From a virus: DNA of 40,565 nucleotides. This document shows positions 1 to 40,565 of the stretch, piece by piece; within the stretch, counting starts at the first letter, position 1; each line of letters opens with the position of its first letter. The notes below the pieces were generated by a model, which saw only the letters and a program-made list of their open reading frames with translations, was not told the origin of the DNA and did not search any database. Made by a program: the position numbers and the translations under genes. The stretch lies in IMG/VR virus record IMGVR_UViG_3300044614_001381, positions 1 through 40,565 of that record; one strand, written 5' to 3'.

Positions 1-68
1 TTAGCGTTCGCTCGCAACGTTTCAATCGGTTGCGGCCCTGTCTCAATATCAAATACACAGAAACTCAT
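1..68 (-). CDS. 5' fragment of the DnaQ-like exonuclease gene (duplicate of the gene end at 40506)
   Basis: This is the start-codon end of the exonuclease annotated in full at 39754-40506, present again because of the 127-base overlap. It contains the ATG at 66-68 and the first Asp-Ile-Glu catalytic motif, then runs off the window. It is not a second gene. Its position shows that genes 109-603, 627-929 and 926-1234 lie directly upstream of the exonuclease in the same leftward operon on the circular genome. Confidence 0.9.
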   Translation of the reverse strand, partial: MSFCVFDIETGPQPIETLRANA

Positions 69-127
69 TCGCTTTCCCCGGCAAACAAGAGAGTCAAAAC
101 AAAAACAATTACGATCGTTCGGCGGCT
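1..127. repeat. Terminal direct repeat, left copy (assembly overlap of a circular genome)
   Basis: The first 127 bases are identical to bases 40439-40565. The repeat cuts through the exonuclease gene, so neither copy is a separate genetic element; joining the ends gives a 40438-bp circle with the leftward operon intact. An exact overlap of 127 bases is what an assembler working with a 127-base word leaves on a circular contig. It does not by itself show physical terminal repeats in the virion. Confidence 0.95.
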
Positions 128-603
128 TCGGAAAGCCATTGCTCGTAGGCAAGGTTCGTACGTTCGAAGCTAACGCCGTTGTAGATAAAGTCGAAAGCCA
201 CATCGGACAGATAAGATCCGTCGCGGACCTCGCAACCGAGTGTCCGACAGGCCAAGACCTCGAGCCGTTGCAGCTCGGCCCGTTGATCAAAGACCCGGCG
301 CTCGATTTCGCCAAGTCGGTCAGCGACGGAGGGCACATCTCTGGAAGGTGGCTCCACCGGAACAAAGTCCTGATCAATCTGTGTCCAAGTAGTTGTGTTG
401 GCGATGTTCGCAACGGCTGCGAACCGATCATCTTGGCCTGGCGTTTTTGAGATGTCTTCGGCCATCAGGATGTTCTGAGCCGTGTAATAGACTCGAACGT
501 TCCGACGGCTGAAAACGCAGCCTTTTTTTAATTCGATCTGGTACAAACAACCTGGTTGAATTGGATTGCCGTACACGTCCTTTGGTCTGTCTTTTACGTT
601 CAT
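109..603 (-). CDS. Early-operon protein of unknown function, 164 aa
   Basis: The 164-aa product is not recognised. The N-terminal third resembles a small beta-rich domain (Val-Tyr-Gly-Asn-Pro-Ile-Gln-Pro-Gly followed by short hydrophobic strands). Residues about 90-120 are charged and likely helical. A good Shine-Dalgarno sequence (AGGAG, 7 nt upstream) supports the ATG at 601-603. It follows the DUF1580-like gene and precedes the exonuclease across the circular join, so it belongs to the early leftward operon. No membrane segment or catalytic motif is visible. It is a real gene on the basis of position, ribosome site and absence of a competing frame. Confidence 0.75.
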   Translation of the reverse strand: MNVKDRPKDVYGNPIQPGCLYQIELKKGCVFSRRNVRVYYTAQNILMAEDISKTPGQDDRFAAVANIANTTTWTQIDQDFVPVEPPSRDVPSVADRLGEIERRVFDQRAELQRLEVLACRTLGCEVRDGSYLSDVAFDFIYNGVSFERTNLAYEQWLSEAAERS

Positions 604-626
604 CCCCGAACTCCTTTTAGTGAAAC

Positions 627-929
627 TTACGATTGAATTCCGAGAAGCTTATGCAACTTCTCGCTGTCTTTTTGCTGTTGCTTTGTCGTTGCTGGTTTTT
701 TGACCGCTGGAACCTCGAGCGGTGTATTGATTGCCGCGTCGAACTCCCGAACGTTGGCTAGGGTCGTCATGTGTTGTCGTCCAACCTTGTGCGACTTCAG
801 AACTACTAGCTTTCCGTTGATCGCTCGGCAGCCCTTCGTTGCCCATAACAAACAAGTGCTGTTCGATCGTTGCAGTCCGTAGAATCCGTGAATCGCTTGC
901 GTCAGTGGCATCAACTGATCGTCTGTCAC
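627..929 (-). CDS. DUF1580-like small DNA-binding protein, 100 aa
   Basis: The central region (about residues 18-63) has the pattern of planctomycete DUF1580 and excisionase-like winged-helix proteins: a helix, a Trp-Ala-Thr-Lys-Gly turn, a short beta wing containing Leu-Val-Val-Leu-Lys, a Gly-Arg pair, then a helix ending Arg-Glu-Phe. Such proteins bind DNA and often act as regulators or recombination directionality factors; either role would fit a temperate phage. The ATG overlaps the TGA of the upstream gene by four bases, so the two are translationally coupled. The C-terminal third is Lys/Gln-rich and probably disordered. Family assignment is from pattern only. Confidence 0.55.
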   Translation of the reverse strand: MTDDQLMPLTQAIHGFYGLQRSNSTCLLWATKGCRAINGKLVVLKSHKVGRQHMTTLANVREFDAAINTPLEVPAVKKPATTKQQQKDSEKLHKLLGIQS

Positions 930-1234
930 GATGCTTCCTTTATGTGTTTGGCAATTTCTGAAAGTGGCTTGCGATACTTCCGGATCTCGTAGGGTCGGAT
1001 TCGCTTGCCGCTGGCGTAGAGTCCATCTAGGAACGACAGTTGCTTTGCGGGTGATAAACGAGCAAGTTCGTTTTGAACCTCGTAATCACACGCTCGGCAA
1101 TTGCCATCGCGCCAAATTGGATTCACTGCACAGCAAACGCAAACGTCGAGAGCGACTCGCTCCCGAATTTGAAGATCGATTTTTCGACTAACTTTGCGAC
1201 TTAGCATGTCAATCAATAACTGTCTCGCGTCCAT
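926..1234 (-). CDS. First gene of the early leftward operon; small Cys-rich protein, 102 aa
   Basis: This is the first ORF downstream of the predicted leftward promoter at 1317-1344. Residues about 31-49 contain a Cys-x-Cys-Cys run, then Cys-x2-Cys 13 residues later, a likely zinc knuckle. The rest is basic and helical (many Arg/Lys pairs). First genes of phage early operons often encode small regulators; that is an inference and I do not recognise the family. Its stop overlaps the start of the DUF1580-like gene by four bases. Confidence 0.65.
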   Translation of the reverse strand: MDARQLLIDMLSRKVSRKIDLQIRERVALDVCVCCAVNPIWRDGNCRACDYEVQNELARLSPAKQLSFLDGLYASGKRIRPYEIRKYRKPLSEIAKHIKEAS

Positions 1235-1316
1235 TGGTTCTGCCCTTTTGTGATTGGTTATTTTGGATTACCAATCCATGGCGTTTGGTGCTGAACACAT
1301 GCTCAACACGCTAGGT

Positions 1317-1344
1317 ATTGTGTCGACACGATTTGAACTGTCAA
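1317..1344 (-). promoter_or_regulatory. Predicted early leftward promoter with a palindromic operator over the -10 box
   Basis: Read on the minus strand, TTGACA (1344-1339) is followed after 16 bases by CACAAT (1322-1317), a 4/6 match to a sigma-70 -10 box. A perfect 10-base palindrome, GTGTCGACAC at 1320-1329, overlaps the -10 box and is well placed as a repressor site. Transcription would start near 1310 and enter gene 926-1234. Confidence 0.5.
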
Positions 1345-1347
1345 GAA

Positions 1348-1375
1348 CATTACGCAAACATTACGCAATGTTTGC
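1348..1375. promoter_or_regulatory. Operator between the two divergent promoters: direct and inverted repeats
   Basis: Two copies of CATTACGCAA start 11 bases apart (1348-1357 and 1359-1368). The second overlaps a perfect inverted repeat with 9-base arms, GCAAACATT and AATGTTTGC, separated by ACGC (1354-1375). One-helical-turn spacing and dyad symmetry between divergent promoters is the usual layout of a phage immunity operator. No classical helix-turn-helix repressor is recognised next to it. Confidence 0.6.
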
Positions 1376-1416
1376 GGACACATTCCGAACTTAAACGCAT
1401 TGCAGCAAAAGACTTG

Positions 1417-1451
1417 TTGACACGAAAAAAAATTCCAATATTGTTTTGGAA
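1417..1451 (+). promoter_or_regulatory. Predicted rightward promoter with an operator over the -10 box; transcript may be leaderless
   Basis: TTGACA (1417-1422), a 16-base spacer and TATTGT (1439-1444) form a good sigma-70 promoter. The expected start point, 6-8 bases after the -10 box, falls on or next to the ATG at 1451, and there is no properly spaced Shine-Dalgarno sequence. An inverted repeat, TTCCAA (1433-1438) and TTGGAA (1446-1451), flanks the -10 box and could be an operator. Confidence 0.55.
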
Positions 1452-1879
1452 TGGCATCTCGCATTTACATCAACTCGACCGCTGACGACTTCCTGGAGCT
1501 TGCAAAAGAGCTGCGGAGAATCGCTGAAATTGCGCAACAATGCGGGGAAACGCTGAATAGAGATCAGCGTGAATTCGCGATCGATGGGTTCAATTCGTCA
1601 GTCGAGGGATTGGATTCGCTGACAAAGTTGATGGGGCATGTTGTCGGCAAGTACAACGCAAAACAAGCCGACCTCGATCAGATCCGAACTAAAATCAAGA
1701 TGGTTCAGGATGCGAACCGGACGAAAGATGCCAAGGGAATTGCTCAGAAATTTTCATCAGATGCGGGCGAAGATAAGAGGGCACTAAAAGCGGCTGAGCC
1801 AACTGAAGGACATCTTCGGAAAGAAGATCCAAAGACTCCAGGGCTACCTCCAAAGAAACCTCGGACGAAGAAATCTTGA
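1451..1879 (+). CDS. Small helical protein with basic Pro-rich tail, possibly translated from a leaderless mRNA, 142 aa
   Basis: The product is mostly helical: residues about 11-90 form an amphipathic, probable coiled-coil region, and the last 30 residues are Pro/Lys-rich (several Lys-Pro and Lys-Lys pairs) and likely disordered. No helix-turn-helix is obvious, so calling it the phage repressor is not justified from sequence, although its promoter faces the early promoter across shared operators, the place where a repressor gene usually lies. The ATG at 1451 sits about 7 bases after the -10 box and lacks a spaced ribosome site. A 222-base gap with no visible feature follows. Confidence 0.65.
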   Translation: MASRIYINSTADDFLELAKELRRIAEIAQQCGETLNRDQREFAIDGFNSSVEGLDSLTKLMGHVVGKYNAKQADLDQIRTKIKMVQDANRTKDAKGIAQKFSSDAGEDKRALKAAEPTEGHLRKEDPKTPGLPPKKPRTKKS

Positions 1880-2101
1880 TTCGCCCATTTTTACAAACCC
1901 AAACATCGTAGATCACAGCAAGCCCCATTTCAAAAAAGTCATCGAGTACCATCCAGGCCGGTTTGTTTTTCCTTTTGGTCGCAACTTTAAAACGTCAATT
2001 GACACCATTGGTCTCGCAACAAGCATACCAATTGCCCAAATCGCCAAAATCCATCCAACTTACCGAAGATGCATAGCTTTTCTTGAAAGATTTTCAAAAC
2101 C

Positions 2102-2764
2102 ATGAAGAACGTTCAACTGCTTTCGATTTTGTTTGTTCTTTTGATCCAATCGGTTGCGTTTTGCCAGCCAGTTAAACCAAGTGACCAAGAAGACCATTGG
2201 TCGCTGTCAAGAAAACTGACTTACTTTCCGGAACTGATTCCGGAACGAGTCCCGCCTCCAAATTCTGATCAAAACCCAACAAATATCCCAGTTGGGCAAA
2301 TTGGTGATTTTGCTGCTTGGTCGTTTATGGTTCTGCAAATCGTTGATGATAAAAACACGATTCTACAATTAGGACGAAATGCGTATTGGCTAGCGGATTT
2401 CGAAAACGAAAGTCTTGCTGATGGCGACAGAATCAACCTGGTAGGACCTTGTAAGATGCTGGAATCGAAAACCTACACTACCGTCGATGGGGCGAAAAAA
2501 ACCGTTCGCGCCTTCAAACTGATCACGCCAGAGGAAATGCAAAAGCAAAGGCTAGCCAGTTTGAAGGATAAATTTGAAGTTTTGGAATTGAAGAGTGGCG
2601 AGGAGCTGAATGCGTTTGCGATTAGCAACGAAAAAGGGCTTATTTCGCTTGTCGATTTCGAAGGCAAAACACATGAAGTCAAACTAACCGAATTGACTTT
2701 AAAGGCTCAAGCAAAAGTTCGAAATCAACTGAAGATCTTTAACGGTTTGAAGCGACCGCGATAG
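2102..2764 (+). CDS. Secreted protein with C-terminal SHD1-like domain, probable lysogenic conversion gene, 220 aa
   Basis: Residues 1-20 form a signal peptide: Lys near the start, a Leu/Ile/Phe core, then a small polar boundary before Gln-Pro-Val. The C-terminal 55 residues (about 163-217) resemble the SHD1 domain that is very common in planctomycete exported proteins, with alternating beta residues, a Gly-Lys turn and a Val-Lys-Leu-Thr-Glu-Leu strand. The middle has a small beta-rich fold. The gene is AT-richer than its neighbours and lies between the control region and the integrase, the usual place of a cargo gene expressed in the lysogen. Its 3' end overlaps the converging integrase gene by 26 bases. 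The function is unknown. Confidence 0.65.
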   Translation: MKNVQLLSILFVLLIQSVAFCQPVKPSDQEDHWSLSRKLTYFPELIPERVPPPNSDQNPTNIPVGQIGDFAAWSFMVLQIVDDKNTILQLGRNAYWLADFENESLADGDRINLVGPCKMLESKTYTTVDGAKKTVRAFKLITPEEMQKQRLASLKDKFEVLELKSGEELNAFAISNEKGLISLVDFEGKTHEVKLTELTLKAQAKVRNQLKIFNGLKRPR

Positions 2765-3782
2765 CCTGGTCCCGTCGGATCTTGGCATAGATCTTCGAAG
2801 TCTCCACATCGGCATGGCCAAGAACTGCGGCAACATGCTCGAGATCGTGCGAATCGCGGATCTCGTTGGCGGCTTTATGCCGGAGCTGGTTCGGGCTCCA
2901 CGGGGTGACCTTAGCACGTTCGCAGGCTCGACGGATGGCACGGCCGTACGATCCCGTACAATAACCTTTCGAAGATCTTGAACGGAACAAGACCCCTTCA
3001 CCGCGTTGATCCAGATACCGCTGAAGGATGGCCTGAGCTTTCGGCCCAACGTAAACGACTCGGGTTTGGTCCCGATGTTCGTTCTTGTGATGTTCAAAAT
3101 CGATTTCCCAAATGGGTTTCGATTTGTCGACCATGGCTCCAGTCATCGCGCAGAGCTCGCCCGGCCGACATCCGAGGAGCAATTGCAAATTGACCATATC
3201 GGCAATGATTTTGGACATCTCGGGAATAGCTTTGTCGATGTCTTGTTTGGTGACGGCCTGAACCTTTTTGGATTCGGGAGCCGAGGTCTTTCCTTTTTTG
3301 ATCGAAGCAACTTCCCGAACGGCAGCGATCACTTTTGAATCGATAAGTTCCTCGCCAGTGGCCCAAGAAAGCATTCGAACAATCAACCGCATGCATTTGT
3401 TGACGTACTGTCGCGACCTGTTTTTCCCTTCTTTGGAAAACTGAGAACGGAGTGTTTTGAACTCAGTAGGTCCGAAGTCGTCAGCGTTCTTGAACTCGTA
3501 TAATGAAACGAGGCAAGTAATCACAAGTTTGATGTTATTGATTTCGCTCTTAGATTTGTAGTGAGATTCTGAGAACTCAATATAAGAAAGGCATATACTG
3601 CCTATTGTGTTCTTTCTCTTGTTCTTTCCGAACGAATGTTTGTTCGAAATGAACTCAGCGATCAACAGTTCATACTTCCGGACGGTCGCGGGTTCTCCAT
3701 GCTTCCCGCAGTAGTAATCCTTGCCTAAGATCCGGACGACACTCTGGCCGGATGCGTGCTGGCACAACTTTGGAACTCGCAT
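2739..3782 (-). CDS. int: Tyrosine recombinase (prophage integrase), 347 aa
   Basis: The catalytic domain shows Arg206 (Cys-Arg-Pro-Gly-Glu-Leu), Arg301-His302 in the Gln-Leu-Arg-His box, His323 (Leu-Gly-His) and the nucleophile Tyr332. The position normally occupied by the first His of box II (His-x-x-Arg) is Asn298, a small deviation. The N-terminus (Gly-Gln-Ser-Val-Val-Arg then Gly-Lys-Asp-Tyr-Tyr) matches the start of integrases common in planctomycetes; here it also has Cys/His residues that might bind a metal. A tRNA-Met 3' half lies 100 bases upstream, so this enzyme most likely integrates the phage into that tRNA gene. It is unrelated in type to the integron-like recombinase at 29264-30259. 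Confidence 0.9.
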   Translation of the reverse strand: MRVPKLCQHASGQSVVRILGKDYYCGKHGEPATVRKYELLIAEFISNKHSFGKNKRKNTIGSICLSYIEFSESHYKSKSEINNIKLVITCLVSLYEFKNADDFGPTEFKTLRSQFSKEGKNRSRQYVNKCMRLIVRMLSWATGEELIDSKVIAAVREVASIKKGKTSAPESKKVQAVTKQDIDKAIPEMSKIIADMVNLQLLLGCRPGELCAMTGAMVDKSKPIWEIDFEHHKNEHRDQTRVVYVGPKAQAILQRYLDQRGEGVLFRSRSSKGYCTGSYGRAIRRACERAKVTPWSPNQLRHKAANEIRDSHDLEHVAAVLGHADVETSKIYAKIRRDQAIAVASNR

Positions 3783-3881
3783 TTAGGAACCTTTTCAGTA
3801 ACTACTGAAATCAACTGTTTCGTTTTGGTTTCCTTCCAGGAGGTGATTGAATGCGTTTTCCCTGCTTTTTGCTTGATCGTT

Positions 3882-3932
3882 TTACAGTAGCGATGATTGG
3901 ACTCGAACCAACGACCCACGGCTTATGAAGCG
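3882..3932 (-). other. attP: tRNA-Met(CAT) 3' half: probable attP core
   Basis: On the minus strand the sequence reads as the anticodon loop TTCATAA, 3' anticodon strand GCCGT, variable loop, T-stem GTTGG / CCAAT around TTCGAGT, acceptor strand CATCGCT and discriminator A. No CCA is encoded. The 5' half of a tRNA is missing: upstream bases do not complete the anticodon stem. A tRNA 3' half beside a phage integrase is the standard attP arrangement, since integration then restores the host tRNA. The exact crossover cannot be set without the bacterial attB. A CAT anticodon could be Met, initiator Met or lysidine Ile. Confidence 0.8.
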
Positions 3933-4163
3933 AAGCAAACTCAATCCCACCAACGAAATTACAGGGCGAAACGACTTTCGAAAAGTGCAAAACGTGCAGT
4001 ATTCGCAAATTCGACATCGGTTTTCAGTAGTTTACTGAGGCTGAAAACATACGGCAAGCCGCAACATTTATTTTACTTATGATACTAATCGGTCTGTCGC
4101 GAGTTCTTCGATTTATTTTTTTCAAAAACGTTTTCAAAAAACAAAATTCTTCGCGGACCCAAT

Positions 4164-4447
4164 TTGCCATATCGTTGCCATATCGTTGCCATATGCATAT
4201 GGCACACAAAAACCCTGTCTTTTCATTGGTCTACCTACCTATTTACCATATGTCCTATCTCTTTTTTAAAATAGAAGAAAAGATAACAAGTAGAAGGAAG
4301 GTAGGGAGGTAGAGGTCTAAAAGTTGGGGGGAGGTGGAAATCGATATGGCACATATGGCAAATTTTCCGGAGACATGCGTTTGACACTGTGTTTTCGTTG
4401 GTAAAGTCGCTGCCATATGAAACGAATTGCATATGGCAAATGTGGCA
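4164..4447. promoter_or_regulatory. Non-coding block with clustered CATATGGC / GCCATATG boxes
   Basis: Between attP and the terminator at 4834 there are about 900 bases with no convincing gene. Within them, TTGCCATAT occurs three times with 11-base spacing (4164, 4175, 4186). The third copy runs into an 18-base perfect palindrome, TGCCATATG/CATATGGCA (4187-4204). More half-sites lie at 4248 (CATATG only), 4344-4360 (two in tandem), 4411-4419, 4429-4438 and 4441-4447 (TGTGGCA). Spaced, oriented boxes of this kind are typical of multimeric binding sites: a late-gene operator, a replication origin with iterons, or a partition site. I cannot tell which. Confidence 0.6.
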
Positions 4448-4833
4448 AATCAGGTCGGACATTCGAGAAGGGCCTTCACGAATCGTCAGACGCTAGTTCT
4501 GCCGAATTGGTATGGTTGGACTACTCAGCCTATTTGAAGATTCGGGCGGCCAAGAAACTTTGCGCAAAAGAGGCATCGCACCCCATCTGGTCGGTGTTCT
4601 CGGATTGTGGAACCGAAAACCATGATCAAGACCAAAACGAAGGCGACCGAGGCCCGAAGAAATTTATTTTTCAAAACGAAATTTCAAAAAAAGAATTTCG
4701 CAAATCTAAAATCGTGCCAAACTCGACGAAAATTTTCTTGGGTCCCTCCACGCGATTGCGTTTGCTTGCGGTAAATAAGCCCCAGTTATACGCCGGTCCG
4801 TTAGGTCCCTGGAGTATTCAAAGTGATGACACG

Positions 4834-4865
4834 AAAAAACCCAGGCTTTGCGACCTGGGTTTTTT
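4834..4865. terminator. Bidirectional intrinsic terminator
   Basis: Six A, CCCAGG, an 8-base loop, CCTGGG and six T form a symmetric hairpin with a T-run on both strands. On the minus strand it ends the leftward late operon (terminase and upstream genes), 25 bases after the last stop codon. On the plus strand it would stop any transcript leaving the attP/box region. Confidence 0.9.
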
Positions 4866-4890
4866 GTTTTTTTCGTTTCGAAAAAATTTC

Positions 4891-5208
4891 TTAGATCTCG
4901 ATCTGTAACCGATCGGCCTGTTCTGCGATCCATCTGAAGGCGTCTTGAACAGTTGTTACGGGTCTCTTATTTATGAGGGTTTCGCCCGATGATGAGAGGC
5001 CGAGTTGTATTCTCTGAATGCTTCTTGCTTGAAGTTCATTGAACTCAAATGTAAAATGTTTCTTGCAATATCCTGATAGATTCTCTTCTCTCATCGGAAC
5101 CGTGAGCGTGACATTATCAAACGACACGACAGTCTTTTTCTCTTCCACCCTGGCTGGTTCGACGTTTTCCACGTTCGCTTTTTTGGCTGTGCTTGGTAGT
5201 GAATTCAT
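4891..5208 (-). CDS. Late-operon protein of unknown function, 105 aa
   Basis: This is the last gene of the leftward late operon, six bases after the large terminase gene. The product has a disordered Lys/Glu-rich N-terminus (residues 1-28), a central region rich in beta residues and a helical C-terminus. I recognise no domain. Its place beside TerL makes a packaging role conceivable, but it shows no helix-turn-helix such as small terminase subunits have. Confidence 0.65.
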   Translation of the reverse strand: MNSLPSTAKKANVENVEPARVEEKKTVVSFDNVTLTVPMREENLSGYCKKHFTFEFNELQARSIQRIQLGLSSSGETLINKRPVTTVQDAFRWIAEQADRLQIEI

Positions 5209-5214
5209 TCGCCA

Positions 5215-7212
5215 TCATCTCCTTAATTTCTTCCCCGATTCCTGCCGATCCCTAGATTGTTGCACCTCTGGCAAGGATTGCAATTCAGTAGCCTGAATAA
5301 ATCCTTGCATTGCAGCTGCCGCGCACGCCATGTATGTCGCGTCTAGCCAGTGATTGTTGGGCGAGACCTGGACGAACTTCCGGCGAACGCCGAGCCCAAG
5401 ATCGAAAGATTCTCGGTACTCTTCAGCGACGATGTGCTTTGAGAACGAAGCGTGATGCTTCACCCTGGAAGGTCGATAAAGTGTGAGCGTGTTCGGGACC
5501 TGGTTTCCTTCGCTGTCGAACGGCTCGATCGAGAATCGTTCGTGAACCCATCTTTTCCAGTAGTTCGCGTCTGGGTGGTAAAGCCAGATCCCTTCGTTCT
5601 CCTGGAGCTGCGTGTACCAGTGGGATCCCAAGATTCGCTCTACCTGGCGGCTCGCGGGTTCGAAGTCTTTTGGTTTGGGGCCCTGGCCTTCTCCGTATCC
5701 TTTTGCCGCGGCGAATTGCGGCCGCTCGTCAGATTCTCGGACGAACTGATAAATTGCGTCCTTCAGAACTCCGTCCGAGGAATCGATCAGCGACCAGTCG
5801 GGAACGTAATCCGATTCTGCCAGGTTGTCGCGGAAGTCGTGTAGGGCCGCGATCAGCGAACGCTCGACGGACTTCTTCGGAGTCGAGGCTCCGATGTTGT
5901 TCACCTCGACAACTCCATAATCGACGATCATGCCGATTGAATTGGCCTGCCAGCCGATCTTCGTCCAGTGGCAATATCGCTTGCCAACGTCCAGCCCGAG
6001 CGTGACGCCTTCAATCTCAGCAGGAAGTGAACCCTGTTCGTAACCGTTTGTCCGAGCTTCCACGATCCTGGCCGTGAGCGGCTCCTGGGAGTCGGTCTGT
6101 TCGTCCGTGTGCGATGTGTCGTTCTGGTATTCCAGCATAAACGACTCGATTCCCTTGTCGGCAATGAAGTTCATGCAAGCCTGAAGGGCCGAAACTTCGA
6201 TCGGGTTTCCCTTGGGGCTAAGCATATTGTTGAATCGGTACGGATTGGAAACGACACAATCCCGATCCATCTCCACCTGGTTGGCCAAATAGTATTCGGA
6301 GGCCTTCCAAGCGAACGGATCTCCGTTTTCTTGGCACTCTTTTCGAATCGAGAAGTATTCGTTTTCCCAAAGGTCGCGACGTGCCGGCCACTTTTCGATC
6401 AGCCCGCGCCGAATGCCGCCCCAGGCCGGGTAAATTTTTCGATCAGTGAGCTTGGCAGCGAGTGAATACCTTCCCTGGATGGTAACCAGAGCGACCATCC
6501 CCAGTTTCCCGTCTGGTCCCTTCAGGCCAGAACAGTCGTTGTTGATGATCTTTTCGCGAACTGCAACCTGCTTTGGCTCCCTTGCCGATTCTTCCGTTTC
6601 TGGATCGTCGAACAGTAAAAAGTTTGGTCGCTTCTCTCCGATGCAAAGTCCGCGAATCGCCCCGGTGATTGACAAAGGGTAGATGATCGAGCCAGAACAA
6701 GGAGATCCGTCAACAGTCGGAAACTGCAAATACTCGTTGGTCCAGTTAATTTCGGTATGAATTCTTCCGACCGTTTGACTGTTGGCTTTTCGTTGTTCGT
6801 TGCCAAGTAGTTTGCAGAGGTAGCCGATTTCTGGAAAGTCTTCGACGAATATCGGACTGACAACCATTTTTTTGATGTTGTCCAAGATCCGAAGTGAAAA
6901 TGTGTCATTGACTGCGATCGGAACCGAGAAGTCGATATACCCTTTCGTGGTCGCGAACAGAATCACCCCTTCGGTGATTTTCGTTTTCCCGTCGCCTCGA
7001 GGGTAGGCTATCGCCTTTTGGGTTCCGTATTCTGCAGACTCCAGAACGGCGTCGATGACTTCGTTCTGGGCGCGAGTGAACGGATTCGGATAGATCCAGC
7101 GAAAATAAGTCTTGAAGAACTTTCGAGGATCTGTAAGGCAAAGTGAGCGACGTTTTGGATTTTTAATTGCAGGAAGCTTGATGTCGTTTTCGAACGCTCG
7201 GCGTTCCTGCAT
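5215..7212 (-). CDS. terL: Terminase large subunit, 665 aa
   Basis: This is the DNA-packaging motor. Residues 71-77 (Pro-Arg-Gly-Asp-Gly-Lys-Thr) are the deviant Walker A typical of terminases. Residues 197-203 (Asn-Phe-Leu-Leu-Phe-Asp-Asp) form Walker B, followed by Glu residues. The C-terminal RNase H-like nuclease is marked by Leu-Gly-Leu-Asp408-Val-Gly, a second acidic site at Leu-Ile-Asp-Ser-Ser-Asp, and His-Trp-Leu-Asp near the end. Length is normal for the family. No small subunit was recognised nearby. The gene lies on the strand opposite the portal and capsid genes, about 5 kb from them, so the usual terminase-portal-capsid order is broken. Confidence 0.93.
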   Translation of the reverse strand: MQERRAFENDIKLPAIKNPKRRSLCLTDPRKFFKTYFRWIYPNPFTRAQNEVIDAVLESAEYGTQKAIAYPRGDGKTKITEGVILFATTKGYIDFSVPIAVNDTFSLRILDNIKKMVVSPIFVEDFPEIGYLCKLLGNEQRKANSQTVGRIHTEINWTNEYLQFPTVDGSPCSGSIIYPLSITGAIRGLCIGEKRPNFLLFDDPETEESAREPKQVAVREKIINNDCSGLKGPDGKLGMVALVTIQGRYSLAAKLTDRKIYPAWGGIRRGLIEKWPARRDLWENEYFSIRKECQENGDPFAWKASEYYLANQVEMDRDCVVSNPYRFNNMLSPKGNPIEVSALQACMNFIADKGIESFMLEYQNDTSHTDEQTDSQEPLTARIVEARTNGYEQGSLPAEIEGVTLGLDVGKRYCHWTKIGWQANSIGMIVDYGVVEVNNIGASTPKKSVERSLIAALHDFRDNLAESDYVPDWSLIDSSDGVLKDAIYQFVRESDERPQFAAAKGYGEGQGPKPKDFEPASRQVERILGSHWYTQLQENEGIWLYHPDANYWKRWVHERFSIEPFDSEGNQVPNTLTLYRPSRVKHHASFSKHIVAEEYRESFDLGLGVRRKFVQVSPNNHWLDATYMACAAAAMQGFIQATELQSLPEVQQSRDRQESGKKLRR

Positions 7213-7263
7213 TAACTTTCGTTGGTATTCGCTACTAATGATAGACCTTTAGTTTCGAGCTAC

Positions 7264-7752
7264 TCACCCCTCCACCCCATACGCTTCCTCTCTAGTTGCA
7301 TCTCGCATGATTGCATTGACTTCGTCGCCATCAAACACACCCGATTGCAGCACGTATCCCACGAGATCTTGGAAGTCTTGAGAATCAAGCACGACAGGCC
7401 AATGATGCGCTCGATATGCTTCGATAGTCTTGCCAACTGTCACTAGCGTTGCATCATCCGAGGCAAGGAGCGTCACCATGTCCTCTTTTGAGACGCGATT
7501 GTAAAACGCTTCACCCTTTAGGATGCGTGGGTTGAAAGGTCGGTACTGTTCGAGGTCTGCTACCTTGGCCTGTAGCGTGGCAATGGTTGCGTTTGCCTCC
7601 TCCAGTTCTGCCTTCTGTGCATCGACAAACACCTGATAAGCCGCAAGCACTTCAGCCCGTTTTGGTGCGTGGTTGCTGATAACGTCAACGATGTTACCCG
7701 CTGGGATTCCGTCGATTGTGATGCTGTCAATTGTGGTAAAAACTACGCTCAT
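7264..7752 (-). CDS. Protein downstream of the tail fibre, coiled-coil, 162 aa
   Basis: Residues about 30-70 form a coiled coil (Glu-Leu-Glu-Glu-Ala-Asn-Ala-Thr-Ile pattern, ending Asp-Leu-Glu-Gln). The rest is mixed helix and strand with no known motif. It starts two bases after the tail-fibre stop. Genes in this position are often fibre assembly chaperones or a distal fibre subunit, but the sequence itself does not settle that. Confidence 0.65.
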   Translation of the reverse strand: MSVVFTTIDSITIDGIPAGNIVDVISNHAPKRAEVLAAYQVFVDAQKAELEEANATIATLQAKVADLEQYRPFNPRILKGEAFYNRVSKEDMVTLLASDDATLVTVGKTIEAYRAHHWPVVLDSQDFQDLVGYVLQSGVFDGDEVNAIMRDATREEAYGVEG

Positions 7753-7753
7753 T

Positions 7754-8953
7754 TTAAAACCTTATAACCGTTGCCCTGAATGTGCCTGAAGCTGGATCGA
7801 CGGAACCGCCTGAAGAATTGTGCATGCGAACCGTTACCGTATCTGCCGCTGTCACCGATGCGCAGAAAACTAAGCCCGCATCTAATCCCGCTGGACAGCC
7901 CAAGAATACGCTGTCACCGGCGACTGCTCCGGTGACTGTGATCGTTAGCGTCTCAGTGCCGTTGCTACCAATTGACGGAAAGTCTAGCGTTGCGGTTGCG
8001 GATAGGATGTTGGCAACAACTGTGCCGCCACCGACTCGAAGCGTTCCCGATGCGGTTAGGTTGCCTGTGACGTCAACGCCAGTCGTACCCCAAAGCAAAG
8101 AATCACTACCAGTAACACCCAGCGATGCCCCGTAACCCAATCCCCATCGTGTAGTATCTTTTCGATAGATTTGTCCGTAGTTCGAGCCGTTTGAATTTAG
8201 AACAAACGATGGTGTTGTGATTCTGTCCGAGTAGACGTATGAAGTTACCGTCAAGGCTCCTGCAAAGCTACCCGTTCCCGATGCTGTTAGGTTGGTACAC
8301 CCGAACGGAGCACCCGCACTGTTGGCATTATTCCTGGCCTCAATCGTCCCTGAGTTATTGCGAAACAGTGGACCACTAGCCCCACCGACCATAAGCGTCG
8401 TCGCAGCAAGATTGCCAGCGACAACCTGCCCACCTGCACTATCAATCAACTCCACCGTCCCCCGCGACAATCGGGCATCGATTCGATCTGTTGTCGAATC
8501 AACAAGTATCGACCCAACTGGTAACGCACTAGCACCCTCTAGCGTGGTGATCTGTGCTGTTGTCAGGGACTTGAGTTGCAAGCCAGGGGTGGTTGTGCCG
8601 GTGAAGGATTGCAGGCCGGATAGCGTCAAGCCTGCAAAAGTGACGTTGCTTGAAGTTGCTAAGCCAAGCAGCGATCTTACGACACTAGAGCTAGATGCTT
8701 GGGCAACAGCATCAACACCAAGGGCGTTACACAGCAAAGTTCCGGACGGAATCGTTGCTAACTGTCCGTAACTTGCCCCTGCGAGCAAAACATTAGCCGA
8801 CAATCGAGCGTCCGAAAGCGTACCTGATACAAGTAGCGAAGCGTCCGTTGTTGCTGCACCAGCCGCACCCGTTGCACCTTGCGGTCCTCGTTGGTTCGAA
8901 TACTCGATTGTGTACTGCGTTTGAGGTTGTACCTGTAGCGTGTAGCTCGTCAT
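7754..8953 (-). CDS. Tail fibre / receptor-binding-type protein with collagen-like start, 399 aa
   Basis: Residues about 24-34 contain a short Gly-Pro-Gln-Gly-Ala-Thr-Gly-Ala-Ala-Gly collagen-like run, followed by Ser-Gly-Thr-Leu-Ser-Asp-Ala-Arg-Leu, a motif widespread in phage fibres. The body is rich in Thr, Ser, Gly and Ala with many repeats of the type Leu-Thr-Ala-Ser-Gly-Thr, as in beta-helical trimeric fibres. The last 80 residues form a separate beta-rich domain that may bind the receptor. Its start overlaps the end of the next gene upstream by four bases. Confidence 0.8.
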   Translation of the reverse strand: MTSYTLQVQPQTQYTIEYSNQRGPQGATGAAGAATTDASLLVSGTLSDARLSANVLLAGASYGQLATIPSGTLLCNALGVDAVAQASSSSVVRSLLGLATSSNVTFAGLTLSGLQSFTGTTTPGLQLKSLTTAQITTLEGASALPVGSILVDSTTDRIDARLSRGTVELIDSAGGQVVAGNLAATTLMVGGASGPLFRNNSGTIEARNNANSAGAPFGCTNLTASGTGSFAGALTVTSYVYSDRITTPSFVLNSNGSNYGQIYRKDTTRWGLGYGASLGVTGSDSLLWGTTGVDVTGNLTASGTLRVGGGTVVANILSATATLDFPSIGSNGTETLTITVTGAVAGDSVFLGCPAGLDAGLVFCASVTAADTVTVRMHNSSGGSVDPASGTFRATVIRF

Positions 8954-9318
8954 GATCGGGTAATCTCCCGGCTCATCAAGACTTTGCCTTCCTGGATGCG
9001 TTCAGTCAGTCCACCTGGGCGCGTCAGTTCGTAATCGTAATAGTACGTCGAAGCCTTGTCTGTCGGCTTTGCTCCGAGCGTTGTGATCGCTGTCGTCGTC
9101 GCTTTTGGGACAGTAACGTAGATTCGATCCTCGGTCGTGTTGACGGTAAACGTAAACGAAAAAACAACGGTCGAAGTGCGAAGTTCTCCGTCTCGTGCCT
9201 TGCCTTCGATCGTGCATCCGGTCAAGTCGTCAGCCACTCCATCTTCGTCAAGAATCTGGAAGTCCTCTGCCCAATCTGCACCCTGTTCGATGTAAAGATT
9301 CCTAACTGCTGCGCTCAT
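8950..9318 (-). CDS. Small virion-associated beta protein (baseplate/fibre-connector type), 122 aa
   Basis: The order of elements is typical of small phage proteins found between fibre and holin genes: an N-terminal Gln-Gly-Ala-Asp-Trp strand, Asp-Leu-Thr-Gly-Cys-Thr, an alternating beta region, then Tyr-Tyr-Tyr-Asp-Tyr-Glu-Leu and a closing Gly-Lys-Val-Leu-Met-Ser-Arg-Glu-Ile-Thr-Arg. Such proteins probably form an immunoglobulin-like or baseplate connector domain. It overlaps its neighbours on both sides by four bases, so the group is co-translated. Confidence 0.6.
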   Translation of the reverse strand: MSAAVRNLYIEQGADWAEDFQILDEDGVADDLTGCTIEGKARDGELRTSTVVFSFTFTVNTTEDRIYVTVPKATTTAITTLGAKPTDKASTYYYDYELTRPGGLTERIQEGKVLMSREITRS

Positions 9319-9623
9319 CGGTTGCCCTCGTGCTTTCGTGCAAAGTCTGTCCCGTTGTTGTCAATCGAACTCACCCGCTTCTCTAGTACGTCTAGCTTAA
9401 TTTTCATGACTTCGCAGGACGTAAATAAAGAATGGCGATCTTCTTCACACTTGTCCGCTTTGCCATTGATTTCAGTCAGACTTTTTTCGAGCTTACTAAT
9501 CGCTTGTGCATTCTCTGATTCCCTCATGCGAAACAACGTCACAACGCCAGTTAAAAGTGTTGACACGATAGCACCTATGCCTGCTAGTACCCACCCTGTA
9601 AGTCCGTTCGCTTCCGCGCTCAT
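9315..9623 (-). CDS. Single-pass membrane protein with coiled coil, holin/spanin candidate, 102 aa
   Basis: Residues 9-31 are a hydrophobic membrane segment (Gly/Ala/Ile/Leu/Val), followed by Arg and a long amphipathic coiled coil (about 38-88) with two Cys. This architecture is seen in class III-type holins, in spanins and in some tail-associated proteins. It lies between the fibre genes and other membrane-protein genes in what looks like the lysis block. The precise role is an inference. Confidence 0.6.
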   Translation of the reverse strand: MSAEANGLTGWVLAGIGAIVSTLLTGVVTLFRMRESENAQAISKLEKSLTEINGKADKCEEDRHSLFTSCEVMKIKLDVLEKRVSSIDNNGTDFARKHEGNR

Positions 9624-10087
9624 TTCGATTGCTTGGCTTTCTCGAATGAGTCTTTTGTCAGTGGTCCATCGACCTCAAACCGCGATCCGTCAGAATCATA
9701 AACTTCAAACCAAGGCCACATTCGTTTCGATTCGATCTCAGTCAGCACGTCAACAGTCCATCCGACTCGCTCCCACTTAGATTGCTCTTTGGACTTCCAA
9801 AGGTTGCATGGTCCGCAGCTCGCGCCAGAGTGCATGATAATTGTCGGCTTGACTTGTGGTGCAGATTGTTGCGGTTGCTTCTCAGCTTTGAACCTTGCGA
9901 ACACCTCCCGCAAGTCTTGAACAGCTGCGCCAAGTATTTCAACCGTCGCGTCTGTTTCGTCTGCCAGTGCGTCAATCTTGCCCTGCGTGATTGCAAGACG
10001 TGCCTTTATTTGCTGATACTCGTGATTGATCGCGAGTAATGCAACGGCACCGACGACTAGAAGTATGGCTGGCATTTGTTTTCCCAT
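9620..10087 (-). CDS. Membrane-anchored thioredoxin-like protein, 155 aa
   Basis: Residues 6-22 are a membrane anchor, residues 24-70 a coiled coil, and residues 80-150 a thioredoxin-like domain with the classic active site Cys-Gly-Pro-Cys at 91-94 following a beta strand (Thr-Ile-Ile-Met-His-Ser). The N-in/C-out orientation suggested by the charges would place the redox domain outside the cytoplasmic membrane. It may reduce or form disulphides in lysis or virion proteins; the Cys-rich tail protein at 23711-25381 and the neighbouring cysteine peptidase are plausible partners. The thioredoxin call is by motif. Confidence 0.7.
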   Translation of the reverse strand: MGKQMPAILLVVGAVALLAINHEYQQIKARLAITQGKIDALADETDATVEILGAAVQDLREVFARFKAEKQPQQSAPQVKPTIIMHSGASCGPCNLWKSKEQSKWERVGWTVDVLTEIESKRMWPWFEVYDSDGSRFEVDGPLTKDSFEKAKQSK

Positions 10088-10092
10088 CCTTG

Positions 10093-10938
10093 TTACCCCA
10101 AAATCGATTGTTTCGTGAAGTCGAACTTGATCGGCCTAGGACGAGGCGAGTCCATATCGCTGCGTCCGTACATGCTGGTCCATCGGTGGGCAATCATTTG
10201 GTCGCATGCTCTGGGGTCAACGTAAGCATAGCCAGACTTGCCCCAACGCTTCGACCAACTGTTTTTTAGAAGCAACCACCAGCCTGCCGAACTTTTCACA
10301 CCAACGTCGGAATCGGGAACGTAGCCGGCAAATACAATCGCGTGACCGCCACCGCCGCGACCGGAGAACGATCGAATGCAACCTTGCGAGTCCGGTGTCA
10401 TCTCGTTACCCCAAGTGATACCGAGCTGAACGATGCCGACACCAGAGCCGATGAACTTCTTGATCTGTTCAGCCGATTTCATTTCTGTATGGCTGTTCAA
10501 CTTGTAGATAGCCTTGTCCCGCATGGCTTGCGTAATGTAGCCCCAGCCAGGGTAGCGGTTGCCTGCGTACGGCGCGACGGATTCAATGGGAAAGCCCTTT
10601 TTGAATGCCCGTGTACCACCTTCGAGAGTCGATCCCGAATCGGATCGGATGTTATTCTCCATCTGGCTGGCAATGTAGGCATATTGCCGAGAAATCTGAA
10701 TTACTTCACCAGTTGCGAAAGCATGTGCGAACTCACCGCAACAGCTCAAGGATTGGCCCTGGCAACTTCCTTGCTGTTGTTGATCTTCGACCTGAAGGAA
10801 CCCTTGCGAACCCAGCGCAGAGGAACGCGGGTCCATCCTCTCTGGCAGGTCGCCAAGCATTAGCAAAACGGCCTCTGTTGCGGAAGATCGCAGTGCATCG
10901 CGGTCTTCAAGTTCGATCGGATAGCCATAGTTTTCCAT
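10093..10938 (-). CDS. Papain-like (C1A) cysteine peptidase, 281 aa
   Basis: The papain triad can be read in order: Gln-Gly-Ser-Cys59 with the oxyanion Gln just before it; a Gly-Gly-Gly-Gly-His-Ala-Ile-Val-Phe-Ala-Gly-Tyr His box; and Leu-Lys-Asn-Ser-Trp-Ser-Lys-Arg-Trp-Gly, the Asn-Ser-Trp box. Cys65-Cys66-type extra cysteines make the exact nucleophile slightly uncertain. There is no signal peptide. The gene lies among membrane-protein genes in the leftward late operon, and no peptidoglycan hydrolase is recognised in the whole genome, so this peptidase may act in lysis or host-envelope entry. That role is an inference; the family is clear. Confidence 0.85.
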   Translation of the reverse strand: MENYGYPIELEDRDALRSSATEAVLLMLGDLPERMDPRSSALGSQGFLQVEDQQQQGSCQGQSLSCCGEFAHAFATGEVIQISRQYAYIASQMENNIRSDSGSTLEGGTRAFKKGFPIESVAPYAGNRYPGWGYITQAMRDKAIYKLNSHTEMKSAEQIKKFIGSGVGIVQLGITWGNEMTPDSQGCIRSFSGRGGGGHAIVFAGYVPDSDVGVKSSAGWWLLLKNSWSKRWGKSGYAYVDPRACDQMIAHRWTSMYGRSDMDSPRPRPIKFDFTKQSILG

Positions 10939-10965
10939 AGGATCACCTTCCCTTCTTTGATAGAG

Positions 10966-11373
10966 CTACCACGACTTGGCAATCTTCCGCAACAGTGACG
11001 CGGCTTCTTTTTCCTTGCCCGCAAATGAACCATCGTCATTGCGTGGTAAAGAGAGATCCAAGGCGACATCAAAGGGCTTGTTGGCTTCTTTGCGTGCCTT
11101 CTCGGTCGCAGGCCGGACGAAATCGAAAAGTTCCTTGTCGGTTTTTAGCGTACCCTTTTCGATTCCGTCCGCTGCTTCCAGAAAGATCCTTGCGTTGGCA
11201 CTTTTGATAGTGGCAAGGATTTGTTTTGTTTCTTTTTCGATCGAGACAATCGGAACCGGAACAACTGGATCGACAACCGGCGAAGCTGGCTTACTCCAAA
11301 GCATGTATCCAAGCACTGCAACAGCAAGCCATGGGGCATACTGCCAAGCGTTTTCGGTCTTTGTTTCACTCAT
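10966..11373 (-). CDS. Single-pass membrane protein of unknown function, 135 aa
   Basis: The ATG at 11371-11373 is chosen because it overlaps the stop of the upstream gene by eight bases; a longer reading frame would run into that gene. Residues 10-24 form one membrane segment after a short polar tail, followed by a Pro/Val-rich linker and a helical soluble domain with many Lys and Glu. It sits in a run of three small membrane-protein genes directly upstream of the cysteine peptidase. Confidence 0.65.
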   Translation of the reverse strand: MSETKTENAWQYAPWLAVAVLGYMLWSKPASPVVDPVVPVPIVSIEKETKQILATIKSANARIFLEAADGIEKGTLKTDKELFDFVRPATEKARKEANKPFDVALDLSLPRNDDGSFAGKEKEAASLLRKIAKSW

Positions 11374-11635
11374 CGTCTGATCCGATCCATTGCATTTCCT
11401 CAGAACCCATAACAACGCTTGGTTCGTCGATTCCGTTTTTGTGCCAACGGTCCCAAAGCCAGAAAGCAAACTGAAGCATTGCGAGAATTGTAAGCGGCGA
11501 AAACGTTAGAATTCGATCGTTGTTCTTAAACCAGCGTTCGGCATCTTGTTTGTTTCCTTTCGAAACAATCCAAGACTGACGAGCGACTTCGTAAGCTGCC
11601 GCCCATAATCGATCAACTATCTTATGCCTTGGCAT
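11366..11635 (-). CDS. Small membrane protein, 89 aa
   Basis: The start at 11633-11635 (Met-Pro-Arg-His-Lys) limits the overlap with the upstream gene to 14 bases; the longer frame is unlikely. The N-terminal half is a soluble Trp-rich helix, and residues about 46-64 form a membrane segment rich in Leu, Phe and Trp followed by Asp-Arg-Trp. The acidic tail ends Gly-Ser-Asp-Asp-Glu. It may be part of the holin system; the family is not recognised. Confidence 0.6.
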   Translation of the reverse strand: MPRHKIVDRLWAAAYEVARQSWIVSKGNKQDAERWFKNNDRILTFSPLTILAMLQFAFWLWDRWHKNGIDEPSVVMGSEEMQWIGSDDE

Positions 11636-11867
11636 CTTTGTCGATCTTTTTGTTTTCAAGCATAATTTTGATGAGTTCAAACAGGCCGGAACCATCAACA
11701 GAAGATCGAGCGGTTTCGACACCAACCCAAAGCCAAATGCTTTTTTCGATTGTCGCAAAGGCTTCTTCAGGAATGCCTAGCTTTTCTTTGTACATGCTCA
11801 AAACACCGAGCAAAACAAGAGCGATAAATCTTCGGCTCAAAAGCGTCTTTTTAAGAACGTCTGGCAT
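11622..11867 (-). CDS. Small membrane protein, holin candidate, 81 aa
   Basis: This is the first gene of the leftward late operon. The start at 11865-11867 is preferred because GGGG lies 7 bases upstream; an in-frame ATG at 11871-11873 is too close to it. Residues 13-25 are hydrophobic and residues about 40-50 are weakly so, followed by a Lys-rich tail. Size and topology suit a holin, but nothing diagnostic is visible. Confidence 0.6.
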   Translation of the reverse strand: MPDVLKKTLLSRRFIALVLLGVLSMYKEKLGIPEEAFATIEKSIWLWVGVETARSSVDGSGLFELIKIMLENKKIDKDAKA

Positions 11868-11943
11868 GTTCATTCCCCTGGTTGGTCCTTGTTTGGTCCT
11901 TGCCAAAATCACAACCAAAGTTTAGAACAGAACAAAACGTTGG

Positions 11944-11979
11944 ACAGGAGCGCAGGAAGAATCATTTCTGCACTCCTGT
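11944..11979. promoter_or_regulatory. Strong hairpin between the divergent late operons
   Basis: ACAGGAGCGCAG and CTGCACTCCTGT form a 12-base stem with one mismatch around a 12-base loop, in the 143-base gap separating the leftward membrane/terminase genes from the rightward head genes. There is no T-run, so it is more likely a protein-binding site or a leader structure of one of the divergent late transcripts than a terminator. Confidence 0.45.
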
Positions 11980-12010
11980 TCATCTATTTGTTAAGTGCCA
12001 TATTTAAAGC

Positions 12011-12295
12011 ATGGCAATAGCAATCGCAACCATTCTTGATGCACTCATCGAAAACGCGGACTGGCAAGAGACCCGTTCTCTCGCCAAGGCCAATGCGTTC
12101 GCGACTGCCGCAACTCGTTATCTGATCGCGGTCCCGCAGTCTGCAAGCGAACCTCAAGGGTTCTCGCAAACGATGAGCGTTGCCCAGATCATGCAAATGC
12201 GAACTGACGCGATGAACTTTATCGCTGGTCAGTCGCAAGCCACCAACGGTGGGTCTGGCTATTTCGTGACGGGGGTTCAACATGGCTTCAGGTAG
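12011..12295 (+). CDS. Small head gene upstream of portal, gpW-like candidate, 94 aa
   Basis: A short mostly helical protein whose 3' end overlaps the portal gene by 14 bases. In lambda-like head modules this place is held by the head-tail joining protein gpW. The Ala/Thr-rich helices fit, but the sequence has no residues that would prove membership. It opens the rightward late operon. Confidence 0.55.
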   Translation: MAIAIATILDALIENADWQETRSLAKANAFATAATRYLIAVPQSASEPQGFSQTMSVAQIMQMRTDAMNFIAGQSQATNGGSGYFVTGVQHGFR

Positions 12296-13901
12296 CCGTT
12301 TTGATCGCTCGCAGTCTGTCCCCGAGCAGTTCGGAGACATGAGGGCCGACTATGATGCAATGCGAGATTCGAAGTACGTTCGAAATCGGTCTGGCCTTGC
12401 TCCGAACGGTGGTTCTAGCGATTACCACATTCGGAACGAGACTCAGTATCTGCAACTGATCGAGCGAGCTCGGGATCTGTGCCGCAATGCTTCGATCGTG
12501 GATGTTTCGATCCAGAAAGCCGCAACCAACATCGTTGGGGATGGTTTTACGCTGTGCCCGAAGACCGGGAACAAGCAGCTTGACGTTCTCCTGTTCGATA
12601 AGTGGGCGAATTGGTCTGAAGATCGTGAGCAATGCGACATTGCCAAGGAAAAATCATGGTCAGAAATGGAAGAACTGGCTGTAATCTCGCAAATTCGAGA
12701 CGGAGATATCATCGGTCTCGGCACCAAAGACGGTTCCCTGCAAATCATCGAAAGCCACCAGTGCCGCAATCCGAAGGGGTCGTCCAGGAAACGGACCAAG
12801 GACGGAAAAGAAGCCATCTTTCTTGGTGTCGAACTGAGCGACGTTCGTGAGCGCACCAAGTTTCACATTCGATCTGAAGAGACCGACCCGCAAAAAACAG
12901 CTCAGTCAATGAGCTCCACCGCGTACGATGTCCGCGACGATCAGGGATTCCGTCAGGTTTTCCACTACTACGTCTCCAGTCGATCCAGTGGAACTCGTGG
13001 CGTTACTGCTTTGGCCCCCTGTTTCACTAAGCTGGCCATGTATGACGATCTGGACTTCGCGAAATTGGTCCAGGCTCAAGCGTTGTCGTGTGTCATCTCG
13101 CAACGAATCAAGGATGTCACCCGAACTGGGCTACCAACAACGAACAAACCGCTCGGAGCGACTACGACCGAGACCGGAACAGACGGATCTTCGCTGACCA
13201 TCCAGCAAGTGGCACCTGGGACCGAGTTTATCAATAACCCAGGCGAACGGCTCGAGCATTTTTCGCCCGATGTGCCTAACACCAACTATTTCGAACATGC
13301 CAAATCATTATTGACGATGTTTTTCGTCAGTATTGGCCTGCCGTACTTCATGGCCATGATGGACCCGACCGAGGGCAGTTACTCGGCCTGGCGTGGTGCA
13401 TACGACGAGGCCAAAAAAGGATTCAAGCGTTCTCAGCGTCAGCTTCGAGATAAATGGCACGCGCCGATTTATACCTGGAAGGTTCGGCAGTGGATCGCAG
13501 AAGATCCTGAGATCGCTCGACTAGCCGCAGAAGTTGGGAACAACGTTTTCAAGCACACTTGGCGAATGCCTAAGTGGACCTACGTTCAACCCGTCGAAGA
13601 TGCGACCGCTCAGGCGTTCCGGATGCGAAACGGTCTGATCAGTCCCAGCCGCTTGCATGGCGAGCTGTCGCAAGACTGGGAAGAAATCGTAGATGAGACC
13701 ATCCAGGACAACGGGTATGCGATCGTCAAAGCAATCAAAACAGCCAATGCGATCAACAAGAAGTACAACCCCGAACCGCCGATCGTCTGGCAGCAGCTTA
13801 TGAGCTTGCCGACCCCTGATTCCATCGCGTTCACCTTGCCCATTGGCCAGGTCGCGCCAACTCCACCCGCTAATCCATCCAGGGGGAATGTGAATGTTTG
13901 A
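12282..13901 (+). CDS. Portal protein, lambda gpB family, 539 aa
   Basis: The portal forms the dodecameric DNA gate at one head vertex. Family features are visible: an N-terminal Arg-Ala-Arg-Asp-Leu-Cys-Arg-Asn then a helix ending in Asn-Ile-Val-Gly-Asp-Gly-Phe; a central Gly-Asp-Ile-Ile-Gly stretch; and near residues 360-385 Gly-Leu-Pro-Tyr-Phe followed by Ser-Tyr-Ser-Ala-Trp-Arg-Gly-Ala, the hallmark of lambda-type portals. The length is typical. It is followed by the S49 protease, the standard lambda order. Confidence 0.9.
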   Translation: MASGSRFDRSQSVPEQFGDMRADYDAMRDSKYVRNRSGLAPNGGSSDYHIRNETQYLQLIERARDLCRNASIVDVSIQKAATNIVGDGFTLCPKTGNKQLDVLLFDKWANWSEDREQCDIAKEKSWSEMEELAVISQIRDGDIIGLGTKDGSLQIIESHQCRNPKGSSRKRTKDGKEAIFLGVELSDVRERTKFHIRSEETDPQKTAQSMSSTAYDVRDDQGFRQVFHYYVSSRSSGTRGVTALAPCFTKLAMYDDLDFAKLVQAQALSCVISQRIKDVTRTGLPTTNKPLGATTTETGTDGSSLTIQQVAPGTEFINNPGERLEHFSPDVPNTNYFEHAKSLLTMFFVSIGLPYFMAMMDPTEGSYSAWRGAYDEAKKGFKRSQRQLRDKWHAPIYTWKVRQWIAEDPEIARLAAEVGNNVFKHTWRMPKWTYVQPVEDATAQAFRMRNGLISPSRLHGELSQDWEEIVDETIQDNGYAIVKAIKTANAINKKYNPEPPIVWQQLMSLPTPDSIAFTLPIGQVAPTPPANPSRGNVNV

Positions 13902-15291
13902 TCTGAATCTATCAGTACCACGAAAAGCCGTCCCGTTCTTCGATTGCTGGGTTGGTGCTTGGGCGATGCACGAACCAAATTTCCATCAGCTTCGCCAACA
14001 AATCGAAGCCCTGAACCTGACGTTGCACCTTTCGAACGGTGACGCGAACCGCCAGTCCGCATTGGACCGCATCGACGAAAGCTTTTCGACCGTCCAGGAA
14101 GGGATCGGCATTATCAACCTTTCCGGCCCGTTGATGAAGCACGCATCTAGCTTCAGTGAATCATGCTCGACTGTCGAGGCCCGATCGGCAATCAACAAGA
14201 TGGCCAACGACCCGAACATTCGTGGAATCATGATCCGGATCGAATCCCCCGGTGGAACGGTCGCAGGAACCAAGGAACTCGCGGACACGATCAAGATGGC
14301 TCGCAGCAAGAAGCCGATTATGGCCTATTGTTCCGACCTGTGCGCCAGCGCCGCGTATTGGATCGCTTCGCAATGCCAGACCATCGACGCCAACGCCACT
14401 TCCCTGGTTGGTTCCATCGGAACGTATTGCGTTGTCACAGATTCTAGCAAGGCAGCCGAGAAAATTGGGCTGAAGGTACACGTTGTCCGGGCCGGTGAAT
14501 ACAAGGGCGCTGGAACGCCGGGAACCGAGATCACGGACAGCAACCTGGCCGAGTTTGATCGGACGGTTCAGGGCCTGAATATGTTCTTTCTGGATGCCGT
14601 TTCGGACGGTCGGTCGATGCCGATCGCGAAGGTGTCCGAACTTGCGGATGGTCGAATCCACCTTGCAGAAGAAGCCAAATCAAACGGGTTGATCGATAAC
14701 GTTTGTTCGTTTGAAGAGTCATTCGATCGCTTTAGTCAGTCTGTGTCCGTAGGTTCGGACCAGTTGTTTTCGCAGCAAAACTTAGATAAGGATTATGAAA
14801 TGGCAACTGAGCCAACGAACGTAGTCAACAAGCCAGCAACGTTGGCTGAAATCAACACCGCCTTTCCGAAGGCGTCTGCCGACTGGAGGCTTTCCGCTCT
14901 CCAGGCTGGTTGGACTCTCGATCAATGTCGACAATCGTACACCGATATTCTTCAGGCTCAATTGGAAGCCCAGACCGTACGCGCCGAAGCTGCTGAACGC
15001 AAGGCCGGTAAGCCAGGCGTCAAGGCACTCAAGAGCGGTTCCGGCAAACGAGCTCGTGCCGAAGACATGCCGGTCGATGACGAAGAAGAAATGACCGATG
15101 ATGAAGAAGAAGTGATGGAGGAAGAAGACGACGCAGTTGCCGCTTGGGATGTTGCCGTCTCCCGCGAAATGAAGTCTTGCGGTGGAAATCGTCAAAAAGC
15201 TCTTTCGCAAGCCAACCGAAAGAACCCAGGTTTGCGAGCGCAAATGCTCGAGCAAGTCAACGCCAAGCGTAATCGACGGTCCCGCCGTTAG
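13894..15291 (+). CDS. S49 (SppA/gpC-like) head maturation protease fused to scaffold domain, 465 aa
   Basis: Residues about 65-260 are a signal-peptide-peptidase-type serine protease. The nucleophile is the Ser in Cys-Ala-Ser-Ala-Ala-Tyr-Trp-Ile and the general base is the Lys in Gly-Glu-Tyr-Lys-Gly-Ala-Gly, with Pro-Gly-Gly-Thr-Val forming the oxyanion loop. Residues from about 300 on are a scaffold region: helical, with a strongly acidic segment (Asp/Glu runs around 390-412) and a basic tail. This is the lambda C/Nu3 design, in which the protease and a nested scaffold share the C-terminus. It overlaps the portal gene by eight bases. Confidence 0.9.
   Translation: MFDLNLSVPRKAVPFFDCWVGAWAMHEPNFHQLRQQIEALNLTLHLSNGDANRQSALDRIDESFSTVQEGIGIINLSGPLMKHASSFSESCSTVEARSAINKMANDPNIRGIMIRIESPGGTVAGTKELADTIKMARSKKPIMAYCSDLCASAAYWIASQCQTIDANATSLVGSIGTYCVVTDSSKAAEKIGLKVHVVRAGEYKGAGTPGTEITDSNLAEFDRTVQGLNMFFLDAVSDGRSMPIAKVSELADGRIHLAEEAKSNGLIDNVCSFEESFDRFSQSVSVGSDQLFSQQNLDKDYEMATEPTNVVNKPATLAEINTAFPKASADWRLSALQAGWTLDQCRQSYTDILQAQLEAQTVRAEAAERKAGKPGVKALKSGSGKRARAEDMPVDDEEEMTDDEEEVMEEEDDAVAAWDVAVSREMKSCGGNRQKALSQANRKNPGLRAQMLEQVNAKRNRRSRR
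14800..15291 (+). CDS. Nested scaffold protein (Nu3-like internal start), 163 aa
   Basis: Inside the protease gene and in frame with it, the ATG at 14800 (Met303) is preceded by AAGGA at a spacing of seven bases, a far better ribosome site than expected by chance inside a coding region. It would make the scaffold domain alone, as lambda Nu3 is made from within gene C. Scaffold protein in excess of protease is needed for procapsid assembly. The internal start is a prediction from sequence. Confidence 0.7.
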   Translation: MATEPTNVVNKPATLAEINTAFPKASADWRLSALQAGWTLDQCRQSYTDILQAQLEAQTVRAEAAERKAGKPGVKALKSGSGKRARAEDMPVDDEEEMTDDEEEVMEEEDDAVAAWDVAVSREMKSCGGNRQKALSQANRKNPGLRAQMLEQVNAKRNRRSRR

Positions 15292-15353
15292 TCGCTAGTT
15301 CGTCCGATCCATTTTTCAAATCAATTCAGTCAGTCCAATAAGGAAAAATAGTC

Positions 15354-15731
15354 ATGAGTCAATATGTTGACGCACAAACCAAGGCGTTCACCGCAGCCGG
15401 AACGATCAAGCAATACGCTCGAGTCGTTCTCGGTTCCGGTGGAACGATCACCGAAGCCGGCCTCGCACAAAAAGAGATTGGAATCGCGATGGAGCCCGCC
15501 GTCACTGGCGAAACTATTGCGGTTCGTCTCCGAACTGCCAATGGTACTCACAAGATGATCGCAATTGAAGCGCTAGCAATCGGTGCAACGCTTTACACGG
15601 AAACAGACGGCAAGGTTCAAGACACCGCTCAAGCAACCTCGTTCCAAATCGGTACTGCCCTGGAAGCCGCAACGGCAGACGGGGACATCATCGAAGTCCT
15701 GTACAACGCTCACGGTGATACCGCTGCGTAA
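15354..15731 (+). CDS. Head decoration protein (DUF2190 / gpD-like), 125 aa
   Basis: A small beta-rich Ala/Gly/Thr-rich protein with the pattern of DUF2190 capsid cement proteins: Val-Val-Leu, then Ile-Gly-Ile-Ala, a Val-Arg-Leu strand, Leu-Tyr-Thr-Glu-Thr-Asp-Gly-Lys-Val and a C-terminal Gly-Asp-Ile-Ile-Glu-Val. It lies between the scaffold and the major capsid gene exactly as lambda D does. It probably trimerises on the expanded capsid. Confidence 0.85.
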   Translation: MSQYVDAQTKAFTAAGTIKQYARVVLGSGGTITEAGLAQKEIGIAMEPAVTGETIAVRLRTANGTHKMIAIEALAIGATLYTETDGKVQDTAQATSFQIGTALEAATADGDIIEVLYNAHGDTAA

Positions 15732-15745
15732 TTGATCCCCGAAGC

Positions 15746-15801
15746 GCAGCCTGGGGGGATTCGGAGTAGCTACCGAGAATCCCCAGGTTGCTTTTATTTT
15801 T
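15746..15801 (+). terminator. Intrinsic terminator/attenuator between decoration and capsid genes
   Basis: A long GC-rich stem (GCAGCCTGGGG... paired with ...CCCCAGGTTGC, 15746-15791, small internal mismatches) is followed by TTTTATTTTT. It lies inside the rightward head operon, so it must be partial or antiterminated. It could also protect the 3' end of the decoration mRNA. Confidence 0.75.
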
Positions 15802-15838
15802 GTAGTCCAGCTTTGCTTCGGGGAAGGAAGTAAAGCAA

Positions 15839-16816
15839 ATGCCAACCCCAAGTTCTGCATTATCAACCCTGCGCCCTGACCTAGCAGAAAGCTTCATGTC
15901 ATTTGACTTGGAAGCCGAAAAAGCTGGTTACATCGCTCGCCAAGTTATGCCAACTGTCGACGTTTACTCCCAAGCGGGAACGTTTGGACAGATTCCATTG
16001 GATCAGTTGCTGCAGCAGCGTGATACCAAACGTGCCCCTGGTAGCGGTTACGCTCGCGGGAATTTCACCTTCGCGCCAGCTTCTTACGCATGTGAAGAAC
16101 ACGGTGCGGAAGAACCGATCGATGATCGCGAAGCGCAAATGTACGCCGAATTCTTCGATGCGGAATTGATTGCTTCGCAACGTGCCTACAACGCCGTTCT
16201 TCGGAATGCTGAGGCTCGTGTTGCCGCCGCGATCTTCAACACTTCCACCTGGACAGGTGCATCTTTGACCACGGACGTTTCCAGCGTTCCCTGGGCAACA
16301 GTTGCAACGGCCAAGCCAGTTACCAACGTGGAAGCTGCGGTACAGAAGATGTACGACGGTTCCGGACTTTGGGCAAACGCTCTGGTGATCAACCGAAAGG
16401 TGTTCCGTAACCTGCGAAACACTCCGGAAGTCACCGACCGGATCGCGTCCAGTGGTGCCGGGAATCGAAGCTTGGCTTCCGATGTTACAGCTCAGATGCT
16501 TTCCGAAGTCTTTGACCTTCAGTACATCATCGTTGCCGGTGGTAGCGAGAACACTGCCAAGGAAGGCCAAACGGCAACACCATCGCAAATCTGGTCAAGC
16601 ACCTACGCAATGGTTTGCAAGGTCGCAACCGGCCAAGACTTCCGCGAGCCATGCATTGGAAGAACCTTCCATTGGGCTGGTGACGGATCGGGGATCGACG
16701 GAACGATCGAATCCTACCGCGACGAAACCGTTCGCGGTGATGTGATCCGAGTTCGGCACGATGTGGACGAGATCGTTCTCTACAAGCAAGCCGGTCACCT
16801 TTTGAAGATTGCCTAG
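15839..16816 (+). CDS. Major capsid protein (lambda gpE type), 325 aa
   Basis: The protein has the length and order of lambda E-type capsid proteins with the HK97 fold: an N-terminal helix without long pro-domain, Tyr-Ile-Ala-Arg-Gln-Val-Met-Pro, an Asp/Glu-rich segment following Tyr-Ala-Cys-Glu-Glu-His, a long spine helix (about residues 95-130), and a C-terminal beta segment with Gly-Asp-Val-Ile-Arg-Val-Arg-His. A strong ribosome site (GGAAGG) precedes it. It lies after the decoration gene, as in lambda. Confidence 0.9.
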   Translation: MPTPSSALSTLRPDLAESFMSFDLEAEKAGYIARQVMPTVDVYSQAGTFGQIPLDQLLQQRDTKRAPGSGYARGNFTFAPASYACEEHGAEEPIDDREAQMYAEFFDAELIASQRAYNAVLRNAEARVAAAIFNTSTWTGASLTTDVSSVPWATVATAKPVTNVEAAVQKMYDGSGLWANALVINRKVFRNLRNTPEVTDRIASSGAGNRSLASDVTAQMLSEVFDLQYIIVAGGSENTAKEGQTATPSQIWSSTYAMVCKVATGQDFREPCIGRTFHWAGDGSGIDGTIESYRDETVRGDVIRVRHDVDEIVLYKQAGHLLKIA

Positions 16817-16862
16817 TCGTACCTTTTCGTCACCGATACCCAGTGGGAAGCAGATCGCGATC

Positions 16863-17231
16863 GTGAGCAACCAGTTCTCAGAGTTTTTCAGACGTACGGC
16901 TGCCGAGTCTCAGCTCGTCACGTTTGGCGAACCGGTTGTTTACTTCCCCCTGGGTGGTGACTGTTCCGAAGGAATAACGATGCAGGCGCTAGTCAATCGA
17001 AACGAGAGCTCGATTGTTCAAGAACTCGGATCGATCGTGGGTGAATCCGCGATCGTCTCCGTGCTCAACGTGGCCACCACCGCCACCCCAAACGGCATCC
17101 TGAGCCACCAAATCGATACAGGTCTCGATCAGATCGAGCTGTCGATGCAGGTCGGTGAAGAACCGCGAAGAAAACAGATTGTGCGATTGCTGTCCAGCAA
17201 CGCAGGCAAGACCCGATTCCTAGTTCAATAA
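16863..17231 (+). CDS. Head-tail completion protein candidate, 122 aa
   Basis: A beta-rich small protein in the place of lambda FI/FII. A Phe-rich helix (Ser-Glu-Phe-Phe) is followed by Val-Thr-Phe-Gly-Glu-Pro-Val-Val-Tyr, a pattern common in head-tail connectors. The start is uncertain: GTG at 16863 gives this N-terminus, while a TTG at 16809 would overlap the capsid gene by eight bases; neither has a good ribosome site. Confidence 0.65.
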   Translation: MSNQFSEFFRRTAAESQLVTFGEPVVYFPLGGDCSEGITMQALVNRNESSIVQELGSIVGESAIVSVLNVATTATPNGILSHQIDTGLDQIELSMQVGEEPRRKQIVRLLSSNAGKTRFLVQ

Positions 17232-17261
17232 AACCGCTCATAAAAACAGTCCATCTAAATC

Positions 17262-17819
17262 ATGTTTACCTTTCTAAGCTCCGAATCCGATAACGCAACG
17301 GCTGTGGCCGATCAGCTTGCGTCTGTATCGGACGGAATGGAAAAGGTAACTCGGGACGCTCTTTCCGACACGTTGCTGCACACTCGCGCACGAACGGAAC
17401 GCGAGATCCTAACCACGATTGCGATCAGCCGATCCCGCTGGCTGAATCTGATCAATGTTTCGCCCGTTCGATCCGAATCTGCTTTGCAAGTATCTGGGAT
17501 TCTCAAGATCGATGACAGCAAAACGATCCCCCTAAGTGCTTTTGAAGCAAGGCAAACCAGCCAGGGGGTAGAGGTCCAACTTTCCCGATTCTCCGCGACC
17601 AAGCTAGTGTTCGAAGGTGCATTTGGCCCCGAAATCCCAGCGCTCGGAAGAAACATTTATCGACGGGCCGGAAAAGCAAGATTCCCGATCGAGAAGATTC
17701 GCGACCTGACCGTTAAGCAAGTCCCAGAGACCAAGGACGCCTTCGACAAAACCACCGCAGGAGCAAAAGACCTCCTTCTGGAAGGTATCAACCGAGGAAT
17801 GGAGGCGTTGTTAAAATGA
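17262..17819 (+). CDS. Minor tail protein, gpZ-like tail completion, 185 aa
   Basis: The C-terminal Arg-Arg-Ala-Gly-Lys-Ala-Arg-Phe-Pro-Ile-Glu-Lys-Ile-Arg segment is the recognisable ending of the domain in lambda gpZ-type tail completion proteins, preceded by a beta domain and an N-terminal helix containing a Thr-Arg-Ala-Arg-Thr-Glu box. It connects tail tube to head completion proteins. Its stop overlaps the next start by four bases. Confidence 0.75.
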   Translation: MFTFLSSESDNATAVADQLASVSDGMEKVTRDALSDTLLHTRARTEREILTTIAISRSRWLNLINVSPVRSESALQVSGILKIDDSKTIPLSAFEARQTSQGVEVQLSRFSATKLVFEGAFGPEIPALGRNIYRRAGKARFPIEKIRDLTVKQVPETKDAFDKTTAGAKDLLLEGINRGMEALLK

Positions 17820-18301
17820 CGCTTCCAGTCGTTGAACGTATCGCAAACGAGATCGTGACCCGTCTTGAGACAAAATTCCTGAAGGTCGTTCGTCCTGAGC
17901 GAACCGGCAAGAACGTTTCGCCAGAAGACGGAAAGATCATTGTTGATCAGCAAGCATCGGTAGAGAACCCATCCTTGCATCATGCAGGAAACCCGATGGC
18001 GGTTGCCTACGATGTCAATTTCTCTGTGTACTGCTACGTTCGCGAATCGACGGTCGACAGTCAATTCCCCATCTCGTACGCATCGGCCTGCAATGCCGTT
18101 GCGGCTGAAGTCATTTCCGCGATCACAACACCAGCCACCAGTCCGGCAACGTGGTATCTGTTCGGCGGTGATGCGATCAACGCCAGGGTTGGCCAGCATA
18201 CGCCTGTTGTCAATGCAGCCGGCAATTCAATCGGAATCAATGTTCCGATCTACGTTACCTATCGAGTTTCTGAAAACGACCATACACAAGCAAGGGCCTA
18301 A
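17816..18301 (+). CDS. Tail terminator candidate (gpU-like), 161 aa
   Basis: Its position between the gpZ-like gene and the tail tube gene is that of lambda U, which caps the tail tube. The fold pattern (N-terminal helix with Ile-Val-Thr-Arg-Leu, then alternating strands and Val-Tyr-Val-Thr-Tyr-Arg at the end) is consistent. No residue signature proves it; the call rests mainly on gene order. Confidence 0.65.
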   Translation: MTLPVVERIANEIVTRLETKFLKVVRPERTGKNVSPEDGKIIVDQQASVENPSLHHAGNPMAVAYDVNFSVYCYVRESTVDSQFPISYASACNAVAAEVISAITTPATSPATWYLFGGDAINARVGQHTPVVNAAGNSIGINVPIYVTYRVSENDHTQARA

Positions 18302-18304
18302 ATT

Positions 18305-19237
18305 ATGTTGTTCACCAAAAAACGAGTCTTTGCAGCCGCGACAGAAACCACGCCAGGCACCGCAATAAGCCTTTCTTCAACTCACGGCGTTTTTAATGCG
18401 TTCGATTTCAAGATCGAGCCCAACATTACCAAAACGAAACGCGAAGGCCAAGGCGGGTTTGGTAAGCTTGCAAGTGCTTCCGGTGCCTATGCTGCAACCG
18501 CAACGTTCAAGACCGAGCTCGCGTACGACGGCACCAATTTGCCAAGCTGGGCAACTGTTTTGCTTCCAGCCTGCGGAATAGTCGCTACGAGTAACGTTTT
18601 TGCACCCAAGACAGAAGATGTCGGAACCAACGTAAAAACGGTCACTCTGGGCTCGTACGTCGGTGGAAAGTTGAAAAGCATGTACGGAGCTATGGGGAAT
18701 GCCAAGTTCCTTTTCGTGACCGGCGAAATCATCATGATCGATTGGACGTTTGAAGGGATCTGGGCAGACGAAACGACCACTGCAATGATCACCCCGAACT
18801 ATCCAAACGCAGACAAGGGGCTTCGATGCGGTGGAGGTGCTTGGACTTGGGACTCAGTAAACCTTTGCGCAAGAACAGCAACGCTGGATCTCGGAAACAC
18901 GGTCGTTCCCCGATACTGCGCCGCAACCGATAGCGGTATTGAAAATATGGTCGTTTCCGATCGCACTCCGATACTGTCGATCGATCCAGAATCCAAGCTT
19001 GTTTCCGAACAAAACCGGTATCTGAAGTTCCGTGAAGACACCGAGGCCGCGTTGTCGGCAACCATTGGCGGCCCAGGGAATTCAACGGTCGTCATCGCAG
19101 CTCCGAAAGCCGCGATCTTGAAAATCACCGAAGGGGATCGGGACGGCATTTCGGTCGACAACATCGAGTTCGAATTCAACAAGAACGTTGACGCGAATGA
19201 TCAAGAGTTCTCGATCACGTTCAATCCTATCGTGTAG
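18305..19237 (+). CDS. Major tail tube protein, 310 aa
   Basis: The start (Lys-Lys-Arg-Val-Phe-Ala-Ala-Ala-Thr-Glu-Thr-Thr-Pro-Gly-Thr) is typical of phage tail tube proteins, as is the run of alternating beta strands ending Phe-Asn-Pro-Ile-Val. The length suggests one tube domain plus an insertion. It lies directly before the tail assembly chaperone and tape measure genes, which is the invariant order in long-tailed phages. Several Cys in the middle (Cys-Gly-Gly-Gly-Ala-Trp and Leu-Cys-Ala-Arg) are unusual for the family. Confidence 0.85.
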   Translation: MLFTKKRVFAAATETTPGTAISLSSTHGVFNAFDFKIEPNITKTKREGQGGFGKLASASGAYAATATFKTELAYDGTNLPSWATVLLPACGIVATSNVFAPKTEDVGTNVKTVTLGSYVGGKLKSMYGAMGNAKFLFVTGEIIMIDWTFEGIWADETTTAMITPNYPNADKGLRCGGGAWTWDSVNLCARTATLDLGNTVVPRYCAATDSGIENMVVSDRTPILSIDPESKLVSEQNRYLKFREDTEAALSATIGGPGNSTVVIAAPKAAILKITEGDRDGISVDNIEFEFNKNVDANDQEFSITFNPIV

Positions 19238-19276
19238 TTTTGTTTTGCTTCTGTCCTGTTTTAGACTCGGGGAATT

Positions 19277-19570
19277 ATGAATACGTTTGCCAGCACAATT
19301 GACGGTATTGATTACGTTTTGCGACGATTGACCATTCGTGAAGAAAGGGAAGTTCAAAACATGCTCGGTCCCGAAATGGTCAAGCTCACTCCAAGCGAAT
19401 CACTCGATCAGCTTGTTAAGGTCTTTAATCGTTGCGTTGTTTCGTGGAGCTGTCCAAATCCAATTTCGGATGTGGAATCGGTTCTCGCGAAAACGCAGGT
19501 TGCGGACGTGATACGCACTACCCTGGCAGGTGGGAGGGTAACACCGGAAGAAAGAAAAAAATCCGAATAG
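19277..19570 (+). CDS. Tail assembly chaperone, short form (gpG-like), 97 aa
   Basis: A small acidic helical protein between the tube and tape measure genes, the position of lambda G. It ends with Glu-Arg-Lys-Lys-Ser-Glu immediately after the slippery heptamer A-AAA-AAA at 19555-19561. Most ribosomes would stop at 19570 and make this form; a minority would shift to give the long form described in the next entry. Confidence 0.8.
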   Translation: MNTFASTIDGIDYVLRRLTIREEREVQNMLGPEMVKLTPSESLDQLVKVFNRCVVSWSCPNPISDVESVLAKTQVADVIRTTLAGGRVTPEERKKSE

Positions 19571-19938
19571 CGGCATTGATTCGCTGCGGTGAATTATGCC
19601 GAGGATGCGGATCCAGTTGCCGCGATCCTGCTTCGGAAGAAGAACCAATCGAACCAGAATGCCCAGTATGCGATGGGCACGGGACCATCCAAGATGGGAT
19701 TGAAACAACCGAATGCGTTCATTGCAACGATGGACGGTTCCAAATAACCCAATGCCCTAGAAAATACGTCGGATCGGAAATCACTCAAGCCATCAACTTA
19801 GCTTCCTTTGCCATTCGCGGACATCTTCCGGTTCTTGGCGGGATGATTGATCAAGATGCTTGGTTTGTTTCCGTTTGGTCTGCCTTGGAGGAAGATCAGA
19901 TAAAGATCGATCAGGAACGAAGAGGGAAAAATGGCTGA
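19277..19938 (+). CDS. Tail assembly chaperone, -1 frameshift product (gpGT-like) with zinc-finger tail, about 220 aa
   Basis: A -1 shift on A-AAA-AAA (19555-19561) joins the gpG-like frame to a second frame running to 19938, which has no good start of its own. The added part begins Ile-Arg-Ile-Ala-Ala-Leu and holds two Cys clusters: Cys-x3-Cys-x2-Cys-x3-Cys, then Cys-Pro-Val-Cys-Asp-Gly-His-Gly and Glu-Cys-Val-His-Cys, like a DnaJ zinc finger. Programmed frameshifting between G and T is nearly universal in long-tailed phages. The zinc-finger T domain is uncommon. It overlaps the tape measure start by eight bases. Confidence 0.8.
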
Positions 19939-21571
19939 CATCCAAGTAACAGTAGGAGCAAAGAACGAAGCCAGCCAGATCCTGCGCGAAGTTGGCAACC
20001 ATACTCGTATTCTTGGTCAAGAGATCAAGAACGTTGGCGAACAGTCTCAAAAGTCCGCTCAGTCGATCGAGATCTCTTTCGGTACGTTGGCCAAGGCAAC
20101 TGCTGTTGTCGCGGGTGCCTATGGAGCCATCACCGCTGGTGGGTTCATCAATGATTTCCTACGCAAGTCTACCGACGAATTCCACAAGGCCGAACTTGCT
20201 TCTCTAGCGTTGTCAAACACGCTCAGTTTGCTTGGTGATGGAGCCGGCAGGACTGGAGCCGATTTCGAGGATCTTGTAAACAGGATCGAGGCCGGAACGA
20301 ATATCGACTCGACCAAGTTGCTCGGCGCGATCACCGAAGGGCTCCGGAAGGGGATCGACACTACCCAGATCGATGAAGCCACGAAAGCCGCCGTAGGTCT
20401 AAGCGAAGCCTTTGGAACGTCCCTTGCGGACGGCATGGAAAAGACCAGGCAGGCAACGCTCGGAAACTTTGACGCTTTTACGGTCCTGATTCCAGGCATC
20501 GAAGCCATGGCAACCGCCGAAGAAAAGCTGGCTGCGGTTTCTCAGTTGGCCGCAAACGGCCTGGCACTCAAGAAGACCGCCGCGGGGGATTCGGAACAAG
20601 TCTTTGAACGCATGAACGTTCAAATGACAAACCTGTACGATACGGTCGGCCAGATCATCGAACCGTTTCGCGATTTCGCACTGGAGGGAATCGCGGTCAC
20701 TGCCGAATTGATCGATCAGGCTCTGATACCGGCAATCGAGGACTTCCGAGCCAATTTCACCAGCCTTGGGGCCGATGTGGCCGCCAGTTCAAAATGGTTT
20801 GCCGAAACCATTGTCAGCGCGTTTACGCTTGCCGAGGTCGTTTTCTTTAACTTCGGGACCGTTGCCAGTATCGCGGGAACGTCCGTATTGTTGGCGTTGG
20901 AGACAATGCGAGCGGATCTCGAGCAAGTCTTGACGGTGGAAATCCCAGCCTATGCGATCTGGTTTGGTGAGAACTTCCTGAACATCCTTCAGGACACCGC
21001 TTCCGCAATCATGACCGTGATTACGAACCTGGGTGCCTCGTTGGGCGAAGCCTTTGTCGTGATCTTCGATTACCTTTCTGGCGGGTTCCTGAGCGGTGGC
21101 TCGATCGATGCGTTCGCGGAGCTCGGCAAGATTGCCCAGCGCGATCTGTTGGCAGGGTTTGAACCGGTGACGACCGCAATGCCCGAGATCGCAGAACGTG
21201 CGAAGACGGAAACGGAAACGGCACTGGAGGGAATTTTGACCGACCAGGTGGGTGACATTGCAAACCAGTTCGAAACCAAGTTCAATGAGCGAATGCAAGC
21301 TATCCAGAACAACCTGGAGAACAACCCCCTGGAAGGTAACGTCGACCTGAAGGTCGATAAGCAGGGTCTTGATTCTGTGAAGCTTCCTGAAATGAAATCG
21401 CTTCAGGCGTTCGAATCCCGATTACTTGTTCGTGGCCCTGTAGAGGATGTCAATAAATTGATCGCTGAAAATACAGCCGCTGCAGTTGCTGAACTGAAAG
21501 CGATCAACACGCGAGAAGACCGAAAGAAACCAGCCACCGATAAACCCGTGAAATTGGTTCCCGTAACATGA
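19931..21571 (+). CDS. Tape measure protein, 546 aa
   Basis: A long, mostly helical protein with a coiled-coil N-terminus, several hydrophobic Ala/Gly-rich segments (about residues 54-75 and 280-400) and an acidic helical C-terminus, directly after the chaperone genes. These are the features of tape measure proteins, which set tail length. At 546 residues it predicts a rather short siphovirus tail, of the order of 80 nm by the usual 1.5 angstrom per residue rule. The last gene-end base runs overlap the next start by four bases. Confidence 0.85.
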   Translation: MADIQVTVGAKNEASQILREVGNHTRILGQEIKNVGEQSQKSAQSIEISFGTLAKATAVVAGAYGAITAGGFINDFLRKSTDEFHKAELASLALSNTLSLLGDGAGRTGADFEDLVNRIEAGTNIDSTKLLGAITEGLRKGIDTTQIDEATKAAVGLSEAFGTSLADGMEKTRQATLGNFDAFTVLIPGIEAMATAEEKLAAVSQLAANGLALKKTAAGDSEQVFERMNVQMTNLYDTVGQIIEPFRDFALEGIAVTAELIDQALIPAIEDFRANFTSLGADVAASSKWFAETIVSAFTLAEVVFFNFGTVASIAGTSVLLALETMRADLEQVLTVEIPAYAIWFGENFLNILQDTASAIMTVITNLGASLGEAFVVIFDYLSGGFLSGGSIDAFAELGKIAQRDLLAGFEPVTTAMPEIAERAKTETETALEGILTDQVGDIANQFETKFNERMQAIQNNLENNPLEGNVDLKVDKQGLDSVKLPEMKSLQAFESRLLVRGPVEDVNKLIAENTAAAVAELKAINTREDRKKPATDKPVKLVPVT

Positions 21572-22653
21572 CCATCAATAGCGTAGTAAAAAGCTGGGCC
21601 GAATCCCAAAGCGGGTATTCCTCTGAAGACGGAAAAACCATCAAGCTGGAATTTTCGACTGGGTATACCGTGACCCATACCTACGACACTTCAGAAGTCG
21701 AAATTCTTACAGCGACTGGCCTGCCGCGTGTCGGAGATTTGTACGAAGGGACGTTCGCAATCTGCAAAAAGGTAGGCCCAGTTTCAAAAGCCGGTCCATT
21801 TATGTCAATAGTCCTTGTCAGCTACGACGGGGAAGCTGGGCCGAACGGACTCAATGACAACCCTCTAAACAAAGCACCTGAGTACACGTGGAGCGACGTA
21901 ACCACTTCCGAACCGATTGATCAAGACTGGGACGGCAGGCCGATCGTAACGGCCAACGGCGAACCGATCAACGGAATCACCATGGAGCTGGCTGATCAGA
22001 CGCTGACGATCAATAAAAACTTTGCGTTATTCTCCCCTTGGATAACCCATAAATATCGGCATTCGGTCAATAGTGATATCTTCGCAAGCTATCCAGCCGG
22101 AACCGCTCGCATGGTTGGTTTCAGTGCTACAAACGAAAATGCGAACGGCTTTAGCTACTGGAAAGTGAATGCCAAGATTCAGTTCAGGTTTCCCTATAAC
22201 GTTCTTCCGGAATTCGCGTGGTACGCTCGAGCTCGTCACGAAGGATTTTTAGAACGCCCCGCTTCGTCATCAGTTTTATCGTTTAGTGGTGGTGGTGGTA
22301 CTGGGGCCTTTGCCGTTCCGATCATAGATTCGTCCGGTGTTATCACTGCGGTACGAGTTATCGAGCGAGGAAGCGGATACACGTCGAATCCTACCGTTTC
22401 CGTATCGATTGGAACTGGTGCTACGTTCACCGTGACAAGATCCGGAAACCGAATTCAATCCGTTGCTGTTACGGGTGGTGGGTCTGGATACAAAGGACGG
22501 GTCGTTCGGGCCGTCGATGGAAACGGCGAGCCAACTTCGAAGCCTGTTTTGTTGAAAGCAGACGGAACCCGAGAACTCAACCCAGACAATTGCTATTGGG
22601 TGCTTGTCAAAAGGTATCAGCCCCTTCCTTATTCTGCGTTAGGACTAATTTAA
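21568..22653 (+). CDS. Tail protein with Gly-rich beta repeat insertion, 361 aa
   Basis: The first gene after the tape measure, where distal tail or baseplate proteins are encoded. Residues about 230-305 carry a repetitive segment: Ser-Gly-Gly-Gly-Gly-Thr-Gly, then Ile-Thr-Ala-Val-Arg-Val-Ile, Gly-Ser-Gly-Tyr-Thr, Pro-Thr-Val-Ser-Val and another Gly-Gly-Gly-Ser-Gly-Tyr. This GSGY/PTV repeat is frequent in phage and secreted adhesin-type proteins. The rest is beta-rich. The stop TAA shares one base with the next ATG. Confidence 0.7.
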   Translation: MTINSVVKSWAESQSGYSSEDGKTIKLEFSTGYTVTHTYDTSEVEILTATGLPRVGDLYEGTFAICKKVGPVSKAGPFMSIVLVSYDGEAGPNGLNDNPLNKAPEYTWSDVTTSEPIDQDWDGRPIVTANGEPINGITMELADQTLTINKNFALFSPWITHKYRHSVNSDIFASYPAGTARMVGFSATNENANGFSYWKVNAKIQFRFPYNVLPEFAWYARARHEGFLERPASSSVLSFSGGGGTGAFAVPIIDSSGVITAVRVIERGSGYTSNPTVSVSIGTGATFTVTRSGNRIQSVAVTGGGSGYKGRVVRAVDGNGEPTSKPVLLKADGTRELNPDNCYWVLVKRYQPLPYSALGLI

Positions 22654-23018
22654 TGGCCAATGAGATTCAGATCACATCCGGAATCAGTGTCAGAAAAGAT
22701 AATTTGGTATTCAACCAGGGTCCTGAAACTCTCGTTGTCGACATGACTGGATCTGGTGGACCGACCCCCGGCTACATGACCATCGGAACCACCGAGGAAA
22801 GCACTGCATTTCCCGAGCTGACCACCGATGGCTGGCTGTACATGAAGAACTTAGACGCGACCAATTACATTCAGTGGGGATTTGCGACGGGTGTTTACGG
22901 TGGGCGAATCAAGGCCGGGGAAAGCGCTGGACCGTTTCGAATGGAGCCGGGATTGACACTTTACCTAAAAGCCAATACGGCAGCCTGCAAAGCTCTTATC
23001 TACGGCTTCGAGGATTAA
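22653..23018 (+). CDS. Small tail/virion protein, 121 aa
   Basis: The start at 22653 overlaps the previous stop (TAATG), which argues for translational coupling and against the longer frame beginning at 22590. The product is wholly beta-rich, with a Gly-Gly-Pro-Thr-Pro-Gly turn, Trp-Leu-Tyr-Met-Lys-Asn-Leu-Asp and Gly-Pro-Phe-Arg-Met-Glu-Pro, like small jelly-roll virion proteins. It belongs to the tail-tip group. No known family is assigned. Confidence 0.65.
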   Translation: MANEIQITSGISVRKDNLVFNQGPETLVVDMTGSGGPTPGYMTIGTTEESTAFPELTTDGWLYMKNLDATNYIQWGFATGVYGGRIKAGESAGPFRMEPGLTLYLKANTAACKALIYGFED

Positions 23019-23024
23019 GAACCC

Positions 23025-23711
23025 ATGGCCGAACAATTTGGAATCTACACGGAAGAGATCGCAAAGGAAGTTTTGCGAGTTGTTCGGCAGCTTCAATCTT
23101 CCGGAAGTGTCGGAAGTGGATTCACGGAAGACATCAACAAGAAGAACGGGGATAACCAGCCAGGAGGGATCTTCGTCTACAACGATTCGATTGAGATCGT
23201 TCCGGCCTTTGCGTTCATGCAGGCGACAACCACACTGAACGAGGACGGGCGCAGCTACATCAAGATCAAAAAGCCAATTGATTCGACTATTCTGCGGTGT
23301 CCGCTGCTGATCAACGGGCCGACTGAGATCCCGGTTGGAGGATATGGAATGGCTCAGAACGGTCCTGTCTATCGGCTAAAGTGTAGCACGGCAGTTGTTG
23401 TTGGCGATAGAGTTGGGACATTGACAGGACAATGGACAGGAGACTTAGGCTCAATGTATGCGGTTATTGGATCGGACAGCATTGATACCGACGTTTACAA
23501 AGTGATGTTCGACACGTCATCCTGGAGGGGGAAAACCAAAACGGCAGGTCTGACGTTGGGTACTCCTGGTCTGGTGTATGTATACGGCCCAACTGGCACT
23601 CTTCGAGCCACGGAATACACTGCCGAAGCTTCGGTATCTAGCATTCCTGGAGATGCTGAAATTTTGCTCCTTAGTCAGTATGGTCGTTGGCTTGCACTGA
23701 GGACTTGCTAA
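23025..23711 (+). CDS. Structural protein of the tail-tip group, 228 aa
   Basis: An N-terminal helix (Glu-Glu-Ile-Ala-Lys-Glu-Val-Leu) with a Ser/Gly linker is followed by a beta domain with several Gly-rich turns. The gene is flanked by tail genes at tight spacing and shares one base with the next start. I recognise no family; a baseplate or fibre-attachment role is an inference from place. Confidence 0.65.
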   Translation: MAEQFGIYTEEIAKEVLRVVRQLQSSGSVGSGFTEDINKKNGDNQPGGIFVYNDSIEIVPAFAFMQATTTLNEDGRSYIKIKKPIDSTILRCPLLINGPTEIPVGGYGMAQNGPVYRLKCSTAVVVGDRVGTLTGQWTGDLGSMYAVIGSDSIDTDVYKVMFDTSSWRGKTKTAGLTLGTPGLVYVYGPTGTLRATEYTAEASVSSIPGDAEILLLSQYGRWLALRTC

Positions 23712-25381
23712 TGGGTTCTATCGGTACTTGTTGTTGTCCTCCTGGGCCTTGCGACGATTGCGAAGGATCGCCCAGCGAAACGTACAAGATGACGCTTACA
23801 ATCGGTGGTATGCACCCGCATAGCATCACTAAGCGTTTTGCCCGTCCAGGAGTTGGCAGTGTTTGCCCGATGATTTGGACGGCTGCTTATAGTATTGGTA
23901 TTGGTGGTTCTCCAGTGGCAGGTGATGTAATTACCCTTGCCCCGTTCGTAAATGTCACCGTCACCGCAGGCATGATTTCAGGCGGGACAATTCCAGATGA
24001 AATTGCCGCAGCACTTAACAACGATCCTGCGTTAAACATTTACGGTCCTGAATCGTGGATTGTTTCCGGGGGTGCGGTGGAAGGGTGGTCGGCCTTGCCT
24101 GGGTTGTCGGTGACAAATCAACCAGGATCAACTCTGACGGTTACGGTCACCGCGTTATCCCCAACGCCACCGGATCTTCATCAATCGCAGACGGTGGCTA
24201 TTTGGTTGGTGGGTACGCCAGCCTTCTTGCCATCTGACTTCGTGATCCATTGCACCTACGGTCCAGTGACCGTTTCACTGGCTGGGGTGGTAACGCTAAA
24301 CGATTTTGCCGAGGCAATTCGTTCCGCATTGGCTGCGGCTGCGGCAACAGTTGAAGAGGCTGAAGTAACGTACGCTAGGTCGGGTTCTGTGGTAACGGCA
24401 ACCGCTGCGCCTGGGGTGCCGTTCTACATGGGGTTCGTGTCTACCAATTTCCCGCCCAACGGTCAGATTACCGTGGGTGGCGTGGCGGTTCGGATCTCCA
24501 GAGCGGTCGGGGACGTTCGCTCGTTAAAGATCCCTGGAGACATGACGTTAGCAAGTGCATGTTGTGCGACTCGGCAAATTGTGTGTTGCGGTACAGATAC
24601 TCAATTCTGGTCTAGTCCGGTGTTTGCGTCCCGTACCTTTCGGGGTGAATCTCATATCGACTACGATGATCGTGTTTTGCAATGGTGCAATCCGCCTGCT
24701 CCTGATTTGCCTTTTCAAGCGAAGAACGGACGGTATTGGAAGCTGGACCACATTTCAGACAACTATCTTTCGTATGGCTGCCGGCGGCGTATCAATTCGG
24801 TTGTTTTGCAGATATGCCCAATTGACAGCTATGGAGAAGAACTTTGGCAAATCCTTTGCACAGTGTCGTACAACACTGTTTTGTCAATTTACTGGTCGAA
24901 CCGGGAAGACGTGTTTGAAGATGCTTACGACATTTTCTGTAACACCAAGACTTGCATCGGCTACTATCGTCTTTCTGCCGTTGGATGCGTAGAGGATTTC
25001 ATTTTTGAGAACAACGGATGCGGGACGGGTAGCTATCTGACAACGCCAGTTACATCCGTTCCTTATGCTACCGAAACGTCTCGACTGCCTTCTGGAGTGC
25101 CAGTAAATGGATGCCCACCACAAGTTACGGTTTACACTCATTCGGAGACTCGGCAAATTTTCGTCCCGCGGACTTGCGACCTGTCGACGTTAGTTTTCCC
25201 CAAAACGCAAGCAACCCCATGCCCGTCGCCCAATTCCGGCGGGTCGCCGTGTGTGGGTTGGCAGTTTCCAGGGTTTTCGCTCCCCTATTCGATGGCCGTC
25301 ACGGGCGGGGATGCGTCCTCGTTCACAGTGCACGAGCCACTTGCCTACGATGATTGGTCTATTGACTTGGTGGACTTGTAA
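23711..25381 (+). CDS. Large Cys-rich tail protein, receptor-binding candidate, 556 aa
   Basis: The start at 23711 (TAATG overlap) gives the N-terminus Met-Gly-Ser-Ile-Gly-Thr followed by Cys-Cys-Cys-Pro-Pro-Gly-Pro-Cys-Asp-Asp-Cys. More than twenty Cys occur in the whole protein, many in pairs in the second half, suggesting disulphide bonds or metal sites. The fold is beta-rich with Pro/Thr-rich repeats. As the largest gene after the tape measure it is a candidate tail-tip or receptor-binding protein. The phage's own thioredoxin-like protein (9620-10087) might help it fold; that link is speculative. Confidence 0.65.
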   Translation: MGSIGTCCCPPGPCDDCEGSPSETYKMTLTIGGMHPHSITKRFARPGVGSVCPMIWTAAYSIGIGGSPVAGDVITLAPFVNVTVTAGMISGGTIPDEIAAALNNDPALNIYGPESWIVSGGAVEGWSALPGLSVTNQPGSTLTVTVTALSPTPPDLHQSQTVAIWLVGTPAFLPSDFVIHCTYGPVTVSLAGVVTLNDFAEAIRSALAAAAATVEEAEVTYARSGSVVTATAAPGVPFYMGFVSTNFPPNGQITVGGVAVRISRAVGDVRSLKIPGDMTLASACCATRQIVCCGTDTQFWSSPVFASRTFRGESHIDYDDRVLQWCNPPAPDLPFQAKNGRYWKLDHISDNYLSYGCRRRINSVVLQICPIDSYGEELWQILCTVSYNTVLSIYWSNREDVFEDAYDIFCNTKTCIGYYRLSAVGCVEDFIFENNGCGTGSYLTTPVTSVPYATETSRLPSGVPVNGCPPQVTVYTHSETRQIFVPRTCDLSTLVFPKTQATPCPSPNSGGSPCVGWQFPGFSLPYSMAVTGGDASSFTVHEPLAYDDWSIDLVDL

Positions 25382-25383
25382 CC

Positions 25384-26664
25384 ATGTTGCGCGACACACC
25401 AGAAATCCCAATGGTCGACCAGACTGTTTTTCAGTCTGGACGGTTTGCATTTACACCACACCGGGCAACACAAGAAACCCAACCGGGTTTTTTTTTGCAG
25501 ACTCAGTTTGGTTCTCTTTTGCAGTCGTATCGCGATCATTGGCGGGAATGGCATACGATTCGAAGTCCCAATCCGGATTGGCTTACATCCTGGCTGGATC
25601 GCATTCCAAACAACTGCGGAAGTTGCGGCCCTGGGTTCCGTTCCTGGGTGGACGCAAACCCGCCTCGTTTCAATGATTGGTTTCCGTATAGCGTTCGCGG
25701 ACACAATTTTGTTAATGCCAAGATTGGCAGACCGCTAATGTCGGTTGCTGAAGCCCGTTCACTTTGGTTTCCTAACTGGGAATTCTTGACACTGAACGAC
25801 TTGAATGCTGCCACACTTCAACTCGCTGCAAAATTGCCACCGATTCGCGGTGTGGCGGGTGTTCCCGTCTCTGGCATGCTGGCTGCGCCCATCCTTTCGA
25901 CGTTGCTTCACGTTCCACTTTACGAAGCTAGCCAGGAATTTGGCCTTCGTCGTTGCGCCCACGGCTATCGCGGCAACACTCGGCAAGTCAACGAATTGCT
26001 ACCACTGCTTATCGTAGATGACACAATCAGCAGCGGAAGATCACTAGGGCATATTCGAAACAAGTTGCAAGGCGAAAACAACCTGCTTTACGCTGTCCCA
26101 GTTGCAAGTGTACGAGCAGCCAATCAGGTTGATTTCTACGGAAGGCTATGCGCCGAGCCTCATTTGCTAGAATGGAATCTCCCGAACACTGGATACGTTC
26201 GGGCGCTTGGGTTCCCAGACTTTGAGCGAGGGGCAGGAGTTATGGTTGATTTCGACGGGGTACTATGTCCAGATCCTGCGAACTACGACGAGACGAACGA
26301 CGCAGAACGAGAAGCCTACTTGCAATGGATCACCGAAGCACCATTGGGCACGTTTGTACCTCGCATGATCGCGGTACCCGACATCGTTTCCTATCGATGC
26401 GAATACACGCGGAAAGCATCTGAAGCGTGGCTAGCGAAGCACGGAATTAAATACGAGCGTTTGCACTTGTGGGGCGATGCGAACGCGACTCCAGCGGAAC
26501 AAGCAGCTTCACGAACATGGCAAGCCAAGGATTGGAAGGGTCGAATCTATCGGGACAGCAAGTGCGGCTTATTTGTTGAAAGCTGCGAGCATCAGTCCCG
26601 CGATATTGCCAACGTGGCAAACAAGCCTGTTTTGTGTTGGGACGCTAAAAAACTGATCAAGTAA
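25384..26664 (+). CDS. Phosphoribosyltransferase fused to HAD-like domain, 426 aa
   Basis: Residues about 135-255 are a type I phosphoribosyltransferase: Leu-Leu-Ile-Val-Asp-Asp-Thr-Ile-Ser-Ser-Gly (209-218) is the PRPP-binding loop. Residues 285-420 look like a HAD-superfamily phosphohydrolase domain, with Val-Asp-Phe-Asp-Gly-Val-Leu (288-294) as the nucleophile motif. The N-terminal 100 residues form a helical Trp-rich region with Cys-Gly-Ser-Cys-Gly-Pro-Gly. Such fusions could recycle nucleotides or modify a base, a sugar or a host target; the substrate cannot be read from sequence. It is the last gene of the rightward operon and converges with the primase gene (8-base overlap). Confidence 0.8.
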   Translation: MLRDTPEIPMVDQTVFQSGRFAFTPHRATQETQPGFFLQTQFGSLLQSYRDHWREWHTIRSPNPDWLTSWLDRIPNNCGSCGPGFRSWVDANPPRFNDWFPYSVRGHNFVNAKIGRPLMSVAEARSLWFPNWEFLTLNDLNAATLQLAAKLPPIRGVAGVPVSGMLAAPILSTLLHVPLYEASQEFGLRRCAHGYRGNTRQVNELLPLLIVDDTISSGRSLGHIRNKLQGENNLLYAVPVASVRAANQVDFYGRLCAEPHLLEWNLPNTGYVRALGFPDFERGAGVMVDFDGVLCPDPANYDETNDAEREAYLQWITEAPLGTFVPRMIAVPDIVSYRCEYTRKASEAWLAKHGIKYERLHLWGDANATPAEQAASRTWQAKDWKGRIYRDSKCGLFVESCEHQSRDIANVANKPVLCWDAKKLIK

Positions 26665-29179
26665 ACAAGAACCCTTCGTCGGTCTTCCGGTCGAAGATGT
26701 ACTCGGTCCCGATTCGTAGTCCCTTGTAGACCGATCTTCGAACCCCTGATTGCATCTCGCGAACTTTGATGTCGCCAAACTTGCGCCGGATCTCGACACC
26801 GAATTGGCGACTACCGAACGGCATCACGCCCGTCTTGGAGCACCAATGCCGGTAAAGCTCGTAGACGTGCATTGTGTCGACTTGGCCGTTCCCCTTTTCA
26901 AAGACCAAGTAATCTTCAAAGAAGTCTAGGGCTGGATTATTGTCCCTCTTATAGGTCTCGATCGCTTCGTTTGCCGTCTGCGATTCGGTAAAGTCGCCCT
27001 GGTCTTGCAATCGCTGTAAACCAGCAATAGCCCAATTTAAAATTCCAGGCACCTCGCCAGATTCCAGCCAAAACTCGGATGATACTAGATGTCGAATAGC
27101 TTTCTTTTTTTCGAATTCTTTCAGGAACGGAACCAAAAGCATCCGACGCCAAACACCTCGAGAACGGTCCTTGATCCGTGGCGGGTTATTAAACGACATC
27201 ATCAGTTTGGCCGTTGGCAAACAACAGATCGGGGAAAGGTTCTTGCGGTCGAACTGCATCACGTCCCCGCCCGAGAACTGCTTGAGATTCCCCTCGCAGA
27301 CCGAATCGATTTCGCCCACGTCGCCGCAGATGTTGGCCGTCTTGCCGATCAGCGTTCCAAGATCGAATCGACCGCCGAAGTTTTCCAGAGAAACGTGCCC
27401 AACGTTCTCCGATCCCAGCATGGCCGTAACCCCAGCGAAGTAAACAGATTTTCCGTTGGAGCCTTCCCCCTGGATGGCCAAAAACCGTTGAAGATAATTC
27501 GTAGCCGTCAAAAGATACCCAGTCCACTCCTGCAGAATCATGATCCTTTCGTAATCCCCGTCCATCGCTTCCTCGATCGTTTTTTCCCATTGCGGACACT
27601 TGGCCGCGGGGTCGTAAGGATAATCGAGCTGACACGCGCTGAACCATCGCCAATCGTGTTGTAGAAGGTGCTTGTCCGGTTCCTGGCCGTCGAAAATCGA
27701 TTGAAGATCCAAGATCCCGTTTGCAACCGAGATCCAATGAGGGTTCTTCTTGCCGTCGCCCAGCCAGGAGGGTTGCGTTACCGATCCCGGCAGAAGGCAA
27801 CGTTCTTTCGTCGCCGCGATCACGTTGTTGATCAATCCCGTGTTGATAGGTCGGACGGCATCCGGTCTTTCACCCGCTTCGAACTTCCTTCGAAAGTCAT
27901 CTTCAAATTCCGTTCGGATCGCGGAATGCAACTTGGCCGAAACTTCGGAATTGCCAAGTCGAGTGTATTTGCCAGCCTTATACCTCCACCATTCATCCTT
28001 CCAGAACTTCAGCGTCCCACCGTAAACCGCTTCGTATCGCTCCAGATTGACCCGAGCCAGCCGAGAAGGATTCTCGACGGCCTCGATCAGTTCGATCTCT
28101 TCCGATGGCTTAGCTTCAACGACAGTGGCTTTCGTGGCCATCGAGTAGAGGATGGCGTACGCTTCGGCAGGTTCGATCAATTGGAGCTGGTCCGTCAACC
28201 AATCTCGGAAGTCCTTGCCGTGGCTCTCGACGATATCGTAGGGCAAGACCACGTTTCGGGATTCGGAAGCTTCCTCGGCAATTGCGGTGGCCCATCCAGG
28301 ACGGGATCGATCCCCGTTCAGAACTTCGATTGCACCCGACTGACCGGGCACATCGCAATCGTGGATTGTGTAGACGGTTCGGCCTCGGAGGGATTTGACC
28401 TGCCAGGGATGGGGCTTCTCCCCAGCGCCGAACGGGTTGGAGATGACCGAGACATCAGCCGGAGCGACCGAAAGTAAGGCCAGCATATCGGACGGCCCTT
28501 CCATCTTGAAGACAGGCCCTTCCCCTGGCAGGTTCCTCCCCATCCAGCCGGAAGTCTTATTCCCGCCAACGACCTTTACTTTCAAATGCTGAACCGGGGA
28601 ATCTTTATCTGCTTTGAACGGTATCGCACCACCGGACAGGTTGTACAGCGAGTAGCCGACGATCTCGTTTTCATGGTCTCGCATGGGGATTGCGATAACC
28701 TTGAACTGGCCTTTGTACCGAGCGTACTTGGCACCAGCCGCCGCTAGCCCTTCGGGGGTAATCGGTTGCTTCTTGTTACACCACTGAGCGATCATCTTGG
28801 GGTTCGGGTCGACCCAAACAAGATCGGTTTTCCAACGGTCTTCGGTGGGGGTTTTTTTCGACGTGCGTTTCGTTTTGGTTTTCTCTGTGCCTGCGATCCC
28901 CAGGATGTTCCCGATGTTCTCGATCGCATCAAATGTAGAGCAGTTTTTGAGCCACTGGACGACCGCGATTCCGTCCGCGAACTTCCCACACTGGTTGCAG
29001 ACCCCGCCCCCGGTTTGTTCAAAGTCGCTGAAGACCCGCCACCGATCGACACCACCGCATTTGGGGCACGGGCCGTGCTTATGGAAAAAGAAGTCTTCCC
29101 TGGCTCCGGTGGCCTGCGTAATGATCCGAGACCATTGACCAGCCCCCAGACGTTTCACTTCTTGCTTATCGACTGGCAT
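26657..29179 (-). CDS. Primase-helicase (D5-like) replication protein, 840 aa
   Basis: A multidomain replication protein. Residues 38-64 form a CHC2-type zinc finger (Cys38-x2-Cys41 and Cys61-x2-Cys64). Residues about 222-283 are Toprim-like, with Glu-Gly-Pro-Ser-Asp and His-Asp-Cys-Asp. A D5_N-like linker follows, then an SF3-type ATPase with Walker A Gly-Glu-Gly-Ser-Asn-Gly-Lys-Ser at 571-578. It would prime and unwind phage DNA. A ribosome site GGAAG lies upstream of the ATG. A terminator at 29209-29235 separates it from the integrase gene, so it may have its own promoter or depend on antitermination. Confidence 0.9.
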   Translation of the reverse strand: MPVDKQEVKRLGAGQWSRIITQATGAREDFFFHKHGPCPKCGGVDRWRVFSDFEQTGGGVCNQCGKFADGIAVVQWLKNCSTFDAIENIGNILGIAGTEKTKTKRTSKKTPTEDRWKTDLVWVDPNPKMIAQWCNKKQPITPEGLAAAGAKYARYKGQFKVIAIPMRDHENEIVGYSLYNLSGGAIPFKADKDSPVQHLKVKVVGGNKTSGWMGRNLPGEGPVFKMEGPSDMLALLSVAPADVSVISNPFGAGEKPHPWQVKSLRGRTVYTIHDCDVPGQSGAIEVLNGDRSRPGWATAIAEEASESRNVVLPYDIVESHGKDFRDWLTDQLQLIEPAEAYAILYSMATKATVVEAKPSEEIELIEAVENPSRLARVNLERYEAVYGGTLKFWKDEWWRYKAGKYTRLGNSEVSAKLHSAIRTEFEDDFRRKFEAGERPDAVRPINTGLINNVIAATKERCLLPGSVTQPSWLGDGKKNPHWISVANGILDLQSIFDGQEPDKHLLQHDWRWFSACQLDYPYDPAAKCPQWEKTIEEAMDGDYERIMILQEWTGYLLTATNYLQRFLAIQGEGSNGKSVYFAGVTAMLGSENVGHVSLENFGGRFDLGTLIGKTANICGDVGEIDSVCEGNLKQFSGGDVMQFDRKNLSPICCLPTAKLMMSFNNPPRIKDRSRGVWRRMLLVPFLKEFEKKKAIRHLVSSEFWLESGEVPGILNWAIAGLQRLQDQGDFTESQTANEAIETYKRDNNPALDFFEDYLVFEKGNGQVDTMHVYELYRHWCSKTGVMPFGSRQFGVEIRRKFGDIKVREMQSGVRRSVYKGLRIGTEYIFDRKTDEGFLFT

Positions 29180-29208
29180 ATCTTGACTTCCGTTTCATGG
29201 TTACTCGT

Positions 29209-29235
29209 AAAAAATAGCCGCGACGAATCACGGCT
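29209..29235 (-). terminator. Intrinsic terminator after the integron-type integrase
   Basis: On the minus strand AGCCG, a 10-base loop, CGGCT and ATTTTTT form a compact terminator 29 bases after the integrase stop codon. It would end the early operon transcript that carries the cassette genes and integrase, and would limit readthrough into the primase. Confidence 0.7.
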
Positions 29236-29263
29236 CAAAATAATCTTGCGGGACAGTTTCTTG

Positions 29264-30259
29264 CTATCCAGCTTTGCTTTTTTGCTTTCCAGCCTTAAGG
29301 ACCAGAGCAAGAGGATTTGGAACATCAGAGATCCCAGTCGGGTCGACGTGGGTATAGATCTGAGTCGTTCGAATATCGTTATGGCCAAGAAGCTTTTGAA
29401 TCGTCCGCAGGTCGGTTCCCGAATGCAGATGTAATGTCGCGAACGTATGCCTGAGCGTATGGGCCGCGACCTTCTTCCGGATCTTGGCCTTCTTGGCCGC
29501 TTCGGAGACCTGGCTACTGACGTTATCTGGGTGAACGTGCCAACGACCTGTCCAGTGTTCGGTTGGGTGGCGGCTCAGCTTGGCCGCGCAAAACAGCCAA
29601 TACCACTCGATCGAGCTCGCGGCCTTCGGATACTTACGATCCAAAGCGTTCGGCAATTCGACTCTGGCTACTCCGTCCTCTACGTCCCAAGCGTGGATCT
29701 TTTCTGTGTTCGCAACCTGAGCCAGCAAGTCGTCTTTGATTGCACTAGGGATCGGAACGATGCGATCTTTGTTCCCCTTCGATTGCCTCACGTGAATGAA
29801 ATCGTTATGGAAATCGATGTCCTTGACTCGCAATGAACAAGCCTCGGAAACGCGAAGACCGCAACCGACCATCAGTTGAGCGAGAAGCAAGTTCTCACCG
29901 TTCATTTGTTCCAGCAACAACGAGGCTTCTTTGGCACTCAAGACGACCGGAATATAAGTCGACTTGCGAGCTCGCAAAGCGTTGACGCCTTCCATGGGCA
30001 GCTTCAGAACGTCTTCGTAAAACAGGCAAACCGCTGCAAAAGCTTGGTTTTGCGAAGATGCCGAAAGCTTTTTATCTATCGCTAAATGGTTCAGCCATCT
30101 TTCGAAATCCCGAACGCCAAGATCCTTCGGATGTTGCCACATGGTCCCCCGGCGATTGAATCGAATGTATTGCTCGACGTGAGATGAATAAACGTCGATC
30201 GTACTTCGTGCGTAATGCCTACCTTTCATGAATTCCTTGAGTTGTTCCATGAGTTTCAT
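29264..30259 (-). CDS. intI: Integron-type integrase (IntI family tyrosine recombinase), 331 aa
   Basis: The catalytic residues are Arg136 (Gly-Leu-Arg-Val-Ser-Glu), His267-x2-Arg270 (His-Thr-Leu-Arg-His), His293 (Leu-Gly-His) and Tyr302 (Ile-Tyr-Thr-His-Val). Residues about 203-245 (Pro-Asn-Ala-Leu-Asp-Arg-Lys-Tyr-Pro, then Trp-x-Leu-Phe, Leu-Ser-Arg, and Trp-His-Val-His-Pro) form the extra segment that separates IntI from XerC/XerD and contacts extrahelical bases in folded attC sites. The ending Asp-Val-Pro-Asn-Pro-Leu is also IntI-like. The length is standard. It lies beside an attI-like site and four attC hairpins. It is codirectional with the cassette genes, unlike most integrons. Confidence 0.9.
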
Positions 30260-30285
30260 TTCTATTTACCCCCTTTTTTTCTTTC

Positions 30286-30347
30286 CGTTTTAATCAGAGT
30301 CTCGACCCCGTTTTAATCAGAGGGGTCGTGTAATAATTGTTCGCACG
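30286..30347 (+). other. attI: Probable attI site with two direct repeats
   Basis: The 80 bases upstream of intI hold two exact copies of CGTTTTAATCAGAG (30286-30299, 30309-30322) and a 7-base inverted repeat (CGACCCC 30303-30309, GGGGTCG 30322-30328), then GTTCGCACG at 30339-30347. That last core is the exact reverse complement of the R'' box of the first cassette's attC (30590-30598), which marks the insertion point between G30339 and T30340. Known attI sites also have two direct repeats beside the core. Confidence 0.75.
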
Positions 30348-30362
30348 AGAGGCGTTCGTGAA

Positions 30363-30650
30363 TCATCCCTCACCGTGTTTCCGCTGAGCCCGCAGGTTTG
30401 CGTCAGCGGTCGATCCGAATCGCTCGCGAAAGGACTCGACAAAGCTATCTGCGTACTCGTCTCTGCACGTATAAACAACTCCCATTTGACCCGCCATTTT
30501 GTACATAACCTGTCGAACCCATTCGCACTGCTCCTCGAATCGAGCACAGTCGTGCGAACGGGCCGGTATTTCCATCCTCTGTTCGCCTCCGTGCGAACAA
30601 CCGGATGCAACCACATCGGGCAATGTCGAATCTTCGCTTCGCTCTATCAT
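30363..30650 (-). CDS. Cassette 1 protein of unknown function, 95 aa
   Basis: The start ATG (30648-30650) and its ribosome site GGAGAG lie in the loop of attC1, and the left arm of attC1 encodes residues about 10-20. The product is soluble and helical, with Cys at 18, 35, 42 and 62 and a Trp-Val-Arg-Gln-Val-Met motif. No family is recognised. It is the cassette next to attI, so in standard integron logic the most recently acquired. Confidence 0.7.
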   Translation of the reverse strand: MIERSEDSTLPDVVASGCSHGGEQRMEIPARSHDCARFEEQCEWVRQVMYKMAGQMGVVYTCRDEYADSFVESFRERFGSTADANLRAQRKHGEG

Positions 30651-30690
30651 GCTTTTCTCTCCGATGTTGTTGATCCCGGCCCGTTCCCCT
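30589..30690 (+). other. attC: attC1, recombination site of cassette 1
   Basis: R'' CGTGCGAAC (30590-30598) and a left arm CCGG...CATCGG pair with the right arm CCGATG...CCGG and R' GTTCCCCTG (30683-30691). The left arm has one extra G at 30607, nine bases after R''. The 41-base loop carries the start codon and ribosome site of cassette 1. R'' and R' do not match beyond GTTC because R' belongs to the next cassette, as expected after recombination. Confidence 0.8.
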
Positions 30691-30693
30691 GAC

Positions 30694-31518
30694 CTAGAAC
30701 AACACGCCCTGGGCCAGTCTTTGTTGTGAAATCTCGACGTATTCGGGATTCACTTCGATCCCGATGAAGCTACGTCCATTGTGTTTCGCCATCTTCGCCG
30801 TTGTGCCTGAACCGCTAAACGGATCTAGCACAATGTCGCCTTCGTTGCTCCACGACAAAATGTGATCGCGTGCTAACTCATCTGGAAAAATTGCCGGATG
30901 ATCTGTTCCGTTGCCCGCTGTCCCGTATCTCCAGATGTTTGACCTGCGGCTGTACTCGCCGGTTGTAATGAACTCATCGTCGTACTTTTCGTTCCTGCCT
31001 TTGTTTATGACCTTATCTTTTCGCCTTGTCTGGCCGCAGGTTGCATTCTTGTGGTCAGTGATAAAATTCAACGCCTTTGGCTTTCCCTTGGAAATGACAA
31101 ACATGTACTCCATGACGTTGTAATATCTTCCTTCGGTCGGAATACGGCTTGCCTTTTCCCATATCATCGTGTCATACAAACACAATCCTATGTCACGGAA
31201 AAACTGTGCCTGATACATACTTGAAAGCGTCTCGGAGTGGTTGGATGTTTGATCGGCTACCACCCAAACGATAACGCCACCAGGTTTCAATAACCGTTTA
31301 AGATTCCACGCTACGCCGTAGAAATCCCATGCGTGCCCTCCATACGTTCGCAGGTCGTCGTATGGCGGTGATGTGACCACCAAATCGATTGATTCACTTG
31401 GCATCTTCCGCATGACTTCGCAATTGTCGCCGCAGATAATGCGGTCCAATGGCAACGAAGGCAGGGGAACAAAGTCATGCATCGAAGCCGGACTTGCGGC
31501 TGTTTCTATTTGATCCAT
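30694..31518 (-). CDS. Cassette 2: beta-class DNA methyltransferase, 274 aa
   Basis: The motif order is that of beta-class amino-methyltransferases: catalytic motif IV Thr-Ser-Pro-Pro-Tyr (49-53) near the N-terminus, and S-adenosylmethionine motif I Asp-Pro-Phe-Ser-Gly-Ser-Gly-Thr-Thr (232-240) near the C-terminus. A target-recognition region lies between (about 120-215). SPPY methylases modify N4-cytosine or N6-adenine. No restriction enzyme is nearby, so it is an orphan, which in a phage would most likely protect the DNA from host restriction. The start codon lies in the loop of attC2; its first 20 residues are partly encoded by the attC arm. Confidence 0.9.
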   Translation of the reverse strand: MDQIETAASPASMHDFVPLPSLPLDRIICGDNCEVMRKMPSESIDLVVTSPPYDDLRTYGGHAWDFYGVAWNLKRLLKPGGVIVWVVADQTSNHSETLSSMYQAQFFRDIGLCLYDTMIWEKASRIPTEGRYYNVMEYMFVISKGKPKALNFITDHKNATCGQTRRKDKVINKGRNEKYDDEFITTGEYSRRSNIWRYGTAGNGTDHPAIFPDELARDHILSWSNEGDIVLDPFSGSGTTAKMAKHNGRSFIGIEVNPEYVEISQQRLAQGVLF

Positions 31519-31558
31519 GTTTTTCCTTTCCGGCTCGATGATGACATGCGTTCCACGG
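31461..31558 (+). other. attC: attC2, recombination site of cassette 2
   Basis: R'' CAGGGGAAC (31462-31470) is followed by spacer AAA, arm GTCAT-G-CATCGA-A-GCCGG, a 38-base loop, arm CCGGCTCGATGATGAC, spacer ATGC and R' GTTCCACGG (31550-31558). Two left-arm bases have no partner: G31479 and one of A31485/A31486. The loop contains the methyltransferase start codon (31516-31518) and its AAGGAAA ribosome site. Confidence 0.88.
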
Positions 31559-31560
31559 AC

Positions 31561-31893
31561 CTACTCCGGCCCGTACTCTCGTTGCTCTGACTCGTAGCTT
31601 TCGCGTTGCTCAATCCACCGCTCAACATCTGCCAGCCGTTTCGCTAGATGCTCAATCGTCATCCTGCCCGCTTGGATTCGTCGGTACGGTTTGCACCTCT
31701 CCAGAATCTCATCGCACGCGGTTTGGTATCCACGCGAAAACTCGCCCATGTCTGGGCAAAACGACTGACTGCGAACGTACTTCACTTCTGCAACAATGCG
31801 TCCCAACTCCTCAATGAGAAGCGAAATCTGCTTCGATCCGTTGCCTACCACGCAACCTTCGATTGCTCTCGCAATGTATTCTTCATCTTTCAT
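31561..31893 (-). CDS. Cassette 3, promoter-distal ORF of unknown function, 110 aa
   Basis: A soluble helical protein with an acidic N-terminus, two Cys near positions 46 and 60-66 and a charged coiled-coil tail (Arg-Leu-Ala-Asp-Val-Glu-Arg-Trp). The stop is two bases after the conserved R' of attC2. Its start is not in an attC loop: no hairpin separates it from the ORF upstream, so cassette 3 carries two genes. The ribosome site (GTGGG) is weak. Confidence 0.7.
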   Translation of the reverse strand: MKDEEYIARAIEGCVVGNGSKQISLLIEELGRIVAEVKYVRSQSFCPDMGEFSRGYQTACDEILERCKPYRRIQAGRMTIEHLAKRLADVERWIEQRESYESEQREYGPE

Positions 31894-31922
31894 GTTCGAC
31901 CCACTTGTAAAGAAATCCTTGA

Positions 31923-32432
31923 CTACTCGCCGACCACTTGGACGGCACCACGACCTGTCTCTGACGCTATCCGCAACGCCGAGACCACCGCATCATGCTG
32001 ATTGTTTCTTGCGCAAACGGGTTTCCCGTTTTCATCCGTGACCGTGTACTCGACCAATCGCTGCGCACCTCTGGCGAACACATTCCGCTTTAGCGTCCAT
32101 GTCTTCATCGCCTTATCCTTGCCAAAGAACTTTCTCATTTGATGATCCTCTTCAATGAACACCTTGCAGACTTCATCAAAGCTCTTGCAATTGGCGTATG
32201 GGTTTTCTGTCGGTATCGTCTCAATCATGTTGTCCACGAGGTCAATGACCTCTCTGAGCGTGTTGGCTTTTACAATCCATTGGCTGCGAATCACGCCCTC
32301 CATGTTGTCCGCTCTTGCTCTTGCGGTAGTCTCGGACTTCTCTAATCCGTTCCGCAGCAACTCCAAAACCTTGATGGCCGTGGAACAATTGGATGCATCG
32401 AAGCACCCGGTAACGTCGTTCGGTTTGTTCAT
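31923..32432 (-). CDS. Cassette 3, first ORF of unknown function, 169 aa
   Basis: The start at 32430-32432 is chosen over an upstream in-frame codon because a strong GAGGAG ribosome site lies 6 bases before it, both inside the loop of attC3. Residues about 6-20 are encoded by the attC arm. The body is helical to about residue 75. The C-terminal half contains a small beta domain (Thr-Trp-Thr-Leu-Lys-Arg and Leu-Val-Glu-Tyr-Thr-Val-Thr-Asp-Glu-Asn-Gly-Lys) followed by a helix. No family is recognised. Confidence 0.75.
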   Translation of the reverse strand: MNKPNDVTGCFDASNCSTAIKVLELLRNGLEKSETTARARADNMEGVIRSQWIVKANTLREVIDLVDNMIETIPTENPYANCKSFDEVCKVFIEEDHQMRKFFGKDKAMKTWTLKRNVFARGAQRLVEYTVTDENGKPVCARNNQHDAVVSALRIASETGRGAVQVVGE

Positions 32433-32473
32433 AGTTTCTCCTCGGGTGCTCGATGATCCAAAGCGTTCCACGG
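32378..32473 (+). other. attC: attC3, recombination site of cassette 3
   Basis: R'' CCGTGGAAC (32378-32386) and R' GTTCCACGG (32465-32473) are perfect complements. The next parts are spacer AA(TT) against (AA)GC, as in classical attC sites, and the arms TTGGAT-G-CATCGA-A-GCACCCG / CGGGTGCTCGATGATCCAA. Extra bases on the left arm only are G32395 and one of A32401/A32402. The 33-base loop holds the start codon and GAGGAG ribosome site of ORF 31923-32432. Confidence 0.9.
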
Positions 32474-32475
32474 AC

Positions 32476-32889
32476 CTAGCTTGTGGCTTCCTTGGCCGTG
32501 GTGACATCGTGCATGTACAAATTGCGAGCAAAGCTATTCACTCGCTGCTGAATCTTTTGCATCGCACTTGCGTATGATGCGTGCCTGTCCATCGCTCGAA
32601 AATCCTTGATCACCTGAGCGTACTTTGATTGCTGCGTTGCAATCTGTTGCTCTGACCATGCGTAATCGTACAACCGCTGCAACGTGTCGATTGCTCGCTC
32701 TCTGTCTGTGACTTTCGCAGGCGTTGGCACTGTCGTAAACGGGTCTGAAAATCCTTGTATCTTCGACACCTTCGACTTGAATAGCGTTTTTGCGATTGTC
32801 TTCCACCGTTCAATCTCGTCCGCTGCTTCGTCGGTTATGCCTCCTAGCTGATCGGAATAGGTTCTCAATCTTTCAACCAGATCACTCAT
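32476..32889 (-). CDS. Cassette 4: phage-type coiled-coil protein, 137 aa
   Basis: The ATG at 32887-32889 begins Met-Ser-Asp-Leu-Val-Glu-Arg-Leu-Arg and continues Ile-Thr-Asp-Glu-Ala-Ala-Asp-Glu-Ile-Glu-Arg-Trp, a pattern very common at the start of small phage early proteins. The rest is helical. A longer frame from TTG at 32919 would begin in R'' of attC4 and is less likely. Unlike the other attC-proximal cassette genes, it starts just outside its attC, after an AGGG ribosome site. The function is unknown. Confidence 0.75.
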   Translation of the reverse strand: MSDLVERLRTYSDQLGGITDEAADEIERWKTIAKTLFKSKVSKIQGFSDPFTTVPTPAKVTDRERAIDTLQRLYDYAWSEQQIATQQSKYAQVIKDFRAMDRHASYASAMQKIQQRVNSFARNLYMHDVTTAKEATS

Positions 32890-32908
32890 TTGCGTTACCC
32901 TGAAAAGG

Positions 32909-33000
32909 CCGTGGAACAATTGATTGCATCCAAGTCGCGTAAACAGTCGCTTGGCAGTGGATGCGTTACTGCCGCGACTGGATGAATCAAAGCGTTCTAC
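32909..33000 (+). other. attC: attC4, terminal recombination site of the array
   Basis: R'' CCGTGGAAC (32909-32917), the arms TTGATT-G-CATCC-A-AGTCGCG / CGCGACTGGATGAATCAA, and R' GTTCTAC (32994-33000). Extra left-arm bases are G32926 and one of A32932/A32933. R' is hybrid: it matches R'' only at GTTC, because the bases after GTT belong to the flanking gene 32997-33845, whose stop codon they contain. The loop has its own small hairpin (GGCAGT/ACTGCC) and no start codon. A 16-base stretch around R'' is identical to attC3. Confidence 0.9.
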
Positions 33001-33845
33001 AAACTATCATCCAGCATGTCTTCGAACTCGACGGATTCCGGATTCGATACCGAGGCCGATTCGGAATCCGCGTCGTCTTCGAAACCATCGTCCAGAAAAT
33101 CGTCTTCTTCTAAGAAGTCTGCGCCAGTCAAGTCGACCGGGATGCCGAACGTTTCTTCCTTCTGGGTGGCCATGTTCGCGACCGCGATTTCGCCCGATGC
33201 CGATTTCTCAAGCATCTTTGAAAACTCTAGCATCACGTCCCCGATTCTAGTTTCCAATTGGTCCGCGATCGCTGAGCCAATTCCCTTAGGCAATACTTCC
33301 TTGAATGGCTTATGCATCAAACTGGCCTTGTTGCGAGCGTCTTCGAGATCTCCAAACGTTGGGAACTCCGAAAGAATTAAATCTCGCTTCTTAGTCCCAA
33401 GATTCTCGATCCCTTCAAGCACTCGTTCGGTCGAAATCGTTCTCCATGAATTGTCCGTTGGAGCTTCAGCCCCCGAGCTGCTGGCGGCAACTTGCGATTG
33501 CGGGCCGCGTTTCTTCAGAGCCACCAGGTAATCCAAAGCTTCTTTGTATTCGGCCTTGCTTAGCTTTAGCGTGGCTTCCAGGTCTGCGCGACGAACAGCA
33601 CATTCGGCCAGATCCTTTTCGGCGGCTTCGATCTGCTGTTCATGCTGCAATTGCAAATCAGGATCAGCGTCGACCGATGTAGCAACATTCGTTACCGATT
33701 CCGAAACTGACTCAGGAAGCGTGTCCACTTGAGCGACCACCGAAACAGGCTCGAAACTCGATTCGGTTGCGGTGTACTGTGCTTCAGGAATGTCCGGCGT
33801 TTCGACGGCTTCAATAAACTCTTCCGATCCTTCAAACAACATCAT
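32997..33845 (-). CDS. Early-operon acidic protein with coiled coil and HhH-like region, 282 aa
   Basis: The start at 33843-33845 is supported by the ATGA overlap with the nuclease gene; the longer frame overlaps that gene by 230 bases. The N-terminus is acidic and disordered. Residues about 60-110 form a coiled coil. Residues 140-215 contain Ile-Glu-Asn-Leu-Gly-Thr-Lys-Lys-Arg and Leu-Pro-Lys-Gly-Ile-Gly-Ser-Ala-Ile-Ala, resembling helix-hairpin-helix DNA-binding turns. The C-terminal 40 residues are almost all Asp/Glu/Ser. It may be a DNA-repair or annealing accessory factor. Its stop codon lies in R' of attC4. Confidence 0.65.
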   Translation of the reverse strand: MMLFEGSEEFIEAVETPDIPEAQYTATESSFEPVSVVAQVDTLPESVSESVTNVATSVDADPDLQLQHEQQIEAAEKDLAECAVRRADLEATLKLSKAEYKEALDYLVALKKRGPQSQVAASSSGAEAPTDNSWRTISTERVLEGIENLGTKKRDLILSEFPTFGDLEDARNKASLMHKPFKEVLPKGIGSAIADQLETRIGDVMLEFSKMLEKSASGEIAVANMATQKEETFGIPVDLTGADFLEEDDFLDDGFEDDADSESASVSNPESVEFEDMLDDSL

Positions 33846-34597
33846 GTTTTTCCTTTGCTGTGCTTTTTCCAGTACCTGCGCAGGATCTGGAAGGTTGTCA
33901 GTTCCGCTAGCCTGCGAACGTCGCAGAATATCCACGGTACTGTATAGTCCGTTTGCCAGGCCAATACCTGACGATGAAGAATCTTTTGATTCTCTTGCTT
34001 CGTTTTCTTCCCCCGAGATTCGGCTGAACCAATCAGTTCTCCGAAGCTGCATTCGACCACCACCGCAGACGACCGGCAACTGGAAAGGAACGATAGAGTT
34101 CGCTCGAACCGTTCGCGGCGTTCACCCCAGCCAAGGATGGTGGACATTGCGTCGTCCAGTGACTTTCGTTCGACGTGACATTCCCCTGGTTGGATTCCAA
34201 CAATGGTATAGTCCCCCCGAGTCGGCCCGATGGTTCCGTATTGCTTTTCCACAATCAACGGTCTCTTTCCGTCTTCCGCATCGGACGTTATCCCGATGAA
34301 GTCAAACGGTATCTTTTCCTGTTCGTCAATCAAGATCGTAAACGGGCAAACGATGGATCGATCTTCGTCGCTGAGCTGTACCGTTCCGACTCGGGATTCG
34401 GCCAGGTGCGATTGCCAATAAGTCGTCGTCTGATCCCCGCGCAAGGTGAGCCCCTTCGCTGCCAGATGCAACCGCAACAGGTTCAGCGTTTGCGGCCCGA
34501 CATCATCGATCGCAAGGACCGATTCCGGAGTGACATCCCCCCAGTCGTTCAGCTTGCTGATCCCAAGCGTTTCGCGTATCCGTTCGAATCGAGACAT
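33842..34597 (-). CDS. ERCC4/XPF-type structure-specific nuclease, 251 aa
   Basis: The C-terminal two thirds carry the ERCC4 nuclease signature: Ile-Leu-Ile-Asp-Glu-Gln-Glu-Lys (first Asp), then Tyr-Thr-Ile-Val-Gly-Ile and Val-Glu-Arg-Lys-Ser-Leu-Asp-Asp, followed by Phe-Glu-Arg-Thr-Leu. The N-terminal 60 residues contain Ile-Asp-Asp-Val-Gly-Pro-Gln-Thr, a helix-hairpin-helix. Family members cut branched or flap DNA. Its start shares one base with the RecD2 C-half gene, so helicase and nuclease are likely to act together in phage recombination-dependent replication. Confidence 0.85.
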   Translation of the reverse strand: MSRFERIRETLGISKLNDWGDVTPESVLAIDDVGPQTLNLLRLHLAAKGLTLRGDQTTTYWQSHLAESRVGTVQLSDEDRSIVCPFTILIDEQEKIPFDFIGITSDAEDGKRPLIVEKQYGTIGPTRGDYTIVGIQPGECHVERKSLDDAMSTILGWGERRERFERTLSFLSSCRSSAVVVECSFGELIGSAESRGKKTKQENQKILHRQVLAWQTDYTVPWIFCDVRRLAELTTFQILRRYWKKHSKGKT

Positions 34598-36015
34598 TAC
34601 TGAGCCGACCTCCCTTCCCTGCGAATCAGTTCGGAAAGGAACGTCTTGCGTTCAAGGAGCTTCGAGACCAGGCAGAACCGTTCGGCCAGTTCGGGTTGAC
34701 CTACCAGGTGGCAAGTGTCTCGGGCTCGACTGATCGCGGTATAGATCCAGGCCCTGTCACAGATCATCCGAGCCCCTGGGTATTCGTCCAGCATCACAAT
34801 AACGTTTGGGAATTCAGAACCCTGCGATTTGTGGACCGAAAGAGCGTAGGCCAGATCCCAGTTCGCAATCGGTGACGCGCCTTCGTCCGACTTACGGATC
34901 GAGACAGCTACCTCCCTGGCTGGTGAATCTAACTGCATCACCACCGTGGTTTCATCGATCGCGAGAACCTGAGCCAATTCGCCGTTCGCAACGTACGTTT
35001 CGGTTTGTGCCAGGTGCGATTTGTAGATTCCATTCTTCAGGCAGACCGCTTTGTCACCGACTCGGAAAATGGTCCGCGTCGACCGTTGGCCTGGGTTCAG
35101 TTCGTCTTGCAGGACTTCGTTGATCTTCTTGCGTGACAACGGGGAGGATTCGTTGACGGCAACCAATACCTGGCAATCCCAGATCGGGTCCGCGCCTTGC
35201 TGTTCCGTCTTGCGAATCAGATCGATCATACGTTCAATCTTCTTGGCTGGCGTTTGCAGATTGTGCAGGTGGAGGTTCGTTCCGGCCATCCGCGTAAACT
35301 GCATCCACGGATCGGAATCACGGATCGCGGCACACGCTTCGACGATCCCGCCCGAGTTCCGTTTGATCTCCCGCAGCTCGGCAAACGGCAGCCCCGCCGC
35401 GATCATGTCCCGCATCGGTGCGCCGTTCCCAACTGGTGGAAGTTGGTTCGTGTCACCTACCAGAAGAATGTGACACCCCTTTTCCGCAGCCTTGAAGATC
35501 GAGAGCATCATGGACAGATCCAACATGGAGCATTCGTCACCGATCAGCAATCGATAGGGAAGCTTGTTCGTATCGTCGTGAGCGAACCCGAACCCGCCCG
35601 TTTCGGTACTGGACTTGATCCCCAGCAACGAATGCCAAGTTCGGGCCCGAGTTGGTATTCCGGAAGCGTTCAGCATCTCCGTCAACCGAACCGCAGCTTT
35701 ACCAGTAGGAGCCCCGATCCCGATCTCTTCCACCGATACGATACCGACTCGGATCATGTGCTTGATCAACTTGGCAACCGTGTAGGTCTTCCCGGTGCCG
35801 GGGGAACCACCCAGGATAGAGACCTTGGCCGTGAGTGCTTCGGCCAGTCGGTCGCGTTGGTGGTTGGACAGCTCGGGCACATCCTGCGGGTCTGGCCAGA
35901 GCGAGAACGCAGGAGCCGTGTACCAACCTGTTTGGTGCAGTTCGGTCGATTCGACGTAGGATTTGATAGCAGGGTTGCGGTCAAACCACTCGGTTCGTGT
36001 GATGGTTTCGATCAT
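34597..36015 (-). CDS. RecD2-type helicase, C-terminal (motor) half, 472 aa
   Basis: An SF1B helicase motor: Walker A Gly-Gly-Ser-Pro-Gly-Thr-Gly-Lys-Thr (69-77), Walker B Leu-Leu-Ile-Gly-Asp-Glu-Cys-Ser-Met (about 155-163), motif III Leu-Val-Gly-Asp-Thr-Asn-Gln-Leu-Pro-Pro-Val-Gly, and the UvrD_C_2-type box Ala-Leu-Ser-Val-His-Lys-Ser-Gln-Gly-Ser-Glu-Phe. In RecD2 these follow an N-terminal oligonucleotide-binding/HhH region, which is absent here and encoded two genes upstream (36286-37503). It moves 5' to 3' on DNA. Confidence 0.9.
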   Translation of the reverse strand: MIETITRTEWFDRNPAIKSYVESTELHQTGWYTAPAFSLWPDPQDVPELSNHQRDRLAEALTAKVSILGGSPGTGKTYTVAKLIKHMIRVGIVSVEEIGIGAPTGKAAVRLTEMLNASGIPTRARTWHSLLGIKSSTETGGFGFAHDDTNKLPYRLLIGDECSMLDLSMMLSIFKAAEKGCHILLVGDTNQLPPVGNGAPMRDMIAAGLPFAELREIKRNSGGIVEACAAIRDSDPWMQFTRMAGTNLHLHNLQTPAKKIERMIDLIRKTEQQGADPIWDCQVLVAVNESSPLSRKKINEVLQDELNPGQRSTRTIFRVGDKAVCLKNGIYKSHLAQTETYVANGELAQVLAIDETTVVMQLDSPAREVAVSIRKSDEGASPIANWDLAYALSVHKSQGSEFPNVIVMLDEYPGARMICDRAWIYTAISRARDTCHLVGQPELAERFCLVSKLLERKTFLSELIRREGRSAQ

Positions 36016-36018
36016 TTT

Positions 36019-36285
36019 TTATGTGGATTTCTTTGGCAGTAAAACAAAGTGCCGCAATGCATTCAGGACAAGTAGCCATTCATGCTTTTCAATGTCTGCA
36101 AAGTCGCTAGCACGATGCCTGACAATTGAGAGCTTGCAATCTTCGAGAACATCAGCAACATCGGAAGGAAGATTCATCTTGCTAGTTCGCTCGAAAGGCA
36201 AATCATCATTCATGCACATTACATGCAAAGCACAATCAACCATCAACTGCGATTTGATTTTACTGGTGTTTGTTGGAGTTTCCAT
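36019..36285 (-). CDS. Small protein inserted between the two RecD2 halves, 88 aa
   Basis: A soluble helical protein with a Cys-Ala-Leu-His-Val-Met-Cys pair near residue 19 and a hydrophobic C-terminal helix. No family is recognised. The ATG lies directly after the stop of the RecD2 N-half gene and its own stop is three bases before the motor gene, so it is co-translated with both. It may be a bridging subunit or an inserted unrelated gene. Confidence 0.7.
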   Translation of the reverse strand: METPTNTSKIKSQLMVDCALHVMCMNDDLPFERTSKMNLPSDVADVLEDCKLSIVRHRASDFADIEKHEWLLVLNALRHFVLLPKKST

Positions 36286-37503
36286 TTAAAGCATCCTTTC
36301 AAAGCAAGTCGGCCCATACGGAAGACCGTCAACCACATGAACCACATCCGAAGTCAACGCTCGATTGCACCGCGCACAACGCAGCATCTTCGAATCGATC
36401 TCGCAAACTTGCTGCTGTTGATCGAAGTACCGAATCAACTGTTCGCGGCCTGGTTCGTTCGCTTCAATGATCCGTTTCGCCAATTGCGATTCCTGGTCCG
36501 CGGTCTTGCCGTCCGCGATCCAAAGCAACGTCTTGCCGGTTGCCGTCTCGGTTGGAACCGAATCGACAAGCTTGTTTCCGTTCGCGTCGGATCGGATCGT
36601 GGCTATCGCGCCGTAGTGGCCTGGATCGATTGTCGCGAATTCTAGACCCCGTTTGATGGCCGCGATCGGGTCGACGTGTTCACCGATCATCCCGCCCAGC
36701 CGGTCGATCAGGTCTGTCGCCAGGTGCCATGAATGGCCGTTCATGTCTCCGTTGATAGACGACCATAGCGACAACGCTTGCCGATCGATCGATGCAGGGT
36801 CTTTGCCCAGCTCCATGTACAGCTTGTCCGCAAGCCGGAATCCAACGCCATGAAACTGGATCAGCTTGTACGGATCTTCGATAATGACTTGGGCCGCCGA
36901 ATTGCCCCATTCCCGAATCACTCGACGGACTAGCGATCGGGGGAAGCCTCGACCTGCCAGGAGGGTGTCAAGCTCCAGCGTTGCGTTCTCGGTACTCTGT
37001 CGATCTTTGAGCAGGTTCGAAAAAGCCTCCGCAGCTTCCAGTTCAATGCCGGTGATTCGTGCTATTTCCCCTGGCTGGTTCCTGCACACGTCCAGGACTT
37101 CATCAACGCCAAGCGAATCAACGAGCCGTCTGGCCTTTGCTGGCCCTATCCCGTTACCGCGTCCGGCGTTTGCGAGATACTGAGCAACCCCTTCAGGTTC
37201 GTGCGGTACATGCTCCACAAATGTTCGGAAGTGGAATTGCTTTTCGTTCTTGCCGGTTCGTTTGTTTTGGTAGTTGCTGAACGTACCGAGGAACCGATAC
37301 GTTCCGCGTTCGATCAGGTCGTCGCGTTCGGCCTCGCCCTTGATCGATATCGTATGATCAGACACGTCGGCGCCATGCTGGGAAGCAAGTTCCTTGGAGC
37401 CGTTGACAAGCCGGATCGAACCGACAACAACCGACCCTGACGGGTTGTCGAATCGAAAGCGTTCGCCCTCGTATCGTCCAATTAGTTCGATTGTTTTGTT
37501 CAT
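36286..37503 (-). CDS. RecD2-type helicase, N-terminal (OB/HhH) half with zinc ribbon, 405 aa
   Basis: The start at 37501-37503 is used because the longer frame overlaps the upstream gene. Residues about 60-100 resemble the RecD2 N-terminal OB-type strand set (Gly-Thr-Tyr-Arg-Phe-Leu-Gly...Phe-His-Phe-Arg-Thr-Phe). Then come Gly-Asn-Gly-Ile-Gly-Pro-Ala-Lys-Ala-Arg-Arg and Ile-Thr-Gly-Ile-Glu, helix-hairpin-helix repeats, then Asp-Pro-Tyr-Lys-Leu and Gly-Val-Gly-Phe-Arg-Leu-Ala-Asp, all in RecD2 order. The C-terminus adds a small zinc ribbon (Cys-Ala-Arg-Cys ... Cys-Phe-Glu-Arg). No ATPase motif is present. The two halves together equal one RecD2. Confidence 0.8.
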   Translation of the reverse strand: MNKTIELIGRYEGERFRFDNPSGSVVVGSIRLVNGSKELASQHGADVSDHTISIKGEAERDDLIERGTYRFLGTFSNYQNKRTGKNEKQFHFRTFVEHVPHEPEGVAQYLANAGRGNGIGPAKARRLVDSLGVDEVLDVCRNQPGEIARITGIELEAAEAFSNLLKDRQSTENATLELDTLLAGRGFPRSLVRRVIREWGNSAAQVIIEDPYKLIQFHGVGFRLADKLYMELGKDPASIDRQALSLWSSINGDMNGHSWHLATDLIDRLGGMIGEHVDPIAAIKRGLEFATIDPGHYGAIATIRSDANGNKLVDSVPTETATGKTLLWIADGKTADQESQLAKRIIEANEPGREQLIRYFDQQQQVCEIDSKMLRCARCNRALTSDVVHVVDGLPYGPTCFERML

Positions 37504-37505
37504 GG

Positions 37506-37787
37506 TTACTTCCGGCCTGGTCCCGCAGGCATTTCGGCCCAGTGGGTGACGCCTTCGATCTCTGAACCATCGGCAGTGCGCCATAGGTAGCCGTGAGCCG
37601 TGGCTTCATCGAAGTACCCAGGCCAGACAGGTTCCCCTTCACCTTCTGTGAACAGTAAGACCGTTACGCCTTCGTCGGGCAGGTCGTTGATCGTCGCGAT
37701 CCAGTTGATGCGCTCCGCTATAACGCCACACCCAGGACGACAATCCCAACGCATATCCCAACATTTATCGCAATTCAACTTTGCCAT
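37506..37787 (-). CDS. DUF551-like small protein, 93 aa
   Basis: The pattern Trp-Ile-x-Thr-Ile-Asn-Asp-Leu-Pro-Asp-Glu-Gly-Val-Thr-Val-Leu-Leu, then Val-Trp-Pro-Gly-Tyr, and Val-Thr-His-Trp-Ala-Glu-Met-Pro is that of DUF551, a small domain common in phage genomes, of unknown function. The N-terminus adds four Cys (Cys-x2-Cys and Cys-x3-Cys), likely a zinc site. It is two bases upstream of the RecD2 N-half gene. Confidence 0.75.
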   Translation of the reverse strand: MAKLNCDKCWDMRWDCRPGCGVIAERINWIATINDLPDEGVTVLLFTEGEGEPVWPGYFDEATAHGYLWRTADGSEIEGVTHWAEMPAGPGRK

Positions 37788-37825
37788 ATTTCAAACTCTT
37801 GTTTTCTTGCTGGAGAGCAAAACCC

Positions 37826-37868
37826 AAAAAAGCCTGGCGAGCGATCGGCAGAAAACCACCCGCCAGGC
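37826..37868 (-). terminator. Intrinsic terminator downstream of the SSB-like gene
   Basis: On the minus strand GCCTGGCG (37868-37861), a 21-base loop, CGCCAGGC (37839-37832) and TTTTTT form a good terminator 27 bases after the SSB-like gene. It would reduce expression of the helicase and cassette part of the early operon unless antitermination occurs, and gives SSB-like protein in excess. Confidence 0.8.
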
Positions 37869-37894
37869 ACTTTGCGACAACGAGCCGCGTTCCA

Positions 37895-38512
37895 CTAAAA
37901 ATCCAAGTCTTCTAAGTCCGAATTCGTGATCCGTGGCTTAGCTACTGCCTTCTTACCCTTCGAAACAATCGCTTCGAAATGCTTCGCGTCGTGTCGATTC
38001 TCTTTCGGAATCGATTCGATCGACTTCTGGTCCTTTTCCACCTTGGCACATCGCGGGTCGTCGACGTGATAGATGTTCGCCCAGCTTAACTGGATCGATT
38101 GCTGAACCCGTCCTTGGTCGTCCGTGTATTCCTCGACATCCAGTTCAGCAACCACCTGCGATCCGGTGGCAGCATGCAAGTCAACCTCCACCTGCTTACC
38201 GAGACTTGCTGGCTGGATCAGATCGCAAGCGAAAAGAAAGGCCGCTTGCTTGCGTCTTGCCGATGCGCCTTGATCCTTGTGGGAGTAATCCCCGTTGCGG
38301 AAAGCCAGATTGCAAATCTTGTCCTTCTCGGGACCATGCAAGACGGACAACACCACGCTGAATCCAGAGATGGTTTTCCCCGGCGTTCCATCTTGTTTGG
38401 TTGGAAGCGAACCCTCGAACACATCCGAAACGAAAAGGTGATACTTGCCTGGCGTCTTCAGGTAGATCGACTCCTGGCCAAAGGTCTCTGGTGTATCAAG
38501 TACGAAACCCAT
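37895..38512 (-). CDS. Single-stranded DNA-binding protein candidate, 205 aa
   Basis: A beta-rich domain (about residues 15-135; strands with Tyr-His-Leu-Phe-Val-Ser-Asp and Val-Val-Ala-Glu-Leu-Asp-Val) is followed by a Lys-rich linker and an acidic tip ending Asp-Leu-Glu-Asp-Leu-Asp-Phe, the kind of tail SSB proteins use to recruit partners. It lies between the RecT-like gene and the RecD2 genes. The OB-fold itself is inferred, not proven. Confidence 0.65.
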   Translation of the reverse strand: MGFVLDTPETFGQESIYLKTPGKYHLFVSDVFEGSLPTKQDGTPGKTISGFSVVLSVLHGPEKDKICNLAFRNGDYSHKDQGASARRKQAAFLFACDLIQPASLGKQVEVDLHAATGSQVVAELDVEEYTDDQGRVQQSIQLSWANIYHVDDPRCAKVEKDQKSIESIPKENRHDAKHFEAIVSKGKKAVAKPRITNSDLEDLDF

Positions 38513-38523
38513 AATTACAAATC

Positions 38524-38661
38524 CTATTCTGACAAAAACCTAGAAACTTTAGAAATCTCGGCACTCGATGCACACCATGTGATCGGGTATCCCATTACAT
38601 CAAGAGCTGCGTTCCAAACACGTTCGGAACCATGCTGTTCCACCAGCCTGCGAATCAACAA
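38524..38661 (-). CDS. Possible small ORF between RecT-like and SSB-like genes, 45 aa
   Basis: The 178-base gap holds an open frame with protein-like composition (Leu-Val-Glu-Gln-His-Gly-Ser-Glu-Arg-Val-Trp-Asn-Ala-Ala and Met-Gly-Tyr-Pro-Ile-Thr-Trp) ending at 38524. The only usable starts are TTG codons (38659-38661 or the next one). The same frame stays open back into the 3' end of the RecT-like gene, so it could also be reached by re-initiation. Support is weak. Confidence 0.35.
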   Translation of the reverse strand: MLIRRLVEQHGSERVWNAALDVMGYPITWCASSAEISKVSRFLSE

Positions 38662-38690
38662 AGATTCTGTGAGCCACCAATCCGCAGGCG

Positions 38691-39599
38691 CTAGGTAGGG
38701 TTTACCGGCTTGAACCCCTTGAACGAAGCGTCGAAAACCGCAGAAACGTTTCGCTTCGTCAGGTTCTCAAGCAAGGCTTCACCCTCCTGGTTGGTCAAAT
38801 CCTTCAAACCCTTCAGTCCGCAAGCAACCAAGCGGGTCTTCAGCTTCTTCTTGAAGTCCGGATCGTTCCGAGCCGCAATGTCGATCTCGGTGACGAGCGT
38901 TTCATAAAGGGCTGTGCTCAATGGACTGTCGATCGGAGCTTCCGTTTCCCCTTCTTCGCTGGCCATCAGTTTGGAACTGACTTCTTCCTTCTTGGCTGGT
39001 GGCGGGACCGGAGCGGACCTGCCAGGGGAAGGGCTCTCATCCCTGGAATCGCTGTCGTCGGTCGCGTCCATTTCCTCGGCTGTGTAGACTCCGAAATTAA
39101 CCTCGGGACACATCGAACGGATAGCATCGGAAACAACTCGAGCGAATAACATGATCGCTCGGGATCGTGCGGTTGCGTACTTTGGCTTGAGCTTCGGCGC
39201 TGTGCCTTTGCTGATCAGATCAACGATCTCGGCTTCTTTGCCCGAGTACGGGAACACTTCGTTCTTGGCATCCTCCCAGGAAAGGGAAAACGTTTGCTTG
39301 TCATCATTATAAATAAGCTCGATCGACGCCAGTTCCGGAGTCTTTGACAAGATCCGAGACTTCCCACCGCGTTCGTGGAACTCGGCCAACATGGTGTCAT
39401 ATTGTTTGAAAGGTTTCCCGCTGACGATCTTGTTCCGGCGCTGGTACTCGATCGGGGATTGACCTGTAATGTAAAGCTCGGTCGCAATGACTAGCCCCTG
39501 TTCCTTGTTCGTGCAACCGAACATCTGCGATAGCGTGATCGCGTCTCCGAGTTTCTGTATCGCTTGGAAGTTGTCTCCAAGCCGTTCGTAACTGCCCAT
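38691..39599 (-). CDS. RecT/Red-beta-like annealing protein, 302 aa
   Basis: The N-terminal 180 residues follow the RecT pattern: Leu-Gly-Asp-Ala-Ile-Thr-Leu-Ser, Gln-Arg-Arg-Asn-Lys-Ile-Val-Ser-Gly-Lys, Tyr-Asp-Thr-Met-Leu-Ala-Glu-Phe, and Ala-Thr-Ala-Arg-Ser-Arg-Ala-Ile-Met-Leu-Phe-Ala-Arg-Val-Val-Ser-Asp-Ala-Ile, ending Gly-Val-Tyr-Thr-Ala-Glu-Glu-Met. A Ser/Pro-rich acidic linker and a C-terminal helical domain follow. The ATG at 39597-39599 is preferred to a TTG at 39633-39635. With the exonuclease, SSB-like protein, RecD2 and ERCC4 genes it makes a complete recombination module. Confidence 0.75.
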   Translation of the reverse strand: MGSYERLGDNFQAIQKLGDAITLSQMFGCTNKEQGLVIATELYITGQSPIEYQRRNKIVSGKPFKQYDTMLAEFHERGGKSRILSKTPELASIELIYNDDKQTFSLSWEDAKNEVFPYSGKEAEIVDLISKGTAPKLKPKYATARSRAIMLFARVVSDAIRSMCPEVNFGVYTAEEMDATDDSDSRDESPSPGRSAPVPPPAKKEEVSSKLMASEEGETEAPIDSPLSTALYETLVTEIDIAARNDPDFKKKLKTRLVACGLKGLKDLTNQEGEALLENLTKRNVSAVFDASFKGFKPVNPT

Positions 39600-39642
39600 T
39601 TTCTGCCGATCCTTCCTGTTCGTAATCAAAAACAAAAACCAA

Positions 39643-39748
39643 TGGTAGGGCCGGGATTCGAACCCGAATTAAGCATCCATGTCGGTCTTGTTTTTATGAG
39701 TCGCTCTCCCTCGACCCAGACCAACTTTGCACCACGCAAGCCCCCACC
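39643..39748 (-). tRNA. tRNA-like sequence, atypical; strong 3' half, poor anticodon region
   Basis: On the minus strand the 3' part is clearly tRNA: T-stem TCGGG/CCCGG around TTCGAAT, acceptor strand CCCTACC, discriminator A (no CCA). A 5' strand GGTGGGG at 39748-39742 pairs with it over all seven positions (one G-T), followed by a possible D-arm TTGC/GCAA. The candidate anticodon stem GTTGG/CCGAC encloses 35 bases instead of 7, and the total is 106 bases. It may be a degenerate tRNA, a tRNA with an insertion, or a tRNA-shaped processing signal. No anticodon can be assigned. Confidence 0.4.
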
Positions 39749-39753
39749 GCGTC

Positions 39754-40506
39754 CTACAGAGTCATTCGCTCGGCAAGAGCAAACGTCATATTCAAATCGT
39801 TCTCCAGATAATCGATCGCTTGCTGGCGAGTCTCTGGCTTGGCAAGCAGTTCGTAAAACTGGCCTCCATCAATCCCTTCCGGCTTCGCTCCGATCCCGGC
39901 AGCTCGGCAAATTGCGTCGAGCGAACCGACTCCACGCCACTGGCCTGCACACCAGATTTTGCGTAGGTCGATGAAAGTGCCATCCAGGTAGCGGTACTGC
40001 TTGAACAGAGTGACTGGAACCATCACGTCGATCAGAATCGACCGCTGAACCAAGAAAGGAATGTCGAAGTCCTCGATGTTGAAACCGATCATGCGGTTGC
40101 CAGCGTGTGAGTAGGTGGAATAGACCTTCCAGAACTCGGTGATGATCTTGCGTTCGTCGATCAGCTTCGACTGAACATCCATACGAAGCCTCTGTTTCGA
40201 CTTGTAGCCGATCGCTAGGACCTGGCCAGTCAGAGCGGACAGGGCCGCACCTTCCAGGAGGGAGGCCCAATAGGCGTTCTCGTCCGCGATGCACTGTTCC
40301 GCGTAGGCCTCGACCGCTGTGGCATGCTTTTCAAGAGCCTCGGCAATCTTTGCCTGTCGCTTCTCTGGATCTTTCGTTTGACCGAACTTCACCTTGGATG
40401 GGTCAAAGTCTCCAGGGTGCGGAGCCGCCTTGAACGGCTTAGCGTTCGCTCGCAACGTTTCAATCGGTTGCGGCCCTGTCTCAATATCAAATACACAGAA
40501 ACTCAT
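39754..40506 (-). CDS. DnaQ-like 3'-5' exonuclease (PolB-exo type), 250 aa
   Basis: The DEDD exonuclease motifs are all visible: Phe-Asp-Ile-Glu-Thr-Gly-Pro (6-12) with the first Asp and Glu, Ile-Gly-Phe-Asn-Ile-Glu-Asp-Phe-Asp-Ile-Pro (about 138-148), and Tyr-Leu-Glu-Asn-Asp-Leu-Asn-Met-Thr near the C-terminus. The domain matches stand-alone exonucleases related to the proofreading domain of B-family polymerases; no polymerase is present in this genome. In phages such enzymes process ends for RecT-type annealing. Its first 68 bases are repeated at the start of the window. Confidence 0.85.
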   Translation of the reverse strand: MSFCVFDIETGPQPIETLRANAKPFKAAPHPGDFDPSKVKFGQTKDPEKRQAKIAEALEKHATAVEAYAEQCIADENAYWASLLEGAALSALTGQVLAIGYKSKQRLRMDVQSKLIDERKIITEFWKVYSTYSHAGNRMIGFNIEDFDIPFLVQRSILIDVMVPVTLFKQYRYLDGTFIDLRKIWCAGQWRGVGSLDAICRAAGIGAKPEGIDGGQFYELLAKPETRQQAIDYLENDLNMTFALAERMTL

Positions 40507-40565
40507 TCGCTTTCCCCGGCAAACAAGAGAGTCAAAACAAAAACAATTACGATCGTTCGGCGGCT
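40439..40565. repeat. Terminal direct repeat, right copy
   Basis: Identical to bases 1-127. It contains the first 68 bases of the exonuclease gene and the upstream spacer into the 3' end of gene 109-603. It closes the genome into a circle of 40438 bp. Confidence 0.95.

Follow-up and report, generated by a model that had tools for sequence, protein, structure and literature searches.

A putative phage integron with inverted cassette genes that start inside their own attC sites

When the Shine-Dalgarno (SD) sequence and ATG of a gene lie inside an attC recombination site, does that start belong to the cassette whose site it is or to whichever cassette comes to lie beside it? The question is raised by a locus in a 40,565-base IMG/VR virus record (the whole stretch is referred to here as the window), in which genes for terminase, portal, head protease, major head protein, and primase are present. 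An intI gene on the minus strand (29264..30259; 331 aa) scores 343.8 bits against TIGR02249, for which the curated cut-off is 265, and thus belongs to the integron subfamily of tyrosine recombinases. A second tyrosine recombinase, a phage-type integrase (phrog_1/216), is encoded at 2739-3782, suggesting that integration and cassette recombination have separate enzymes in this phage. We read the region next to intI as a phage-borne integron, with IntI, a probable attI, and four cassettes whose genes are inverted and read toward and along with intI; the probability of this reading is roughly 80%.

The cassette array beside intI

The candidate attI (30286..30341, plus strand) contains the direct repeat CGTTTTAATCAGAG at 30286-30299 and 30309-30322 and ends in the junction TAATTG^TTCGCAC, with the crossover at 30339|30340; the junction box GTTCGCAC is the complement of the R'' box of attC1, GTGCGAAC. 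All four cassettes lie on the minus strand, and all four attC sites have the plus strand as their top strand. Cassette 1 (30340..30683; boundaries from the polarity of G^TT) holds a gene for 95 aa (30363-30650, minus strand), without a match in family scans, whose ATG lies with an SD (GGAG) in the minus strand of the loop of its own attC1 (30596..30685). This site is the weakest hairpin of the four, with one bulge on each arm. Cassette 2 (30684..31550) encodes an N6/N4 DNA methyltransferase (30694-31518; PF01555, 9.8e-42), the coding strand of which is backed by Pfam and PHROG matches; in attC2 (31468..31552), the 5' arm of the top strand bears two bulged bases, and the minus strand of the loop bears SD AAGGA and ATG. 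Cassette 3 (31551..32465) has two genes (31923-32432, 169 aa, and 31561-31893, 110 aa), with SD GAGGAG and ATG on the minus strand of the loop of attC3 (32384..32467). Cassette 4 (32466..32994) holds one gene (32476-32889, 137 aa). Its site, attC4 (32915..32996), had been overlooked in an earlier, sequence-only reading of the locus; the loop has no SD-ATG, and the gene starts beyond the site, at 32889. The R' box of attC4 (GTTCTAC) holds the stop codon of the phage gene at 32997-34079.

Imperfect hairpins with extrahelical bases, an unpaired spacer, and AAC...GTT ends were found at attC2 to attC4 and, less clearly, at attC1. The R' boxes of the window (GTTCCAC, GTTCCCC, GTTCTAC, and GTTCGCAC) keep only the GTT core of the consensus GTTRRRY, to which those of most other inverted arrays conform. 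GTTRRRY is typical of R' and does not define it; the crossover core is G^TT only.

The minus-strand starts read CGGAGAGAAAAGCATG in attC1 (ATG at 30650), GGAAAGGAAAAACATG in attC2 (31518), and CGAGGAGAAACTATG in attC3 (32432), just as the sequence-only reading had described. Its loop lengths (41, 38, and 33 bases) became about 38, 36, and 33 nt on realignment, the third unchanged and the first two shorter. The distance of 42 to 43 bases that it gave between the upstream stop and the ATG was recovered locally (43, 42, and 43 nt), but the spacing is not constant elsewhere: the in-loop starts of other phage integrons follow the AAC of R' by about 26 to 56 nt. An arm coding for the N terminus up to about residue 20 had also been seen correctly, the inner arm of attC encoding roughly residues 10 to 21 in cassettes 1 to 3. 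Because phage homologues of the methyltransferase align only from about residue 21 to 28, its predicted attC-encoded N terminus is a tail outside the conserved domain. Of the mRNA hairpins predicted for these three sites, those of attC2 and attC3 fold strongly (z -3.5 and -7.1) and that of attC1 weakly (z -1.3); attC4 also folds strongly (z -4.3).

The polarity of the sites determines what these starts belong to. In attC2 to attC4, the plus strand of each site has two single bulges, both on the 5' arm, and an unbulged 3' arm; attC3 and attC4 are bounded by AAC-AA...AAAGC-GTT. The attC scanner used here returned the same one-sided bulges on the expected strand of bacterial arrays beside intI. 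The bulge side is thus that of canonical arrays, which makes the plus strand the attC top strand and places the G^TT crossover at the right of each site. If cassettes are cut at G^TT, R'' is expected to pair with R' of the previous junction rather than with the next R' in the array. Such matches were found in the window: R'' of attC1 (GTGCGAAC) with the attI junction, R'' of attC2 (CAGGGGAAC) with R' of attC1 (GTTCCCCTG), and R'' of attC4 (GTGGAAC) with R' of attC3 (GTTCCAC) and not with its own GTTCTAC. Across 43 pairs in inverted arrays, R'' matched the preceding junction at a mean of 3.28 of 4 positions, its own linear R' at 2.16, and the partner expected under reverse polarity at 2.40, and the corresponding values in canonical arrays were 3.37, 2.14, and 2.26. 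Together with the natural recombinants described below, bulges and R''/R' matching are three independent signs of the polarity read from these sequences. The attC polarity relative to intI is therefore canonical, and every cassette gene in the window lies on the attC bottom strand. Cassette genes on the top strand, reading away from intI, are typical of integrons without being part of their definition; since all those of the window lie on the bottom strand, we class the array as an integron variant. This inversion of the genes relative to attC is the main departure from known integrons and had gone unseen in the sequence-only reading.

Inverted arrays and predicted starts within attC in other phages

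IntI loci were collected by an alignment-based search (about 150 viral and 80 bacterial). A DNA pattern, GCGTTCCACGGACC, gave 88 chance loci and no arrays in viral contigs; a single-sequence search for close IntI relatives returned distant recombinases only, and the IntI of L264 as query found only its own contig. The attC scanner was home-made and requires only an imperfect hairpin bounded by AAC and GTT; its gap penalties and bulge limits were tightened because a looser version gave high-scoring chance sites in shuffled sequence. Coding strands were assigned with home-made codon scores trained on each intI, as training on long open reading frames (ORFs) misjudged L297.

Among 24 viral arrays of canonical attC polarity, all on contigs that are fragments, the genes lie mainly on the bottom strand of attC in 18 and on its top strand in 4; in the small bacterial comparison set, 7/7 arrays are top-strand and 0/7 inverted. 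Five further viral arrays have attC on the intI strand, and their genes are normal in four and inverted in none, so that genes run with intI in both layouts. The strand assignment agrees with family matches. Bottom-strand (gene-strand) ORFs, 66 in number, matched 58 PHROG families, with several DNA methyltransferases among them, and none was matched by the 49 ORFs on the opposite strand; Pfam gave 12 families on the bottom strand versus one marginal match on the top strand. One bottom-strand ORF, L175:10271-10960, overlies intI and is to be discounted. The gene past the last attC runs with intI in 15/15 scorable inverted arrays versus 1/5 canonical arrays. In the IntI tree, inverted arrays occur in several lineages, with at least four label changes forced by well-supported branches; the window and L264 fall outside the main inverted clade, the branch of L264 being long and its placement unsure.

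Several of the contigs carry phage genes. Terminase genes were found in those of L121, L264, L287, L290, L297, and L338, and matches to phrog_2, which we take to be a family of large terminases, in those of L304 and L325. The long ORFs of L300, L319, L331, L337, and L124, as a group, match tail, endolysin, spanin, and integrase families. PF17289 and phrog_12 gave no match in the ten contigs searched with them. One inverted phage cassette ORF (alignment A3) matches the Acb2/Tad1 hairpin domain, which suggests anti-defence cargo. At L264, an attC at 9289-9373 adjoins intI with no clear gene behind it and is possibly a gene-less cassette or an attI end; L113 and L296 have attC sites in both orientations near one intI.

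To ask how often attC holds a start, we took the attC sites of inverted arrays with loops of at least 22 nt (n = 35) and counted SD-starts of ORFs of at least 40 codons. A predicted start lay in the loop on the gene strand at 23/35 of these sites, compared with 1/35 on the other strand and 1/35 for attC sites of canonical integrons; 300 shuffles of the loops only gave 2.6 +/- 1.4 SD-starts, with a maximum of 7. Chance is thus excluded at the level of the set. The clearest independent case is L121, in which MTTDDAGVAPLQRPVMQHTPGPW..., MTTETHNTHPGDHAPQPLALK..., and others start in the loop with an attC-encoded tail. The layout is not universal: attC4 and short-loop sites carry no start within the loop, and where loops are only 2 to 9 nt long, the start usually lies about 15 to 40 nt past R''. 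By these predictions, SD and start within attC are a recurrent layout, present in a dozen or more further phage contigs, and the double role that the sequence-only reading had proposed for attC, as recombination site and translation-start region, would extend well beyond the window.

Part of this pattern could arise by compaction. If phage genes overlap non-coding elements, the loop is the sole unstructured part left for a start, and its use would have no function past saving DNA. Such an account fits the placement of starts inside long loops and 15 to 40 nt outside short ones, and canonical cassettes likewise have a stop in R'' and a start just past R'. It leaves the inversion of the genes unexplained, however, and inversion is found in several IntI lineages, always matching operon direction; we consider coincidence through compaction a serious possibility, though not one that we favor.

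The hairpin might also act as an RNA device, in which the mRNA stem exposes SD and ATG in the loop and tunes translation, so that its structure is selected for expression as well. The RNA folds of attC2 and attC3 do leave SD and ATG mostly unpaired. Over 24 sites, mean SD/ATG accessibility was 0.60 versus 0.53 with the arms shuffled, a small gain (p = 0.05), and ordinary genes on these contigs come close (0.53, n = 16); several sites have SD within the stem, and in many phage attC sites the start is outside the hairpin altogether. The presentation of the start codon in an open loop, as suggested in the sequence-only reading, is accordingly weak as a general feature, and selection for such a device seems unlikely. 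Each attC with a start in its loop would be the translation-initiation region of a cassette gene, and the question of which gene is answered by cassettes that have moved.

Natural recombinants of cassette 3 and a proposed route of insertion

Cassette 3, with the same attC, is also present in three other IMG/VR contigs (L264, L265, and L266) at 90.8 to 92.8% DNA identity; its protein had no match in named phages. In all four contigs, homology begins exactly at the AAC of attC3, the DNA before AAC being unrelated, and spans SD, ATG, and both genes. In L264, it ends at GGTCCGTGGAAC, right at the R box, where the next cassette starts; in L265, the far end diverges earlier than the R box. The break at AAC indicates that the attC bearing the start moves with its gene, and cassette 3 in four contexts, together with the R''/R' rule, identifies these units as mobile cassettes joined at G^TT. 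The stem arms of attC3 are identical in 4/4 contigs, with differences confined to the loop and to positions beside the R box, and the SD core GAGGA and the ATG are kept in 4/4 as well. Between the window and L264, codons 22 to 165 differ at 24 synonymous and 3 nonsynonymous positions, which fixes the coding strand of the cassette 3 gene.

These recombinants bear directly on the proposal, made in the sequence-only reading, that the site is a start module for any inserted cassette, in which case the start of a neighboring site would serve each newcomer and yield an N-terminal fusion at each insertion. Read alone, the minus strand does run stop, hairpin, ATG, gene, like an upstream attC feeding the next gene. 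The bulges and the R''/R' matches have the opposite polarity, and in L264 to L266 the attC3 arm, SD, and ATG travel with the gene past a different upstream neighbor each time. For cassette 3, the start-for-any-neighbor model is ruled out, and for the others we hold it to be highly improbable. By polarity and recombinants, a gene belongs to the same mobile unit as its SD and ATG, and each cassette would thus arrive with a start of its own: attC is, on this evidence, the predicted translation-initiation region of its own cassette and not a generic start for its neighbor.

The following route would account for the layout. Each cassette would be a mobile circle cut at the G^TT of R'. In its linear form in the array, the stop codon of the gene lies at or beside one junction (R'), and in cassettes 1 to 3 SD and ATG lie at the other end, in the variable loop of the cassette's own attC. 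Insertion by IntI at attI would allow one orientation only; that polarity is set by bottom-strand recombination is established for integrons (PMC8946536). With insertion polarity fixed, only an inverted gene would be in sense in a phage operon running toward intI. Inversion would thus put the cassette gene in sense with the leftward replication operon of the phage, and attC would then sit exactly at the ribosome start, the hairpin being both recombination site and translation-initiation region. This presumes that IntI would act on the sites of the window, that the cassettes would be expressed by read-through from the phage operon, and that the start codons would be used.

Relation to known integrons

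The reverse integrons of Treponema have intI directed at attI (PMC3607928), and intI shares its direction with the cassette genes, as it does here. That type is nonetheless scarcely credible for the window, where the cassettes lie 5' of intI and the attC top strand is opposite to intI; reverse arrays proper, whose attC sites are 3' of intI and on its strand, were found separately (L013, L109, L129, L038, and L042). In the Treponema type, the genes follow the direction of attC and it is intI that is reversed, whereas in the window intI and attC are canonical and the genes are turned. One phage with the Treponema geometry is L013 (Virus Rctr41k, KX853513; a DAMO enrichment virus), in which 4680-10097 is an unannotated reverse-type integron with at least six attC sites 3' of intI and on the same strand, the intI gene being annotated "xerD." The viral contigs of L102, L109, and L129 also have attC on the intI strand and 3' of intI and form one supported IntI clade.

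Canonical bacterial integrons (class 1 and chromosomal; L024, L040, L051, and L057 in our set) share with the inverted phage arrays the IntI family, the structure and polarity of attC, the G^TT crossover, and the R''/R' rule. Their genes, however, lie on the attC top strand, read away from intI, and start just past R', whereas those of the phage variant lie on the bottom strand and start inside their own attC.

Phage integrons and CALINs are known (Qi et al. 2023, PMC9892861). The phages of that study resemble the window in having intI, attC, cassettes, and DNA methyltransferase cargo, and some phage attC sites recombine with IntI1. For TJE1 and PH101, the study reports cassettes in one common direction, in a typical array, in contrast to the inverted genes of the window, and the parts of the text consulted do not mention inverted arrays or start codons in attC. 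In our own scan, the only strong intergenic attC of TJE1 lay on the gene strand, and P12002L yielded no convincing array.

There are precedents for recombination sites with a second role, in the translation of cassette genes. In class 1 integrons, ORF-11 of attI1 and attC hairpins affect cassette translation (reviewed in PMC8876359; Jacquier et al. 2009, as cited in PMC8946536). Those class 1 sites lie outside the reading frame of the cassette and couple or hinder its translation, whereas the attC sites of the window contain SD, ATG, and the first codons. Our literature search, which covered published papers, mostly open-access ones, returned neither an inverted-cassette integron class nor a start codon in attC.

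Thought to be non-coding, attC can thus carry an SD sequence, a start codon, and coding sequence. According to integron theory, the choice of attC strand exists so that inserted genes are in sense with Pc. The integrons of these phages keep this strand choice yet turn the genes, indicating that the polarity of recombination is fixed and the side of expression free. We tentatively propose, at somewhat less than even odds, that phages keep an integron class of their own, in which inverted cassettes carry a self-sufficient start in attC, whatever cassette is captured would be read from a phage operon, and the attC hairpin may regulate translation. Captured by a Pc-driven bacterial integron, such cassettes would be antisense and therefore silent, which, if true, would partly separate the cassette pools of phages and bacteria. 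The inverted layout offers a marker for phage-adapted cassettes and a prediction of which ones can be expressed after transfer between phage and bacterial arrays. It further draws attention to a reservoir of small cargo genes in phages, with DNA methyltransferases and an Acb2/Tad1-like domain among them.
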